Below, one piece after another: positions 1 through 64,000 of a stretch of 64,000 nt of DNA; the stretch's first letter is position 1, and each line of letters begins with the position of its first letter. This stretch comes from Pleomorphomonas sp. PLEO. Lineage in GTDB: Bacteria > Pseudomonadota > Alphaproteobacteria > Rhizobiales > Pleomorphomonadaceae. Under the pieces are notes generated by a model. The model worked only from the letters and a program-made list of their open reading frames with translations. It had not been told where the DNA came from and did not search any database. The DNA lies in assembly GCF_041320595.1 (NCBI RefSeq), contig NZ_CP166625.1:1437501-1501500 (forward strand), read 5' to 3'. The translations under genes were made by a program, and so were the position numbers.

Positions 1-272
1 ATGACGCCGACGATGGAACCGACGGAAAGGTCGATATGGCCGGCGATGATCACCAGCAGCATGCCGAGCGCCATGATCACGACGAAAGAGTTCTGCAGCA
101 CCAGGTTGGTCAGATTGACCGGCATGAACAGAACGCCGCCGGTGATCACCTGGAAGAACACCATCACCGCGATCAGCGCGATGAGCATGCCGTAATCCTT
201 GGCGTTGCGCCGGAGCACCGACAGCATCGACCCCTCATTGCCTTCCGCCATGGGCGAATTCACGCTGGACAT
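1..272 (-). CDS. gguB: Multiple-monosaccharide ABC transporter permease, GguB-like (partial, runs off left edge)
   Basis: This is the N-terminal 90 residues of an inner-membrane permease for sugar import. The reading frame begins MSSVNSPMAEG and continues off the window. After about 25 cytoplasmic residues come hydrophobic segments (around LIALIAVMVFF and VVIMALGMLLVII) and the stretch AGHIDLSVGSIVGV, which is characteristic of the XylH/RbsC/GguB permease family. It lies 127 bases downstream of the ATP-binding gene on the same strand, the usual gguA-gguB order. Two hairpins occupy the gap between the two genes. The rest of the gene, and perhaps the sugar-binding protein gene, lie outside the window. 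The family call is firm. The choice of GguB over other family-2 sugar permeases rests on the neighbour. Confidence 0.85.
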   Translation of the reverse strand, partial: MSSVNSPMAEGNEGSMLSVLRRNAKDYGMLIALIAVMVFFQVITGGVLFMPVNLTNLVLQNSFVVIMALGMLLVIIAGHIDLSVGSIVGV

Positions 273-299
273 CAGACTCTCTCCCCTGGAGCACCCGCC

Positions 300-322
300 G
301 ATCGGGTTGGAACAACCCGATC
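300..322. other. Perfect 10-bp stem-loop upstream of gguB
   Basis: GATCGGGTTG and CAACCCGATC form a perfect inverted repeat around a 3-base loop. It lies 28 bases upstream of the gguB start codon. There is no U-run, so it is more likely an mRNA stability or processing element than a terminator. Confidence 0.6.
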
Positions 323-352
323 GAAAAGCGGCTGCTCGAACCAAATAATCCG

Positions 353-399
353 GAGCCTTCGCTTGGCGGCCAGATGCGGTCATCTGGCCGGCGAAGGCT

Positions 400-400
<1 letters not shown>
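353..400. other. Long stem-loop abutting the gguA stop codon
   Basis: The outer arms GAGCCTTCGC / GCGAAGGCTC enclose the inner arms CGGCCAGATG-like / CATCTGGCCG, giving a stem of about 20 bp with a CGGT loop. The arm ends on the first base of the gguA stop codon, so ribosomes finishing gguA would meet the structure. Such 3' hairpins in ABC operons often protect the upstream message or weaken expression of the next gene. That role is inferred here. Confidence 0.65.
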
Positions 401-1950
<1,550 letters not shown>

Positions 1951-1986
1951 GGGTTCCTCCCGAGACAGGACGCTCCCACGTCCAAA

Positions 1987-2006
1987 AAGTCATCAGTTGA
2001 TGACTT
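1987..2006. promoter_or_regulatory. Perfect 20-bp palindrome, candidate operator of the gguA operon
   Basis: AAGTCATCA-GT-TGATGACTT is a perfect dyad. It lies 36 bases upstream of the gguA start and 115 bases upstream of the divergent TetR start. Its position suits a repressor site. TCATC/GATGA half-sites resemble those of FadR-type GntR regulators. A TetR site is the local alternative, because the TetR gene is adjacent. Confidence 0.55.
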
Positions 2007-2121
2007 AATACGAGGGGCTGATTTCACCGTCAATGGCGAAGTGATAGGTAGCTTTGCGGGACGACCGGTCTGCCGATCGGGCTGTAGAGATAGGACACGT
2101 GCTTTGGAGGACAGGTCGGGG

Positions 2122-2754
2122 ATGGACGAAGACAGTGGTGCAAAACGCCGGACCGGCCGACGGCCCAAGACGGCGGAATCGGGGCGGACCGCGCTGCTGC
2201 GCGCCGCGATGCACCAGTTTTCCCGCAAGGGCTATGACGGCACATCGCTCCGGGCGGTGGCCGATGAGGCCGGCGTCGACATGGCGCTGATCAACCGGCT
2301 GTTCGGCTCCAAGGCCGGGCTATGGTCGGCGATGATCGATCTTGCCGCCACCCATGAAAGCCGCGCCGCCGCGCTTAGAGCCATCAAGGACGATACGGGC
2401 ATGGGGGTGCGGCAGCGCCTCGAACTGTTCATCGACGTGATTGTCGACGTCGCCATCGACCTGCCGGTGTTTCCCGGTCTTCTGTTGCAGGAGGCGTCGA
2501 CGCCGGGCGAGCGCATGGACATGCTGATCGATCGGCTGATCGGCCCGTTCGGCCAGGACGCCATGCCGCTGATCGAGGACGGCATTCGGCAGAAGGTGAT
2601 TGCCGATGTGGCGCCGAGCGTCTTCTTCTCGCTGCTGATGAGTTCCGTCACGCTGGCCATGGCAGCGCCTCATCACAGACGGATGATTTCCACTGACCCG
2701 GTCGAACTGGCCGAGATCGTCAAAGCGGCGGCGAAAGCGATCTTCCTGCGCTAA
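2122..2754 (+). CDS. TetR/AcrR-family transcriptional regulator
   Basis: This 210-residue regulator begins with a basic tail (KRRTGRRPKT). The TetR helix-turn-helix follows at residues 20-70: FSRKGYDGTSLRAVADEAG, then the recognition-helix region DMALINRLFGSKAGLW. The remaining alpha-helical C-terminal part would bind an unknown ligand and form the dimer. The ATG at 2122 follows GTCGGG and gives the family's usual N-terminus. The frame stays open far upstream, but that part is antisense to gguA and not protein-like. It is divergent from gguA with a 20-bp palindrome between them, so control of the sugar operon is possible. The gene could equally act elsewhere. A terminator-like hairpin follows. 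Confidence 0.85.
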   Translation: MDEDSGAKRRTGRRPKTAESGRTALLRAAMHQFSRKGYDGTSLRAVADEAGVDMALINRLFGSKAGLWSAMIDLAATHESRAAALRAIKDDTGMGVRQRLELFIDVIVDVAIDLPVFPGLLLQEASTPGERMDMLIDRLIGPFGQDAMPLIEDGIRQKVIADVAPSVFFSLLMSSVTLAMAAPHHRRMISTDPVELAEIVKAAAKAIFLR

Positions 2755-2778
2755 CGCGGTGAGAGTGTCCGCTGAGAT

Positions 2779-2812
2779 GGTCGCGGGGTAGGCAATGCCC
2801 CGCGACCGTTTC
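2779..2812. terminator. Bidirectional terminator-like hairpin
   Basis: GGTCGCGGGG / CCCCGCGACC form a perfect 10-bp stem with a 9-base loop between the convergent ends of the TetR gene and the NmrA-like gene. The flanking U content is low (GTTTCACC), so termination strength is uncertain. Confidence 0.6.
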
Positions 2813-2820
2813 ACCATGGC

Positions 2821-3756
2821 CTATGACTTGCGGCGCCAGACCGAAGCGTAGGTCTCGATAAGATCGGCCGGATCGGTTGGCTTGCGACCGGTCAGGCGCT
2901 CGATGGTGTCGCTTTCCACGTTCATCTGGCCAAGGCCGATGGCGGCTTCGTTGCTCACCATGTCGTTGCTGCACCAGGGAACAGGCGATTTCGCGCCGTT
3001 GTCTTCGCTGGAGCGGGGAATGCCGAGACCGTCGAGATAGGTGTAGAAGGCCTCATCGTCGACCGGCTCGTAGCTGAACGGTATGCCGGAGGCGGCCACG
3101 ATCATCTCGCAGATCTTTCGCTGGCTGATCGGGCGGCCGCAGACGTCGTAATCGGCGTTGGGCTCGCCCTTGCCGAGCAGCAAGGCGGCGCCGACGCGGC
3201 CGCTGTCGTCCTTGGCGACGAAAGTGCCGACGCCTTCGCCGGCGGTGGTCACCCAGCGATTGCCACAGGCCAGGGCCAGCATCACCGCGTTCACGAAGTA
3301 ATTCTCGAGGTAGAGATTGTTGCGCATGATGTTGAAGGCGAGGCCGGAGTTGCGCAGGTAGGCCTCGGTGAAGGTGTGGTCGGGCAGCACGTACTGGGCG
3401 TAGCCCTGCCGGTTGGCGCCGAAAAACGAGGTGTAGGTGAAGTGCTCGATGCCGGCATCGACGGCGGCGTCGATGACGTTGCGGTGCTGGAGCTGACGCG
3501 GCAGGCCGATGTAGACGCCGGAGATCATCCATACACGATTGGCGGTCCGGAACACCTCGGTCATCGCTGCGCGGTCATCGTAGCTGGCCGTGGCGATGGT
3601 GACGCCTCTCGCTTTCCAGCGTTCGAGCTTGTCGGCGGGAATGCGTGACGGATCTGGGCTGGTGAACACCAGATTCTTGCCGTCGACCGCTTCAAGCATG
3701 TTTTCGGCGACCCGGCCACCGAGTTGGCCGTCCGCTCCCATGACCACATAGCGCAT
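2821..3756 (-). CDS. NmrA-like NAD(P)-binding oxidoreductase (atypical SDR)
   Basis: This 311-residue protein belongs to the NmrA/QorB group of atypical short-chain dehydrogenases. It has an N-terminal Rossmann fold with the motif GADGQLGGRV at residues 8-17 in place of GxxGxxG. Further family features are the stretch RNVIDAAVDAGIEHFTYTSFFGA near 92-114 and an NNLYLENYF segment that contributes to the active-site cleft. Relatives act as quinone or flavonoid reductases or as redox sensors. The substrate here cannot be told. The start follows GGTGG. The gene is divergent from the TetR gene at 4004, an arrangement common for TetR-controlled oxidoreductases. A MITE-like repeat (3776-3865) occupies its 5' leader, about 20 bases from the start codon. 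Confidence 0.85.
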   Translation of the reverse strand: MRYVVMGADGQLGGRVAENMLEAVDGKNLVFTSPDPSRIPADKLERWKARGVTIATASYDDRAAMTEVFRTANRVWMISGVYIGLPRQLQHRNVIDAAVDAGIEHFTYTSFFGANRQGYAQYVLPDHTFTEAYLRNSGLAFNIMRNNLYLENYFVNAVMLALACGNRWVTTAGEGVGTFVAKDDSGRVGAALLLGKGEPNADYDVCGRPISQRKICEMIVAASGIPFSYEPVDDEAFYTYLDGLGIPRSSEDNGAKSPVPWCSNDMVSNEAAIGLGQMNVESDTIERLTGRKPTDPADLIETYASVWRRKS

Positions 3757-3775
3757 GTTCCACCTATCCCGTTCG

Positions 3776-3865
3776 AGAGCCTGACCGGAAACTCACTGGG
3801 GCGGGCATCTAGCTTCGACTTCATCGCCATCTGCCTAGCCACCAGCGAATTTCGGCTCAGTCTCT
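3776..3865. repeat. MITE-like element, copy A
   Basis: This is a 90-bp element with imperfect terminal inverted repeats: left AGAGCCTGACCGGAAACTCA and right reading inward AGAGACTGAGCCGAAATTCG. The interior GGGGCGGGCATCT...CATCGCCATCTGCCT recurs in copy B at 59419-59613. There is no ORF inside. It sits in the leader of the NmrA-like gene, where it could fold into a long hairpin in the mRNA. Confidence 0.7.
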
Positions 3866-3917
3866 GAGACCAAAGCCGCGAGACCAGAAGCGATCCCGCT
3901 GTCACTTCTCTATAACT

Positions 3918-3936
3918 AAACCAGTCGGACCAGTTT
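3918..3936. promoter_or_regulatory. Candidate TetR operator with repeated ACCAGT half-sites
   Basis: AAACCAGTCGGACCAGTTT carries ACCAGT twice at 9-base spacing, framed by AAAC...GTTT. It lies between the divergent NmrA-like and TetR genes, directly upstream of the -35 box of the TetR gene. The symmetry is incomplete, so this is only a candidate. Confidence 0.4.
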
Positions 3937-3945
3937 TGTATTAGG

Positions 3946-3973
3946 TTGACAGCGTAGGTCGCGCGATTAGGAT
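3946..3973 (+). promoter_or_regulatory. Promoter of the TetR gene at 4004
   Basis: TTGACA at 3946-3951 and TAGGAT at 3968-3973 are separated by 16 bases and lie 30 bases before the start codon. This is a good vegetative-type promoter for this GC-rich genome. Confidence 0.6.
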
Positions 3974-4003
3974 GCCGAACGGTGATTGGGGCGTGAGGAG
4001 CGA

Positions 4004-4621
4004 ATGCGAAAGAGAACGGACGAACGCCGGTTAGCCATCCTGGGGGCGGCGCATCGGGCTTTTGCCGAGGCAGGTTTCCGCAGCAGCACCATCGAAGATA
4101 TCGCGCGCCGGTTCGGCGGCTCGAAGGCGACCATCTACAGCTACTTTCGCTCCAAGGACGAGCTGTTCGTCGCCGTCACCGAGGCCTTCATCTCCGGGGC
4201 GATCCTGGAGGCATTTTCCCTTCTCGACCCGGATGATGAGGACATCGTCGGCAATCTGGCCGTCTTTGGGCAAGCCTATCTCTCCGCCGTCCTCAGAAGC
4301 GATGTTCAGGCGCTGAGGTCGATGGTGGTCATCGAGGGGCAGACCACCAGCCTCGCCGCCACGTTTTACGCCAACGGCCCGGCGCGGGCGCAGGGCGATC
4401 TGGAGCGGTTCTTCGCCGCTCACCGGCAGGCCGGGCGGATCGCCATGGATCGTCTCGATCTTGGCGCCCGCCGCCTGCTGGCACTGTTGGAAGCCGAGTT
4501 CCAGGAAGCCCGCCTGTTCGGCGTGATCGACCCGCCGGGAGCCGAACAAGTTGCCGCCTCCGTCGCCCTGTCGATCGAGGCGTTCCTCAGGATATATCCC
4601 CTCCGCGGCGCCGGTGGCTGA
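4004..4621 (+). CDS. TetR/AcrR-family transcriptional regulator
   Basis: This 205-residue TetR protein has the N-terminal DNA-binding domain at residues 5-60 (RLAILGAAHRAFAEAGF, TIEDIARRFGGSKATIYSYFRSKDELF). The C-terminal part, with LEAEFQEARLFGVIDPPGAEQVA, resembles the AefR-like C-terminal domain. The ATG at 4004 is preferred over a TTG at 3986, because GAGGAG lies 5 bases before it. It is divergent from the NmrA-like oxidoreductase, with a candidate operator and a promoter in between. The likely job is repression of that neighbour and of itself, which is inferred from position. Confidence 0.87.
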   Translation: MRKRTDERRLAILGAAHRAFAEAGFRSSTIEDIARRFGGSKATIYSYFRSKDELFVAVTEAFISGAILEAFSLLDPDDEDIVGNLAVFGQAYLSAVLRSDVQALRSMVVIEGQTTSLAATFYANGPARAQGDLERFFAAHRQAGRIAMDRLDLGARRLLALLEAEFQEARLFGVIDPPGAEQVAASVALSIEAFLRIYPLRGAGG

Positions 4622-5091
4622 ACCGGCCGAGGGGCACGCGGAGAAAATGCTTTAATTCAATAGGATAGAGCGCGGCTCGGCGGCGCGCCGCCCCATGCGG
4701 GTGTCGCCCAGCCGCCGGGGCGCGGGCCGAGTTCGATGGCACCGCCGGGGGAGGGGCTTGGCCGCTTTACCGTGATCCGCGTGGTCGTCATCGTGTGGAT
4801 TGTTTGCCGTCTGGTGCTCGGTTCTATGTATTGTTCACATCAAGGCGTTGATCTGCCGGCCCAGGAATGGGTGATATATGCATAGTTCATATGAAGCTTG
4901 CGTTGATCGTTCGTCGGTCAATTTTTGTAACGTTACAAACAATGCGGTTGAGCAGTAAAAGCTAGAAAAAATCGGAGTTGGCCAACAAATAGTTGTGCGG
5001 AGTTCCCTACCTTAGTTGCGGTAAGTCGAGAGTTGCTTAAATATGGCCTTTCTGCTCCAATTTAGGCTGGGCAGGTTTGGCGGGTGGATGA
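4622..5091. other. 470-base intergenic region, no gene seen
   Basis: The left part is GC-rich and carries the 14-bp palindrome GGCGGCGCGCCGCC at 4679-4692, which could end the TetR transcript though no U-run follows. The right part (about 4800-5060) is AT-rich and probably holds the promoter of the CheB/CheR fusion. It contains a perfect 16-bp palindrome, listed separately. No credible ORF is present. Confidence 0.6.
4924..4939. promoter_or_regulatory. Perfect 16-bp palindrome TTTGTAACGTTACAAA
   Basis: It sits 153 bases upstream of the CheB/CheR/GGDEF/EAL gene in an AT-rich promoter region. The form TGTAACGTTACA suits a dimeric helix-turn-helix regulator. No regulator gene is adjacent other than the upstream TetR. 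Confidence 0.5.
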
Positions 5092-8000
5092 ATGGCTGAC
5101 GACGAACGCGATGGCTCGGATTCCGACATGGCATATCGGGACGGCGGCGATACGCCAGATCCCAAGCAGGCCGCCTCCAGCAAACCGCGCAAACCGCCAG
5201 GGCCGATCAACGAAGATCTTTATTACGTAGGAATCGGCGCCTCGGCCGGCGGTTTGGAGGCTTTGCGGCCGTTTGTCGCCAACCTGCCACCGCAAGCCGA
5301 CATGACCTATATTATCGCCCAGCACATGTCGCCCGACCACAAGAGCCTGATGGTCGAATTGTTGGCGCGCGAGACCCAGCTTCCCGTTCAGGAAGCGACC
5401 AACAACCTCATTCCCCGGCGCGATACGATCTACGTCGCGCCGCCAAATGCCGATATCACCGTCATCAACGGACGCTTCCACATCAGCCGGCCGACCAACA
5501 CCATCGGTCCCAAACCATCGGTCGACCGCTTCTTCATGAGTCTCGCCGACGACCGGCGCGATCATGCCATCGGCATCGTGCTGTCGGGAACCGGTTCGGA
5601 TGGCGCCCACGGCGTCAAGGCGATCAAGGCGGCCGGCGGCATTTCGATCGCCCAAGATCCCAAGACGGCCAAATACGATTCCATGCCGCGCGCGGCTATC
5701 CGCGTCGGTGGCGCGGATCTGGTGCTGTCGCCCAAGGACGTCGCCAACAAGCTGACGTCGATCGTCCAGTGGCCGCATCGATCGCCGCCGACCGACGACG
5801 ATGAATCCGATCCGCCGCCTCCGACCGTCCAGGGCATCATCCAGCAGATCGCGTCGCACACGGGAATGGATTTTGCCAATTACAAGGATGCGACGATTTC
5901 GCGCCAGATCATGCGGCGCATGGCGGCCCTACAGATCCCCACCGTCGAAGCCTACGGCAAGCATGTCAGCAATCAGCGCGACGAACTGGCGACGCTGGCA
6001 AGCAATTTCCTGATCTGCGTGACGTCTTTCTTCCGCGATCCGGATGCCTTCCACATGGTGCGGAAATTCCTGCGCGACCTTTTGAAGAAGAAGCGCCCAG
6101 GTGACGAAATCCGCATTTGGATCCCCGGCTGCGCCACCGGCGAGGAAGTCTATTCGGTCGCTATCATCCTCGATGAGGAACTGGGCGAGGCGCGCGACAA
6201 ATATCGCGTCCAGATTTTCGCGACCGACATCAACGACGAAGCCGTCGCCGTGGCGCGGGCCGGCGTCTATCCGGAGGCGGCGCTCGCCGGGATCGACGCT
6301 GACACCATCGGCCGCTATTTCAGCGAACGCGATGGCATGTATGTCATACACAAGTGGCTCCGCGATCGCGTCCTGTTCGCCCGGCAGGATCTGGTGCAAG
6401 ATCCGCCGTTCCTTCGCATGGACATGGTCAGCTGCCGCAATTTGCTGATCTATTTCAAGGCGGACCTTCAAGACCGCGTCCTCAAGCTGTTTCACTACGC
6501 GCTGCGTGACAACGGGATCCTGTTCCTGGGAAAATCGGAGTCTGTGGCTCGCCTCGGCGGCCTGTTCATCGAGCTGGATCGCAAGGGCAAGGTCTACCTC
6601 AAACGCCCGATCGCCACGCCGATGATCGCCGGTTTTGCCCGGACACGCGGCTCCACCGGCATGCCGGGCGATACGATGCTGCCGGTCGGCAAAGAGGTGG
6701 CACAGCTCAACAGCACCTTGGTGGGGCGCGATCGGCTGTTCGATATCTATGCTCCGCCGAGCATTCTGATGACCGCCGCCGGCGAGATCGTGGAAATCTT
6801 CGGAGACTGTTCCGCCTTCCTTGCGGTGCGCACGGGGAGGGCCGATTTCAACGCCTTCTCCCTGATCATCCCAACGGCAAGACCGGAGCTGCGGGCGTTT
6901 GCCTATCGCGTGTCGCGCGACAAGCAAACCGTGGTCTCCAGCGCCTTCGAGGTGCTGATCGACGGCAAATCCGAATACATGCGGCTCGCGGTGCATTACT
7001 GCGGCGAGAGCGACGCCGAGGAGGCGGCGCTTCTTCTGGTCAGCTTCGAAAAGGCCGAGGGCAGGCAGCCCATCGCGCAGGATGTGACGACACCCGACCT
7101 CGAGGCGGTAGAGCGTGTCAAGCAGCTCGAGCATGAGCTGATCCTCAACCGCGAGTATCTTCAGACGGTCATCGAGGAACTGGAAACGGCCAACGAGGAG
7201 CTGCAAGCGACCAATGAAGAGGCCCAATCGGCCAACGAGGAATTACAGGCGTCCAATGAGGAACTGGAAACGGCCAACGAGGAGCTTCAGGCTTCAAACG
7301 AAGAACTGACCACGGTCAATGACGAGCTGGGATCTCGAACCAGCGAACTGACGGAAGCCTGCGGCGATCTCGCCAATGTCCTGGACAGCCTCGACCACGG
7401 AATTATCGTTGTCGACCAGCAATTGGACATTACGCGATACAACTCAATCGCGAGGATTTTCTTCAAACTGCCCCTCGATAGCTTCCCCAATTTCACGCTA
7501 GCCCTCACCGGCGTTCCCGTCGCCGAGCTTCTTCCGAGAATCCATAGCGTTCTTCTCAAGCAGAAGATGGAGGAGTTCGAATTCCGCCACGAAAATCGCC
7601 GGATCTACCTGTTCCGCTTGGTGCCCTATATCGATGTCAACCGGGGTGCCAAAGCCCAGAGCGTCGTGGTCTGCATTCACGACATCACCGAGAAGAAGGA
7701 AGCGGAAGACAAGATCCTGCTGTCGGCGTCGGTGTTCGAAAACGCGCTGGAAGGCACCGTGGTGACGGATGCCAACAACAACATTCTGTCGGTGAATCCG
7801 GCCTTCACGCGCATCACCGGCTATAGCGAGGCGGAGGTGATCGGCCGCAATCCCCGCGTGCTGTCCGCCGGGGAACAGTCGCCGGAATTCTACCGGACTA
7901 TGTGGGACTCCATCAGCCGGACTGGCGTTTGGAAGGGCGAACTCACCAATCGGCGCAAGGATGGCGAGATCTATCCAGAATGGCTGTCGATCTGCGCCGT

Positions 8001-9390
8001 CAAGTCGGAAGACGGCAGAGTTGTCCGCTACATCGCCGTCTTCAGCGACCTGACGGACGAGAAAAAGGCGCTGCTGACGATCCAGCGGCAGGCCAATTTC
8101 GATGCCTTGACCAACCTGCCGAACCGCAGCCTGACGTCGGACCGATTGCAGCAGATGCTGGTGTCGAGCCGCCACAACAACCGCATGTTCGCCGTGTTGT
8201 TTATCGATCTCGACCACTTCAAGGACGTCAATGATGCTCTCGGCCACAATGTCGGCGACGTCCTGCTGATCAAGACCGGCGACAGGATCGCAGAAAACTT
8301 GCGGGACACCGATACCGTCGGCCGTCTGGGCGGCGACGAGTTCATCGTGCTGTTGAACGATCTCAACGGCATCGACGATATCGTTCCCGTGGTTCGGGGG
8401 ATTCTGTCTGCCATCGCTCAACCGCTGTCGGCGGCCGGGCATGCCGTTCAGACCTCGGCGAGCATCGGCATCACGGTCTATCCGATGGATGGCGATACGC
8501 CTGAAGCGCTGCTGAAGAATGCCGACAGCGCCATGTACGAGGCCAAGAGGCACGGCCGCAATACCTATTGCTTCTTTACCCAGCAGATGCAGGACGAAGC
8601 CAACCGGCGCCACTGGATCAGCACCGAGATGGCGGCGGCCATTCAGTCCCGGCAGATGCAACTGTACTTCCAGCCGATCATCCGGATTGCCGACCAGCAG
8701 TTGATCGGGGCCGAAGCCCTGCTGAGGTGGCGGCATCCAGCACATGGCTTGATCTCACCGGACGTCTTCATCCCGATCGCCGAGCAGAATGGCTCGATCC
8801 TGCAGATCGGCCGATGGGTTTTCGAGCATGGGCTTGAGGCCTGGGAGCAATATTCACGGGGCAATCCCGGCTTGAGCCTGGCATTCAATATGTCGGCGGC
8901 CGAATTCGTGTCCCGCGAGCATATTGAGGATCTGCTGTTCCTGCTGAATGGAAGCGGCCTTGCTACTGAGGGAAAGATCAACATCGAGATCACCGAGAGC
9001 GTCAAGTTTTCGGACAATGCCGACTATGTTGAAACATTGAACAGGTTCCGCCGCCTCGGATGCGGTGTTGCCATCGACGACTTCGGAACGGGCTTCTCCT
9101 CCATCAGCTATCTCAAGAAGATGCCGATCGACGTGGTCAAAATCGATCGCTCCTTCATTCGCGACATCGGCCATAGCGAGGGTGGCGACGCGATGATCCG
9201 AGCCTTGATCCAGATGGTCCTGGCCATGTCCAAGAAGTGCGTCGCCGAGGGAGTCGAAACGCGGGAGCAGTTTGAATTCCTGAAGGAGTGCGGCTGTACC
9301 TACGCCCAGGGCTTCCTGTTCGGTCGCGCCATGCCGCTGGCCGAATTCGACGCCCAGAGGACAGTCAAAATGCTGCCGCCCGCCGATTGA
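5092..9390 (+). CDS. CheB-CheR-PAS-PAS-GGDEF-EAL fusion protein
   Basis: This 1432-residue protein joins chemoreceptor-type methylation enzymes to cyclic-di-GMP turnover. Residues 43-225 form a CheB methylesterase with the full triad: Ser51 in GASAGG, His78 in AQHMS and Asp170 in GSDGAHG. Residues 240-505 form a CheR methyltransferase, with the SAM-binding segment IPGCATGEEVYS near 344-355 and CRNLLIYF near 448-455. Residues 670-760 are a coiled coil of near-perfect heptads (ANEELQATNEE repeated). PAS domains follow at about 760-870 and 875-990. The GGDEF domain has an intact GGDEF at 1080-1084 and an RxxD inhibitory site (RDTD) five residues before it. The EAL domain keeps EAL at 1208-1210, NMSAAEF, IEITES, DDFGTG, KID and AEGVE. 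Every catalytic set looks intact. There is no receiver domain and no transmembrane segment, so it is cytoplasmic. The gene stands alone, and a repeat follows its stop. Confidence 0.93.
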   Translation: MADDERDGSDSDMAYRDGGDTPDPKQAASSKPRKPPGPINEDLYYVGIGASAGGLEALRPFVANLPPQADMTYIIAQHMSPDHKSLMVELLARETQLPVQEATNNLIPRRDTIYVAPPNADITVINGRFHISRPTNTIGPKPSVDRFFMSLADDRRDHAIGIVLSGTGSDGAHGVKAIKAAGGISIAQDPKTAKYDSMPRAAIRVGGADLVLSPKDVANKLTSIVQWPHRSPPTDDDESDPPPPTVQGIIQQIASHTGMDFANYKDATISRQIMRRMAALQIPTVEAYGKHVSNQRDELATLASNFLICVTSFFRDPDAFHMVRKFLRDLLKKKRPGDEIRIWIPGCATGEEVYSVAIILDEELGEARDKYRVQIFATDINDEAVAVARAGVYPEAALAGIDADTIGRYFSERDGMYVIHKWLRDRVLFARQDLVQDPPFLRMDMVSCRNLLIYFKADLQDRVLKLFHYALRDNGILFLGKSESVARLGGLFIELDRKGKVYLKRPIATPMIAGFARTRGSTGMPGDTMLPVGKEVAQLNSTLVGRDRLFDIYAPPSILMTAAGEIVEIFGDCSAFLAVRTGRADFNAFSLIIPTARPELRAFAYRVSRDKQTVVSSAFEVLIDGKSEYMRLAVHYCGESDAEEAALLLVSFEKAEGRQPIAQDVTTPDLEAVERVKQLEHELILNREYLQTVIEELETANEELQATNEEAQSANEELQASNEELETANEELQASNEELTTVNDELGSRTSELTEACGDLANVLDSLDHGIIVVDQQLDITRYNSIARIFFKLPLDSFPNFTLALTGVPVAELLPRIHSVLLKQKMEEFEFRHENRRIYLFRLVPYIDVNRGAKAQSVVVCIHDITEKKEAEDKILLSASVFENALEGTVVTDANNNILSVNPAFTRITGYSEAEVIGRNPRVLSAGEQSPEFYRTMWDSISRTGVWKGELTNRRKDGEIYPEWLSICAVKSEDGRVVRYIAVFSDLTDEKKALLTIQRQANFDALTNLPNRSLTSDRLQQMLVSSRHNNRMFAVLFIDLDHFKDVNDALGHNVGDVLLIKTGDRIAENLRDTDTVGRLGGDEFIVLLNDLNGIDDIVPVVRGILSAIAQPLSAAGHAVQTSASIGITVYPMDGDTPEALLKNADSAMYEAKRHGRNTYCFFTQQMQDEANRRHWISTEMAAAIQSRQMQLYFQPIIRIADQQLIGAEALLRWRHPAHGLISPDVFIPIAEQNGSILQIGRWVFEHGLEAWEQYSRGNPGLSLAFNMSAAEFVSREHIEDLLFLLNGSGLATEGKINIEITESVKFSDNADYVETLNRFRRLGCGVAIDDFGTGFSSISYLKKMPIDVVKIDRSFIRDIGHSEGGDAMIRALIQMVLAMSKKCVAEGVETREQFEFLKECGCTYAQGFLFGRAMPLAEFDAQRTVKMLPPAD

Positions 9391-9514
9391 TACCAATTCG
9401 CGAAGATGCTGACGCATCCGCTCATTGAGGCCATTGCAGATTTCTCTTTTGCATCAGGGGCATGAGAAATCGGCAAGCAGAATACCAAGAGGCATTTTCA
9501 ATGCATCTTGGTAT
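9391..9514. repeat. Two-hairpin ~123-bp repeat, copy 1
   Basis: This element begins TACCAATTCGCGAAGATG and ends CATCTTGGTAT. It contains an imperfect hairpin (GATTTCTC...GAGAAATC) and a near-perfect terminal one, ATACCAAGA-GCATT-TTC-AATGC-TCTTGGTAT at 9482-9514. A second copy lies at 11039-11160 in the same orientation. This copy lies between the convergent ends of the CheB/CheR fusion and the kinase gene and could act as a bidirectional terminator. Confidence 0.8.
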
Positions 9515-9561
9515 GAAACGCCGCCGGCGCACATACCGCGCCGCCGCGCCGGACTCCTGTG

Positions 9562-11028
9562 TCATGCGGGCAGGCGGATGGTTGCCTTGAGGCCGCCATG
9601 CGGGCTGGTGCCGAGTTCGATGTCGCCGCCGTGGCTGCGGGCGACGTCGCGGGCGATGGCAAGCCCGAGGCCAGTGCCGGGAACGTCCTGGTTGCGCGCC
9701 GCGTCCAGCCTGTAGAAGGGCCGGAACACCGCCTCCATCTCATCGCCAGGAATGCCGGGGCCATCGTCCTCGATGGTCACCGACAGCCAGCCCTCGCGCC
9801 GTTCCCCGGTGACCCACACCGCCGAGCGGCCGTAGCGAGCGGCGTTGCCGACGAGATTGGCGATCAGCCGTCGAAAGGCGGTGGGGCGCAGCGCCAGCGC
9901 GCCGTCGCCGGTGAAGGTGAAATTGACCGTCCGTCCGGCCGGGTCCGCCGTCTGGCGCAGGCAGTCGGCGATGGTCGCCTCGACGTCGAGCGGCTGAGGT
10001 GCCTCGTCGGCGTCGCCGCGGGCAAAGTCGACGTAGGCCTCCAGCATGGCTTCCATCTCGGCGACGTCGGAACGGAGGTCAGCTGTCTCCTCGCCTTCCG
10101 GCAGCAAGGCGAGGCCGAGGCGGAAGCGGGTGAGGATGGTCTTGAGATCGTGGCCGACACCGGCCAGCATGGTGGTGCGCTGTTCGATCTGCCGTTCGAG
10201 GCGGCGGCGCATGCCGATGAAGGCGTGGGCGGCCTGCCGCACCTCACGGGCGCCGGAGGGCGCGAAGCCTTCCACCGGGCGTCCACGGCCGAAGGCCTCG
10301 GCGGCGGCGGCGAGCCGCTCGATCGGCTTGATCTGGTTGCGCAGGAAGATCAGCGACACCAGCACCAGGAACAGGGCGGTGCCGACCATCCACACCAGGA
10401 AGAAGTGCCAGTTGGCGGCGTAGGCGAGGCTGCGGGCGAAATCGACCTTGAGGACTCCGGCATGGACGACCATCCGCACCTCGACGCGGTTGCCGTCGGA
10501 GGTGTCGCGGATGGAAAAGGGCATGCGGGAGCGCTTCTGGATGCCCTCGGCGAGCATGCTGTGGACGATGTCGGTCGATGACCGGCGCAGGCGGCCGATC
10601 TCGCTGGTCGGCATGATTTCCGCGCTGAGCCCCATCGCCTGGCCGGCCGAGGCGACGAGGTCGGCGCGCTGCGCGTCGGTGAGGTCGGTGTTGTCGGAAA
10701 TGGCGGCGAGGCCGGCGATAGAGCCGGCAACGGCGTCGGACAGGCGCTGGGTGACCAGGATCCAGTGGCGGTCCATGAACACGCCGGTCAACACGCCGAG
10801 CAGGATCAGCATCGGCACGACGACGATGAGCAGCGACCGGCCGAGCAGGCCCTTGGGCAGCGACCGGTTGATGGCATGGCCGGTGCCGATCCAGGCGCGA
10901 CGGAGAATCAATGGGCTGTTGCGACCGACGAAGACGCGGACACGCCGGATGACGTCATCCAGCCGGTCGAGGCTGGCGGCGACGCGGCCGCGTCGCTCAG
11001 TGGTCTCGGGCGCAGGCGTTTCCGTCAT
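9562..11028 (-). CDS. EnvZ-like membrane sensor histidine kinase
   Basis: This 488-residue sensor kinase has a cytoplasmic N-terminus, TM1 at about 66-85, a periplasmic sensor loop of about 120 residues, TM2 at 207-229 and a HAMP domain near 230-283. The dimerisation helix carries the phospho-acceptor His293 in VGHDLKTIL. The ATPase domain shows NLVGNAARYG, DDGPGIP and GTGLGLAIA. The H-box resembles EnvZ. The ATG at 11028 follows GAGGAAA. An ATG three codons upstream (11037) is possible. It is the last gene of the MarR-regulator-kinase operon and is separated from the response regulator gene by a structured repeat. The stimulus is unknown. Confidence 0.9.
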   Translation of the reverse strand: MTETPAPETTERRGRVAASLDRLDDVIRRVRVFVGRNSPLILRRAWIGTGHAINRSLPKGLLGRSLLIVVVPMLILLGVLTGVFMDRHWILVTQRLSDAVAGSIAGLAAISDNTDLTDAQRADLVASAGQAMGLSAEIMPTSEIGRLRRSSTDIVHSMLAEGIQKRSRMPFSIRDTSDGNRVEVRMVVHAGVLKVDFARSLAYAANWHFFLVWMVGTALFLVLVSLIFLRNQIKPIERLAAAAEAFGRGRPVEGFAPSGAREVRQAAHAFIGMRRRLERQIEQRTTMLAGVGHDLKTILTRFRLGLALLPEGEETADLRSDVAEMEAMLEAYVDFARGDADEAPQPLDVEATIADCLRQTADPAGRTVNFTFTGDGALALRPTAFRRLIANLVGNAARYGRSAVWVTGERREGWLSVTIEDDGPGIPGDEMEAVFRPFYRLDAARNQDVPGTGLGLAIARDVARSHGGDIELGTSPHGGLKATIRLPA

Positions 11029-11038
11029 TTTCCTCATT

Positions 11039-11160
11039 CCAATTCGCGAAGATGCTGACGCATCCGCTCATTGAAGTCATTGCCGATTTCTCATTTTTAT
11101 CAAGGGCATGAGAAATCGGCAAACGGAATACCAAACGGCATTTTCAATGCATCTTGGTAT
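11039..11160. repeat. Two-hairpin ~123-bp repeat, copy 2
   Basis: This is the second copy of the 9391-9514 element. Here the first hairpin is perfect (GCCGATTTCTCAT / ATGAGAAATCGGC), and the terminal stem is ATACCAA / TTGGTAT. The two copies differ at scattered positions, mostly within stems. It fills the whole gap between the response regulator and kinase genes, and its last base overlaps the regulator's stop codon. It is a candidate mRNA processing or attenuation element. Confidence 0.8.
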
Positions 11161-11861
11161 TATTCGAAGCGCAAGCGGTAGCCGACACCGCGCACCGTTT
11201 GCAGGAACATGGGGTTGCCGGGGTCGACTTCAATCTTGCGGCGCAGACGGTTGATCTGCACGTCGATGGTGCGTTCGCCAACCTCGCCCGGCTCTCCGGC
11301 CAGCGCCTCACGCGACAGCGTGCCGTCGGGGCTGGCAGCGAACTGGCCGAGCAGCTGCCGCTCGCGGTCGGTCAGGCGTACCGGCTCGTCGCCGTCGCAA
11401 AGCTCCTCGCGCTTGGCGTTGAAGACGAAGCGGCCGAAGCGGATCTCCTCGCGGGTCAGTGGCGCTTCCGGCAGCGGCCGGCGCTTCAGGATATTGTTGA
11501 GGCGGAGGAGTAGCTCGCGCGGCTCGAACGGCTTGGTGAGATAGTCGTCGGCGCCGGCTTCCAGGCCACGGATGCGGTCGGCACCATCCGACTTGGCGGT
11601 CAGAAGCAGGATGGGAACATCCTGCTCCGACCTGAGCGCCTGGGTGAGGCTGAGGCCATCCTCGCCCGGCATCATCACGTCGACCACCAGGATATCGAAT
11701 TCGATGGCCGAGATCTTGCGGCGCGCCTCGGCGGCGTCGGCGGCGGCGGTGACGCGGTAGCCGTTGCCACCGAGGTATTTACCCAGCAACTGGCGGATGC
11801 GGCTATCGTCGTCGACCACGAGGACGTGGGTGGCGGCGTCGGCGGGGGCGAGGGAAGCCAT
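11160..11861 (-). CDS. OmpR-family DNA-binding response regulator
   Basis: This 233-residue regulator has a receiver domain at residues 12-125 with the acidic pocket DDD 17-19, phospho-acceptor Asp61 in VVDVMMPGEDG, and Lys110 in YLTKPF. The C-terminal winged-helix domain (about 140-232) ends with RTIDVQINRLRRKIEVDP and VRGVGYRLRFE, as in OmpR. It lies 3 bases downstream of the MarR gene and upstream of the kinase gene, so the three are probably cotranscribed. It should be phosphorylated by the adjacent EnvZ-like kinase. Its targets are unknown. Linkage with a MarR gene and a divergent ilvE is a recurrent arrangement in Rhizobiales, as far as I recall. Confidence 0.92.
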   Translation of the reverse strand: MASLAPADAATHVLVVDDDSRIRQLLGKYLGGNGYRVTAAADAAEARRKISAIEFDILVVDVMMPGEDGLSLTQALRSEQDVPILLLTAKSDGADRIRGLEAGADDYLTKPFEPRELLLRLNNILKRRPLPEAPLTREEIRFGRFVFNAKREELCDGDEPVRLTDRERQLLGQFAASPDGTLSREALAGEPGEVGERTIDVQINRLRRKIEVDPGNPMFLQTVRGVGYRLRFE

Positions 11862-11864
11862 CGC

Positions 11865-12392
11865 TCAGGCCTCCTTCTCGGCCGGGGCACCGGGCGCCCG
11901 GGCGTCGATCATGTTGCCGAGGAAGTCGCGCACGGTAGCGCGCGATCCGGCCGGCAGCGTGGCGAGCGCCCGCATGAGGCGCACGTGCTGGCGGGCGGAC
12001 AGGTCGGAGGCAAGCCGCTCTCCCTTCTCCGAGGCGTAGAGCAGCCGTTCGCGCCGGTCGATCGGGCCGGGGCGCTGCTCGATATAGCCGTCGTCGACCA
12101 GCTGTTTCAGGACGCGGCCAAGGCTCTGCTTGGTGATCTGCAGGATGTCCAGAAGGTCGGATACCCGGAGGCCGGGGTTGCGCATGACGAAGTAGACGAC
12201 GCGGTGGTGGGCTCGGCCATAGCCGATCGCTTCAAGAATGTGGTCGGCCTCGCCGACGAAGTCCCGGTAGGCAAAGAACAAAAGTTCGATCAATTCGAGG
12301 TCCAGCTCCTCGCGGTCCCCGCCACCCTGGCGACTCGCAGACGGTTGGTCGGAGGGAGATACAGCCCCAAACGGAAAATTTATGGCAGTCAT
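11865..12392 (-). CDS. MarR-family transcriptional regulator
   Basis: This is a 175-residue winged-helix regulator. The DNA-binding region is at about 60-130: RVSDLLDILQITKQSLGRVLKQLVDDGYIEQ followed by the wing GPIDRRERLLYASEKG. Flanking helices form the dimer interface. The ATG at 12392 is chosen. A GTG at 12434 would add 14 residues. Neither start has a clear ribosome-binding site, so the start is uncertain. It is the first gene of the operon with the response regulator and kinase, and is divergent from ilvE across about 220 bases. It may autoregulate the operon. The ligand is unknown. Confidence 0.87.
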   Translation of the reverse strand: MTAINFPFGAVSPSDQPSASRQGGGDREELDLELIELLFFAYRDFVGEADHILEAIGYGRAHHRVVYFVMRNPGLRVSDLLDILQITKQSLGRVLKQLVDDGYIEQRPGPIDRRERLLYASEKGERLASDLSARQHVRLMRALATLPAGSRATVRDFLGNMIDARAPGAPAEKEA

Positions 12393-12610
12393 GTTGACAT
12401 ACTTCGATTCATTTGTTACTTGAATAGCCGTCACGACGAAACGATCGTTCGCACGACGCGGTCGTCACAGATATTCGGCGCCCTCGGCATCCTTTGATCC
12501 GCAAGCATAACCGCTTGTCAACGCCGAGGCAAAACGTGTCAGCGTGCGTGCCATACCGTTGTCCGGAAGTGCCGGGCAGCAGAAGAAAAGAAAAGGTCTG
12601 GGAGTTCAAG

Positions 12611-13504
12611 ATGGCCAGTGTCCCCTTTGACAGCCGCGACGGTGTGATCTGGTACGACGGCAAGTTCGTCGACTGGAAGGACGCCAAGGTGCATGTTCTG
12701 ACCCACGCGCTCCACTATGGCAGCGCCGTCTTCGAAGGCGAGCGCGCTTATAGCGGCGAAGTGTACAAGCTTCGGGAGCACAGCCAGCGCCTGATCAGCT
12801 CGGCCGAGATCCTCGGTTTCAAGCTGCCCTACAGCCTTGAAGAGATCGAGGCGGCGACCAACGCGACGCTCGCCCGCTCGGGCCTCGTCGATGCCTACGT
12901 CCGGCCGATCGCCTGGCGCGGCTCGGAGAATATGGGTGTCGCCGCTCCCAACAACACCATCCACATGGCCATCGCCGTCTGGGAGTGGCCGAGCTATTTC
13001 AGCCCCGCCGAGAAGCTGAAAGGTATCCGCCTGACCTGGGCGCCCTATCGCCGCCCCGACCCCTTGACCATCCCCTGCAAGTCGAAGGCGGCCGGTCTTT
13101 ACATGATCTGCACCATCTCCAAGCACGCGGCCGAGGCGCAGGGCTATACCGACGCCCTGATGCTCGACTATCGCGGCTATGTGGCGGAATCGACCGGCGC
13201 CAATATCGTCTTCGTTCGCGATGGCGAACTGCACACGCCCGATCCGGACTGCTTCCTCGACAGCATCACCCGCCAGTCGGTGGAAGCGATTGCTGCCCGT
13301 CACGGCATCAAGGTCAACCGCCGGCACATCCTGCCGGAGGAGCTTGCGACCTTCACCGAGGCGTTCCTGGTTGGTACCGCCGCCGAGGTGACGCCGATCT
13401 CCGAGATCGGCGAGTATCGCTTCAAGCCGGCGGCGATCAGCGAACTGCTGATGCACGCCTATCTCGACGAAGTGCAGCCGAAGAAGGTCGCCGCCGCCGA
13501 GTAA
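12611..13504 (+). CDS. ilvE: Branched-chain amino acid aminotransferase
   Basis: This 297-residue fold-type IV pyridoxal-phosphate enzyme catalyses the last step of valine, leucine and isoleucine synthesis, moving an amino group from glutamate to the 2-oxo acids. The cofactor lysine is Lys159 in PCKSKAAGLYM. The motif HYGSAVFEGERAY at 35-47 and the late GTAAEVTPI are typical of IlvE. The ATG at 12611 follows GGGAG. The frame is open upstream, but that stretch is not homologous in character. The gene is divergent from the MarR operon and ends at a clear terminator. Class IV relatives include D-amino-acid transaminase and aminodeoxychorismate lyase, but the motifs and length favour IlvE. Confidence 0.93.
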   Translation: MASVPFDSRDGVIWYDGKFVDWKDAKVHVLTHALHYGSAVFEGERAYSGEVYKLREHSQRLISSAEILGFKLPYSLEEIEAATNATLARSGLVDAYVRPIAWRGSENMGVAAPNNTIHMAIAVWEWPSYFSPAEKLKGIRLTWAPYRRPDPLTIPCKSKAAGLYMICTISKHAAEAQGYTDALMLDYRGYVAESTGANIVFVRDGELHTPDPDCFLDSITRQSVEAIAARHGIKVNRRHILPEELATFTEAFLVGTAAEVTPISEIGEYRFKPAAISELLMHAYLDEVQPKKVAAAE

Positions 13505-13527
13505 TCAGGCGGTTCACCCAATACACA

Positions 13528-13562
13528 ACAACCCCGTCGCGCCGATGCGTGGCGGGGTTTTC
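13528..13562 (+). terminator. Rho-independent terminator of ilvE
   Basis: AACCCCG...CGGGGTT forms an imperfect stem around GCGCCGATGC, followed by TTTT. It lies 24 bases after the ilvE stop codon. Confidence 0.75.
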
Positions 13563-13584
13563 CATTGCGCGTTTTCAGGGAGGA

Positions 13585-13863
13585 TTAGCGATACCAGATC
13601 GGCCCGGTGAACAGCCTGCGGACCGTGAAGATGCCGAGCCCAAGGGCGATCATAACGGCAAGCCAGAACGCCATTCCCATGCCTTGAAAATAGAGCAGAA
13701 TGGCCAGAACGGCGGCCAGGGGAGCCAGAAAGCCGATCATGAGCAGGAAAGCGAGCCCTCGGGATTGCCGGTTGAAGTATAGGTAGCCTTTCTCCGCGCC
13801 GCATGCATGGCAGACGAAGCCGCGTTCTGATATCGCGGTCAAACAATATGGGCAGTGCGCCAT
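13585..13863 (-). CDS. Small membrane protein with N-terminal zinc ribbon
   Basis: This 92-residue protein starts MAHCPYCLTAI and has a second knuckle CHAC at 18-21, giving a CxxC-x11-CxxC zinc-ribbon-like module. Two adjacent hydrophobic segments follow (about 34-57 and 63-80), then a short basic tail. No enzyme motif is visible. It is convergent with ilvE and stands next to an AT-rich patch. The protein could be a membrane-tethered metal-binding or interaction module. I do not recognise a characterised family. Confidence 0.65.
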   Translation of the reverse strand: MAHCPYCLTAISERGFVCHACGAEKGYLYFNRQSRGLAFLLMIGFLAPLAAVLAILLYFQGMGMAFWLAVMIALGLGIFTVRRLFTGPIWYR

Positions 13864-13912
13864 TTCGTACCCTGTATTAATATAGAAATTTAGCGGACCG
13901 GCTTTGTCTCGC

Positions 13913-14299
13913 TCAGTAGTATTCTCTGGTTTTAATTAGATCCAAATTCTGGCTGCATTTGTCCAATTCGTATCCATGTGTGGATTCTATATCAGATTTG
14001 ACCCATGTAGTCTGAAATAAAGATTCCAGATAAGCTTCGAGTTCTATCAATTTTTGAAGCAAGGCGCGGCGCGCAGTTCTTCCTTCTTCGGTAATGGCCG
14101 GAATCTTGAGAACGCAATCAACGCTGGTTCGAAACTGCTTCTCTAGGCTATCAGCTGCGTCGTCACCGATACATAAAGACCCGGCAAGCCTAACACGATG
14201 GGCGAGCGACGCGCAAACGGCTTGGATATCTTGATCTAGCTGACCAAGCTGTTCGGACAGTACGGCCCCGCGTCTTCTTTGTATTTTTGGATGCATCAT
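13913..14299 (-). CDS. Hypothetical helical protein
   Basis: This 128-residue ORF encodes a charged, probably all-helical protein. One stretch of note is RRALLQKLIELEAYLESLFQ. It has no signal peptide, membrane segment or recognisable motif. Base composition is clearly more AT-rich than the neighbours, matching the surrounding patch, which suggests acquisition by transfer. No function is proposed. Its length in an AT-rich context, where chance ORFs are short, supports it being real. Confidence 0.5.
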   Translation of the reverse strand: MMHPKIQRRRGAVLSEQLGQLDQDIQAVCASLAHRVRLAGSLCIGDDAADSLEKQFRTSVDCVLKIPAITEEGRTARRALLQKLIELEAYLESLFQTTWVKSDIESTHGYELDKCSQNLDLIKTREYY

Positions 14300-15165
14300 A
14301 TCCTCGAAACATTTATTTTTTAGATATAATTAAACGCGTCGCACGCTTATATTGCGTGAATTTGATCTAGTCGCGATCTTGATAGTCATTTTTTTCTAAA
14401 ATTAAATTTATTTACATCGAATGCCGTAACATTTTTTGGGCCTATTTTTTTGAGTACTTATTTTACGAATAGTTCTTTGAGTCCATAATTGGATGTAGCC
14501 AACTGCAAAAAAATAGCCCCCAGGATAACCCTGAGTGCTTACTGGCTATACAATATATGTTGCCTAAAAGGTGCAACGACGCCTTCGCGTCAACGCTATT
14601 GCACAATTTAGCTGGCGCCGAATTCTATGTTACGAGGAGAATTTTGCGCCCAATAAACGTTTTCCAAGACACATGAACGAACCTATTTGAAAATCATCAC
14701 CGCCGAACGCCAATATAAAGCGAAGCGACCAATCCCCCAACCGTTCAACGGGATAGACACCCGCCGACTTTCACTGCGCCATAATCATGTCGCTGCGTCG
14801 ATAGACATAGGTATATATGCTAGGGTGAATGCTTGCAAGTGCGCCACGCCTCGTTTTCGAGATGTTCGTGGAACCTGATACGCGTTAGATTCGATAACAA
14901 AGAAAATAATTCTATTATGCCCCGCAGGGGCATTGAGCATCTTGTTTGCGATATTGCCTTCTGGCCCCGGCCGGTTCCGGGGACGAGATGATCGAGCCCC
15001 GCGCATGGGGAAAACCGCCCATCAGCGCTTCCGATCCCAGGGACAGCGAGGCGGGCAAATTTTACAACACGCCGGACGCTGGGATGTTTGCGCCCGAGCT
15101 GTTGAGACCGACAATCGACCGGCTCGCCGCTTGCTGATCGGCGGCAAACGGGATTTCCCGAGAGG
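14300..15165. other. AT-rich 0.87-kb non-coding stretch
   Basis: Composition falls sharply below the window average as far as about 14950. No credible protein-coding ORF was found. A short frame at 14687-14878 has no clear ribosome-binding site or protein-like content. A structured minus-strand RNA candidate lies at 14507-14604. Confidence 0.55.
14507..14604 (-). ncRNA. Candidate ~98-nt structured small RNA
   Basis: Read on the minus strand, a 5' hairpin (GTGCAA/TTGCAC outer arms, GACGC/GCGTC inner arms) is followed by a linker. A 3' hairpin comes next (ATAGCC...GGCTAT enclosing CAGG/CCTG), ending in seven U residues, which makes a plausible intrinsic terminator. No gene ends here on that strand. 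A convincing promoter was not found, so confidence is low. Confidence 0.35.
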
Positions 15166-15416
15166 TCAGCTCTTGGCGGCCGCCTGCCGTTTCAGGACAT
15201 CGAGGCAAGCCGCCGACAGCTCGCCTTTGTGATCGGCAAAGCATTGGCGCAGCTGTTCGGTTCCCGGCTGGAAGTCGCTGCAAAAGCGCCGGTAGTCGGC
15301 AGAGCAGGCGCGGCGCATTTCCATGCGCGAGGGGGAGCGGCCGGGGCGGCCGTTTGCGCCACCGCCGCCGAGGCGGACAGGCAGAGAAGGGCAACGGATA
15401 CGATGCGAAGCAGCAT
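15166..15416 (-). pseudogene. Secreted cysteine-rich small protein, frameshifted at a C5 run
   Basis: The start ATG at 15416 follows a strong GGGAGGT. It opens a signal peptide, MLLRIVSVALLCLSASAAVAQ, in one frame. The downstream part, with evenly spaced cysteines (ACSADYRRFC and LRQCF...SAACLDVL), lies in another frame ending at 15166. The frames meet at a G5 run on the plus strand (15331-15335). One extra base there restores a single protein of about 83 residues. The mature part resembles small 'cysteine-rich repeat' periplasmic proteins. This is either a true frameshift or a sequencing error in the homopolymer. Confidence 0.6.
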
Positions 15417-15707
15417 GTTTACCTCCCTTTGCGGCACCGCCGTCTGGCGCCGATTGTATGGATGGCCGCCACGGCGCCAATGAGCATAAAGGCAAGGCGT
15501 TGGGACGACAATCGCGGCTGCGATCACTCGGGTGGAGCTGCTTTCACCGCCGGTCGAACGTTTTGGCCCGCAGCCATTGCCCTCGGGAATGGGGCTCTCG
15601 GCTCAAGGTCACGCGCTTTCACCAAGCCGCAAGTATTGCATGATATGAAGGATCAGCTGGCGATGGCGGGCGCAATAGCTCGCGGCCGGCTGGGGGAAGG
15701 GCATTTC

Positions 15708-15998
15708 ATGAAATCAACACTCGTCGCCGCCGGCATCGGCGCGCTGTTCGCCGTTTTGCCGACGCTGGCCATGGCCGGTGAAAAGGTCGACATGGCCGAG
15801 CTCACCTGCAAGCAGTTTCTCGCCGATGAGGAAGGCATTCTGCCGACCGTCATCTGGATCGACGGTTATCTCAGCCACCAGAGCGGCAACACGGAGATCG
15901 ACATGGATCAGTTGGTCGCCAACGTGAAGCAGATCGCTGGCGATTGCGCCGGTGAGCCCGACAAGAAGATCATGGACATGGTACCGGCAGACGAATAG
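15708..15998 (+). CDS. HdeA/HdeB-family periplasmic protein
   Basis: This 96-residue protein has a signal peptide ending near AMA-GEKVD. The mature domain begins with DMAELTCKQFLADEEG, the hallmark of HdeA/HdeB acid-stress chaperones, and carries a second cysteine in IAGDCAG for the conserved disulfide. In enterobacteria these proteins bind unfolded periplasmic proteins at low pH. Alphaproteobacterial members are less studied. GGGGGAAGG precedes the ATG at 15708. It ends at a clear terminator. The frame extends upstream, but that part lacks a signal peptide and is not credible. Confidence 0.85.
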   Translation: MKSTLVAAGIGALFAVLPTLAMAGEKVDMAELTCKQFLADEEGILPTVIWIDGYLSHQSGNTEIDMDQLVANVKQIAGDCAGEPDKKIMDMVPADE

Positions 15999-16028
15999 TC
16001 CGCCGCTGACTGTCCACGCTTGATCAAG

Positions 16029-16068
16029 GAACCGCTCCCTGGCCGCTGGCCGGCGAGCGGTTCTTTCA
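16029..16068 (+). terminator. Rho-independent terminator of the HdeB-like gene
   Basis: GAACCGCTC / GAGCGGTTC form a perfect 9-bp stem followed by TTTCATTTT. It lies between this gene and the convergent DUF1499 gene, whose last codons it overlaps slightly. Confidence 0.8.
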
Positions 16069-16689
16069 TTTTGAGGGGGCAGGTTTGGCGGGCGCAGGTT
16101 TGGCGGGTGCCGGTTTGGCTGGTCCGATTTGGTCGGGCTGGGCGTGCGCGAGGGGCGTCGTTGCCGCCAGTTGGGCGTCGATGGCGGCGATCAGCGCCAC
16201 GACGTTGGCGGTGTTGCGACCGAGGTCGTAGTAGCCGATCTGGCTGCGCGAGTAGATGTAGAGGAAGGAACCGCCGCCGCGCGCGGGCGTGATCATCAGC
16301 GACAATGTCGAAGGCATGCGCAGGGCGGGTGAGAAGACGATCGCTCGGAGGCGGGTATTGACCGGATTGGCGCCGACCACGCGCACCTTGCCCGGCAGGC
16401 GCCTCACGACTTTCTCGGTGACGGCGAACAGGGCGGCCGGCGGCAGGTCGTACCGGCGCGTCTCGATGTCGGGGATGCCCTTCAGGCAATCATCCGCCGG
16501 GCAGGCGAGGCTGTCATTGAGCTTGCCGGTGCGCGAGGGCACCGAAAAATCATAGGGTCCGAGATCAGGCGAGCCGAACACCGCGTCCCAGCTGGCTTCT
16601 CGGCCGTAGGTGTTGAAGGCCAGCACCAGGAGCAGGATCGCCCCAAAGAGGGCCGCGAGCACCAAACCGAGGAAACGCAGAGGGGACAT
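16066..16689 (-). CDS. DUF1499-family membrane-anchored protein
   Basis: This 207-residue protein has one N-terminal hydrophobic anchor (about 5-26). The DUF1499 domain spans about 55-175, with the family stretch RLRAIVFSPALRMPSTLSLMI and SRSQIGYYDLGRNTANV. The C-terminus is low complexity, with the pentapeptide AKPAP repeated three times, probably a flexible tail. The family function is not established. The gene lies 12 bases downstream of a small membrane-protein gene on the same strand, so the two are probably cotranscribed. Confidence 0.82.
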   Translation of the reverse strand: MSPLRFLGLVLAALFGAILLLVLAFNTYGREASWDAVFGSPDLGPYDFSVPSRTGKLNDSLACPADDCLKGIPDIETRRYDLPPAALFAVTEKVVRRLPGKVRVVGANPVNTRLRAIVFSPALRMPSTLSLMITPARGGGSFLYIYSRSQIGYYDLGRNTANVVALIAAIDAQLAATTPLAHAQPDQIGPAKPAPAKPAPAKPAPSK

Positions 16690-16701
16690 TGGATACCGAG
16701 G

Positions 16702-17109
16702 TCATGAGCGCGGACGATCCCAGCTTTTAACGCGATTGAACAGGGCGCGCCAGAGGTCGGCCGATACCGTTAACCAGCCGGCCAGCACCGCCATCACGAC
16801 GATCATTGCAAGGCTGCCCGACGGGCCGCCGGTCGGCGCGACGGAGTAGCTGATGTCGCGCGGCAACGCCGTCACGTAGGGAACCGGATTGCCGACGGGG
16901 TGGATGGCGCCGGTCGTGGTGTCGAGCGTGGCAATGGCCGGCGAAACTTCGGCCGCTCTCACCGGCGACAGGCTGGCGAACAGCAGCGTCACCGCCAGGA
17001 TCAGCGAGGTGGCGACGGCGACGACGATCGAGGCCCCGGCGCCGACGGAGAGTTCGTGGCCGTGTCCGGTCGTGGTGTTGAAGGGGGTATCGTCGATCTT
17101 GTCGCTCAT
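16702..17109 (-). CDS. Hypothetical two-TM membrane protein
   Basis: This 135-residue protein has a first hydrophobic segment at about 27-47 ending near VRA-AEV, a periplasmic-looking middle of about 50 residues, a second segment at about 98-116, and a basic C-terminal tail. Relatives are found beside DUF1499 proteins in Rhizobiales, as far as I recall. I do not recognise a functional family. It is the first gene of a likely two-gene unit with the DUF1499 gene. Confidence 0.65.
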   Translation of the reverse strand: MSDKIDDTPFNTTTGHGHELSVGAGASIVVAVATSLILAVTLLFASLSPVRAAEVSPAIATLDTTTGAIHPVGNPVPYVTALPRDISYSVAPTGGPSGSLAMIVVMAVLAGWLTVSADLWRALFNRVKSWDRPRS

Positions 17110-17485
17110 CGTTCTCGTCCTTGCCGCTTCGGTTGCCGGCCGGGCCTTCGGTCGGTGACTTTCGATGGCGATAGAAATGCCTTGGGAATGGGTCGCGTCG
17201 ATGCCGGGATTGAGGTCGGTGACGGGAAATGTCGTGGCGATTTCGTGGCGGGGTTAACACTTGACCGGTGGAGGGCTGGTGGATAAGACGAAGGATTACC
17301 GAATATCCATTTCTTTCAGATGGTTGAGTGGCGACGGGTGCGAAACATGGTTAACGCCGCGTAAAGGTGAAAGGTCGCTTTTTCAGCGTCGCTCCGGCAC
17401 CGAACGCGTCGGGTTGGGCGTCGATGCAGTTGCTTTTCATGCTATTAGTTGTATCATGCAACTATATCCGAGGGGAGCTGCCGAC
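17110..17485. other. 376-base divergent intergenic region
   Basis: This region separates the small membrane-protein operon from the MarR-GNAT gene and must hold both promoters. Apart from the MarR-type dyad at 17446-17464, nothing distinct was seen. Open frames across it are GC-rich chance extensions. Confidence 0.5.
17446..17464. promoter_or_regulatory. Candidate MarR autoregulatory operator
   Basis: TAGTTG-N7-CAACTA matches the AGTTG-type dyads bound by many MarR proteins. It lies 22 bases upstream of the proposed GTG start of the MarR-GNAT gene and overlaps an alternative ATG at 17456. This argues that translation starts further downstream. Confidence 0.6.
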
Positions 17486-18427
17486 GTGAATGCCGATCCC
17501 GCTGTTATCGAGGAGATTCGCGCCCTGTCACGGGCGATGGTTCGCGCCTGGGGTTTCATGGGCGGAGAGTTCGCCGGCACCGATCTGTCGCCGTCGGCGG
17601 TGCATGCGCTGATCGAGATCGAAAAGGGCGGCGTCACGGCACGTGAGCTGGGCGTCCGCCTCCACCTCGAAAAGTCGAGCGTCAGCCGGATGCTGCGCAA
17701 ACTGGTGAGTTGCGGCGATGTCAAGGAGATGGCCGCCGAGACCGATGGCCGCGTCAAGCTGCTGTCGCTCACCGCTGCCGGCAAAGCGCGCGTGGCAGCC
17801 ATCCATGCCTTCGCGCGCCAGCAGGTGGAAAATGCGCTGGGTCGCCTTGGAGAAGGTGAGGATCGCACCGTTTTGGCGGGGCTGCGCTTTTACAGCAAGG
17901 CGCAGGGGGCTCTGGCGAACGGGGAGGGCGCTGGTCGGTCCCCGGAGATCGTCCCCGGCTATCATCCAGGTCTGATTGCCCGCGTCACCGAGATGCACGT
18001 GCGCTACTATGGGCGCGAGCACGGGCTTGGCCAGCGTTTCGAGGCGCTGGTAGCCGGCGGGCTAGCCGAGTTCTGCATCCGTCTGGACAGACCGAACAAC
18101 GCCATCTGGACGTTGCGGCAAGACGGTGAAATCGTCGGCTCGCTGGCCATCGACGGTGAGGATCTTCCAGGCAATATCGCCCATCTGCGCTGGTTCATCG
18201 TCGCCGACGGCGCGCGGGGCGGTGGTGCCGGGAAAAGGCTGCTGGACGCGGCGCTGGCCTTTGCCGACGGGTGGGGCTTTGCCGAGACGCATCTGTCGAC
18301 CTTTTCGGGCCTTAATGCCGCCCGCCATCTTTATGAATCGCGGGGCTTCGAGCTCACGCAAGAGCAAGCCGGCGCCCAATGGGGCAAGGAGCTTCTGGAG
18401 CAGCGCTTCGTGAGGCGCCTCCCATAA
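17486..18427 (+). CDS. MarR-GNAT fusion: winged-helix regulator with acetyltransferase domain
   Basis: This 313-residue protein has a MarR winged-helix domain at residues 1-145 (TARELGVRLHLEKSSVSRMLRKL as the recognition region) fused to a GNAT domain at about 155-310. The GNAT part has the acetyl-CoA motif RGGGAGKRLLDAALAFADG and the late NAARHLYESRGFE. The combination is a known family, often annotated as bifunctional helix-turn-helix/GNAT proteins. The GTG at 17486 follows GAGGGGAGC and lies clear of the candidate operator. The acetylation substrate is unknown. It is a single-gene unit. Confidence 0.88.
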   Translation: MNADPAVIEEIRALSRAMVRAWGFMGGEFAGTDLSPSAVHALIEIEKGGVTARELGVRLHLEKSSVSRMLRKLVSCGDVKEMAAETDGRVKLLSLTAAGKARVAAIHAFARQQVENALGRLGEGEDRTVLAGLRFYSKAQGALANGEGAGRSPEIVPGYHPGLIARVTEMHVRYYGREHGLGQRFEALVAGGLAEFCIRLDRPNNAIWTLRQDGEIVGSLAIDGEDLPGNIAHLRWFIVADGARGGGAGKRLLDAALAFADGWGFAETHLSTFSGLNAARHLYESRGFELTQEQAGAQWGKELLEQRFVRRLP

Positions 18428-18460
18428 GAGACTGTCCCATCCGAATCGGCTTGCGTTGCA

Positions 18461-19663
18461 TCAGCCACGCGCGCGGAGCGCCGCCGTCAGTGGAAGCCGT
18501 GCCGCGGCCAGGGCCGGCAGAGCTCCACCGACCATTCCGATGGCCAGCCCAAGAAGACCGCCCGTCAGCATCACGTCGCCGGCGACGGAGAGCTGGAATG
18601 CCATGCGGGCATTGTTCGCCCCGATCGTGCTCGCCTGCCAGCCATTGAAGGCGGCCCAGGAGGCTGCGATGCCGATGGCGGCCCCGAACAGCGAAAGCAG
18701 CATCGCTTCGATCCAGGTCGACACGAAAGCGGCCAGACGGCCGAAGCCCAGCGCGCGCAGGGTGGCGATTTCGACCGTCCGGTCGGCGACCGAGCTCATC
18801 ATGGTATTGAGTGCTCCGGCACTGGCACCGATCGCCATCAACAGCGCCAGCGGCCAGCCGAACAGGCGAATGAGGTCGGCGGTGCGCCCCGACTGGGCGG
18901 CATAGAGGTCGGCTTCGGAAATGGCGATCAGCGGTGTCCCGGTCATGGCCGAGAGCGCGCTTTTCAAGGCTGTGATGGACGTGGGACTTTCGAGCCGAAG
19001 TCGCAGCGTCTGCACCTCACCCTGCCGGTCGAAGCTGGCGCGGACGGCGTCGAGGTCGGCCCAGATTTCCGATTCGAAGGCGCTGCCGCCGGCGGTGAAA
19101 TGCCCGCTCACCGTCCACACCATCGCGCCGAGCCGCACCTTGTCGCCGACGCCAAAGCCGGGGAATTCCTTGGCCAGCCGGTCGCCGACCACGATTTCGC
19201 GGCTGCCTTGGCCGAACATATGCCCGGCCGAGAGCGTGATGCCGTCGCGTAGCGATGGTCCGGACAGGTCCATGCCGCGCAGTGCCAAGGTCCGCCCGGC
19301 TTCTTCTCCGGGCGGCCGGACGTCGACGGAGACGACGATTTCCCGCGACGAGACGAGGTTGCGGGCCGCATCGCGAACCACGCCGAGATCGTCCCGCTTC
19401 GCCTCGATGGCGCGGATCGCGTCCGGTGGAATGTCCGAACCGGTTTCCTGATTGGTGCCGCCGCCGAGAACAACGGCGACGGCGGGGGAGCCGGCGCCTT
19501 TCAGCGCCTGCTCGAAGCCCTTGGCCATGGACAGGAAGCCGGTGAGAACCATGACGACGAGAGCGACCGCAAGCCCCATCGACAGGGAGATGGCAAGCCG
19601 GCGCGGCAGGCTGAGGAGGTTGGCACGAACCATCACGAGGGTTTGCCGGGTGGCGGAAGACAT
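18461..19663 (-). CDS. MacB/FtsX-type ABC transporter permease
   Basis: This 400-residue permease has one N-terminal membrane segment (about 21-43), a large periplasmic MacB-like domain and three C-terminal segments after LIRLFGWPLALLMAIGASAG. The motif TVEIATLRALGFGR is the conserved FtsX cytoplasmic coupling segment. The ATG at 19663 follows GAGGTGAACTC and lies 4 bases after the preceding permease gene. It is the last gene of a four-gene export operon, adaptor - ATPase - permease - permease. Such systems use a mechanotransmission cycle for lipoproteins, peptides or macrolides. The substrate is unknown. Confidence 0.88.
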   Translation of the reverse strand: MSSATRQTLVMVRANLLSLPRRLAISLSMGLAVALVVMVLTGFLSMAKGFEQALKGAGSPAVAVVLGGGTNQETGSDIPPDAIRAIEAKRDDLGVVRDAARNLVSSREIVVSVDVRPPGEEAGRTLALRGMDLSGPSLRDGITLSAGHMFGQGSREIVVGDRLAKEFPGFGVGDKVRLGAMVWTVSGHFTAGGSAFESEIWADLDAVRASFDRQGEVQTLRLRLESPTSITALKSALSAMTGTPLIAISEADLYAAQSGRTADLIRLFGWPLALLMAIGASAGALNTMMSSVADRTVEIATLRALGFGRLAAFVSTWIEAMLLSLFGAAIGIAASWAAFNGWQASTIGANNARMAFQLSVAGDVMLTGGLLGLAIGMVGGALPALAAARLPLTAALRARG

Positions 19664-19667
19664 GAGT

Positions 19668-20810
19668 TCACCTCGTTCTGAAGGCAGCGGTGACGGGGGT
19701 GCGCATGGCGTTGATCGCCGGCAGCGCGCCGGTGACGAGGCCAAGGCCGAGGATAAGAGCCAAGGCCTTGGCGAGGACCAAGGCGGAGAAGACGAGGCCG
19801 AGCGCCGGGCCGGCCAGTTCGGTGGCAAGCCTTGCGCAGGCAAGGCCGACGCCACCACCGACGAGGAAGACGAAAAGCGTTTCGCTGAGCACGAGCACAA
19901 GCAGGGCCCCGCGCGAAAAGCCCAACGTTTTCAGAAGGCCGATCTCGAAGGTGCGTTCACGCATGGCGAACACCATGGTGTTGACGACGATCAGCAGCAG
20001 CGTCACGAAACTGGCGCCGACAACCAGATCGACGATCAGGCCGACGTCGGCATATTGGCGGAGAAAGGCGTCGAGAAACTGCTTTTCCGATTGCGTCCGC
20101 GTCGGAGCGGCGGAGTTGGCGAACCCCGCGTCGATGCGGGCTGCGAGTTCCCCCGGCGGCACGCCATGGCGGGGGCGGACGACGAAGGCGTCGGCCGTGT
20201 CCTTGTCGCGGGCCCGCGCCGCGTTGACGTAATCATAACGGGCGATGATGAAATAGGTATCGGTGCTGGCGTTCTCGCCCTCGAAAATGCCGGCGATCTC
20301 GAAGCGCCAATTGTGGCCGCCGTCCTCCCTGGCGGTCTGAGGCGTGGTGACGGTGATGCGCTGGCCGACGCTCCAGCCCTGAGTTTCGGCCAATGCCCGG
20401 CCGACCAGCACCCGGTCGCGTGCCGCGCCGATCGCGTCCACCAGATCCGGCGTCAGGCCGAGTTCCTTACCGTTGATCGTCAAGAGCGCCCGAGGGTCGG
20501 TCGCGCTGACGGCGACCACGTTCTTTTCCACGTCGACGAAGCCGCGCAGGCGCGTGGTCGAGGTGACCGCCGCGACGCCGGGATCGCCGGCGATGCGGGC
20601 CATGGACGCCAGCGGTAATGGTTGTGTCCGCCCCGCGGCGCTCATCACGCCGAGGAGGACGTCGCTGGCGCCACCCGATCCTTGCGAGCCGGCCAGAAAG
20701 CTGGACGTTAGTCCATAGATCAGGAAGGCCACGGCGACGCAGACCATCAGCAGCAGGGTGCGGAACGGCTTGCGTCCGGCATTTTTCCTGGCAAGTCCAA
20801 GGAAAGTCAT
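19668..20810 (-). CDS. MacB/FtsX-type ABC transporter permease
   Basis: This 380-residue FtsX-family permease has an N-terminal membrane segment (about 18-38), a periplasmic domain of about 200 residues, and three C-terminal segments. The coupling motif is ERTFEIGLLKTLGFSRGALL. The start overlaps the end of the ATPase gene by one base, indicating translational coupling. With its paralogue at 18461-19663 it would form a heterodimeric permease. Confidence 0.88.
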   Translation of the reverse strand: MTFLGLARKNAGRKPFRTLLLMVCVAVAFLIYGLTSSFLAGSQGSGGASDVLLGVMSAAGRTQPLPLASMARIAGDPGVAAVTSTTRLRGFVDVEKNVVAVSATDPRALLTINGKELGLTPDLVDAIGAARDRVLVGRALAETQGWSVGQRITVTTPQTAREDGGHNWRFEIAGIFEGENASTDTYFIIARYDYVNAARARDKDTADAFVVRPRHGVPPGELAARIDAGFANSAAPTRTQSEKQFLDAFLRQYADVGLIVDLVVGASFVTLLLIVVNTMVFAMRERTFEIGLLKTLGFSRGALLVLVLSETLFVFLVGGGVGLACARLATELAGPALGLVFSALVLAKALALILGLGLVTGALPAINAMRTPVTAAFRTR

Positions 20811-21517
20811 CAGGCGGCGCTCCTCTCTTCGGCGAATTGCCCCTTGTCGAGGCGCAGGGTTCGCCCGGCGTGCTGGGCGGCTTGCGGATCGTGCGTCACC
20901 ATGACGATCGTCTTGCCCAGGTCCCGGTTGAGGAAGCCGAGCATGGCCAGAACCTCGTCGGCGGACTTGCGATCGAGATCGCCGGTGGGCTCGTCGCAGA
21001 GCAGCAGACCTGGGTCGGTGACGATGGCGCGGGCGATGCCGACCCGCTGTTGCTGGCCGCCGGACATCAGGGACGGATATTGTTTCCCGCGCTCGGCGAG
21101 GCCGACGAGATCGAGCACCTTGTCGATCCGCAGGCGTCGTTCTCTCGCCGAAAGGGGCTTGAGCAGCAGCGGCAGTTCCACGTTCTCCGCCGCCGTCAAC
21201 ATCGGCAGCAGATTGTAGAACTGGAAGACGATCCCGAGGTTATGGGCGCGCCATGACGACCGGCCGGACTCGCCCATCTGGTCGAGGCGGATGCCGCCGA
21301 TGCTGAGGCTGCCGCCGTCCGGGCTGTCGATGCCGGCGAGCATGTTGAGCAGTGTGGACTTGCCCGATCCGGAGGGCCCCATGATGGCGACGAATTCGCC
21401 GCCGGCAATGGTGAGGTCGAGGCCGGAGAAGATCGAAATCGTCTCCCTGCCGATGCGGTAGCCCTTCCGGATGCCTTTCAAGTCGATATAGGGCCTATTG
21501 TCGCGTTTCTCGGTCAT
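20810..21517 (-). CDS. LolD/MacB-type ABC transporter ATPase
   Basis: This 235-residue single-cassette ATPase has Walker A GPSGSGKST near 50-58, Q-loop FQFYNLLPML, signature LMSGGQQQRVGIARAI, Walker B LLLCDEPTGDLD and switch His in VTHDPQ. These features define the LolD/MacB class, which powers FtsX-type permeases. It overlaps the adaptor gene by 4 bases and the first permease gene by one, so the operon is tightly coupled. Confidence 0.92.
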   Translation of the reverse strand: MTEKRDNRPYIDLKGIRKGYRIGRETISIFSGLDLTIAGGEFVAIMGPSGSGKSTLLNMLAGIDSPDGGSLSIGGIRLDQMGESGRSSWRAHNLGIVFQFYNLLPMLTAAENVELPLLLKPLSARERRLRIDKVLDLVGLAERGKQYPSLMSGGQQQRVGIARAIVTDPGLLLCDEPTGDLDRKSADEVLAMLGFLNRDLGKTIVMVTHDPQAAQHAGRTLRLDKGQFAEERSAA

Positions 21518-22650
21518 TGATCGATGGCTCCTTGTGGGGTGTCGGCGGTGGTGAGGCGGATGCGCGCGGCCATGCCGGGGCGGATGCCCTCCGGTGGCGC
21601 CTTGGGAAGAAGGCGCAGGCCGATCGTGCCCTTGTCGGGGGAGACGGCAGGTGCCAGCCGCAGAATTTCGACTGGGAACGGCCGATCGGGAAAGCCGTCG
21701 AGCACCGCTTCGCCGCTAAGGCCGGGCCGAAGGGCGGACATATTGGTTTCGGCGACGTCGGCCTCGATCTCCATGCTGCTCGTGTCGACGATGGTCAGCA
21801 GGCTCTGGCTCTCACGGACGCTGTCGGCGCGTTCGAGAACGGTATCGCCAACATGCGCGCCGAGCCGTGTGACGACGCCGGCGATCGGCGCCCGGATGGT
21901 CAGGGCGCCGACCTGTTCCTCGGCCTCGCGAACGGCCAGGGATGCCTTGTCCAGGTCCTGCCGCGCCTGAGCGACATCGTTTTGCGCACTCGCCCACGTG
22001 GTCCGCGCGTCTTCGACGTCCTGCTTGGAGAGGACGCCGGCCAGCGTCTCCTTGCGCTTCAGGGAAGATTGCGCCTGATCGCCGGTGATGCGTTTTGCCG
22101 CCAGAACGAGTTCGGCCGATGCCTCCTCGATTTTCGCCTGTTCGAGGGAAAAGCGGGCGCTGGCATCGTCGAGGGTCACCAGCACCTGACCGGCCACGAC
22201 GGGATCGCCGAGATCGACGGCGATGCTGGTGATCTGTCCCTGGTATTTGGAAAAGACCGCCGTGGAGCGCGGTGCGATCAAATAGCCCGAGCCGGTTACC
22301 TCGCGGATGGGGACAGGCTGTGCTCGGGTGGCTGGGGCCTCGGCGGTTCGCGTGGTCGCCTGTCCGGACGACGCGCCGCTGGTCGCTCCAGTCTCGGATG
22401 GGACTTCGAGGCGAGCCGCATCCGGGAACAGCGCTTTGATCTTCTCCGACGCTGGTGACCAGAGCAGGACGGCAAGCGCGGTGGCGCCAACCAGGAGCGC
22501 GCCGAAGGCGAGGGCAATCCGTCGGCCGGTGGTCGGCGGAGGTGTGGTGGCCGAGGCATTGGGGGAAAGCGACCTGAGCGTTTCGGCGAGTTTGCGGTCG
22601 TGTTCGGTGATCGTGTTCATGCCCAAAGCATGACCGTTCCCACCGCGCAT
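21514..22650 (-). CDS. HlyD/MacA-type periplasmic adaptor (membrane fusion protein)
   Basis: This 378-residue protein has one N-terminal membrane anchor (about 44-66) and a Pro/Ala/Ser-rich linker. A lipoyl-type barrel half (GQITSIAVDLGDPVVAGQVLVTLD) follows, then an alpha-helical hairpin with an AKIEEASAELVLAAKR arm. The second lipoyl half, LTIRAPIAGVVTRLGAHVGDTV, and a beta-barrel domain complete it. It would link the inner-membrane MacB-like pump to an outer-membrane channel. No TolC gene is in the window. The ATG at 22650 follows GAGGTCGA. An ATG at 22620 is the alternative start. It is the first gene of the operon. Confidence 0.88.
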   Translation of the reverse strand: MRGGNGHALGMNTITEHDRKLAETLRSLSPNASATTPPPTTGRRIALAFGALLVGATALAVLLWSPASEKIKALFPDAARLEVPSETGATSGASSGQATTRTAEAPATRAQPVPIREVTGSGYLIAPRSTAVFSKYQGQITSIAVDLGDPVVAGQVLVTLDDASARFSLEQAKIEEASAELVLAAKRITGDQAQSSLKRKETLAGVLSKQDVEDARTTWASAQNDVAQARQDLDKASLAVREAEEQVGALTIRAPIAGVVTRLGAHVGDTVLERADSVRESQSLLTIVDTSSMEIEADVAETNMSALRPGLSGEAVLDGFPDRPFPVEILRLAPAVSPDKGTIGLRLLPKAPPEGIRPGMAARIRLTTADTPQGAIDQ

Positions 22651-22749
22651 TCGACCTCAAACGCATTCCAGGTCGGACTGAAACGCGTTTTCGTACCTGT
22701 TGCGCACCCTCACCATGGCTTGGCGGAATATCTCCCGCCCCGCAGATAT

Positions 22750-22779
22750 GAAAACGGCCCGGCAGGCGCCGAGCCGTTC
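22750..22779 (-). terminator. Terminator of the aspartate aminotransferase gene
   Basis: On the minus strand, ACGGCTCGGC-GCCT-GCCGGGCCGT is followed by TTTTC, about 60 bases beyond the stop codon at 22837. Confidence 0.7.
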
Positions 22780-22836
22780 TGTAGATGTCAGGGCCGCTTC
22801 AAGCTTCAGCGGCTATCGTGCTTCCTGCCCGGATAC

Positions 22837-24436
<1,600 letters not shown>

Positions 24437-26116
24437 TCAGGCGGCCCGGATGCCGTCGAGCAGGGCCTTGAACTGCTCCTTCAGGTGCGTGGCGTTGACG
24501 GCCAGCATCTGGGAGGTCGCTTGCATCTTGTCGGCGCCGCTGCCGGTTTCGGCGGCATTGCGATAGACGGTCTCGACACGCCGGACGACGCCATTGGTAC
24601 CGTTGGCCACCTCGGTAATCGACCGGGCGATCTCCTGCGTCGCCGCCTGCTGTTCCTCGGCGGCGGCTGCCACTTCGTTGGAGGCGGTGTGCATGCGCTT
24701 GATGGCTTCGCCGATGCCCTTGATGTTGCCGACGGCATTGTGGGTGGAGGCCTGCAGCTGATCGATTTGGGCGGAAATTTCCTCGGTCGCCTTGGCGGTC
24801 TGGTTGGCCAGCGTCTTCACTTCCTGCGCCACGACGGCGAAGCCCTTGCCGGACTCGCCGGCGCGGGCCGCTTCGATGGTGGCATTGAGCGCGAGGAGGT
24901 TGGTCTGCTCGGCGATGCCACGGATCAGCTGGACGATGTCGCCAATGGTCTGGGAACCGGTGGCCAGCGTCTGGACGTCATGATCGGTTCGGTCGACCTG
25001 GCCCACCGCTTCGGCGGCGAGGCGGGAGGCCGTTGCGATGCGCTCGCCGATTTCGCGGGCGCTGGTCGCCAGCTCCTCGGTGGCGCCGGCCACCGTCTGG
25101 ACGTTGTCGGTGGTCTGACCCGCTTCATGCGACAGTTCGCCGGCGGCGTCGCGCGTCTCGCCGGCACTGCCGGACATGGCGGCGGCTGTCACCTGCATGT
25201 CGGTGGCGGCGATCGACAAGGACGAGACGAGTTCGCCGACTTGCCGTTCAAAATTGGCGGCGATCTCGTTCATCATGCGCCGACGTTCCCCGGCGAGCTG
25301 GCTATCGCGTTGTTCCGCCTCCTTTTGAAGGCGCTGGCGCTCGGCGAGGTCGTTGCGGAAACTGGTGACGGCTTCGATCATGGCGCCGATTTCATCGCGC
25401 CTGAGAGCGTCGGGCAGCGCGACGGCAAGGTTGCCGCCGGCCATGGAATGCATGGCAGTGGTGATGGCGACGATCGGCCGGGCAATGCCGCGATTGGCGA
25501 GCAACAGGCTGACGCCCATGCCGAGAATGGTGGCAGCGGCGGCGGAAATCACCAGTACTAGGGCGGCGCGGTCAGCCAGAGCGCCGGCATCGGCGCGGGC
25601 GGCGGCCATCTTGTCGGAGGAGTAGGTGCTGTAGACCTTCACCTTGGCGGTCACGTCCTTCTGGCCGTCCAGCGCCTTGCCGAGGGCGGTTGCGACGGCG
25701 GCCGGATCGCCGGTTGTCGCGACATCGACCATCGCATCGATCGCCGTGAAATAGGTCTGAAGCGAGGTGCGGATGTCCGAAAGCTGGGTCTTCTCGCTGT
25801 CGTCTGCGACGGCTTCGAGCTTGGGCAGGCGGGCCAGCATCTCGGATGAGCGCTTGGCGGCCTCTGCCTTGAAATCGGCCGCTTTTTCAGGGGCCTGCGC
25901 CAACTGATAGGTCATGCGGCTGATAGCGATGATGTCGATGCGTAGATCCATTGCCTCGCGAGCGGCCTCTTCCGAGCGGCCGACGTTGGTGTAGGTCTCG
26001 GTCGTCGATTTGAGCTCGATCCAGCCAAGGACGGCGATAGCTACTGCAACGAGGCCGACCAAAAGGACGACGGCAAGGATCTTCCGAGCAATCGAAAGGT
26101 TTTTCATTGGATTCAT
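24437..26116 (-). CDS. Methyl-accepting chemotaxis protein
   Basis: This 559-residue transmembrane chemoreceptor has TM1 at about 12-33 and a periplasmic four-helix-type sensor domain at about 35-185. TM2 lies at about 186-208, followed by a HAMP region ([22 protein letters not shown]). The long cytoplasmic signalling domain carries the conserved hairpin tip [37 protein letters not shown]. There is no C-terminal CheR-docking pentapeptide. The start at 26116 follows GAGGCG, and an ATG three codons later is an alternative. No che genes adjoin it. The CheB-CheR fusion at 5092-9390 is the only related gene here. The ligand is unknown. Confidence 0.92.
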
Positions 26117-26402
26117 CGCCTCATTTTTGGTCGCAAGCCACTGGCGGACCCAATTATCGACGAAGATATCTAATTTGCAGTTAATCGAGATATATCAGCG
26201 TCATCGGGCGCGATGATTAGTCGCCTTCGTAAATATTGACCTAGTCTTTTATGCCAGCTGGATCGTCCCATTTGCCAGGGGTTGCTCAACCTTATCGAGA
26301 TGCTTCCTCAAGTCTTGCGCAACCGTACGATGGCTGGGCGTTCGTCCGGACCGACGCTGATATCTCGGGGGGGTGGGGCGGGCACCGAGCGGAGTGACCT
26401 TG

Positions 26403-27482
26403 TCAGGCTGCCCGTGTGGGCCGTTTGTTGTCCTTGAGCGGGAGGCCGCGCAGATCACGCAGCCAAAGCTGGCCGCAGGCGGCGGAGATATCGCGCCCCT
26501 GCGTATCGCGGACGACGACGGGAACGCGCGCCAGCTCCAGTCGCCTTTTGAACCGCACCAGGCTGCGATCGGGCGTTCTCTCCAGGTCAATGCCATCGAC
26601 GGGGTTCCACCGCATCAGGTTCACACGCGCCGGCGTGTTCTCGAGCATCGCGGCAAGGCGATCGGCATCGGCGGCGCTGTCGTTGATCCCTGGCAGCACC
26701 AGATAGACGAAGGTCACGGGGCGATTGTGCCTGTGGGCCCAGGCGAGCGCCCGCTCGACCACTTCGTCGATGGCGTGGCTGCGCGTCCCAGGCAGCAGCC
26801 GGCCTCGCGTGTCCTGTGTTGTCGCATGCAGCGAGATCGTCAAGTTGATGGCCAGATGCTCCTCGCGTAGGCGTTTGAGCGCCTTCGGGATGCCTATCGT
26901 CGACAGCGTGATGCCGGTGGTGGGGAAGTTCATGCCTTGCCGATCCCGCAGGATCCGGATGGCCTTCATGACTTGGTCATAGTTGTTGAGCGGCTCGCCG
27001 ATGCCCATGAACACGATGCGATTCACCTTCGCCCCCAACTGCACGACCTGTTCTACAATCTCAGCCGCATCGAGGTTGCGCTTCAACCCGGCCTGTCCCG
27101 ATGCACAGAAGCGGCAGGCAAAGGCGCAACCGACCTGTGACGAAATGCAGGCAGTGTGCCCGTCGCGACGGCGGATCAGAACGCTCTCGACGGCATAGCC
27201 ATCGCGCAGCGCGAACAGCATTTTCTCCGATCGGCCCCCCTTGTCGTGTCCGATCCTGTTCAGACCACGCAACTGTAGTCCGCGTGATCGTGCCCAGTTC
27301 AACAGCGCGCGTGGCGGCTCCGCCTGAGTGAAAAACAGGTCGCGGTAGGCGATCTCCGGCACGTCTTCACCACTCAGGTCGACAAAATCGGACGCGGTGA
27401 GGCTCAATGAGAGCCTGGAAGTATCCGTCTCGCTGCATTGGCCGATCGATGTCGGTGTCGAAAGGATGCCTATGCTTGTCAT
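26403..27482 (-). CDS. RlmN/Cfr-family radical SAM adenine C2/C8 methyltransferase
   Basis: This 359-residue protein has the radical SAM cluster ligands Cys119, Cys123 and Cys126 (QVGCAFACRFCASGQ). It has the SAM-binding GEP motif in VFMGIGEPLNN, STIG and SLHA segments, and the methyl-carrying Cys336 in AACGQLW. Both catalytic cysteines are present, as needed to methylate A2503 of 23S rRNA (C2 for RlmN, C8 for Cfr). RlmN also modifies A37 of tRNA. The ATG at 27482 follows GAGGCGTAG. Its promoter contains a perfect 20-bp palindrome between the -35 and -10 boxes, and a TetR gene lies just upstream on the same strand. Regulated expression is unusual for housekeeping rlmN. A paralogous or resistance-type role is inferred. 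Confidence 0.9.
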   Translation of the reverse strand: MTSIGILSTPTSIGQCSETDTSRLSLSLTASDFVDLSGEDVPEIAYRDLFFTQAEPPRALLNWARSRGLQLRGLNRIGHDKGGRSEKMLFALRDGYAVESVLIRRRDGHTACISSQVGCAFACRFCASGQAGLKRNLDAAEIVEQVVQLGAKVNRIVFMGIGEPLNNYDQVMKAIRILRDRQGMNFPTTGITLSTIGIPKALKRLREEHLAINLTISLHATTQDTRGRLLPGTRSHAIDEVVERALAWAHRHNRPVTFVYLVLPGINDSAADADRLAAMLENTPARVNLMRWNPVDGIDLERTPDRSLVRFKRRLELARVPVVVRDTQGRDISAACGQLWLRDLRGLPLKDNKRPTRAA

Positions 27483-27521
27483 CTACGCCTCGGCTCCTGG
27501 ATACAGGCCAGCAAAGGGTAG

Positions 27522-27550
27522 TTTATAACCGACGCGTCGGTTATTTACAA
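27522..27550 (-). promoter_or_regulatory. Promoter with embedded TetR-type operator
   Basis: On the minus strand, TTGTAA (27550-27545) and TATAAA (27527-27522) are 17 bases apart. The perfect palindrome ATAACCGACGCGTCGGTTAT (27525-27544) fills the spacer and overlaps the -10 box. Binding there would block RNA polymerase. It lies about 40 bases before the RlmN/Cfr-like start codon and just after the TetR stop codon. Confidence 0.75.
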
Positions 27551-27566
27551 GTCAAGCGGCGGAACC

Positions 27567-28136
27567 TCAGTCAAAGGCATGATCCGGGTAGAGGATGGCG
27601 AGAACCTGCCGGGTCTGCGTGGTCATGAAGGTCGCCAGTGGCCCCTTGGGGGCGATCAGCCACTGCATGCAGGATCCCTGAATGACGGCCTGGACGAGCC
27701 CTGAGGCCATTTCCGGGTCGTGCGGGGTAGGGGGAAGCCGTTCTGCGATCGCCAGGCGAACCAGTTCGTTTCGTTCGAGAGCAAGGGCGCGCAGCCTTGG
27801 GTCCTGGGTATCGCCCCAATAGAGGAGCAGATAGCCGGCCGTGTCTTCGCCGGTTCCCATGCCGCCGATCAGATCCTTGAGCATGGCCCAGAGTGGCTCC
27901 AGCCCAGGAGTTGCAGGCACCATCGCAAAATAGCTGCGAACCTCCTGGGTCATCTGCTCCATGACCTTGTGGTGCAGCGTCGTCTTGTCGGTGAACCGCT
28001 GGATGAGAGCGGCCCGGGAGATTCCGACCGCGTTGGCAACCTGGCTCAGCGTGAAGTCGGATGGGCCCAGGCGCATCAGGACGCCTTGCGCGGTCTCGAT
28101 AATGTACTCGTCGCTGTGAAGTTTGGGCCTGGGCAT
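27567..28136 (-). CDS. TetR-family repressor, likely controls the RlmN/Cfr-like gene
   Basis: This 189-residue TetR regulator has its helix-turn-helix at residues 8-52 (GPSDFTLSQVANAVGISRAALIQRFTDKTTLHHK). A helical ligand-binding domain follows, with the segment YLLLYWGDTQDPRLRALALERNELVR. The start gives MPRPKLHSDEYI. It lies 84 bases upstream of the methyltransferase gene on the same strand. The palindrome lies in the gap between them rather than at the repressor's own promoter, so the neighbour is the probable target. The inducer is unknown. A ribosome-targeting compound would make biological sense, but this is inference. Confidence 0.87.
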   Translation of the reverse strand: MPRPKLHSDEYIIETAQGVLMRLGPSDFTLSQVANAVGISRAALIQRFTDKTTLHHKVMEQMTQEVRSYFAMVPATPGLEPLWAMLKDLIGGMGTGEDTAGYLLLYWGDTQDPRLRALALERNELVRLAIAERLPPTPHDPEMASGLVQAVIQGSCMQWLIAPKGPLATFMTTQTRQVLAILYPDHAFD

Positions 28137-28299
28137 ATGGGCTTCACTTTCGAATCAAGGCGGTCGCGGGCTTGGTACAGCAGGCAACATACTCAATCGG
28201 AAAGCGCGCCGCGCCAGTCCGTCAATGACTTCCTGACAGGCGATTTTCGGCACACCTCAGTTCGCACAGCCGGCGTTGCGTGGCTTTGCTGCGATGGCG

Positions 28300-30858
28300 C
28301 TAGCAGATGATTGAAATGGGCTCACCTCGATAGTCGATTGAAATTCCAGCGTCCGGCGTCATCGGTGACAGGCTGGGGCGGACGCGGTGGATGGTCAGGT
28401 GACGGACCTTGGGAGCACCGGGGTAGGTTCCCCGGCATTCGCCGATGTGAAGGGTGCTGTTGGCGTCGTCCCAGTGAACCGAAACGCGGGCGCACTCGCC
28501 GCGCTGGTAGCCTAGGCTGAGGCCGTCGTCCTCGTAGAGTTCTAAGTCACCGTCGCAGCCGGGGAAGACGTAGATTTCCAGCGTGTCGTTGACCATGCCG
28601 GCGGTCGATTGCCTGACCGGCGCGAGCGGAAGGATGCTGCCGGCCCTGGCATGAAGCGGGATGCGATCGAGCGGGCTCGGGATGTCGTGCACGCGGCCGC
28701 CCAGCCGGTTCTCGCCGGTCCAAATGTCGAACCAGCCTCCCGTGGTTTCAGGCAGATAGACCGGCCAGGTTTCCACGCCGGCCGCCAGGACTGGGGCAAC
28801 GTGCAGCGCTTTGCCGAACATGTAGCTGTGGACTTCGTCGAGCGCTCGTTGGTCGTCTGGGAAGTCGAACACCAGCGGCCGCATCATCGGAATTCCAGCC
28901 TCCGCCACCTCCGCGGCCGTGCCGTAGATATAGGGCAGCAAGCGATAGCGGAGTTCGAGATAGGCCCTTGAGACCGTCTCCACCTTGTCGCCATAGCGCC
29001 AGAACTCGGTGTCGGTCTCAAAGCCGTGGACGCGCTGCATCGGCAGGAACGTCGCGTACTGGAACCACCTGAGGAACCGTTCGCCATAGGCGGGGTCGGC
29101 ATATTGGCCGGGGCCGGGGCGGAAGAAGCCGCCGGCGTCCACCGTCCAATAGGCATAGCCTGATGCCGCCATGTTGAGGCCGGCGGCGATCTGGTTGCCG
29201 AGCGTCGCCCAATCGTTGCCGACATCGCCGGACCAGGTGAAGGCCGGGTAGCGCTGCTGGCCGAGGAAGGCGCTGCGCGTCAGGATCAGCGCGCGGGTAT
29301 CCGGCAAGGCGGACTGCCAGGACTTGGACACGGCGCGGGTGACTTCGAGGGGATAGGCCAGCTGGACGTGTTCGCCCCGACCGGCCGCCGTCATCCGGCC
29401 CACGAGATCGTCGTTCTCCGGTTCGGTGGCGTCCTGCCACCAGGCGTCGATGCCGAAGCGTCTCAGTCGCTGTTCCTGCTCACTGGCGTAGAAGGTGGCG
29501 GCGTCCGGATTGAAGAAATCGACCCAGTCGGTGCCGGCGATGAAATAGCCGCGACGGTCGAATTCCTGGCCGAGTTCGGACGACGGATCGATACGCGCCC
29601 AGACCGACAGCATGAAGCGGGCGTCGCGCTTGTGAACTTCGTCGATCAGCTGTTTCGGGTCGGGGTAGTGGGCCTCGTCGAAGCGCATGGCATTCCAGCC
29701 ATGCGACCCCCAGTATTGCCAGTCCTGCACGATGACATCGAGCGGCAGGCGTCGCCGCCGGAACTCGTCGAGCGTGTCGATGATCTCGGCTGAGGAATGG
29801 AAGCGCTCGCGACAATGGACATAGCCGAAGGCCCAGAGCGGCAGCATCGGAGTCGCGCCGAGCAGCTGACGATAGCCACCCATCACCTCGGCGGCGCTCG
29901 GGCCGGCGATGATCACATAGTCGATGGCACTGGCGACCGGCGAGCGCCAGACCGTGCGGTCAGTGACCGGACCGTAGAAGAGCGTTGGCTCGTCGGTGTC
30001 GTTGGCCTCCACCCTGACCAGATGCTTTCCGGCCGTGAGATCGGCAAAAAAGCTCGTCGTCGGCGGGAGCCAGAAGTTGTCGTAATCGGCGTATGTGTGG
30101 CCGTCGATCTCGACGCGATAGCGCGTGCCCATCTTCTTGTTGATGTCGAGCTGTATCGCCTGACGGCCGGCCGTCGCGACGTCGATCTCGCCTTCGAACA
30201 GCGCCATCCGCCGCTCGACCTCGGCCCCGCCGGAGGACGTCGTCACGGTCGCAACCTGCGTCTGTCCGCTCGAGCGTTTCACCAGATCGATCCGATGCGG
30301 CGGCGGGTTGAGTTCGCTCTGGCCGCGATGGTGCCAGATCAGCCCATAGCCATGGCTGGATAGTAGGAAGGGCAGGCTGATCTGGGTGTTGACCTGGGTG
30401 AGGCGTCGCGGCAGGCCGCGCAGGTTGAGGGCGCCGTCCTGAAAGCAGCCGGTACCGAAGAGGTGCTCGCCGGGAGGGGAGTCGAAAGCCTGCTCGGCGA
30501 TGTGGATGGCTTCATCGCCGAGCCATCCCGGCGTCAGGCTGCGCTCGGCGTCGGCTTCCGCCAGTAAAAGAGCGCCGTCTCGCCCGAAGAAGCGCAGGCG
30601 GCCGGTGGCCTCCGTCACCTCGCAGCGAAGGTGCGGCAGCTCCAGGCTGGTGACGCCGCCCGCTGTTTTGAAAGACGCCGCGACCGGCGGCAGATCCTCC
30701 ATCAGGATTCCACCGGGCATCCCCGCGTCATGCCCGGCCGGCGCGAAGCGGACCCGAAAGGCTCGCTCGCTGACGGCCGTGACGGAAAGCACCCCGCCGG
30801 GATAAGCCTGAGTGAAGTCAGGCGCGTTGGATAGGGTCGAAGGAGTGCTTTTGGTCAT
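28300..30858 (-). CDS. Glycoside hydrolase family 31 (alpha-xylosidase/alpha-glucosidase) with PA14-like insert
   Basis: This 852-residue enzyme retains the GH31 catalytic pair: nucleophile Asp476 in WWQDATEPEN and acid/base Asp545 in TWSGDVGNDW. Upstream features are the N-terminal beta-sandwich (1-215), a PA14-like insert at about 218-310 (KKMGTRYRVEIDGHTYADYDN, then AGKHLVRVEA), and the barrel start LPLWAFGYVHCRERF. The WWxDATEPE form and the PA14-type insert favour alpha-xylosidase of the Xyl31A kind, though other alpha-glycosides are possible. There is no signal peptide, so it acts in the cytoplasm on imported oligosaccharide. It is the last gene of the LacI-controlled uptake operon, 57 bases after the permease gene. 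Confidence 0.9.
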   Translation of the reverse strand: MTKSTPSTLSNAPDFTQAYPGGVLSVTAVSERAFRVRFAPAGHDAGMPGGILMEDLPPVAASFKTAGGVTSLELPHLRCEVTEATGRLRFFGRDGALLLAEADAERSLTPGWLGDEAIHIAEQAFDSPPGEHLFGTGCFQDGALNLRGLPRRLTQVNTQISLPFLLSSHGYGLIWHHRGQSELNPPPHRIDLVKRSSGQTQVATVTTSSGGAEVERRMALFEGEIDVATAGRQAIQLDINKKMGTRYRVEIDGHTYADYDNFWLPPTTSFFADLTAGKHLVRVEANDTDEPTLFYGPVTDRTVWRSPVASAIDYVIIAGPSAAEVMGGYRQLLGATPMLPLWAFGYVHCRERFHSSAEIIDTLDEFRRRRLPLDVIVQDWQYWGSHGWNAMRFDEAHYPDPKQLIDEVHKRDARFMLSVWARIDPSSELGQEFDRRGYFIAGTDWVDFFNPDAATFYASEQEQRLRRFGIDAWWQDATEPENDDLVGRMTAAGRGEHVQLAYPLEVTRAVSKSWQSALPDTRALILTRSAFLGQQRYPAFTWSGDVGNDWATLGNQIAAGLNMAASGYAYWTVDAGGFFRPGPGQYADPAYGERFLRWFQYATFLPMQRVHGFETDTEFWRYGDKVETVSRAYLELRYRLLPYIYGTAAEVAEAGIPMMRPLVFDFPDDQRALDEVHSYMFGKALHVAPVLAAGVETWPVYLPETTGGWFDIWTGENRLGGRVHDIPSPLDRIPLHARAGSILPLAPVRQSTAGMVNDTLEIYVFPGCDGDLELYEDDGLSLGYQRGECARVSVHWDDANSTLHIGECRGTYPGAPKVRHLTIHRVRPSLSPMTPDAGISIDYRGEPISIIC

Positions 30859-30915
30859 GATGCCCGAAACTTGCGTGGTGTTGATGGCGGGTTCCGATCG
30901 GTGCCGGCGGGCGTT

Positions 30916-31749
30916 TCAGCCCTTCACCGAACCGCTCGTCATGCCGGCGATGATGAAGCGCTGGCCCATGAGATAGATGACGATGACCGGGATGATGGTG
31001 AGCAGGATGTCGGCGGAGACGAGGTTCCAGCTGCTCTGGTACTGGCCGAAGAAATTGTAGACGGCGAGCGTCATCGGCCAGTTGGAACTTGAGTTCAGGT
31101 AGTAGAGCGGCATCATGAAGTCGTTCCAGATATTGAGGAAATTCAGGATGCCGGCGGTGACGAGCACCGGCTTTAACAGCGGCAGGATCACCAGGAAGAA
31201 CAGCTGGGGCGGTCGGCAGCCGTCGATGATCGCCGCTTCGTCGAGTTCGCGCGGGATGGTGTCGACGAAGCCGTAGATCAGGAAGATCGAGAAGGGCACC
31301 TGCATGGCCGCGTAGAGGATGATGATGCCGATCTTGGTGTTGATGAGGTGGGTGACCTGCATCATCGTCGTCAGCGTGAAGAAGTTGATCGGCAGGGCGA
31401 TGCCCATGATCAGGAACAGATAAAGGAAGCGGTTGCGCCGCGTTCTGTGGCGCGACATCACGAACGCCGCCATGGCCGACACCAGCGTGGCGATGACGGT
31501 GGCCGAGGTGGCATAGAGCAGGCTGTTCAAGAAGCTGCCGACCAACTTGCCCTTCTCGATGGCGATCAGGAAGTTTTCGAGGTGGAGCTCGGTCGGCCAA
31601 TCGATGCTCATCGTGCTCGCCTCGGTCGACGATTTGAGCGCGTTGATGGTGATCAGATAGACCGGCAGGAGCATGACCAAGCTGGCCAGAAAGGCGGCGA
31701 GATGGGCGGCTGTGGCACGCAAGTTCTTGGGCATCGGTTCCGTCCTCAC
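30916..31749 (-). CDS. Carbohydrate ABC transporter permease, MalG type
   Basis: This 277-residue inner-membrane permease has six predicted segments. The EAA coupling loop reads REL-DEAAIIDGCRPPQLFFLVILPLLKP, and the C-terminus has GMTSGSVKG, typical of MalG/AraQ-type subunits. It overlaps the MalF-type gene by 4 bases. No ATP-binding gene is in this operon, so a shared MsmK/UgpC-type ATPase encoded elsewhere is probably used. Confidence 0.92.
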   Translation of the reverse strand: MRTEPMPKNLRATAAHLAAFLASLVMLLPVYLITINALKSSTEASTMSIDWPTELHLENFLIAIEKGKLVGSFLNSLLYATSATVIATLVSAMAAFVMSRHRTRRNRFLYLFLIMGIALPINFFTLTTMMQVTHLINTKIGIIILYAAMQVPFSIFLIYGFVDTIPRELDEAAIIDGCRPPQLFFLVILPLLKPVLVTAGILNFLNIWNDFMMPLYYLNSSSNWPMTLAVYNFFGQYQSSWNLVSADILLTIIPVIVIYLMGQRFIIAGMTSGSVKG

Positions 31750-32624
31750 TCGCGATCCGACTGGCGTTCCATCACCCGGATGACCAGGTAGCCGGTGACG
31801 ACCAGGATCAGGAACAGAATGCTGGAAATGGCGGTGCCGAGCCCGAATTGCCCTTTGGAAAAGGCCTTGAAGATCTCGGTCGACAACACCTCGGTGGCAT
31901 ATCCCGGCCCGCCGTTGGTGAGCGCATAGACGATGTCGAACACCCGCAGTCCATAAAGGACGTTGAGCACGGTGACTATCATCAGCGCCGGCATCAGCAT
32001 GGGAAGGGTGATGAAGCGGAACTTGGCCCAGGCGCTGGCGCCGTCGATGGACGCGGCCTCGTAGAGATCCTTGGGGATAGTCTGCAAGCCGGCGAGCAGG
32101 ATGACCATGATATAGCCGATGCCCTTCCAGCTATCGACACCGATCACCGAATAAAGGGCAATGCGCGGGTCCGTGAGCCAGGACAGCGCCAGGCCGTCGA
32201 GGCCGATGCCGCGCAGGAAGGTGTTGATGAGCCCGGAGGCCGGATCGAGCATCGAGCGGAAGATCAAGGCGACGACCAGCGTCGGCAGGATCACCGGCAG
32301 ATAGATCAGCACCCGGTAGCCGTTGACGAACCAGCGGACGCCCTGGTTGAGCAGAAGGGCGAGCGCCAGACCGAACACCGTCTTGATGATGATCGTCCAG
32401 AAGGTGAAGACAAGCGTGTTGCCGATGAACGACAGGTAGTTCTCGTCCGGCGACAGAATGGTCCGGTAATTGTCCAGGCCGACGAACTCGACCTCGTCGG
32501 AATAGCCGCTCCAGTCGGTGAACGAATAGGCGATGCCGCTGAGGCTCGGAATAATGAAGAACGTCACGTACAGAACGAGGGCCGCGAGGACGAAGTAGAA
32601 CGGATAGGACCTGTGCGATTTCAT
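31746..32624 (-). CDS. Carbohydrate ABC transporter permease, MalF type
   Basis: This 292-residue permease starts MKSHRSYPFYFVLAAL and has six membrane segments. The EAA motif is DLYEAASIDGASAWAKFRFITLPMLMP. The ATG at 32624 gives the family N-terminus. A longer open frame upstream is not protein-like. The gene follows the binding-protein gene after a 98-base gap holding a strong hairpin. Confidence 0.92.
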   Translation of the reverse strand: MKSHRSYPFYFVLAALVLYVTFFIIPSLSGIAYSFTDWSGYSDEVEFVGLDNYRTILSPDENYLSFIGNTLVFTFWTIIIKTVFGLALALLLNQGVRWFVNGYRVLIYLPVILPTLVVALIFRSMLDPASGLINTFLRGIGLDGLALSWLTDPRIALYSVIGVDSWKGIGYIMVILLAGLQTIPKDLYEAASIDGASAWAKFRFITLPMLMPALMIVTVLNVLYGLRVFDIVYALTNGGPGYATEVLSTEIFKAFSKGQFGLGTAISSILFLILVVTGYLVIRVMERQSDRE

Positions 32625-32649
32625 TGCGATTTCCCATCGCTGGCGGTCG

Positions 32650-32689
32650 CACCCCCGGCCAGGGAGCCAATGCTCCGAAGTCGGGGGTG
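32650..32689 (-). other. Intercistronic hairpin between binding-protein and permease genes
   Basis: CACCCCCG / CGGGGGTG outer arms enclose GGAGC / GCTCC inner arms. There is no U-run. Such hairpins commonly stabilise the binding-protein message against 3' decay and lower permease expression. Confidence 0.65.
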
Positions 32690-32722
32690 GACGACGCCAA
32701 GCCGTGGCGAAGCAGGGAGGGG

Positions 32723-34051
32723 CTACTTCTTCCAGGCGGGATCCCTGGCGGCCTTGGCGAGATCGGCGCGGCGCTTGTCGATGTTGGCAAGCACCTTCGC
32801 CGGGTCGATCGATCCGGTGAACATCGCCGTCAGGTCGGCGCCGATGTCCATCCACTGCGGGTTCAGATAAGCGACAGCGGTCTGGTAGACGGTGCCGCGC
32901 GCCTCCTTATGGCTATCGAACAACGCCTGTACGTCGGCGCTGAACTTGCTCTTGGCCCCCGTAAAGGGCAGCGTCATCGCGGTGGGCGTATTGTCGATGA
33001 AGTAATCGACGTTCTCGGGCTCGGCGAGGAAGGCCAGATACTGCTTGGCCGCGTCGACATGGGCCGAACCCGCGTAGATGAAGTGGGTGGGGCCGGCCGG
33101 ATTGATGTTGACTTGCTGATTGTCGGCGAGCGGCATCAGGAACACGCCGATGTCGGACGCCTTCATGTCCGGGTAGTCATGTTCCACCAGAGAGGCAAAG
33201 CCGGTGTTGGCGAGCACCATCGCCACCTTGCCGCTCGCCATCGCCTTGGACGCGCCGGTGTAGACGTCGGCGAGGGCGTTCTTGCCCATGTAGCCGAGGT
33301 CGAACATCTCCTTCAGCTCGGTAACGGCCGAGAGCATGGCGGGATTCCCGGCAAACGTCGCCTTGTTGGCGTTCAGCGCATCGGCAAGGCCCGGCGTGAC
33401 CTCTTCAAAACGCGGCCCCAGTTCGGGGAACCACAGGACATGGTGCCAGCCGTCGGCGACCGGCTCGTAAATCGGCTGGATGCCGTTATCGAGAAGCTTC
33501 TGACAGGCGGCCTTGAACTCGGCGTAGCTCTTGGGCGCGCTGAGGCCATATTGGGCGAACAGCTTCTTGTTGTAGCTGATCACCCAGGTGTTGCCGAGAA
33601 TGTCCCAATAGGTGAGGCCGTAGAGCTTGCCCCCCAGCGTGGACTGGGCGGCGATCAGCTTGTCTTCCTTGGCCGCCCAAGGCTCATTCGTGAGGTCGAC
33701 GGCGTTTTTCTCGACGTTGTATTGCAGCTTGAGATCGGTAACGCCGCTCTGGCCGCCGAACAGGTCCGGGCCTTCGCCGGAGTTGAGCTTGGCCTGGAGA
33801 ACGTTGAAATACTGGCCCGACGGCAGGATCTGGAAATCGATGGCGATCCCGGTCTTCTCCTCGAACTTCTTGGCGAGCGCCTGCTCGGCGTCCTTCACCC
33901 AATCCTGGCTCGCCATGTAGGTCAGCGTCACCTTGTCCGCCGCGAGCGCGGCCCCGCCCGTCAAGGCGAACACCAGGCACGAGGCGCCGGCCAGGGCCAG
34001 CATGTGCATGGCGCCCTTGGCGGCCGTGCGATTTTTATGCGTCGTTGTCAT
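32723..34051 (-). CDS. Extracellular solute-binding protein, carbohydrate family 1
   Basis: This 442-residue protein has a long signal peptide ending near GGAALA-ADKVTL. The mature part, VTLTYMASQDWVKDAEQALAKKFEEKTGI and LNSGEGPDLFGGQSG, is typical of family 1 oligosaccharide-binding proteins. The ATG at 34051 follows GGGAGGATTCT. It is the first gene of the operon, with a LacI operator upstream. The ligand is probably an alpha-linked oligosaccharide or xyloside, judged from the GH31 enzyme in the same operon. Confidence 0.9.
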   Translation of the reverse strand: MTTTHKNRTAAKGAMHMLALAGASCLVFALTGGAALAADKVTLTYMASQDWVKDAEQALAKKFEEKTGIAIDFQILPSGQYFNVLQAKLNSGEGPDLFGGQSGVTDLKLQYNVEKNAVDLTNEPWAAKEDKLIAAQSTLGGKLYGLTYWDILGNTWVISYNKKLFAQYGLSAPKSYAEFKAACQKLLDNGIQPIYEPVADGWHHVLWFPELGPRFEEVTPGLADALNANKATFAGNPAMLSAVTELKEMFDLGYMGKNALADVYTGASKAMASGKVAMVLANTGFASLVEHDYPDMKASDIGVFLMPLADNQQVNINPAGPTHFIYAGSAHVDAAKQYLAFLAEPENVDYFIDNTPTAMTLPFTGAKSKFSADVQALFDSHKEARGTVYQTAVAYLNPQWMDIGADLTAMFTGSIDPAKVLANIDKRRADLAKAARDPAWKK

Positions 34052-34200
34052 AGAATCCTCCCTTGTTGCGTGTCCCAACGGACCGCGCCGTCCTCCTCAG
34101 GCGGCTTCGATCCGCAAACCTCATCCGTCGCAATGCGCGGTGCGCCGATTCAAAGCGCCCGATACAGCCGACATCACCCTTGTCTTGGCCGTTTTCCGCC

Positions 34201-34218
34201 ATTGTAAGCGCTTACAAT
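34201..34218. promoter_or_regulatory. LacI-family operator O1
   Basis: ATTGTAAGCGCTTACAAT is a perfect 18-bp palindrome with the CG-centred TGTAAGCGCTTACA core of LacI/GalR-family operators. It lies 150 bases upstream of the binding-protein gene start. Confidence 0.9.
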
Positions 34219-34287
34219 TGCTGTGCTGTTCTATCCGCTGCCGTCCGCTGCATCCTCTTTGGACAGACTTGAGATCGGGGCCATGTT

Positions 34288-34305
34288 AATGTAAGCGCTT
34301 ACAAT
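34288..34305. promoter_or_regulatory. LacI-family operator O2
   Basis: AATGTAAGCGCTTACAAT repeats the same core and lies 57 bases upstream of the lacI-type start. Centre-to-centre spacing to O1 is 87 bases, about eight helical turns, which would allow looping by a repressor tetramer and joint control of both divergent promoters. Confidence 0.88.
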
Positions 34306-34361
34306 GCTAAGTTCGCGGCTCACTGTCTGTCAATGGGCGAAGCGGAGGGGCGGAGGATTTA

Positions 34362-35420
34362 ATGCGGGGAATTGCCCATCTGGCTCGGGAACTCGGGGTG
34401 TCCACGGCAACGGTATCCCGCGCGCTCAACGGCAATCCCAATGTCAACGCGGACACGCGCGAGAAGGTTCTGGAGGCGGCGCAGCGCCTTGGCTATGCCG
34501 CTAACCAAGCCGCCCGCTCGCTCGCCCAGGGCGTCACGCGGGCCGTCGGCTTCATGATCGAACTCGATCAGGAGAGCACGGCGAGCACCGATTATTTCTT
34601 CATGGGGGTCGTCGAGGGCATGCAGGCGGTTCTGGCCGCCCATGGGCTCGATCTCCTGGTCCTGCCTTGCGCCAAGAGCCAGGACAACTTCACCTTTCTC
34701 CAGCGTTTCGTGTCGCGGGGCGCCGTCGATGGCATGATCTTGGCCGAAACCCGGCGCATCGATCGGCGCATCGATCTGTTGCAGTCGTCGGGTATTCCCT
34801 TCGTCACGCTCGGGCGAAGCGATAGCGGCAGCGGCCACTCCTGGATCGACCTTGATTTCGAGGGGGCGATGGCCACCGCCGTCGATCGTCTGGTCCAGCA
34901 CGGCCATCGGCGCATCGCGGTGACGATTCCGTCCGGCGATGCCAACTACGGGGCGATTTTCGCCCAATCCTATCGGGACAATCTCGCCCGGCACGGCCTC
35001 GAACCCGATGAAACGCTGGTGTTTCCGACCCATCGCCGCGAAGACGATGGCGACGCCGTGGTCGATAGCATGCTCGACCGACCCGACCCCGCCACGGCGA
35101 TCATCCTATTCTACGAGGTGACGGCCATCGGCATCTACCGGCGGTTGGCCGAACGCGGGCTCAGGCCCGGCCGGGATTTGTCGGTTATCGGGCTACGCGG
35201 AGAGGACTCGGTGCGTTTCCTGACGCCGCAAGTGACGTGCTTCCACTTGTCCCTTCAGGACCTCGGGACCGCCGCGGCGCGGGCGATGCTGGCCCAGATC
35301 CCCCTGACGGCAGGCGCCTTCTCCTCCGGCATCGTGCAGTGCCGGATGCCGCTGTCCCTGGTGCCGGGCGAAAGCGATGGACCCATCTCTCTGCCCGGGG
35401 CGCCAGCGTCATCGGATTGA
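34362..35420 (+). CDS. LacI-family transcriptional repressor
   Basis: This 352-residue regulator has the LacI headpiece at residues 1-60: MRGIAHLARELGVSTATVSRALNGN, then the hinge-helix region NQAARSLAQG. A periplasmic-binding-type effector domain follows. It is divergent from the binding protein-permease-GH31 operon, with two identical-core operators between them, so it almost certainly controls that operon and itself. The inducer is expected to be the imported glycoside or its product. The extreme N-terminus is slightly short for the family, but no better upstream start was found. Confidence 0.92.
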   Translation: MRGIAHLARELGVSTATVSRALNGNPNVNADTREKVLEAAQRLGYAANQAARSLAQGVTRAVGFMIELDQESTASTDYFFMGVVEGMQAVLAAHGLDLLVLPCAKSQDNFTFLQRFVSRGAVDGMILAETRRIDRRIDLLQSSGIPFVTLGRSDSGSGHSWIDLDFEGAMATAVDRLVQHGHRRIAVTIPSGDANYGAIFAQSYRDNLARHGLEPDETLVFPTHRREDDGDAVVDSMLDRPDPATAIILFYEVTAIGIYRRLAERGLRPGRDLSVIGLRGEDSVRFLTPQVTCFHLSLQDLGTAAARAMLAQIPLTAGAFSSGIVQCRMPLSLVPGESDGPISLPGAPASSD

Positions 35421-35464
35421 TCGGCAAGGCGCTCACCTGCCGTGGGACTGGCAGGCAGAAGGGC

Positions 35465-35598
35465 AAAAAAAAGCCGGGCACAGGGCCCGGCATTAAGTTT
35501 TGGAAAGCGATTCGCAGGGACGAATCGCACCTTCCAGAGGGGAACAGCTGAAGATTCGCTTTCGCCGGGAGGATGGCGAGGGAACCAACACATCAGCT
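35465..35598 (-). ncRNA. Candidate trans-acting small RNA (~134 nt)
   Basis: On the minus strand a -10 box TATAGA (35608-35603) precedes three stem-loops. The first is CAGCTGA / TCAGCTG, enclosing TCGCC-AUCCUCCC-GGCGA with a pyrimidine loop able to pair with Shine-Dalgarno sequences. The second is TGGAA-GCGATTCG / CGAATCGC-TTCCA. The third is the terminator GCCGGGC-CCTGT-GCCCGGC followed by eight U. The dyad TGCACC-N7-GGTGCA (35609-35627) sits just upstream of the -10 box. Three hairpins, CU-rich loops and size recall the alphaproteobacterial alpha-r sRNA families (for example alpha-r14 or AbcR types). Family membership is not established. Confidence 0.6.
35473..35491. terminator. Bidirectional terminator of the lacI-type gene and the sRNA
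   Basis: GCCGGGC / GCCCGGC has an eight-base A-run on its left, which gives a U8 tail for minus-strand transcripts, and ATTAAGTTTT on its right for the plus strand. Confidence 0.8.
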
Positions 35599-35933
35599 GA
35601 GGTCTATATGCACCCGCCACAGGTGCAAAACAAGCAGGCAAACTGCAAATCTGCTATGCAATATCCCGGTTAATTTGCCCAAACCGTAACATCATCGTGA
35701 TGATTGCGCGGATCATCGGTGTTTTCCGTTAAGGAGAAACGCGAGACTGGTAAGGGCGTCTGCCTACACGTTGACGATATTTGCCGGCTCATAGACCGTT
35801 TGGAAATTCGCTCCGGTGAGTCGGCTCGCATGGCTTTCGAGAGCCGGAGCGCAGCGGACATTAAGTCCGTGAGCGCCGGAAGCGCGGAAAGTCGGGCTCA
35901 ACGGCTGCCGGAGTAGAGTTTCAATGCGGACTA

Positions 35934-36824
35934 TCAGTAGGACCAGCGCTGGGCCTTCGACACCAGGAAATCGCGGAAGGCGTGGACGCGCGCCGAATTC
36001 CTGAGTTCGTCGGGGTAGACGAAATAGGTGTCGTAGGACAGCAGGTCGACTTCCGGGATCAGCTGCTGCAATCCCGAATCCTCCTCGACCAGATAGTCGG
36101 GCAGGAGGGCGATGCCGACGCCACGCTGCACCGAGTGCTTGATGGCGACGAGGTTGTTGACCCTGAGGGCCGGCAGGCGCGGATTGTCGTAGGGCCGACC
36201 GACGCTTTCGAGCCAGTTCATGTCGCGCAGATAGTTGGGCGCGGCGACGCCGAAGGTGATGATCCGGTGCTGGTCGAGATCCTCGATGGTCTTGGGGCTG
36301 CCGAAGCGCTTGATATAGGCTGGCGAGGCGAACAGGTGGAAATGCACGGTGAACAGCTTGCGCTGGATGAGGTCCGGCTGAGTCGGCTGGCGCAGCCGGA
36401 TGGCGACGTCGGCTTGCCGCATGGCGAGATCGAGTTCGTCGTCGTTGAGGATCAGCTGCAGCTGGACGTCGGGGTAGAGATCGACGAACTCGTCGACGCG
36501 CGAGGTCAGCCATGTCGAGCCGATGCCGACGGTGGTGGTGACGCGCAACGATCCCGAGGGGCGTTCGCGGCTGTCGGTCAGCCGGCCCTGCACGTCCTCG
36601 AGCTTCAGGAGCACGTCATGGGCGGCGCGGTAGAGCAGCTCGCCCTGTTCGGTGAGGATGAGGCCGCGGGCGTGGCGGTGGAACAGCGGCACGCCGAGAT
36701 CCTGCTCAAGGGCGCTGACCTGACGGCTGACGGCGGACTGGCTCATGTTCAGCGTATCGCCGGCGTGGGTGAAGCTCCCGGCATGGGCGGCGGCGTGGAA
36801 TATTCTGAGCTTGTCCCAATCCAT
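35934..36824 (-). CDS. lsrB: LysR-family regulator, LsrB/VtlR-like
   Basis: This 296-residue regulator has the LysR winged helix at residues 1-60: MDWDKLRIFHAAAHAGSFTHAGDTLNMSQSAVSRQVSALEQ (read in two parts). The effector-binding domain begins near 90 (GSLRVTTTVGIGSTWL). The ATG at 36824 follows GGGGGACGCG. Synteny with trxB, lrp and LPS-core genes matches S. meliloti lsrB, which is needed for oxidative-stress responses and LPS gene expression in nodules. The Brucella/Agrobacterium orthologue VtlR activates an AbcR sRNA. An sRNA candidate lies 336 bases downstream here. The gene name rests on synteny plus the N-terminus. Confidence 0.85.
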   Translation of the reverse strand: MDWDKLRIFHAAAHAGSFTHAGDTLNMSQSAVSRQVSALEQDLGVPLFHRHARGLILTEQGELLYRAAHDVLLKLEDVQGRLTDSRERPSGSLRVTTTVGIGSTWLTSRVDEFVDLYPDVQLQLILNDDELDLAMRQADVAIRLRQPTQPDLIQRKLFTVHFHLFASPAYIKRFGSPKTIEDLDQHRIITFGVAAPNYLRDMNWLESVGRPYDNPRLPALRVNNLVAIKHSVQRGVGIALLPDYLVEEDSGLQQLIPEVDLLSYDTYFVYPDELRNSARVHAFRDFLVSKAQRWSY

Positions 36825-36947
36825 CGCGTCCCCCTTTACCGCCCCCATCGCTACCGAGGCCGCTTTCGGCCACCGGCTCTCTCGTCGGAGCAAGAGCCAG
36901 ACTTACAGGGCCAGCCTTGCCGCATCTTTGTTTTGTCTCATCGGCTT

Positions 36948-36975
36948 GTCCGAAAAATTTGGCAACTTTTCGGAC
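36948..36975. repeat. REP-type dyad (GTCCGAAAAATTTGGCAACTTTTCGGAC)
   Basis: GTCCGAAAA / TTTTCGGAC arms surround a short centre. It is one of at least six members in the window, located upstream of lsrB. Confidence 0.75.
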
Positions 36976-37060
36976 GGCTCGTGATTTCTTCTTATGGCCC
37001 TTGCTTATCCCAAAAGTCTCGCAACCTGCGGATAATGCATGGCTCACCACACTCATATAT

Positions 37061-37085
37061 CCGAAAAGTGTGAAAACTTTTCGGG
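37061..37085. repeat. REP-type dyad
   Basis: CCGAAAAGT-GTGAA-AACTTTTCGG is a near-perfect dyad of the same family, lying about 70 bases beyond the trxB stop codon. Confidence 0.75.
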
Positions 37086-37152
37086 CCGTGCTTTAGGTTC
37101 AACGCTTCCTTGCTCCGGCGCAAGCCCTGAATTGCGCCGCCGCGCCAGTTGG

Positions 37153-38115
37153 TTACGCAACCTTTGTATCAGTTTCGAGCGCGCCGATGTAGCGTTCGGC
37201 CTCCAGCGCCGCCATGCAGCCCATGCCGGCCGCCGTCACCGCTTGGCGGAAGTGCTCGTCGGTCACGTCGCCGGCCGCGAAAACGCCGGGCACCGATGTC
37301 GCCGTCGAATCGGGCGCCGTCCAGATATAACCCGACGACTTGAGCCGAACCTGACCGGTGAACAGCGATGTGGCCGGGGCATGACCGATGGCGACGAACA
37401 GGCCGTCGGTGGCGACATCGCGCAACTCGCCGGTGACCACGTTCTTGAGGCGGACGCCGGTCACCGACGGCGGGAAGCCTTCCTTGCCCAGCACTTCGTC
37501 GACCACGCTGTTCCAGATCACCTCGATCTTGGGATGGTTGAACAGGCGATGCTGCATCACCCGCTCGGCCCGGAAGCCTTCGCGGCGGTGCACCACCGTC
37601 ACCTTGTCGGCGTGATGGGTGAGATAGAGCGCTTCCTCGACGGCGGTGTTGCCGCCACCGACCACCACCACGTGCTTGCCGCGATAGAAGAAGCCGTCGC
37701 AGGTGGCGCAGGCCGAAACGCCGAAGCCCTGGAACTTGTGCTCCGACGGCAAGCCGAGCCAGCGCGCCTGGGCGCCGGTGGCGATGATCAGCGCGTCGGT
37801 GGAATAGGTGTCGCCCGAGTCGCAGGTGAGCTGAAACGGCCGCTTGGACAGATCGACCGAGGTGACGATGTCGGAGACGAGGCGCGTGCCCATGTGCTCG
37901 GCCTGGGTGCGCATCTGCTCCATCAGCCAGGGGCCCTGGATGGCGTCGGCAAAGCCGGGGTAGTTCTCGACATCGGTGGTGATGGTGAGCTGGCCGCCCT
38001 GCTGCAGGCCGGCGATCAGGATCGGCTCCAGCATGGCGCGGGCGGCGTAAATGGCGGCGGTGTAGCCGGCCGGGCCGGAACCGATGATGAGGGCCTTGGT
38101 ATGGGTGTGCGTCAT
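37153..38115 (-). CDS. trxB: Thioredoxin reductase
   Basis: This 320-residue NADPH-dependent flavoenzyme reduces thioredoxin in the cytoplasm. FAD binds at GSGPAGYTAAIYAARA (residues 12-27). The redox-active pair is Cys136/Cys139 in SACATCDGFFY. NADPH binds at VVVGGGNTAVEEALYL, and the second FAD motif is GVFAAGDVTDEHFRQAVTAAGMGCMAA. The start at 38115 gives MTHTHTKALII. The frame stays open upstream, but that part is antisense to lrp. It is flanked by the lsrB-type regulator and divergent lrp, as in other Rhizobiales. LsrB-type regulators have been tied to redox stress, so the pairing is functionally sensible. Confidence 0.95.
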   Translation of the reverse strand: MTHTHTKALIIGSGPAGYTAAIYAARAMLEPILIAGLQQGGQLTITTDVENYPGFADAIQGPWLMEQMRTQAEHMGTRLVSDIVTSVDLSKRPFQLTCDSGDTYSTDALIIATGAQARWLGLPSEHKFQGFGVSACATCDGFFYRGKHVVVVGGGNTAVEEALYLTHHADKVTVVHRREGFRAERVMQHRLFNHPKIEVIWNSVVDEVLGKEGFPPSVTGVRLKNVVTGELRDVATDGLFVAIGHAPATSLFTGQVRLKSSGYIWTAPDSTATSVPGVFAAGDVTDEHFRQAVTAAGMGCMAALEAERYIGALETDTKVA

Positions 38116-38397
38116 GCTCGTCTCGTTGCGTTCGCCGGCCCGCGACGCGGCTTCGGCTGGACGCCGGCGGCGGCGTCTGGAATCGACTGAATGGTAGGTG
38201 TCCGGCGGAGCGGTTTCAAGGCGGTGACGGCTTGGTGGCGTCTTGCGCGGTTGGTCGTCCCCTGCCGAATGGCCTTCGAGCGCCGGCGGCGGATTTATAA
38301 TATGTGTTCGTGTCGCCGAAAGATGCTTTCGCCACGACGACCGGAACGGTATGTTCCGGCCCGAAGCGAGGGCTGCGAACCCTCCGGAGGATGCGAC

Positions 38398-38859
38398 ATG
38401 AAGGCCCGTCTCGACGCCATCGACTGGAAGATCCTGCGTGAGCTTCAGGCCGACGGGCGCATGACCAACGTCGAGCTGGCGAGCCGCGTCGGCATCTCGG
38501 CTCCGCCCTGCCTTCGGCGTGTCCGGGCGCTGGAGGAAGCCGGCGTCATCCAGGGCTATCGGGCGCTGATCGACGAGAAAACGCTCGGCTTCGACGTGAC
38601 GCTGTTCGCCTTCATCTCGCTTTCCTCCCAGTCGGAAGCGGAAATCCTTGCCTTCGAGGCGCGGGTGAAGAACTGGCCGCTGGTGCGCGAAAGCTGGATG
38701 CAGTCGGGCGAGATCGACTTCATTTTGAAATGCGTCGCCCCCGACCTCAAGACGTGCCAAAACTTCGTGATCGAGCAGCTGACGGCGACGCCGAACGTCG
38801 GTCAGGTCCGCACCAGCCTGACGCTTCGCCAGGTCAAGAACGAGCCGGTGGTGGTGTGA
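38398..38859 (+). CDS. lrp: Lrp/AsnC-family transcriptional regulator
   Basis: This 153-residue regulator has the AsnC helix-turn-helix at 1-60 (LDAIDWKILRELQADGRMTNVELASRVGISAPPCLRRVRALEE). The RAM ligand-binding domain runs from about 70 to 145. CGGAGG precedes the ATG at 38398. It is divergent from trxB in the conserved lrp-trxB-lsrB block. Members sense amino acids, often leucine. The effector here is not known. Confidence 0.92.
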   Translation: MKARLDAIDWKILRELQADGRMTNVELASRVGISAPPCLRRVRALEEAGVIQGYRALIDEKTLGFDVTLFAFISLSSQSEAEILAFEARVKNWPLVRESWMQSGEIDFILKCVAPDLKTCQNFVIEQLTATPNVGQVRTSLTLRQVKNEPVVV

Positions 38860-39181
38860 TATCGGCGCCTTGGGGGGCGAGACGATATTGTCTCGGCGGC
38901 CCAACGCCACATATCCATGCGTCGGCATAAGCGTTCCTCGCGCAGTTGACAGGCGCCGCCGGGCGTAGCATGTCCCTGCGGGCTATTTTCCGGCGGCCGT
39001 TTGTGCGAAAAGTCGCGCAACTTTTCGGGCGGATGCTTGCTTGTGGCAGCCGCTGATCCGAAAAGTCGGACAACTTTTCGGGCGGGTGCTTGCTTGTGGC
39101 AGCCACCGATCCGAAAAGTCGAACAACTTTTCGGGCGGATGCCGTGCCGGCCGGTGGGCCGGTCAGACGTGGAGTGTGCAC
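38860..39181. other. 322-base intergenic region filled by a triple REP array
   Basis: Past the lrp stop codon there is no gene. Most of the right half consists of three tandem repeat units, listed separately. They lie immediately before the exporter gene. Confidence 0.6.
39006..39135. repeat. Tandem array of three REP-type dyads
   Basis: Dyads CGAAAAGT...ACTTTTCG lie at 39006-39027, 39057-39082 and 39111-39135. They are joined by nearly identical spacers (GGGCGGATGCTTGCTTGTGG, then CAGCC...GAT), giving a period of about 54 bases. The central bases of each dyad vary while the arms are constant. The array ends about 47 bases before the start of the ABC exporter. Confidence 0.85.
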
Positions 39182-40987
39182 TTGAACTTCCTGAAGGGCC
39201 GGCTCGACGGTTTTCTCGGATCGGAGCAGAAGCTCGGACCGCTGGTGCGTCTTTTTCGCGCCAACTTCCGCCCCTATGCGTCGCGCTATGCCTTCGCATT
39301 CTCGATGATGCTGCTTGCCGCGGGCGCGACGGCGGCGAGCGCCTACATCATCAAAGAGATCATCAACAAGATCTTCATCGAGAAAAGCGAAGGGCTGGTG
39401 TTCACCATCGCCAGCGTCATCATCGTCGTTTATCTCGTCAAAGGCGCTGCGACCTATTTCTCGTCGGTGACGCTGACCAAGATCGGCAACAGCATGATAG
39501 CGCGGCTGCAGCGGCAGCTGTTCGCGGCGGTGCTGAAGCAGGATATCGCCTTTTTCCAGACCCATGCGCTCGGCGACATCGTGGTGCGCATCTCGCAGAA
39601 CGCGGCGGCTGCCCGATCGGCGATCGACCTGATCGTGCTCAGTCTCGGCCGCGATCTGTTCACGCTGCTCTCGCTTGTCGCCGTCATGATCGTGCAGAAC
39701 CCGACCATGTCGATGCTGTCGCTGGTGATCGCGCCGGTGGCCATCTACGGCATCACCCACCTGCTCAGGAAGGTCAGGACGGCGGCGCGAAAAGAGGTGA
39801 TGTCGCTGGCCCAGATCGTCACCATCGTCCAGGAGAGCGTGCAGGGCATCCGCGTCGTCAAGTCTTTCGGGCTTGAAGGGCGGCTGGAGGCGGGGTTCGC
39901 GGTGGCGACCGCCGGCGTCGAGCGGCTGTCAAACCGCATCGCCACGCTGGGCGCCCGCTCGAGCCCTCTCATGGAAACGTTGGGCGGTTTTGCCATCGCC
40001 TTCGTGGTGATGTTCGGCGGCTACCAGATCGTCCACTACAATGCCGACCCCGGCGCCTTCTTCTCCTTCATCACGGCGCTGCTTCTCGCCTACGAGCCGG
40101 CCAAGCGGCTGGCCCGCTTCAACCTCGACCTCGAGATGGCGCTGGTCGGCGTCCGCATGATGTACGAGGTGCTGGACATGGTGCCGGAGTTGCAGTCGGC
40201 CCCGGACGCCGTGGAGGCCAAGTTCGAGGCGGCCACCGTCACCTTCGACCGCGTCGATTTCGCCTATGGCGAGGCGCCGGTGCTCCAGAGCCTCAGCCTG
40301 ACGGCGTCGGCCAATTCGGTGGTGGCGCTGGTGGGGCCATCGGGCGCCGGCAAGTCGACGGTGTTCTCGCTGGTCGAGCGCTTCTACGACCCCAAGGGCG
40401 GCGCCATTCTGATCAACGGCACCGATATCAGGCGCTTTACCGTGGAGTCGCTGCGCCGGCACATCGCGCTGGTGACGCAGGATACCTTCTTGTTCGACGG
40501 CTCGGTGGCGGCCAATATTGCCGATGGACGCCCGGATGCCACACCCGCCGAGATCGAAATGGCGGCGCGCGACGCCAACGCCTATGACTTCATCATGGCG
40601 ATGCCCTCCGGCTTCCAGTCGCGGGTCGGCGAAGGCGGCGGCAACCTTTCCGGCGGCCAGCGCCAGCGTATCGCCATCGCCCGCGCCATCCTGAGACAGG
40701 CGCCGATCCTGCTGCTCGACGAAGCGACCTCGGCGCTCGATGCCCAGGCCGAGCGCGACATTCAAGAAGCGCTCGGGCGCCTGATGAAGGGGCGGACGAC
40801 CTTCGTCATCGCCCATCGCCTCGCCACCGTGCGCGACGCCGACATCATCTATGTCATGGACAAGGGTGAGGTGGTGCAGTCCGGCACTCACGAACAGCTG
40901 ATGGCCGAGGGCGGGCTCTACGCCCATCTCAGGGCCCTGCAGTTCAAAGACGAGAAGCCTTTCCAGCCTGCCGAGGCGGCGGGCTGA
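39182..40987 (+). CDS. MsbA-like ABC exporter (half-transporter)
   Basis: This 601-residue protein joins a six-helix membrane domain (about 30-320) to an ATPase domain. The ATPase has Walker A GPSGAGKST, signature LSGGQRQRIAIARAI, Walker B ILLLDEATSALD and an AHRLATV switch. It resembles MsbA/LmrA-type homodimeric flippases. Its place at the head of an LPS glycosyltransferase cluster suggests export of a lipid-linked saccharide or lipid A-core, which is inferred. A TTG at 39182 is chosen because GGAG lies 7 bases before it. A GTG at 39176 is too close to that site. The REP array lies in the upstream region. Confidence 0.88.
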   Translation: MNFLKGRLDGFLGSEQKLGPLVRLFRANFRPYASRYAFAFSMMLLAAGATAASAYIIKEIINKIFIEKSEGLVFTIASVIIVVYLVKGAATYFSSVTLTKIGNSMIARLQRQLFAAVLKQDIAFFQTHALGDIVVRISQNAAAARSAIDLIVLSLGRDLFTLLSLVAVMIVQNPTMSMLSLVIAPVAIYGITHLLRKVRTAARKEVMSLAQIVTIVQESVQGIRVVKSFGLEGRLEAGFAVATAGVERLSNRIATLGARSSPLMETLGGFAIAFVVMFGGYQIVHYNADPGAFFSFITALLLAYEPAKRLARFNLDLEMALVGVRMMYEVLDMVPELQSAPDAVEAKFEAATVTFDRVDFAYGEAPVLQSLSLTASANSVVALVGPSGAGKSTVFSLVERFYDPKGGAILINGTDIRRFTVESLRRHIALVTQDTFLFDGSVAANIADGRPDATPAEIEMAARDANAYDFIMAMPSGFQSRVGEGGGNLSGGQRQRIAIARAILRQAPILLLDEATSALDAQAERDIQEALGRLMKGRTTFVIAHRLATVRDADIIYVMDKGEVVQSGTHEQLMAEGGLYAHLRALQFKDEKPFQPAEAAG

Positions 40988-40988
40988 A

Positions 40989-41954
40989 TCAGCTTTCGGA
41001 ACGCAGGCGCCGCCAAGCTGCCAGCACCGCGTCTGCGACATCGGCCGTCGAGTTGATCGGTGGATAGGTGCCGCTGGTTGGCGCGTCGGGGAAGCGGCCG
41101 ATCCGCGCCTCCTTGCCGAGGAGCGCTATGAAGGCTGCGATCTTCGGATGGCCGCCCGATGGATGGAAGATCTGGATCGGTCGGCCTGTTGTCGCCGCCT
41201 CGCCGATCATGTTGGTGGAATCGGCGGTGACGATCAGTTCGTCGGCGAGCGCCATGTAGGCGGCTAGCGGGTTGGCGCCTTGGCCACTCCAGAAGATAAC
41301 GCGTTCGCTCTCGTCGGCGAGCGACTTCAGGGCAGCGGCGAGTGTCGGCGGTGTGCGCCTGGAGGCGGTGATCATCAGCGAGGCGCCGCCGGCAACCCTA
41401 TCCTTGAGCCCGGAGATGAGCCTGATGATGTCATCGGGCGTGAAGCGGTGATGGCGGCTGTCGCCGCCGATCAGCACGGCAAGGCGCGGCGACGGAAGGG
41501 CGACAAGGTCGGCGGGTGGGTTGGCGCGGATCGCATCGAGGCGGGAGGGCGGCAGGCGGTTGGGCGCGGTCGTCACCACCTTGACCGATGAACCGCGCAG
41601 CTTGTCGTGCGCCTGCACGATCACGAGATCGGCGCCGTGGCGGCTCGTCCTCGGATCCTTGAACAGCACCGCGCAGGTGGACGGCGACAGGTGCTTCAAG
41701 TGCCGGAGGTAGGCGACGGCCCGCCGACCGGTGGCAAGGCAGATATCGGGGTAGGGCGGGGCAAGCGGCGAGCCCGGCTGGCTCGGCCGGTCGCGCCAGT
41801 CGATCGGCCCCCAGGGCATCATCAAGGCGAAGGGCTTGCGCGGGTGGACGCGGCGGAACTCCGGCGTCACGCCCATCGCCTCGGCGATGCCGGCAAGCGG
41901 CTGCTCGTCGCCGGCCTTGCCATCGGTGAGGATCCAGACCGAGGGCAGGATCAT
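40989..41954 (-). CDS. ELM1/GtrOC1-family (DUF1022) protein
   Basis: This 321-residue protein has the family opening VWILTDGKAGDEQPLAGIAEAMG. It also has the GxxGxRxxxY-like ATGRRAVAYLRHLKHLSP, LIGGDSRHHRF, and the late TADSTNMIGEAATTGRPI. Members share a glycosyltransferase-B-like fold and occur in surface-polysaccharide clusters. Eukaryotic ELM1 acts in mitochondrial fission. Its start overlaps the stop of the double glycosyltransferase by 4 bases, so they are translationally coupled. A role in LPS or glycan assembly is likely but unproven. Confidence 0.85.
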   Translation of the reverse strand: MILPSVWILTDGKAGDEQPLAGIAEAMGVTPEFRRVHPRKPFALMMPWGPIDWRDRPSQPGSPLAPPYPDICLATGRRAVAYLRHLKHLSPSTCAVLFKDPRTSRHGADLVIVQAHDKLRGSSVKVVTTAPNRLPPSRLDAIRANPPADLVALPSPRLAVLIGGDSRHHRFTPDDIIRLISGLKDRVAGGASLMITASRRTPPTLAAALKSLADESERVIFWSGQGANPLAAYMALADELIVTADSTNMIGEAATTGRPIQIFHPSGGHPKIAAFIALLGKEARIGRFPDAPTSGTYPPINSTADVADAVLAAWRRLRSES

Positions 41955-44206
41955 GGCGCGGTGTCCATCAGGCGACGGTAGGCGGAAAACTCCTGCTCCA
42001 GCATGCGGGCCGTGGTGTAATTTTCCATCACGAAAGCGCGGCCGGCCCGGCCCATCTCCTTGAGCCGTTCGGGAGCGGACAGGGCTTCACCAATGGCGGC
42101 CGCCATGGCGTCGGCGTCGCCGGGCGCCACCAGCCAGCCGGTCCGGCCGGGCAGCACGGTTTCGCGGCTGCCGCCGTGATCGGTGGCGATCACCGGCGTT
42201 TGCATCGCCTCGGCCTCGATGGCGGCGCGGCCGAACGCCTCCGGCCTGGTGGAGGCGGAGAAGGCAAGATCGGCGGCGGCGAGCAGGATGGGCACGTCGC
42301 GCCGACTGCCGGTGAGGATGATCCGCTGGGATAGGCCATGGCCGTCGATGCGCGCCTTGAGATCGGCGATCACCCCGTCATTGCCGCTGCCGACCAGAAC
42401 GAGGCGCCAGGGCCGATCGGCCTGCCGGGCGAGCGCGTCGACCAGCACGGCGTGGCCCTTCCAGCCGGTGACGCGGCCGACCATGATCAGTATCGGCTCG
42501 CCGTCGACCATGCCGAATTCGTGGCGGATGGCGGCCCGCTGATCGTCGGTTACGTGGGCGGGGTCGAACAGCGCCGGCTCTATGCCACGCGCCGCCACCA
42601 CGATGCGGTCAGCCGGATAGCCGTAGATGGTCTCGATGTGGTCGCGGATGAACTGAGAGTTGGCGACCACCAGCGGTCCGCGCAGCATGACCCGATTGTA
42701 GAGACGCTTCAGCGCGTTGCCATGGCCGTAGACGCCGTGGAAAGTGGTGAGGAAGCGGCAGGGGCGGCGGGCAAATCGCGTCGCCAGCCATCCCGCCCAG
42801 GCGGGCGCCCGGCTGCGGGCGTGGACGATGTCGATCGCTTCGCGATCGATCAGCTTGGCGACGGCGAAGGCGTTGCCGATGATGGACCAGGGGGCTTTGC
42901 GGCCGACCGGAATGGCGAGGTGCTTGGCGCCACCGGCCTCGACGGCCGTTACCAGATCGCCGCCGCCGCTCGCCACGAAGTTGACGATGCCCTTGTCGCG
43001 GAGATAGCCGACCATCTCGACGGTGGAGCGCTCGACCCCGCCGTCGCCGAGCGCGGGGAGAAGCTGCAGGATGCGGGGCGGGCTGGACATGCTGTCTTTT
43101 AGGCCGGTCGTCGCCGGCAAATCCATGACCTCTGCTGCCGGTGAAGGCAGGTATTCGCCGAGCTTCTGCGCCCAGGTCTGCGAGCGGGCGTGGATTTGCG
43201 CCGCTGTTCCAAGGCGGGTTCGGAGATCGGCGTCGGACAAGAGCCGCGCCAGCGCGGATGCCACCTGTTCGCCCTTGGCGCCATCGCAGAGCAGGCCGGT
43301 CTCGCCGTCCTTGATGGCATCGGCGGCGCCACCGTCGGTGCCGCCCAGCGAGGGTTTGCCGTACCAGCCGGCCTCCAGATAGACGATGCCAAAGCCCTCG
43401 ACCGACGCGCCTTCGCGCCGGCTCGGCATGGCGAACACGTCGCAGACGGTGAAAAGCGCCGCCTTGTCCCGATCGTCGATGCGTCCGAGAAAATGGATGT
43501 TGCCGGCGGCCGGCGATGACCGCGCAATCTCCTCAAGGCGCGCTCGATCGGGGCCATCGCCGGCGATCAGCAGGCGCGCCGCCGCCAGGGCAGGGTGGGC
43601 CGACATGGCTTCGATCAACCGGTCGATGCCCTTGCGTGGTTCGAGGCGGCACAGCGAGGCGATGATGGGGCCGGGGCCAAACCTGTTTGCGAATTCCGCG
43701 ACGGCGATCGGGTCGGCGGTCGGCTGCGGCTGGATCGGTGGCGTCACCACGGACAAGCGCCGGGCGTCGACATAGGGCGCCGCCAGCGACGCCGTATAGC
43801 GAGAATTGGCGATCACCCGCGAAGCCTTGGCCAGGGCGACGCTGATACGGGCGGCCTTGGCCGCCGTCGGTTTGGGCGGGAACTCCATGCCATGGGCCAG
43901 GCAGATGACCTGACAGCCGGATGGCTGGAAGCGCTCGAGGCTTTTCCAGCTGTCGGCAAACACCGTATCCACCTTGCCCGCGCGGACCACCCGCTCGGCG
44001 GCTTTGGCCTTCAACCAGCGCCGGAGCGGCTTGAAGCCGCGATAGCGACGGATCCGATAGCCCGGCGCCGCCGACGGATCGGGCTCGCCGTCGGCCAGCA
44101 CCAGCAGCTCGGCGCCGGAAGCTGCGATCGTTTCCGCCAGCCCGCCCATCATGTTTTCGATCCCCCCGAACTTTGGCGGGAAACACTGCGTCAGCATCAA
44201 GTGCAT
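41951..44206 (-). CDS. Fused double GT4 glycosyltransferase
   Basis: This 751-residue protein carries two complete GT-B glycosyltransferases in tandem. The first (1-365) starts MHLMLTQCFPPKFGGIENM and has the GT4 signature EGFGIVYLEAGWYGKPSLGG. The second (about 376-751) starts PPRILQLLPALGDGGVERSTVEMV and has ASTRPEAFGRAAIEAEAMQTPVIA with the E-x7-E pair. Met373 would be a natural start for the second protein if the genes were split, but the frame is continuous. Both halves retain the donor-site acidic residues. The product probably adds two consecutive sugars to the LPS core or another glycan. It overlaps the ELM1-like gene and is divergent from the GT2 gene at 44369. Confidence 0.88.
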   Translation of the reverse strand: MHLMLTQCFPPKFGGIENMMGGLAETIAASGAELLVLADGEPDPSAAPGYRIRRYRGFKPLRRWLKAKAAERVVRAGKVDTVFADSWKSLERFQPSGCQVICLAHGMEFPPKPTAAKAARISVALAKASRVIANSRYTASLAAPYVDARRLSVVTPPIQPQPTADPIAVAEFANRFGPGPIIASLCRLEPRKGIDRLIEAMSAHPALAAARLLIAGDGPDRARLEEIARSSPAAGNIHFLGRIDDRDKAALFTVCDVFAMPSRREGASVEGFGIVYLEAGWYGKPSLGGTDGGAADAIKDGETGLLCDGAKGEQVASALARLLSDADLRTRLGTAAQIHARSQTWAQKLGEYLPSPAAEVMDLPATTGLKDSMSSPPRILQLLPALGDGGVERSTVEMVGYLRDKGIVNFVASGGGDLVTAVEAGGAKHLAIPVGRKAPWSIIGNAFAVAKLIDREAIDIVHARSRAPAWAGWLATRFARRPCRFLTTFHGVYGHGNALKRLYNRVMLRGPLVVANSQFIRDHIETIYGYPADRIVVAARGIEPALFDPAHVTDDQRAAIRHEFGMVDGEPILIMVGRVTGWKGHAVLVDALARQADRPWRLVLVGSGNDGVIADLKARIDGHGLSQRIILTGSRRDVPILLAAADLAFSASTRPEAFGRAAIEAEAMQTPVIATDHGGSRETVLPGRTGWLVAPGDADAMAAAIGEALSAPERLKEMGRAGRAFVMENYTTARMLEQEFSAYRRLMDTAP

Positions 44207-44281
44207 CGGATACTCCTCGCAGGATGGCAGCGTGCGGCACGATGGCTAATTGACTTACAGCATTGAGCTTTCGGAAAAAAG

Positions 44282-44326
44282 CACCGTTCATCGCCATCAG
44301 CCGGCCAGTTCCGCCGGCCGACGGTG
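44282..44326. other. Nested inverted repeat in a divergent promoter region
   Basis: Outer CACCGT / ACGGTG and inner GCCGGCC / GGCCGGC arms lie between the two divergent glycosyltransferase genes. It could be a leader hairpin for the GT2 gene or a regulator site. Confidence 0.45.
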
Positions 44327-44368
44327 CGTGCTAGGACAGACGTGGAATGGCTACTCGAGGGACCACGC

Positions 44369-45154
44369 ATGTCACCGCTACCGCTCTCCGTCTTCGTAAT
44401 CTGCAAGGATGAAGCCGATCGGCTCGATCTGGTGCTGGAGGCTCTCGACGGATTGACGGACGACCTGGTGATCGTCGACAGCGGCTCGACCGACGGCACC
44501 CTCGATATCGCCCGTCGCCATACCTCGCGCGTCTATCACCGCGACTGGACCGGCTTCGGCGAACAGAAGGTTTATGCCGAAAGCCTTTGCCAGCACGATT
44601 GGGTGCTCAACCTCGACGCCGACGAAGTGCTGCTCGATGATGTCAAGGCGTCGATACGGGCGGTGTTTGCGATGCCGGAAGAAGCGCGCGCCGCCGCCTA
44701 TTCGCTCCGGATCCGCCATGTCAGTCGCCTGGCGCCCAGCCTTCAGCCCGGCCTTTTCAACCCGACCAACGTCACGCCCCGTCTTTACGATCGGCGGCGT
44801 GCCGGCTTCAAGTCGAGCGCCGTCCACGACAAGGTGGAGATCCGCGACGGCAGCAAGCCGGTGACGCTCAAGGGCGACGTCTCCCATATCTCCATGAAGT
44901 CCTTCGCTCACATGTGGGACAAGATCCGCAGCTACAGCGAGCTGTCGGCCCGCGACTGGGCCCAGAAGGGGCGCAACCCCTCAATCTTCAGGTTGATCGC
45001 CGATCCCATCTGGTTTTTCGTGAAGAACTATTTCATCCGCCGTCTGTTCGCCGTCGGTGCCGAAGGCTTCGTGATCGCCGTCAGCCTCAGCGCCGGCCGG
45101 GCCCTGAGGATCGCCATGGCGTGGGAGGAGAGGCGGAGGCTGGGAACTCGATAG
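44369..45154 (+). CDS. GT2-family glycosyltransferase, WaaE/KdtX-like
   Basis: This 261-residue inverting GT-A enzyme has LSVFVICKDEADRLDLVLEAL at the N-terminus, VDSGSTDGT for nucleotide-sugar binding, and LNLDADEVL as the DxD-type metal site. The late HDKVEI and the C-terminal amphipathic region match LPS-core beta-glucosyltransferases of the WaaE type. GAGGG precedes the ATG at 44369. It is a monocistronic gene in the LPS cluster. The acceptor is unknown. Confidence 0.85.
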   Translation: MSPLPLSVFVICKDEADRLDLVLEALDGLTDDLVIVDSGSTDGTLDIARRHTSRVYHRDWTGFGEQKVYAESLCQHDWVLNLDADEVLLDDVKASIRAVFAMPEEARAAAYSLRIRHVSRLAPSLQPGLFNPTNVTPRLYDRRRAGFKSSAVHDKVEIRDGSKPVTLKGDVSHISMKSFAHMWDKIRSYSELSARDWAQKGRNPSIFRLIADPIWFFVKNYFIRRLFAVGAEGFVIAVSLSAGRALRIAMAWEERRRLGTR

Positions 45155-45199
45155 TCATCCATGTCGGAGCCAGATCGGGGCAGGCTCTGACGAGGGGCG

Positions 45200-46171
45200 T
45201 CATGTCTTCCGTGAGATCCTGAACAAGCCCATTGCTCGCCAGGCAAGTTGCCTCAACACATATCGGGTCAACTGAAGCCCCTTCATGAAGCGGCGTGGGG
45301 TCAGCAGCCGATTTTGTCTTTCACGTATTTGGGTCACTTCGTTGGTGGTTAGCCGGCGAAAGTCATGCGCAACTTGGAGCGCATCGATTTGCTCAGGATC
45401 GGCTCGCCAAAGACGAACTGGAAATAGATCGTAGATGAAGCGGGGGTCCTCAAGGGGCGTCAGATTAATATCCGGTCGCTGACAGGGATTGAAGCCACCG
45501 ATCAGCGGCATGTAGATGCGTTTCGCATCGGAGAGCCAAGCGGCGAGCCAGCCAAAGGTACTGGTGCTGATGACGATATTCTTCGAGTTTCTCATCACCT
45601 GAAAATCTTTGATAGGCGACGAAGGCGGGACAAAAAGCGCATCTGGGAACGCGTTCCTCAGCATGTTGCTATAATAATCGTCCGATAGCTGCCCTAGGAA
45701 TACGGGCTTCAATCCGCTTTCTTCGAGAATGCTCTTGTAATATTCAATCGGAATTGGGCCGTAATCAGGGTGTCCACCCTGCAGAGCGTCTTCGGCGCGG
45801 ACGTGTATCACGATGTGATTTTCATCAAATCCTTTCGCGTCGTCTTCCGCGAGGGGGTGGAACAGGGATGCTGCCTCTCCTTTTGACGGGAACCAGCTAT
45901 AGTCCAGATGCACTGACCTCATGAAGACGTAGTTCGTAAGTCCAAGCTTGCAGAAAGCGGCAACAATACCAAGTGGGGCTTCCATCCAGACGAGCACTGG
46001 GAATCGGCGGTCAAAGGTGCCCGCGGGGCGAGACAGCCGCCATTCCGGCATTTGGTAGCCGCAAACTTCGAAATCGGCGAGGTCTTTTGTTATCGTATTT
46101 GCAACCATTAACTGCATCATTTGGTTTCCCAAACGACCGCCTCCGGCCTCGACAACAAACTTTTTCTTCAT
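45200..46171 (-). CDS. GT11/fucosyltransferase-like protein
   Basis: This 323-residue protein opens with FVVEAGGGRLGNQMMQLMVAN, where GGRLGNQ is the nucleotide-sugar motif of alpha-1,2-fucosyltransferases (GT11). A second family-like motif is HIVIHVRAEDALQGGHPDYGP, and STSTFGWLAAWLSDAK resembles the conserved SxFSWWxAWL segment. Composition is visibly less GC-rich than the flanking glycosyltransferases, suggesting later acquisition. The ATG at 46171 is chosen. A TTG at 46189 would add six residues. Fucose or another deoxy-sugar transfer is plausible, not certain. Confidence 0.72.
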   Translation of the reverse strand: MKKKFVVEAGGGRLGNQMMQLMVANTITKDLADFEVCGYQMPEWRLSRPAGTFDRRFPVLVWMEAPLGIVAAFCKLGLTNYVFMRSVHLDYSWFPSKGEAASLFHPLAEDDAKGFDENHIVIHVRAEDALQGGHPDYGPIPIEYYKSILEESGLKPVFLGQLSDDYYSNMLRNAFPDALFVPPSSPIKDFQVMRNSKNIVISTSTFGWLAAWLSDAKRIYMPLIGGFNPCQRPDINLTPLEDPRFIYDLFPVRLWRADPEQIDALQVAHDFRRLTTNEVTQIRERQNRLLTPRRFMKGLQLTRYVLRQLAWRAMGLFRISRKT

Positions 46172-46189
46172 GACGACACCAACGCTCAA

Positions 46190-46562
46190 AATTTATAGTT
46201 GCGGCGGATTTGAACCAACATAGGCGCGGACTCGGATGGCGTGAATAGCGCTGTTGGGTTTGCCACGGCCATGATGGGGAACAAAGCCTTTCACGACCAG
46301 TCGCGGTGGACGGTCATTCCGGGGGAGGTTTTCGGTTCGTGTTTCTTTGCGCGGTCTTTGTCCGGCTTGTCCGTTCTCGCCGGCTCATTGTCAAGTTTCC
46401 GGCCCAGATCCCGACTGGCCGCGAAAACGTGATCAAGCAAGCAAACCTGCATAGGTATAGGGGCTAGATGACGCTGGCGTTCCGGCTATGGCGATCCACC
46501 AGCCCCCGTGCTAGCCATGGCTAGGTTATGACGAGTTGGCGTGATCCGGTAGTCGAGACGAG
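46190..46562. other. 373-base divergent gap, no gene seen
   Basis: It lies between the fucosyltransferase-like gene and the gene at 46563. A short open frame inside (46241-46432) lacks a ribosome-binding site and protein-like content. No terminator or clear promoter was identified. Confidence 0.5.
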
Positions 46563-47342
46563 ATGCTGAAAACAGTAAGACACCTTGGGGACGATCTTCT
46601 TAACGCGTTTTATATGAAGCGTCGCCGTCGGATGACTATAGTGACGGGAGCCGATTTTACCCATGGCGCGTCGCTCCTCCAATTCCTGAAAAGTGCCTGC
46701 CGCTTCGAGCCAACGTCTCGGATCATCGCATTCGATCTTGGCCTTCGGGATGATCAGCTTTCAGCCATATCCAAGCTGCCCTGTCCGGTAGAGGTTCGGC
46801 CCTTCTTGTTTGGCGAATACCCTGAGTGGATGAACATCCGCGTCGCCGCTGGCGAGTATGCGTGGAAGCCAACCATCATTGGTATGGTTATTCAGGAGTG
46901 TGATGGTCCTTTGTTATGGATGGATGCGGGGGACGTCATCACGTGTAAGCTGAACCGGACTTATGCCGAAATTGCTCGCCGCGGCTTCTTCTCGCCAAGC
47001 TCTTCTGGCGATCTCGCCAAGTGGACACACGAGAAGACCCTTGAATTCTTCGGCTGCGACAAATCATGGGCGCAGGGGCTCAGAAACGTCAACGCAGCCT
47101 GTGTCGGTTTTGATCCTAGGCACAAAAAAGCAATGCAATTGGCGAAGGCATGGTTTGCCGGAGCGCGTGATAAAAACGTTATCGCGCCGGAGGGCTCGTC
47201 GAGATCCAACCACCGTCAAGATCAGGCCCTGCTTGGGGTACTCGCGCATCTTCAGGGCATGGCGGGCGGAGCGACCTCGTTCAGAGGCGAGATCCGAACG
47301 CATTGTGACGTCGACCAAGCGGACTTGGCGGCTGGGCAGTGA
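46563..47342 (+). CDS. Putative glycosyltransferase, DUF1647-like
   Basis: This 259-residue protein begins with a short basic segment followed by MTIVTGADFTHGASLLQFLKSACRF. It has LLWMDAGDVIT, which resembles a DxD-type metal site, and the late NHRQDQALLGVLAHL seen in small GT-A-like proteins. The overall pattern resembles the DUF1647 family, thought to include glycosyltransferases. Like the neighbour at 45200-46171 it is less GC-rich than the core cluster. No signal peptide or membrane segment is visible. Function is inferred from motif and location. Confidence 0.6.
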   Translation: MLKTVRHLGDDLLNAFYMKRRRRMTIVTGADFTHGASLLQFLKSACRFEPTSRIIAFDLGLRDDQLSAISKLPCPVEVRPFLFGEYPEWMNIRVAAGEYAWKPTIIGMVIQECDGPLLWMDAGDVITCKLNRTYAEIARRGFFSPSSSGDLAKWTHEKTLEFFGCDKSWAQGLRNVNAACVGFDPRHKKAMQLAKAWFAGARDKNVIAPEGSSRSNHRQDQALLGVLAHLQGMAGGATSFRGEIRTHCDVDQADLAAGQ

Positions 47343-47390
47343 GGATCTGATCCGAGCGCTTCCCGATTTTGGGTCCGCGACGGCTAGGGC

Positions 47391-48446
47391 TCAGGGTCGG
47401 CGGGGCGCCGATGACAGAAACGCCAAGTAGGCGTCGGCGATGGCTTTGCGGGAATGGCTCAATTCCAGCTTGGTATTGGCGGCCTCCACGAGGCGTGGCC
47501 CAAGGGTGGGATCGGCGATCAGCCGGCCGAATGCGGCGGAGACCGCCGCGTGATCGTCGATCGGGGCGAGCAGGCCGTTGACGCCGTCTTCGATCAGCCA
47601 GCTCGGGCCTTCGCTGGCCGTGGCGACCACCGGCTTGCCAGCCGCCCAGGCTTCAAGCACCACGTTGCCGAGCGGTTCGTGGCGTGATGGGATGGAGAGC
47701 GCATCGGCGGCGGCGAGATAGGGGCCGGGATCCATGCTCCAGCCGAGGAAGCGCACCCGGTCGGCGCAGCCGAGATCGGCGGCGAGTTGACGCAGCTTGT
47801 CCTCCTCAGGGCCTTCACCAACCAGCCACAGCACGGCGCCCGGCAGTGGCGCCACGGCCTTGATCAGCGTGTCGAAGCCCTTGCGGTCGACGAAGCGGCC
47901 CATGCCAAGGATGACGAAGGCGCCTTCCGGCGTGTCGAGCTTGGCGCGATCAATGGGAGCTACCCGGCGCACGTCGGTGAAGTTGGAGATGACGCGGGTG
48001 CGCGCGATATCCCAGCCGATGCCGGCGGCGGCGCGGGCGATGTCCGGCGTGTTGCAGATTAGGTAGTCGCAGTTGACGAAATAGTCGAGCCGTTCGGGAT
48101 AGTCGCCGAGGCGGGCGGCTGTCAGGATGTTGGGATCGTTCGGAATCCAGCGCGTCGCCTGCGGCATCCACGACATCATGGCGTGCGGGCGGAAACGATT
48201 ATTGATCTTGGCAATCCGCCTGTTGGTGAAGAAGCGGGCGATGTGGGAACGGCTGAACCCCATCTCCTCGATGCCGCAGACCGCCTCGATATCCTTCTTC
48301 CAGACGCGGTCGGGGAAGATCAGCGCCTTCTGCTCGACGCCACGCTCGGCCAGCGCGTTGACGAGGCTGACGAAGAAGCGCTCGGCGCCGCCCTTGATCC
48401 CCAGGTGGACGTGCACCACCCGCAACGTTTCGCCTTCAGGGACCAT
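47391..48446 (-). CDS. GT4-family glycosyltransferase
   Basis: This 351-residue GT-B enzyme opens with LRVVHVHLGIKGGAERFFVSLVNALAERG. It has LGMGRFVDRKGFDTLIKAV and the retaining-GT4 signature PSRHEPLGNVVLEAWAAGKPVVAT. Its ATG overlaps the stop of the upstream GT2 gene (TGATG), showing translational coupling. The order greA - GT4 - GT2 - GT4 resembles the lpsB-lpsE-lpsD-lpsC block of S. meliloti, so it is a likely LPS-core enzyme. I cannot assign a specific lps symbol. Confidence 0.88.
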   Translation of the reverse strand: MVPEGETLRVVHVHLGIKGGAERFFVSLVNALAERGVEQKALIFPDRVWKKDIEAVCGIEEMGFSRSHIARFFTNRRIAKINNRFRPHAMMSWMPQATRWIPNDPNILTAARLGDYPERLDYFVNCDYLICNTPDIARAAAGIGWDIARTRVISNFTDVRRVAPIDRAKLDTPEGAFVILGMGRFVDRKGFDTLIKAVAPLPGAVLWLVGEGPEEDKLRQLAADLGCADRVRFLGWSMDPGPYLAAADALSIPSRHEPLGNVVLEAWAAGKPVVATASEGPSWLIEDGVNGLLAPIDDHAAVSAAFGRLIADPTLGPRLVEAANTKLELSHSRKAIADAYLAFLSSAPRRP

Positions 48447-49399
48447 CAGTTGCCATCCACCGTATTGTAATAGTTGGGAAGGATCGTGAAGAGGCCCCGA
48501 TAGATGCCGAGGCCACGGGCGAGCCGCAGTCGGCCGCGATAATAGCTGTTGGTCGGCTTCTCCCAGCCCAAGCCCTTGCCCGGCCAGAACAGGGCGCACT
48601 GGAACGCGCCGCTGACGAGACGGCGGATACCCTTGAGGGCAAACTTTGCGACCGTAGGGACGTCGCCATGCCGGATCTTGGCGGCGAGGACTTGGGCGGC
48701 GGCCGTCGAGTGCACCCTGGCAATCAGCCGTTCCGGCTGTACGCGGCTCGCCGGTATCGTCTCCTCGACGAAGGCGTCCGGCGACCAGACGATGCGGAAG
48801 CCGAGCTTGTAGGCGCGGGAGAAGAAGTCGATGTCCTCATAGCCGAAGGTCAGGGCTTCGGCAAAGCGCAGGGCACCGCCGTCAGGACGGATCAGTTTGG
48901 CACTCAATAGCGTGTTGTTGGTCGGCGCCTCGTCAAGCGGCATGCCGGCGGGGCCGACGATGGGCTTCAGCAGCTTCCACCACTTGGGCGGCGGCGCCTC
49001 ATAGCTGCGGCGAACCGGGCCGGAGACCACGTCGGCGCCGTGCTCGATCGCCGTCCGCATCAGACAGGCGAGCCAGGTGGGGTCGGCGCGCTCGTCGTCG
49101 TCGATCAGCACGATCCAGTCGTAGCCGTTGGCAAGGCCGACCTCGAGCGTCTTGTTGCGGGCGAAGGGGATGCCGCGACGCGGCTCCTGATAGTAGCGAA
49201 CCTTCACCGGCGAAGACGTCGGCATGGTTTCGACGACGCCACGCGAGTTTGGTGTCGCGTCATTCTCGACGACGCAGACCTCGACCTGCCAATCGTCCGC
49301 CAGTTGTTGGGCGAGCAGTGACTCGACGCAATCGCGCAGCATGCGCGGCCGCTGGGCCGTACAGACCATGATGCCGATCCGAGTCAGTGTTTCGCTCAT
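48446..49399 (-). CDS. GT2-family glycosyltransferase
   Basis: This 317-residue GT-A enzyme starts RIGIMVCTAQRPRMLRDCVESLLAQ. It has a nucleotide-binding ENDATPNSRGVVE segment, the metal site VLIDDDERAD and the acceptor-side GYEDIDFFSRAYKLGF, where ED is the usual catalytic pair. It is coupled to the GT4 gene downstream and lies 80 bases from the next glycosyltransferase gene. A role in the LPS core is likely. Confidence 0.88.
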   Translation of the reverse strand: MSETLTRIGIMVCTAQRPRMLRDCVESLLAQQLADDWQVEVCVVENDATPNSRGVVETMPTSSPVKVRYYQEPRRGIPFARNKTLEVGLANGYDWIVLIDDDERADPTWLACLMRTAIEHGADVVSGPVRRSYEAPPPKWWKLLKPIVGPAGMPLDEAPTNNTLLSAKLIRPDGGALRFAEALTFGYEDIDFFSRAYKLGFRIVWSPDAFVEETIPASRVQPERLIARVHSTAAAQVLAAKIRHGDVPTVAKFALKGIRRLVSGAFQCALFWPGKGLGWEKPTNSYYRGRLRLARGLGIYRGLFTILPNYYNTVDGN

Positions 49400-49479
49400 A
49401 TTGTCATGCCCTCATCCTGTTGCGGACGCTGCAGTAAAGGCCAATAAAGTTTAAATCGAGGTTTGCCCACCGCTCTGAT

Positions 49480-50589
49480 TCATTCACTCGCATCGACCGC
49501 CCGTCCCGCAACTTTTCGTGAGGATGCCGCCGCGTAGATATCGTCGAGCCGGGCAGCCGAGCCTTCGATGGCGAAGGCGGTTTCCACTCTTTTTCGTCCC
49601 ATTTCGGCAAGGCGGTGGCGCAGCGCTTCATCGTTGACGAGGCGGGTGATCGCGCCGGCGATGGAGGCGGGGTCGTCCGGGTCGATTTCGAGCGACACAC
49701 CCTCGGCGGTCTCTTTGAGGCCACCCCGCAGCGAACAGATCAGCGCGGCGCCACCGGCCATGGCCTCGATGGCGGTGCGGCCGAACGGCTCCTCGAAGCG
49801 TGAGGGGACCAGCGCGATGGCGGCGTCGCGGAAGGCTTCGCGCACGGCCGCGTGCGGCAAATCGCGCTGCACTTCGGCGCGGTCGCCGAGCGGGCGCAAC
49901 GTGTCGGTGACTTCGGCTGCGTAAGGAGCGTTGCCGTCGAGACCGCTGAGGATGAAGCGGATGTGCCAGTCGGGTGCCCGCTCAAGCGCCGACACGGCGG
50001 CACGCGCGGCTTCCAGCACACCCTTTTCCGGCACGGCCCGGCCGACGAACAGAATTTCCCGGTGCTTGGTGGCGGTGATGGGCCATTCGCTGAGATCGAG
50101 CCCGTTGTGCACCACGTGGCATTTGGCGGAGAGGCTTGGGAAATAGGCGATGAGGCGATCGCGCGTGAAGGCGCTGATCACGATGATCCGGGCAAAGGGC
50201 GCGTATTTCCGCCTCTCCATCCAGCGGCCGAGAAAGCCTTTCGGCCTCTTTGGATTGTTGTGGCGATGCAGCAGCACCGGGCGGTCGCCAAAGCGACTGG
50301 CGATGCGCCGTGCCGAGGGGATGTGTTGGTGCACCACCACGACGTCGGGCCGCTCGGCCGCCGCGGCGGCGGCCAGTGCGTCGGAAAAGGAAGCCTGGCT
50401 CTGGCCCGATCGCCTGGGCACGCCAATGAAGCGCACGTCGTCGAAGGGCCTGTCGAGGGCCTCTCCGACGACGACGGTCTCGTCACGATAGCGGGAAAAA
50501 CGAACGAAGTCGTAGGCACAAAGGTCGATCGCAGTGGCCTTGTCCGGGCCGAAGTGCGTTCCGCGGGGCAGAATGACGGCGATTTTCAC
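49480..50589 (-). CDS. GT4-family glycosyltransferase adjacent to greA
   Basis: This 369-residue GT-B enzyme starts KIAVILPRGTHFGPDKATAIDLCAYDFVRFSRY. It has ILFVGRAVPEKGVLEAARA and the GT4 signature PSRFEEPFGRTAIEAMAGGAALICS. The GTG at 50589 is chosen because GAGA lies 6 bases upstream. A GTG at 50604 is the alternative. The last residues, ASSRKVAG, are encoded by DNA resembling the right half of the REP element (49505-49528), so the C-terminus may have been remodelled by a repeat. It belongs to the LPS-core block next to greA. Confidence 0.85.
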   Translation of the reverse strand: MKIAVILPRGTHFGPDKATAIDLCAYDFVRFSRYRDETVVVGEALDRPFDDVRFIGVPRRSGQSQASFSDALAAAAAAERPDVVVVHQHIPSARRIASRFGDRPVLLHRHNNPKRPKGFLGRWMERRKYAPFARIIVISAFTRDRLIAYFPSLSAKCHVVHNGLDLSEWPITATKHREILFVGRAVPEKGVLEAARAAVSALERAPDWHIRFILSGLDGNAPYAAEVTDTLRPLGDRAEVQRDLPHAAVREAFRDAAIALVPSRFEEPFGRTAIEAMAGGAALICSLRGGLKETAEGVSLEIDPDDPASIAGAITRLVNDEALRHRLAEMGRKRVETAFAIEGSAARLDDIYAAASSRKVAGRAVDASE

Positions 50590-50645
50590 TTCATGTCTCG
50601 GCACGAGCCCGAAAATGGCGCGTTGCGCCGACTACGACCTGCTGC

Positions 50646-51119
50646 TTACCTGAAGACCACGTCCAGGATTTCATAGCCGCGCGGGCCGCCGGGAGCGGTG
50701 ACTTCCACGGAATCGCCCACCGACTTGCCGATCAGGGCGCGCGCGATCGGCGAGGAGATGGAAATGCGGCCACCCTTCACGTCGGCTTCGGCGTCGCCGA
50801 CGATCTGGTAGGTCTTGTGTTCCTCGGTGTCCTCGTCGATCAGCTTCACCGTAGCGCCGAACTTCACCGTCTTGCCGGTGAGCTTGGAAATATCGATGAT
50901 CTCGGAGCGGGCCAGCATCTCCTCCAGCTCGGAGACGCGGCCCTCGTTGTGGCTCTGCTGCTCCTTGGCGGCGTGGTATTCGGCATTTTCAGAGAGGTCG
51001 CCATGGGCGCGCGCCTCAGCGATCGCCGCGATGATGCGAGGCCGTTCCTCTGATTTGCGCCGCTGCAGCTCGCTTTCCAGAGCGGCATGCCCAGCGGCGG
51101 TCATCGGGATCTTTTCCAT
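50646..51119 (-). CDS. greA: Transcription elongation factor GreA
   Basis: This 157-residue factor rescues backtracked RNA polymerase by stimulating transcript cleavage. The N-terminal coiled coil holds the tip residues in [22 protein letters not shown], where the acidic pair D and E enters the polymerase channel. The C-terminal FKBP-like domain ends [12 protein letters not shown]. The ATG at 51119 gives the standard MEKIPMT start. A terminator separates it from carB, so it is probably transcribed separately. Synteny with LPS genes is as in S. meliloti. Confidence 0.95.
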
Positions 51120-51136
51120 CGGTCTCAAGGCCTTTC

Positions 51137-51172
51137 AAAAAATCACAGCGCCCGGCGCCAAAGGCACCGGGC
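51137..51172 (-). terminator. Terminator of carB
   Basis: On the minus strand, GCCCGGTGCC-TTT-GGCGCCGGGC is followed by GCTGTGA and six U residues. It lies about 100 bases past the carB stop codon and upstream of greA. Confidence 0.65.
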
Positions 51173-51273
51173 CGCGATGTTTCCTGTGCCGCCGGTGCCG
51201 TGCCCCTTCCGGGCTCCGGCCGTCGGCTTTGTGATACGGGCACGCCGCAATAAAGCGACACGCCAATTCTTTC

Positions 51274-54768
<3,495 letters not shown>

Positions 54769-55023
54769 CTTCACTCGCGTGTAAACGCGGCTGGTGCTTG
54801 GGGCACCGACCGGGGCGGGTAGCAAGAAGGGTGATCGTCGTTCGGACCGTTGCCGGGCTTATAGATGAAAAGCGCGCGGCCGCAAACCCCGCTCCGCTTG
54901 AATTGGCGGCTTTGTTAGGCAGGTCTGCAATTGGCGCTGCTCTGTATTGTCTCGCAAGCTCTAGCCGTTGCGTTTGCGCATGGGAGCAGGGTATCGAAAG
55001 GGGCTGGAAGCGGGGAGGCGCGA

Positions 55024-55527
55024 GTGACCGGAAACAGCATGACGATCAGGCGCCTTGAGGCCACTGACGTGGATATCTTCAAACGCATTCGTCTGGAAGC
55101 GCTCCGCCTCGAACCTGCGGCCTATGCCGGCACCTACGATGACTGGTCGGGCCTCTCCGAGGAGGAGTGGCTCAAGCGCATGAGTGAGCCCGTATTCGTA
55201 GCCTTCGAGGGCGAGGCGCCCGTGGGGCTGGCCGGGCTCATTCGCCAGCGGGGGATCAAGATGGCCCACCGCGCCGTCATCGTCATGGTCTACCTGCGCC
55301 AGAGCCTGCGCGGAACGGGCTTGGCGTCGGGTCTGCTAAACGCTGTGGCAGCTCACGCAAGCGACATGGGCATCCGGCAGTTGGAGCTGACGGTCAGCGC
55401 GGAGAATCCAGCCGCCATCCGCTTCTATCAGCGCGAAGGCTTCAGCGAGGTGGGGCGGATTCCCGCAGCTTTGCTTCATGACGGCAGGGAGATCGACGAG
55501 TTCGTCATGGTGCGTCGGATCGTCTGA
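55024..55527 (+). CDS. GNAT-family N-acetyltransferase
   Basis: This 167-residue acetyltransferase opens with MTIRRLEATDVDIFKRIRLEALRLEP. The acetyl-CoA pyrophosphate loop is in RQSLRGTGLASGLLNAVAAHA (R/Q-x-x-G-x-G/A type), and the late motif is ENPAAIRFYQREGFSEVG. The GTG at 55024 follows GGGAGG by five bases. An ATG at 55039 is an alternative. The substrate is unknown. The gene stands alone between carB and a small HTH gene. Confidence 0.87.
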   Translation: MTGNSMTIRRLEATDVDIFKRIRLEALRLEPAAYAGTYDDWSGLSEEEWLKRMSEPVFVAFEGEAPVGLAGLIRQRGIKMAHRAVIVMVYLRQSLRGTGLASGLLNAVAAHASDMGIRQLELTVSAENPAAIRFYQREGFSEVGRIPAALLHDGREIDEFVMVRRIV

Positions 55528-55543
55528 TCGCCGACCCGCAGCC

Positions 55544-55771
55544 TCAGCTAGCCTGGGCCTCGCCGCTCTCCTGACCGTCGAAATCGCGGACGCCCTGGCT
55601 GATGGCCCAGCAGGCGAGGCGCACGTGCTTGGGGATCGGCACACCGCGGCCGGCGCGTTCGCCCCGCTCGTAATATTGGATCATTCGTCGCTTGAGTCCG
55701 AGGTGTTGCGCCGCCTCGTCCTGCGTCAGGCCCTGGCGCTGCCGCCAGGCGCGAAACGTCTCTGCGTTCAT
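55544..55771 (-). CDS. Small Xre-type helix-turn-helix protein
   Basis: This 75-residue protein contains one Cro/C1 helix-turn-helix at about 5-42: FRAWRQRQGLTQDEAAQHLGLKRRMIQYYERGER. The tail is short and acidic. AGAGG precedes the start. It has no partner domain and no obvious toxin next to it. The GNAT gene is convergent. It could be a small regulator of chromosomal genes or a remnant of a mobile element. Confidence 0.75.
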   Translation of the reverse strand: MNAETFRAWRQRQGLTQDEAAQHLGLKRRMIQYYERGERAGRGVPIPKHVRLACWAISQGVRDFDGQESGEAQAS

Positions 55772-55935
55772 GCCTCTTTCACACCCCTACAACCCGAAGG
55801 AGAAGGTGCCTCATGCCGGATGATTTGTCCATCGCGCCGAAAGCCAAGCCGGCAATGAAATAAAGCGCCTCTCTTGCTGCCATGAAACGGCAGTAGCCTG
55901 CGTTAGGTTCCACGGTGGGACATCGGAGGCCGTAT

Positions 55936-56391
55936 ATGGACGCACTCGAGGACTTCATCATTGCCGCCAAGGCGGCCACCTATGCCGGCGGCGGCGCGCC
56001 GGCGGTGAGCTGCCGTCCGGGCTCGCACGACCTTGCCTTCGCCGACGGCGACTATCGCTATCTCGACAGCTACTTCGGCGGCACCGACTTTGCCGGCCAG
56101 GAAGTGGTCTGGCACGGCGACAGGCCAGTCTGGACGATGGGCTATCACGGCCGGGTGCTGCGCGACGACCTGATCACCGGCAGCGAAGCCGGCGCCACCA
56201 TCAAGAAGGCGCTCACCGCGCTCTATGGCGAGCATCGCTTCCTCGGCGGCTTCCGCTTCCGCCACGGTGGCCACGATTATATCGACATCGTTGATGGCGA
56301 CTACCGGGCCTTCTTCGGCTTCGAGGAGATCCGGGTTCGCGATGTTCGCGCCTATGGGTTGCGCTATTTCGGCGGGCTCATCCGCGATTGA
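55936..56391 (+). CDS. DUF5680-family protein
   Basis: This 151-residue protein starts MDALEDFIIAAKAATYAGGGA and has the family stretch GSHDLAFADGDYRYLDSYFGGTDFAGQEVVWHGDRPVWTMGYHG (seen in parts). In other bacteria this domain is often fused to Xre regulators. Here a separate Xre-type gene is nearby in the opposite direction. GGAGG precedes the ATG. The function is unknown, and enzyme motifs are not evident. Confidence 0.78.
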   Translation: MDALEDFIIAAKAATYAGGGAPAVSCRPGSHDLAFADGDYRYLDSYFGGTDFAGQEVVWHGDRPVWTMGYHGRVLRDDLITGSEAGATIKKALTALYGEHRFLGGFRFRHGGHDYIDIVDGDYRAFFGFEEIRVRDVRAYGLRYFGGLIRD

Positions 56392-56546
56392 ATCCGATTT
56401 ACCCTAATCCCCAGATGGCTTTCCGACTTCACGGAACTGCCGTCCAACTGTCATCGAAACGATAAGCAGCCTCCCTAGCGTTCGCCCGAACCGTTGGCTC
56501 TCCGCCAAGAACGGACCGCTTTACCCAACGCTCTCGGGAGTGTGCC

Positions 56547-57686
56547 ATGAACCGCCGTGAATTTCTGATGGTCAGTACGGCCGCCGGCCTTGCCGCGTCC
56601 ACCCGCTTTGCCGCAGCGGCGACGCGCCTCGACATGTATACGGCGTCCGACGCCAACATTTCCGACTTCTTCGGCAACGTCATCAAGCCGGCCTTCGAGG
56701 CGGCCAACGCGGGCATCGAGCTCAACGTCGTCATCGCCCGCCCAGCGGCGGCGCTCGACGCTGTTGCGCAGCGCGCTCTTGCCGCCCTGTCGGCCAAGGC
56801 CGATCCGCAGCTCGATTTCATCGAACAGTACGAGCCGATGCTGCCGGCCGGCGGTCTCGAGGCTGGCCTGTGGACCGATTTCAGCAAGGCCGGCCTCAAG
56901 AATTACGGCACGCTCAACAAGCTGGCGATCCAGACGCCCTATGGCCTGCCATATCGTGGCTCGCAGGTGCTGCTCGCCTACGACACCACCAAGCTGCCCA
57001 AGGACAAGGTGCCGAAGACCTTCGCGGACCTCGTCGCGTGGATCAAGGCCAACCCCGGCCAGTTCATCTACAATCGCCCCGACAAGGGCGGCTCGGGCTT
57101 CAACTTCGTCAATCGCGTGGTGCATGAAGTGTCGGGCCGCGACCCCGGCAAGTTCAAGGTCGACAATTTCAATCAGGCCACGGCCGACGACGTTCTCGGC
57201 AAGGCCTGGGCGGCGCTCGGCGACCTCGCGCCTTCGCTCTATCAGAGTGGCGCCTATACCGCCGGCAACACCGCCTCGCTGCAACTGCTCGCCCAGGGCG
57301 CCGTGACCATGGTCCCGGCCTGGTCCGACCAGGCGCTGCAGGCGATCGCCAAGGGTGTGCTGCCGGAAACCACCGGTCTGGTGCAGCTTTCCGATCTCGC
57401 TCTGTGCGGGGCCTTCTCCCAGGCCGTCATCCCCACCAACGCGGCCCATCTCGATGCCTCGCTGAAGCTCGCCGACTTCCTGCTGTTGCCGGAGACGCAG
57501 GCGGTCATCATCGAGAAGCTTGGCGGCTTCCCCGCCGTCGACTGGTCGAACCTGCCGCAGGCGCTGCACGACAAGTATGCCGACGTCATCCCGTCCTCCA
57601 TTCCGACCTTCCCGCAGGGCGATTGGACCAAGGCGGTGCAGGACGGCTGGTACCGCAACGTCGCCCCGAATATCTCGCGCACCTGA
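56547..57686 (+). CDS. Tat-exported ABC transporter substrate-binding protein
   Basis: This 379-residue binding protein opens with the twin-arginine signal NRREFLM, a hydrophobic core and a cleavage region near FAAAA-TRLD. The mature part (LDMYTASDANISDFFGNVIKPAFEAAN) resembles family 1/YnjB-type proteins of the iron, thiamine, polyamine and phosphonate class. Tat export implies folding, possibly with a ligand or cofactor, before export. It is the first gene of an operon with two permeases, an ATPase and a glycerophosphodiesterase, so an organic phosphodiester is the most likely ligand (inferred). Confidence 0.88.
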   Translation: MNRREFLMVSTAAGLAASTRFAAAATRLDMYTASDANISDFFGNVIKPAFEAANAGIELNVVIARPAAALDAVAQRALAALSAKADPQLDFIEQYEPMLPAGGLEAGLWTDFSKAGLKNYGTLNKLAIQTPYGLPYRGSQVLLAYDTTKLPKDKVPKTFADLVAWIKANPGQFIYNRPDKGGSGFNFVNRVVHEVSGRDPGKFKVDNFNQATADDVLGKAWAALGDLAPSLYQSGAYTAGNTASLQLLAQGAVTMVPAWSDQALQAIAKGVLPETTGLVQLSDLALCGAFSQAVIPTNAAHLDASLKLADFLLLPETQAVIIEKLGGFPAVDWSNLPQALHDKYADVIPSSIPTFPQGDWTKAVQDGWYRNVAPNISRT

Positions 57687-57696
57687 TCCGGTCGCG

Positions 57697-58554
57697 ATGA
57701 TCACTGTGCCCCACCCCAGGGCAGAGGGAGGGGGGCTTTCGGGCCTCCTTCTCGTCGCCCTTCCGGTCGTTCTGCTGGTCTGGCTGGTGCTGTGGCCGGT
57801 GCTGCAGGCTTTCGTCGGCACGCTGTATTTTCCGGGCAAAGGCTTCAGCGCCGCCTCCTACAGCTACTTCTTCACCGACGCCTACAGCCTCAGAAATCTC
57901 TGGCTGACGCTGTGGGTGACCGCGCTTACCTCGGTGCTGCGCGTTGTCGTCGCCATGCCGATCGCCATCTACCTGCGCTTTCGGTCCGGCTCCGTCGCCG
58001 CCCTGGTGCAGAGCCTGGCGCTGTTCCCGCTGTTCGTGCCTTCCGTGCTGGTGGCCTATGCCTTCATCCGCGTGCTCGGCCCCAACGGCATCGTCGACAC
58101 CATTCTCGTCGCCTTGCATCTGCCCAAGCTGTCGACGCCCTACCTCACGCCGGCCGGCCCGATCATCGGCCTCGTCTGGGAAGGGCTGCCGCTGACGCTG
58201 CTCCTGCTGCTGTCCGGCCTCGGTCGTGTCTCCACCGCGTCGGTGGAAGCGGCGCGCGACCTCGGCGCCAGGGGCTGGACCATTTTCAGCCGCATCATTC
58301 TGCCGCGCATCCAGAGCTCGATCATCGTGGCGCTGTCTTTCAATGTGCTCGGCCTGTTCTCCGCCTTCACGCTGCCCTACCTCTTAGGCCCCGCCTCGCC
58401 GGAGATGATGGGCCCCTATATGCAGCGCACCTTCTCCGACAACGCCGACCCGCTCAACGCCACCACGCAGGCGGTGATCACCTTCGCCTTCTGCGCCGCC
58501 TTTGGCCTCGTCTACGTGCGCGCCATCGCCCGTGGCAGAAAGGGACCGGCATGA
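57697..58554 (+). CDS. ABC transporter permease (PotB/FbpB type)
   Basis: This 285-residue inner-membrane permease has six segments. The EAA loop is SVEAARDLGARGWTIFSRIILPRI. The ATG at 57697 lies 8 bases after the binding-protein stop codon. It overlaps the next permease gene by 4 bases. It forms the membrane channel with the 58551-59420 product. Confidence 0.9.
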   Translation: MITVPHPRAEGGGLSGLLLVALPVVLLVWLVLWPVLQAFVGTLYFPGKGFSAASYSYFFTDAYSLRNLWLTLWVTALTSVLRVVVAMPIAIYLRFRSGSVAALVQSLALFPLFVPSVLVAYAFIRVLGPNGIVDTILVALHLPKLSTPYLTPAGPIIGLVWEGLPLTLLLLLSGLGRVSTASVEAARDLGARGWTIFSRIILPRIQSSIIVALSFNVLGLFSAFTLPYLLGPASPEMMGPYMQRTFSDNADPLNATTQAVITFAFCAAFGLVYVRAIARGRKGPA

Positions 58555-59420
58555 CCGACCTCGCGCCCCTTTCGCCCTTCGATGCATCGCCGACGGCGGT
58601 CGAACGGATCGTCCGGCGTGCCCCTCTCGACTGGACCGGCATCGCCTTTCTCGTTGGCCTCGCCGTGGTCATCCTGTTGCCGCTGATCGTCACCGCCGTC
58701 TGGGCGTTTGCCGAGATCTGGCGCTTTCCGGCCATCCTGCCGCAGCGCATGGGCCTCGGCTACTGGCAGGACACGCTGACGCGCAACGACGTCTGGCAGG
58801 CGCTCTGGCTGTCGCTCAGCATCACCACGACGGTGACGGTGATCTCGGCGGCGATCTGCTTTCCGGCCGCCTATGCCTTTGCCCGGCTGGATTTCCCCGG
58901 CCGCAACCTGTTGTTCCTCGCCTTCCTCTCCGTGCAGGCCTTCCCGAAATTCGGCCTGATCGTCGCCACCGCCACCATCTTCCTGACGCTGCACCTCGTC
59001 GGCACCTTCTGGGGCGTGGTACTGATCCAGCTGGTCGGCACGCTGCTCTACATGATCTGGATTCCGGTTTCCGCCTTCCAGGGCGTCGACCGGCGCCTGG
59101 AGGAGGCGGCGCGCGATGTCGGCGCCGGGCCGATGCGGGTGTTCTGGTCGATCACCTTGCCGCAGGCCCTGCCGACGCTGTTCGCCGCCCTGTTGATCAC
59201 CTTCGTCAACACCTTCTACGAGACCGACGCCGCCTGGCTGATCGGCCTGCCCAACGTGCGCACCATGCCGATGGTGATGATCTCGTTCATCAACAACGCC
59301 CTCGAAGTCCAATATGGCGCGGTGTTGTTCGTCTTCCTCTGGGTGCCGTCCTTCCTGTTGATGCTGGCGGCCCGCCGGGTGATGGGAGCCGATGCATTCG
59401 CCAAGGGCCTCGGCGGCTGA
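58551..59420 (+). CDS. ABC transporter permease (PotC/FbpB type)
   Basis: This 289-residue permease has a cytoplasmic N-terminal tail of about 25 residues and six membrane segments. The EAA motif is LEEAARDVGAGPMRVFWSITLPQALP. Its stop codon overlaps the left end of MITE-like copy B, which separates it from the ATPase gene. Confidence 0.9.
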   Translation: MTDLAPLSPFDASPTAVERIVRRAPLDWTGIAFLVGLAVVILLPLIVTAVWAFAEIWRFPAILPQRMGLGYWQDTLTRNDVWQALWLSLSITTTVTVISAAICFPAAYAFARLDFPGRNLLFLAFLSVQAFPKFGLIVATATIFLTLHLVGTFWGVVLIQLVGTLLYMIWIPVSAFQGVDRRLEEAARDVGAGPMRVFWSITLPQALPTLFAALLITFVNTFYETDAAWLIGLPNVRTMPMVMISFINNALEVQYGAVLFVFLWVPSFLLMLAARRVMGADAFAKGLGG

Positions 59421-59613
59421 GCCTGACCCCAAACTCTACTGGGGCGGGCATCTCCGGGCATCCGCTTAGCCCGAAAAGTCTGCAACTTTTCGGGCGGATG
59501 CCTGAACTTCGATTTCTCCGCTTCCGGTGCTCACGAACACCAAGTTCGCTCCGCTCCGGTTCTCGAAACCATCGCCATCTGCCTCGCCCCAGCGAGTTTC
59601 GGATCAGGCTCTC
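59419..59613. repeat. MITE-like element, copy B, with embedded REP dyad
   Basis: The left end GAGCCTGACCCCAAACTCTA and the right end (read inward) AGAGCCTGATCCGAAACTCG are inverted repeats. The interior shares GGGGCGGGCATCT and CATCGCCATCTGCCT with copy A at 3776-3865. About 100 extra bases in the middle carry a REP dyad at 59470-59494. The element fills the gap between permease and ATPase genes in one operon. Confidence 0.75.
59470..59494. repeat. REP-type dyad inside the MITE-like copy B
   Basis: CCCGAAAAGTC-TGC-AACTTTTCGGG followed by CGGATGCC matches the family at 36.9-39.1 kb. Its absence from MITE copy A suggests insertion into an existing element. Confidence 0.8.
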
Positions 59614-59627
59614 TCAGGACGTTTCCC

Positions 59628-60701
59628 ATGGCTCAGGTTCGTTTGAGCGGCATCGCCAAGATATTCGGCAAGGTCACGGCGCTCGATGCCATGGATCTCG
59701 TCATCGAGGACGGCGAACTCGTCTGCCTGCTGGGGCCGTCGGGCTCCGGCAAGTCGACGCTTCTGCGCATCATCGGTGGCTTCGAGACGCCGAGCGAGGG
59801 CACGATCGCCATCGACGGCGTCGATGTCACCGATCTGCCGCCGGAGCGGCGCCCCACAGCCATGGTGTTCCAGAGCCATGCCCTGTGGAGTCATATGACC
59901 GTCCACGGCAACATCGCCTTCGGGCTGAAGCTGCGCCATCTGCCGAAGGCGGAAATCCGCGACCGCGTCGAGAAGGTGCTCGATCTCGTCGGTCTTTCCG
60001 GCTATGGCGGACGCCTGCCGAGCCAGCTTTCCGGCGGCCAGCAGCAGCGCGTGGCGCTCGCCCGCTCCCTGGTGATCGAGCCGAAGATCCTGCTGCTCGA
60101 CGAACCCTTCGCCAGTCTCGACCAGCATTTGCGCGAACGCCTGCGCGACGAGGTGCGCGACATCCAACAGCGCCTCGGCATCACCGCCGTGTTCGTTACC
60201 CACGGCCAGGACGAGGCGCTGGCGATTTCCGACCGCATCGTCGTGCTGGCGGATGGCCGCATGCAGCAGGTCGGCCGGCCCGGCGAGATCTACGCCGAGC
60301 CGAAGACCGCCTTCGTTGCCGGCTTCATCGGCGCCATGAACATGCTTGTGGGCACCCTGGCCGACGGCGAGGTGACCGCCGGTGGCCTGCGGCTGCCGGC
60401 CGAGGGCAGCGGCCCGGCCCGCCTTGCCATCCGTCCGGAAGACATCGCGCTGTCCGAACCGGCGGAGGGGTGTACGGTGACGGTGCGCCGGATGATCGAT
60501 TTCGGCGCGCATGTGGTCATCGACGGTGCGCTCGCCGACGGCACCCATCTCCGCATCCAGACCGACAAGGCCATCCGCGTCGAGCCCGGCGAACGGATCG
60601 GCATCCGCGTCGACAATTGGACGGTGTTCACCGAGGGCGCCGAACCGCGCCGTTACCGCTCCGACACGGAGCGCTCCTTTCGCGACGTTCGTTATGCATG
60701 A
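59628..60701 (+). CDS. ABC transporter ATPase (PotA/FbpC/UgpC type)
   Basis: This 357-residue ATPase has Walker A GPSGSGKST (about 36-44), signature LSGGQQQRVALARSL, Walker B ILLLDEPFASLD and switch His in VTHGQDEA. The C-terminal TOBE-type domain runs from about 235 to 350. It energises the two upstream permeases despite the 200-base repeat-filled gap. The diesterase gene starts 8 bases before its stop codon. Confidence 0.93.
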   Translation: MAQVRLSGIAKIFGKVTALDAMDLVIEDGELVCLLGPSGSGKSTLLRIIGGFETPSEGTIAIDGVDVTDLPPERRPTAMVFQSHALWSHMTVHGNIAFGLKLRHLPKAEIRDRVEKVLDLVGLSGYGGRLPSQLSGGQQQRVALARSLVIEPKILLLDEPFASLDQHLRERLRDEVRDIQQRLGITAVFVTHGQDEALAISDRIVVLADGRMQQVGRPGEIYAEPKTAFVAGFIGAMNMLVGTLADGEVTAGGLRLPAEGSGPARLAIRPEDIALSEPAEGCTVTVRRMIDFGAHVVIDGALADGTHLRIQTDKAIRVEPGERIGIRVDNWTVFTEGAEPRRYRSDTERSFRDVRYA

Positions 60702-61566
60702 CCTCGACGAGGCGGGCCTCGATCTTTACCGCGACGGCCATCGCACCCGGCTCAAATGGCACATGGGTCGGCGCGTCCGTTCCGACGTGCCGTTCACGCC
60801 GAACCGGACGGCTGAGGCGATGGCGGTGGGCGCCAGCTTCGAAGTGGATCTCAATCCTCACGCCGGGGCCGGTTTCGCGGTGCTGCATGACGAAACGCTC
60901 GATCGGGAAACCGACGGCCACGGGCCGGTCGCCTCGGCGCGGCCGGACGATCTCCGGCGGCTGAAGCTGCGCCGGCCCTCCGGCGAAATCACCGACGAGA
61001 AGGTGTTGCTGCTCGACGATCTGGCGGGCTTGGTGCGCGCTGGCTCGGTGCATCCGGAAACGCTGATCCAGCTCGACCTCAAGGTGGGCGCCGACGTCAT
61101 CGACGAGGCTACCGTCGAGGCTTTCGCGGCCGTGCTCTCAGGGGTCGCGCCGCATTTCATTCTGTCGGGCGGCGACCGCGACGCGGTGGCGCGGCTTGGC
61201 CGGGCGACGCCGGGTCTCAACCTCGGCTTCGATCCCTGTAACGAGCGGACGGTCGATGAGATTGAGGCCGGCGGCGATCTCGACGCTTTCGTTGCCGATG
61301 CACTGGCGGCCTTGCCGGAAGCGAGCCTCATCTATCTCGATTATGCTGCGATCCTCACCGCCGACAGGCGTGGCTTCGACCTGATCGCCGCGTTCCATAA
61401 GGCGGGCAAGCGCATCGACGCCTACACGCTCGATCTCCATCACCCCGGCGCCGACGACAGCCTCCGCCGGTTGATCGCGCTCAAGGCAGACCAGATCACC
61501 ACCAACGAGCCCGACGCGGTGGCGCGGCGAGCGGTGGAGTTGGGGCTTGCCGCCGTTACGCCGTGA
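60694..61566 (+). CDS. Glycerophosphodiester phosphodiesterase-family protein (divergent)
   Basis: This 290-residue GDPD-type TIM barrel hydrolyses phosphodiesters to an alcohol and a sugar or glycerol phosphate. The usual catalytic set is recognisable: His23 in KWHMGRR (for HRG), metal ligands Glu50 and Asp52 in FEVDL, and His65 in VLHDETLDR. The PENT motif is altered to PNRT, so substrate binding may differ from standard enzymes. No signal peptide is seen, so it works in the cytoplasm on imported substrate. It overlaps the ATPase gene by 8 bases and the convergent IMPase-family gene by 11 bases. Confidence 0.83.
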   Translation: MHDLDEAGLDLYRDGHRTRLKWHMGRRVRSDVPFTPNRTAEAMAVGASFEVDLNPHAGAGFAVLHDETLDRETDGHGPVASARPDDLRRLKLRRPSGEITDEKVLLLDDLAGLVRAGSVHPETLIQLDLKVGADVIDEATVEAFAAVLSGVAPHFILSGGDRDAVARLGRATPGLNLGFDPCNERTVDEIEAGGDLDAFVADALAALPEASLIYLDYAAILTADRRGFDLIAAFHKAGKRIDAYTLDLHHPGADDSLRRLIALKADQITTNEPDAVARRAVELGLAAVTP

Positions 61567-62362
61567 AGCGTTCTACCAACCACGGGTGAACGGTCGGCGT
61601 CGCGGCGAGCACGGCGCCGGTGTCCGGAATGGCGCCGCCGTCGAAGCCGCCGACCAGACCGCCGGCTTCCTCGACGATCAACACGGAAGCCGCGTAATCG
61701 TGCGGCGACAGGCCATCCTCGAAGAAGGCGTCGTGGCGGCTGGCCGCCACATATGCGATTGACAGCGCCGCCGAGCCCATCCGCCGCATGGTGGCAGCGT
61801 GGTCCATGATTTCCATCAGCACTTCGCGGTAGCGGGCCACCGGCATTGACTTGACCTGGCCGGGGATCGGCAGGCTGGCGCCGATCACCGCATGGTCGAT
61901 GTCGCGCCCCTGACGGACGGTGAGCCGTGCCCCGTCGAGAAAGGCGCCATGGCCGCGTTCGGCGTAGAAGAGTTCGTCGCGCATTGGATCGTAGACGACG
62001 CCGGCGTCGATGCGGTTACCGCGCAGCAGCGAGATCACCACGCCGAAGAAGGGAATGCCCCAGGCGAAATTGGTGGTGCCGTCGATCGGGTCGATCAGGA
62101 AGCGCGGCGCGTCGGGCGCACCCTCGCGATTGCCGGCTTTCTCCTCGCCATTGATCGACCAGTCCGGATAGGCCTCGGCGAGTTCGGCGGCGATGGCGGC
62201 CTCGACCGCCACGTCGGCCGCCGTCACGTAGTCGCGCGCCGCCTTCTCGTCCACCTCTGCCTGACCGCAGGCGGCAAAATGCTTGCGGGCGATACCGCCG
62301 CCAAGGTGAGCGGCGGCGATCATGGTGGCAAGCAGCGGCGAAATGGCTTCGATCTCAGGCAT
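61556..62362 (-). CDS. Inositol monophosphatase-family phosphatase
   Basis: This 268-residue metal-dependent phosphatase has EE at 73-74 and the motif DPIDGTTNFAWG at 91-102, both metal ligands. The C-terminal motif is GLSPHDYAAS instead of the common WD-x-AAG, with His replacing Trp next to the metal Asp. Family members act on inositol phosphates, sugar phosphates, PAP or NADP. Its convergent overlap with the phosphodiesterase gene suggests they belong to one pathway: diester import, cleavage, then removal of phosphate. The substrate is unproven. Confidence 0.87.
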   Translation of the reverse strand: MPEIEAISPLLATMIAAAHLGGGIARKHFAACGQAEVDEKAARDYVTAADVAVEAAIAAELAEAYPDWSINGEEKAGNREGAPDAPRFLIDPIDGTTNFAWGIPFFGVVISLLRGNRIDAGVVYDPMRDELFYAERGHGAFLDGARLTVRQGRDIDHAVIGASLPIPGQVKSMPVARYREVLMEIMDHAATMRRMGSAALSIAYVAASRHDAFFEDGLSPHDYAASVLIVEEAGGLVGGFDGGAIPDTGAVLAATPTVHPWLVERFTA

Positions 62363-62487
62363 GGTCCGGACTCGGCTCAGGAAAAGACGCCTCTACATGC
62401 GCTGCCGAGACGACAGTCCTGTGTCAGCTATGGCGGAACTTGCCGCGCGTTTTGCTGTTATACTCTGAGACAGCGGAGGGGCAGGGC

Positions 62488-63378
62488 ATGCAGTGGAGAG
62501 GGCGTCGCCAGAGCGACAACATCGAGGACGTCAGGGATAGCGGCGGTGGCTTTTCCGGTGGCGGCATGCGCTTTCCAGGTGGTGGCTTCGGCGGCGGTCG
62601 CGGCGGTGGCCTTTCCATCGGCGGACTGATCGTTCTCGGCCTGGTGCTGTGGTTCCTCGGCATCAATCCCATGGTGCTGCTCGACGGCAGCATGGACAGC
62701 GGCTCGACAAGTGGCAGCTCAACGGCGATCGATCGGCCGCGCGCGGGCCAGCATGACGAGATGCGCGATTTCGTCGCCACCGTGCTCGGCGACACCGAGG
62801 ACACCTGGACGGAGATCTTCAAGGCGAACGGCAAGCGCTATACGGCAACGCCGCTGGTGCTGTTCTCTGGCCAGATGCGGTCGGCCTGCGGCTTTGCCAG
62901 CGCGGCGAGCGGGCCGTTTTATTGCCCTGAGGACGGCAAGGTCTACATCGACCTCGCCTTCTATGACGAACTGCGCCAGAAGTTCGACGCCCCCGGCGAT
63001 TTTGCCCAGGCCTATGTGATCGCCCACGAGGTCGGCCATCACGTGCAGGACCTCCTGGGCGTGCTGCCGGCCTTCAACAAGAAGCGCCAGAGCCTCGGCG
63101 AGGCCGCCGCCAACGCGCTGTCGGTGAAGGTGGAGTTGCAAGCCGATTGCTACGCCGGTGTCTGGGGCCATTATGCCGAGAAGAAAGGCATTCTCGAACC
63201 CGGCGATCTCGACGAGGCGCTGAACGCCGCCACTCAGATCGGCGACGACGCCATACAGAAGCGGACGCAAGGCTATGTGGTGCCGGAAAGCTTCAACCAC
63301 GGCTCGTCAGCCGACCGCAAACGCTGGTTCAAGGTCGGCTACGACAAGGGCGACGCGGCGGCGTGCAATACGTTTTAG
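62488..63378 (+). CDS. YpfJ-family neutral zinc metallopeptidase
   Basis: This 296-residue protein has a cytoplasmic N-terminus with a glycine-rich stretch (GGGFSGGGMRFPGGGFGGG in part), one membrane segment (about 44-60) and a large domain with the zinc motif HEVGH at 180-184. The downstream ELQADCYAGVWG supplies the third ligand, and the C-terminus ends in RRKRWF-like RKRWFKVGYDKG. GGAGGGGCAGGGC precedes the ATG at 62488. The family is widespread in Proteobacteria and its physiological substrate is not established. Confidence 0.88.
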   Translation: MQWRGRRQSDNIEDVRDSGGGFSGGGMRFPGGGFGGGRGGGLSIGGLIVLGLVLWFLGINPMVLLDGSMDSGSTSGSSTAIDRPRAGQHDEMRDFVATVLGDTEDTWTEIFKANGKRYTATPLVLFSGQMRSACGFASAASGPFYCPEDGKVYIDLAFYDELRQKFDAPGDFAQAYVIAHEVGHHVQDLLGVLPAFNKKRQSLGEAAANALSVKVELQADCYAGVWGHYAEKKGILEPGDLDEALNAATQIGDDAIQKRTQGYVVPESFNHGSSADRKRWFKVGYDKGDAAACNTF

Positions 63379-63433
63379 GACGGCGGCGAATGACTATTGA
63401 TAACTAACGCCGTGCCTCCGCCATCGGCTGAGT

Positions 63434-64000
63434 TCACGCGTTTGCCCTCCGTGCATCCGAGAGGTCAGAACCTGACGAAATGGGGATCACAGGCTCGGGT
63501 GCCCCCTTCGTAGTGACGGCATCGATTTCCCTTTGTCGGTATGCACTTAGTCTATCGAATCCGAGAGCAGACAGTGCGTCGGCCTCTGCCCTGAGGATGC
63601 CGATGTCACTGGGGAACCGGATTCTACCCGCGGCACAAAGAGCGACCGTGGTCGCGAAAGCCCCGGTCCGTATCGTCTCGCCAAGAGCTTGCAGCAAATC
63701 AGACTGGCTATACTCCCGACCAAGCCGGTCAGAGGGTAGCGACGCTTGCAATGCGTTTTCCCGCCAGTTCGCGACATCGTAAAGATGTGCGATCGAACCG
63801 CCCAAGATCGGATGGCGCAGCGTTTCAAGAAACGCCAGATGGAGTGGATGGTTCGGATTGCCGATGTTCTTCTCGGGATAGCTTGCGGCAAGATGACCGC
63901 CGGTATTTTGGATCATGTAGAAGCGTATGGTGTCGGCACCAAGCTGCGCAGCGAAGGCAACCATGTCGGGCAGTTCATGATAGTTATCGGCCTGGACAGT
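63434..64000 (-). CDS. Partial protein, C-terminal part of a possible radical SAM enzyme (runs off right edge)
   Basis: The frame is open from the window edge with no start codon required: TVQADNYHELPDMVAFAAQLGADTIRFYMIQN, in which NxxEL-DMV and LGADTIRF resemble the late barrel strands of radical SAM/SPASM proteins. The final 100 residues, including HLYDVANWRENALQ, contain one cysteine and no clear auxiliary-cluster motif. The cluster-binding CxxxCxxC would lie upstream outside the window. The family call is tentative. Confidence 0.5.
   Translation of the reverse strand, partial: TVQADNYHELPDMVAFAAQLGADTIRFYMIQNTGGHLAASYPEKNIGNPNHPLHLAFLETLRHPILGGSIAHLYDVANWRENALQASLPSDRLGREYSQSDLLQALGETIRTGAFATTVALCAAGRIRFPSDIGILRAEADALSALGFDRLSAYRQREIDAVTTKGAPEPVIPISSGSDLSDARRANA

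Follow-up and report, generated by a model that had tools for sequence, protein, structure and literature searches.

What is encoded by the compact minus-strand unit that lies downstream of a LysR-type regulator gene in Pleomorphomonas sp. PLEO, and does the adjoining regulator control it? The unit belongs to the window, the whole stretch of 64,000 nt that was analyzed, and an earlier note on this DNA had put forward the idea of an AbcR-type sRNA encoded beside its likely activator. We identified the unit at 35465-35598 on the minus strand as an AbcR (alpha-r15) sRNA ortholog. The pairing of this regulator with this sRNA is already known in related bacteria, and the window adds a family member with the likely activator adjoining, an ordinary but well-supported finding that widens the range of the VtlR-AbcR pair to include the family Pleomorphomonadaceae. 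The useful additions are a corrected regulator site, the palindromic form of that site, a conserved DUF1127 branch and a regulator that is free of cysteine. The sRNA and its neighbours are arranged as follows.

34362..35420, plus strand: LacI-type regulator gene (Pfam LacI and Peripla_BP_3), convergent, a neighbour only, with about 45 nt between its end and the terminator of the sRNA
35465..35598, minus strand: AbcR (alpha-r15) sRNA, 134 nt with the terminator T-run (RF02345, alignment A1, model R1)
35473..35491, minus strand: terminator hairpin GCCGGGC-N5-GCCCGGC, followed by U8 at 35465-35472
35535..35547, minus strand: core CUGUUCCCCUCUG between the hairpins, containing aSD2
35567..35574, minus strand: first-hairpin loop AUCCUCCC, counterpart of aSD1
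35934..36824, minus strand: vtlR/lsrB, LysR-type regulator of 296 aa without cysteine (PF00126 and PF03466)
37153..38120, minus strand: trxB, thioredoxin-disulfide reductase, 5' limit approximate (TIGR01292, 403 bits against a cut-off of 343.45)

The first base of the sRNA, 35598, is a predicted +1 taken from the family model and lies 336 nt beyond the end of vtlR on the same strand. From 5' to 3' the unit consists of the first hairpin, the core, the second hairpin and a Rho-independent terminator. This is the conserved layout of AbcR1 and AbcR2 of Sinorhizobium meliloti, Agrobacterium tumefaciens and Brucella, with three hairpins, aSD1 in the first loop and the core with aSD2. Both anti-Shine-Dalgarno motifs of the family are present, a C-rich loop in the first hairpin and aSD2 between the hairpins. 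The aSD2 motif, UUCCCCUC, is identical to that of S. meliloti, whereas aSD1 reads CUCCUCCC in S. meliloti, where it is the tested motif of AbcR1/2 (PMC8844928). The region 35455-35610 folds with -57.1 kcal/mol, whereas shuffled versions averaged -37.3 (z -5.66), and none of 200 shuffles was as stable. Three terminator-like sites were observed versus 0.4 expected, two of the three being overlapping readings of the sRNA hairpin on the minus strand and the third a plus-strand reading. The stem-loops, the loop able to pair with Shine-Dalgarno sequences, the perfect terminator with its eight U and the distance of 336 bases from the LysR gene had all been described in the earlier note, and each was found where it had been placed.

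A covariance search had also been suggested, and the Rfam model RF02345 (ar15, the AbcR family) matched the unit end to end (model positions 1-112 of 112) with 37.7 bits and an E value of 1.4e-6. The gathering score of this model is 40. Orthologs in six of nine sampled Pleomorphomonas genomes scored 42.5-44.3 bits, while the cut-off was missed in three of the nine, the window genome among them. We take the second hairpin as the reason for the low score of the window copy: it is longer there than in the Rfam consensus, with 21 letters aligned to 4 consensus letters. Rfam at gathering thresholds gave no match over the whole 64,000-nt window, and such a search alone would thus miss the AbcR family here. 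In an order-wide sample, filtered so strictly that weak matches were lost, RF02345 matched 51 of 297 genomes, 20 of them above the cut-off, and it matched none of 14 control genomes. Our own model R1, built from alignment A1, which includes the window sequence, gave the window copy 150.6 bits and found one AbcR copy in the window genome. Another member of the family has a second, weaker R1 match of 38.3 bits (G019:C10:136570-136687), possibly a diverged paralog, and additional R1 matches of 27-29 bits were seen in G006, G009, G014 and G019.

DNA matches to the unit were found in 27 of the 60 relatives searched, including 14 of the same genus and 6 others of the family. TCCTCCC in the loop of the first hairpin and the core CUGUUCCCCUCUG are invariant in all 17 family rows of A1. 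The earlier note had named a lack of structural conservation in relatives as a result that would speak against the unit, and we found that the structure is conserved and covaries in A1. Both partners changed in seven of 29 named pairs, and pairing is kept in 96.3% of cells; neither value was reached in any of 500 shuffles. The paired cells, the double-changed pairs and cells, and the covariation score all lay above every one of the 500 shuffles; the number of further pair types was reached or exceeded by 445 of 500. When the alignment was slid (six versions), the closest version (+3) reached 6 double-changed pairs and 9 double-changed cells, compared with 7 and 19 in the real alignment. Hairpin 1 in its outer helix and the terminator in seven of its eight pairs never vary, and they therefore provide no evidence from covariation.

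Unlike the many Rhizobiaceae loci that carry tandem copies beside vtlR, Pleomorphomonas has one exact 13-nt core per genome: the core occurs once in 13 of the 14 genomes and three times in the window genome, in which two of the matches are stray. A match at G000:C1:1294123 (20-nt core match with 3 mismatches, 13 nt exact) was considered as a second AbcR copy or a target and was set aside as chance, since a second exact match is absent from the 13 other Pleomorphomonas genomes; RF02345 at its cut-off gave no match at this position. Read on the other strand, the 13 exact nt of this match (G000:C1:1294130-1294142, L029) are perfectly complementary to the AbcR core and lie in a gene leader; the gene downstream presumably encodes an Hsp20-like protein. 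At one further locus (L014, G011:C179, 1501-1641), vtlR, the core, the second hairpin and the terminator are kept, but the AbcR promoter, the VtlR box and the first half of the sRNA, on its 5' side, are gone. This loss is either a natural deletion or an assembly fault in a Pleomorphomonas genome that is 89% complete in 260 contigs.

The gene order also supports the identity of the unit. The published order in A. tumefaciens is trxB-vtlR-abcR1-abcR2 (PMC7486931), and in S. meliloti tandem abcR genes are described between SMc01226 and lsrB (PMC3712013, PMC8844928). The window sRNA likewise lies beside trxB-vtlR/lsrB, in agreement with the synteny seen in the earlier note. The window regulator is 99% identical to proteins of Pleomorphomonas carboxyditropha and Pleomorphomonas sp. 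JP5, and it shares full-length homology and the trxB neighbour with VtlR of Brucella and Agrobacterium and LsrB of Sinorhizobium and Agrobacterium.

We then analyzed the best 80 of 581 VtlR matches, which are 63-99% identical to the window protein. In 72 of these 80 loci vtlR is followed, on its own strand, by the AbcR core with at most one mismatch, and the addition of model R1 raised the count to 74 (L038 and L042 added). R1 at other coreless loci gave 19.2 bits in L047 and 22.8 bits, on the opposite strand, in L059; at E 1 it gave no match within L033, L039 and L066. In L054, AbcR has been relocated, with its box, to a position upstream of vtlR on the opposite strand. A second set of 24 core-bearing loci had vtlR upstream on the same strand in 20 cases, and in the other four (L019, at a contig end, L020, L021 and L023) vtlR was not within reach of AbcR. 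Two AbcR copies lie beside vtlR in many of the Rhizobiaceae loci among the best 80 of 581. Rhizobium setariae (L106) has three tandem copies downstream of vtlR.

The region upstream of the sRNA contains the following elements, with conservation counted over 24 aligned rows.

35606..35611, minus strand: -10 element GCATAT; CATAT in the -10 region of 19 of 24 rows
35608-35603, minus strand: TATAGA; kept in 11 of 24 rows
35609..35627, minus strand: dyad TGCACC-N7-GGTGCA; 9 of 24 rows, all Pleomorphomonas, have the two arms exactly
35629..35634, minus strand: -35 element CTTGTT, 17 nt from the -10 element; CTTG in the -35 region of 22 of 24 rows
35645..35659, minus strand: predicted VtlR/LsrB site GCATAGCAGATTTGC, -61 to -47 from the predicted +1; pattern in 22 of 24 rows

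Given the predicted +1 at 35598, CTTGTT-N17-GCATAT fits the published sigma-70 promoter consensus, CTTGAC-N17-CTATAT (PMC8844928). A strict sigma-70 scan found no promoter at the unit, so the assignment rests on conservation. The TATAGA hexamer that the earlier note had read as the -10 box is at its place, but the conserved -10 element is GCATAT. The dyad that the same note had offered as the binding site of the LysR protein exists at 35627-35609; we rejected it in that role, because it is not conserved beyond the genus, sits in the spacer between the -35 and -10 elements and overlaps the latter.

The likely VtlR site, predicted from sequence conservation, is 35645-35659 in place of the dyad. 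The published VtlR/LsrB box in S. meliloti is GCAT-N3-TG-N3-T at -61 to -49 (PMC8844928). In the window, GCATAGCAGATTT sits exactly at -61 to -49 and is one fixed letter off the published box, with AG for TG, a variant that occurs in 17 of the 67 full-score first-copy sites of relatives (loci among the best 80 of 581). We scored GCAT-N3-(T/A)G-N3-T over a span of 36 positions that precedes the core. Of the 72 first copies at these loci (again among the best 80 of 581), 67 reached full score, compared with 47 of 4000 random spans from the same loci, counts that are not independent events since the loci are related. Second and third AbcR copies had a full-score box in 23 of 36 cases. The two letters past the published end are G and C (66 of the 67 sites each), and C precedes (T/A)G in 66, so that the site forms a palindrome, GCAT-N2-CWG-N3-TGC. 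The many aligned sites thus sharpen the published box to a form usable for regulon searches. A study by Eisfeld in 2021 is said to have dealt with the same regulator. We do not put the palindrome forward as new; the terms "palindrom" and "dyad" are absent from the main texts of PMC7486931 and PMC8844928.

With the predicted sigma-70 promoter, the predicted box at -61/-49 and the place beside vtlR, the window locus resembles those of AbcR1 and AbcR2 in its upstream region as well. We consider it very probable that the unit is a single-copy AbcR gene that is activated by the adjacent VtlR via 35645-35659 and silences mainly nutrient-uptake mRNAs. By analogy with the homologs, VtlR/LsrB would bind the palindrome, centred near -54, and activate the promoter CTTGTT-N17-GCATAT. 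The transcript of about 130 nt, probably bound by Hfq, would expose two C-rich pairing motifs: the first loop holds AUCCUCCC, and UUCCCCUC lies between the hairpins. Through these motifs it would pair with ribosome-binding sites and silence the mRNAs concerned, chiefly those of nutrient-uptake systems.

Three other explanations were weighed. Because the unit is on the vtlR strand only 336 nt downstream of the gene, it could be an attenuator or the 3' UTR of the vtlR transcript and not an independent sRNA. We regard this as very improbable: the unit has its own conserved -35 element, -10 element and activator box, and AbcR occurs without vtlR within 1.5 kb in L020, L021 and L023. Furthermore, VtlR of A. 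tumefaciens is reported to bind the abcR1 promoter region (PMC7486931), and AbcR1 and AbcR2 of S. meliloti are reported as independent transcription units (PMC3712013). The chance that the unit belongs to another sRNA family, sharing with AbcR only a C-rich motif and a terminator, is close to nil. Rfam did return weak matches to SorX (23.3 bits), anti-hemB (23.7 bits) and ar9 (20.4 bits), but they cover only 35465-35543, the 3' half of the unit, and their cut-offs are 46.6, 49.5 and 45. RF02345 scores 14 bits higher, spans the whole unit and exceeds its cut-off in the orthologs of six of nine Pleomorphomonas genomes, and the locus has the abcR order.

A somewhat less remote alternative, although still an unlikely one, is that the unit is an AbcR sRNA that is not driven by VtlR, the adjacency having been inherited and another regulator acting, perhaps via the dyad at 35609-35627. 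Such a reading could draw on the window VtlR, which is without the redox cysteines of its relatives, and on the restriction of the dyad to this genus in the 9 rows that keep it. On the other hand, the dyad sits where the polymerase would bind, and its arms overlap conserved promoter letters. The predicted box is at the right spacing in Pleomorphomonadaceae and in cysteine-free, core-bearing Roseibium loci, and it accompanies AbcR even where vtlR is not adjacent (L054, L020, L021 and L023), which speaks against this alternative.

The missing cysteines raise the question of what the window VtlR senses. LsrB of A. tumefaciens has four cysteines, C144, C236, C244 and C273, for which two disulfides were proposed (C144/C273 and C236/C244); the protein was reported as a thiol switch, and a change of C273 mimics deletion for H2O2 sensitivity (PMC11975290). 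In contrast, a count over the 296 aa of the window VtlR gave no cysteine, and the columns that match the four LsrB positions, paired by a constant offset of 4, hold V140, V232, L240 and V269. Among 101 aligned VtlR sequences, duplicates included, 35 are cysteine-free and 59 have the C273 equivalent; among the 90 distinct sequences the numbers are 28 and 55, with 7 having other cysteines only. In a tree of these 90 sequences, which is unrooted, includes the cysteine columns and leaves out the VtlR of G015 and G017, 51 of the 52 rows on the Rhizobiaceae-Phyllobacteriaceae side have the C273 equivalent, as do the 4 rows of the Kaistia group. No cysteine occurs in the rows of Pleomorphomonadaceae (16), Roseibium/Labrenzia, Tepidamorphus, Propylenella and Faunimonas. 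Eleven of the 15 cysteine-free loci (among the best 80 of 581) keep the AbcR core downstream, so the vtlR-abcR arrangement is independent of the thiol switch.

Since the window VtlR has no cysteine, the thiol redox switch of Agrobacterium/Sinorhizobium LsrB, judged from the protein sequence, cannot work here, yet the predicted box, the promoter and the sRNA are retained. For the same reason, the input sensed by the window VtlR must differ from that switch. We give about even odds to the broader view that the VtlR-AbcR circuit is not redox-built. A cysteine-free VtlR in Pleomorphomonadaceae, Roseibium, Tepidamorphus and others would then drive AbcR via the same box in response to another input, most likely a small metabolite that occupies the effector pocket of the LysR protein. 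The thiol switch seen in LsrB of Rhizobiaceae would be a lineage-specific addition, or would have been lost here. The cysteine-free VtlR provides a natural control when asking which signal VtlR/LsrB responds to.

AbcR is reported to pair via aSD1 and aSD2 with ribosome-binding sites and to silence transport mRNAs (PMC8844928). The window genome has an hfq gene. We compared the starts of 41 solute-binding-protein genes, comprising 11 of 11 PF13458 matches and 30 of 52 PF01547 matches, with those of 60 control genes, comprising 30 of 50 PF00106 matches and 30 of 54 PF03466 matches. Gene starts were guessed, and 5 of the 11 PF13458 matches are below the family cut-off and perhaps not all solute-binding proteins. 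Pairing with aSD1 and aSD2 was stronger in the solute-binding-protein set (raw p 0.0035 and 0.018). However, these genes have stronger Shine-Dalgarno sequences than the controls, and when Shine-Dalgarno strength was included in a regression over the same 41 and 60 genes, the signal was gone (t -0.65 and -0.52). The raw signal of a target preference for solute-binding proteins is thus explained by the stronger Shine-Dalgarno sequences, and the proposed targets in Pleomorphomonas come from homologs only. The 52 SBP_bac_1 (PF01547) matches of the window genome seem to be a large sugar-type solute-binding set, as judged from this one genome.

The palindromic pattern was also searched over the window genome, where it gave 29 strand matches at 22 places, the abcR site included, compared with 5 for the reversed pattern, a control that is not a like-for-like null. 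Two of the other places were inspected closely. One of these boxes, at 29690-29704, lies inside an 852-aa reading frame. With 21 further places in the genome, at least one of them inside a reading frame, the motif alone is not specific. Another box, TGCATTCCAGACATGCA (G000:C1, 3198261), is 123 nt before a 52-aa DUF1127 protein (PF06568, 53.8 bits).

G000:C1:3197997-3198152 (L284, L269): DUF1127 gene, 52 aa, with the palindromic VtlR-type box upstream

VtlR of Brucella melitensis is reported to regulate AbcR2 and three DUF1127 proteins positively (PMC12595884), and A. tumefaciens VtlR is reported to bind the abcR1 promoter and that of atu1667, which is orthologous to two of the small Brucella proteins (PMC7486931). 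The DUF1127 gene would thus represent the other known kind of VtlR target, carrying the same predicted box here, and a box that abcR and a DUF1127 gene have in common is a further likeness to the VtlR/LsrB systems. The DUF1127 gene was detected in 13 of 14 Pleomorphomonas genomes, and in all 13 the box lies 121-127 nt upstream of the match. Regulator, box, sRNA and DUF1127 side branch stay together in Pleomorphomonas. In six other members of the family, the DUF1127 box was exact in two, had one mismatch in one and was not found at fewer than 3 mismatches in three. Over all 30 DUF1127 matches with a locus (of 31), the box is within 400 nt of the match in 20, in one of them at 265 nt. In G011 the DUF1127 gene is on two contig pieces, each of which has the box.
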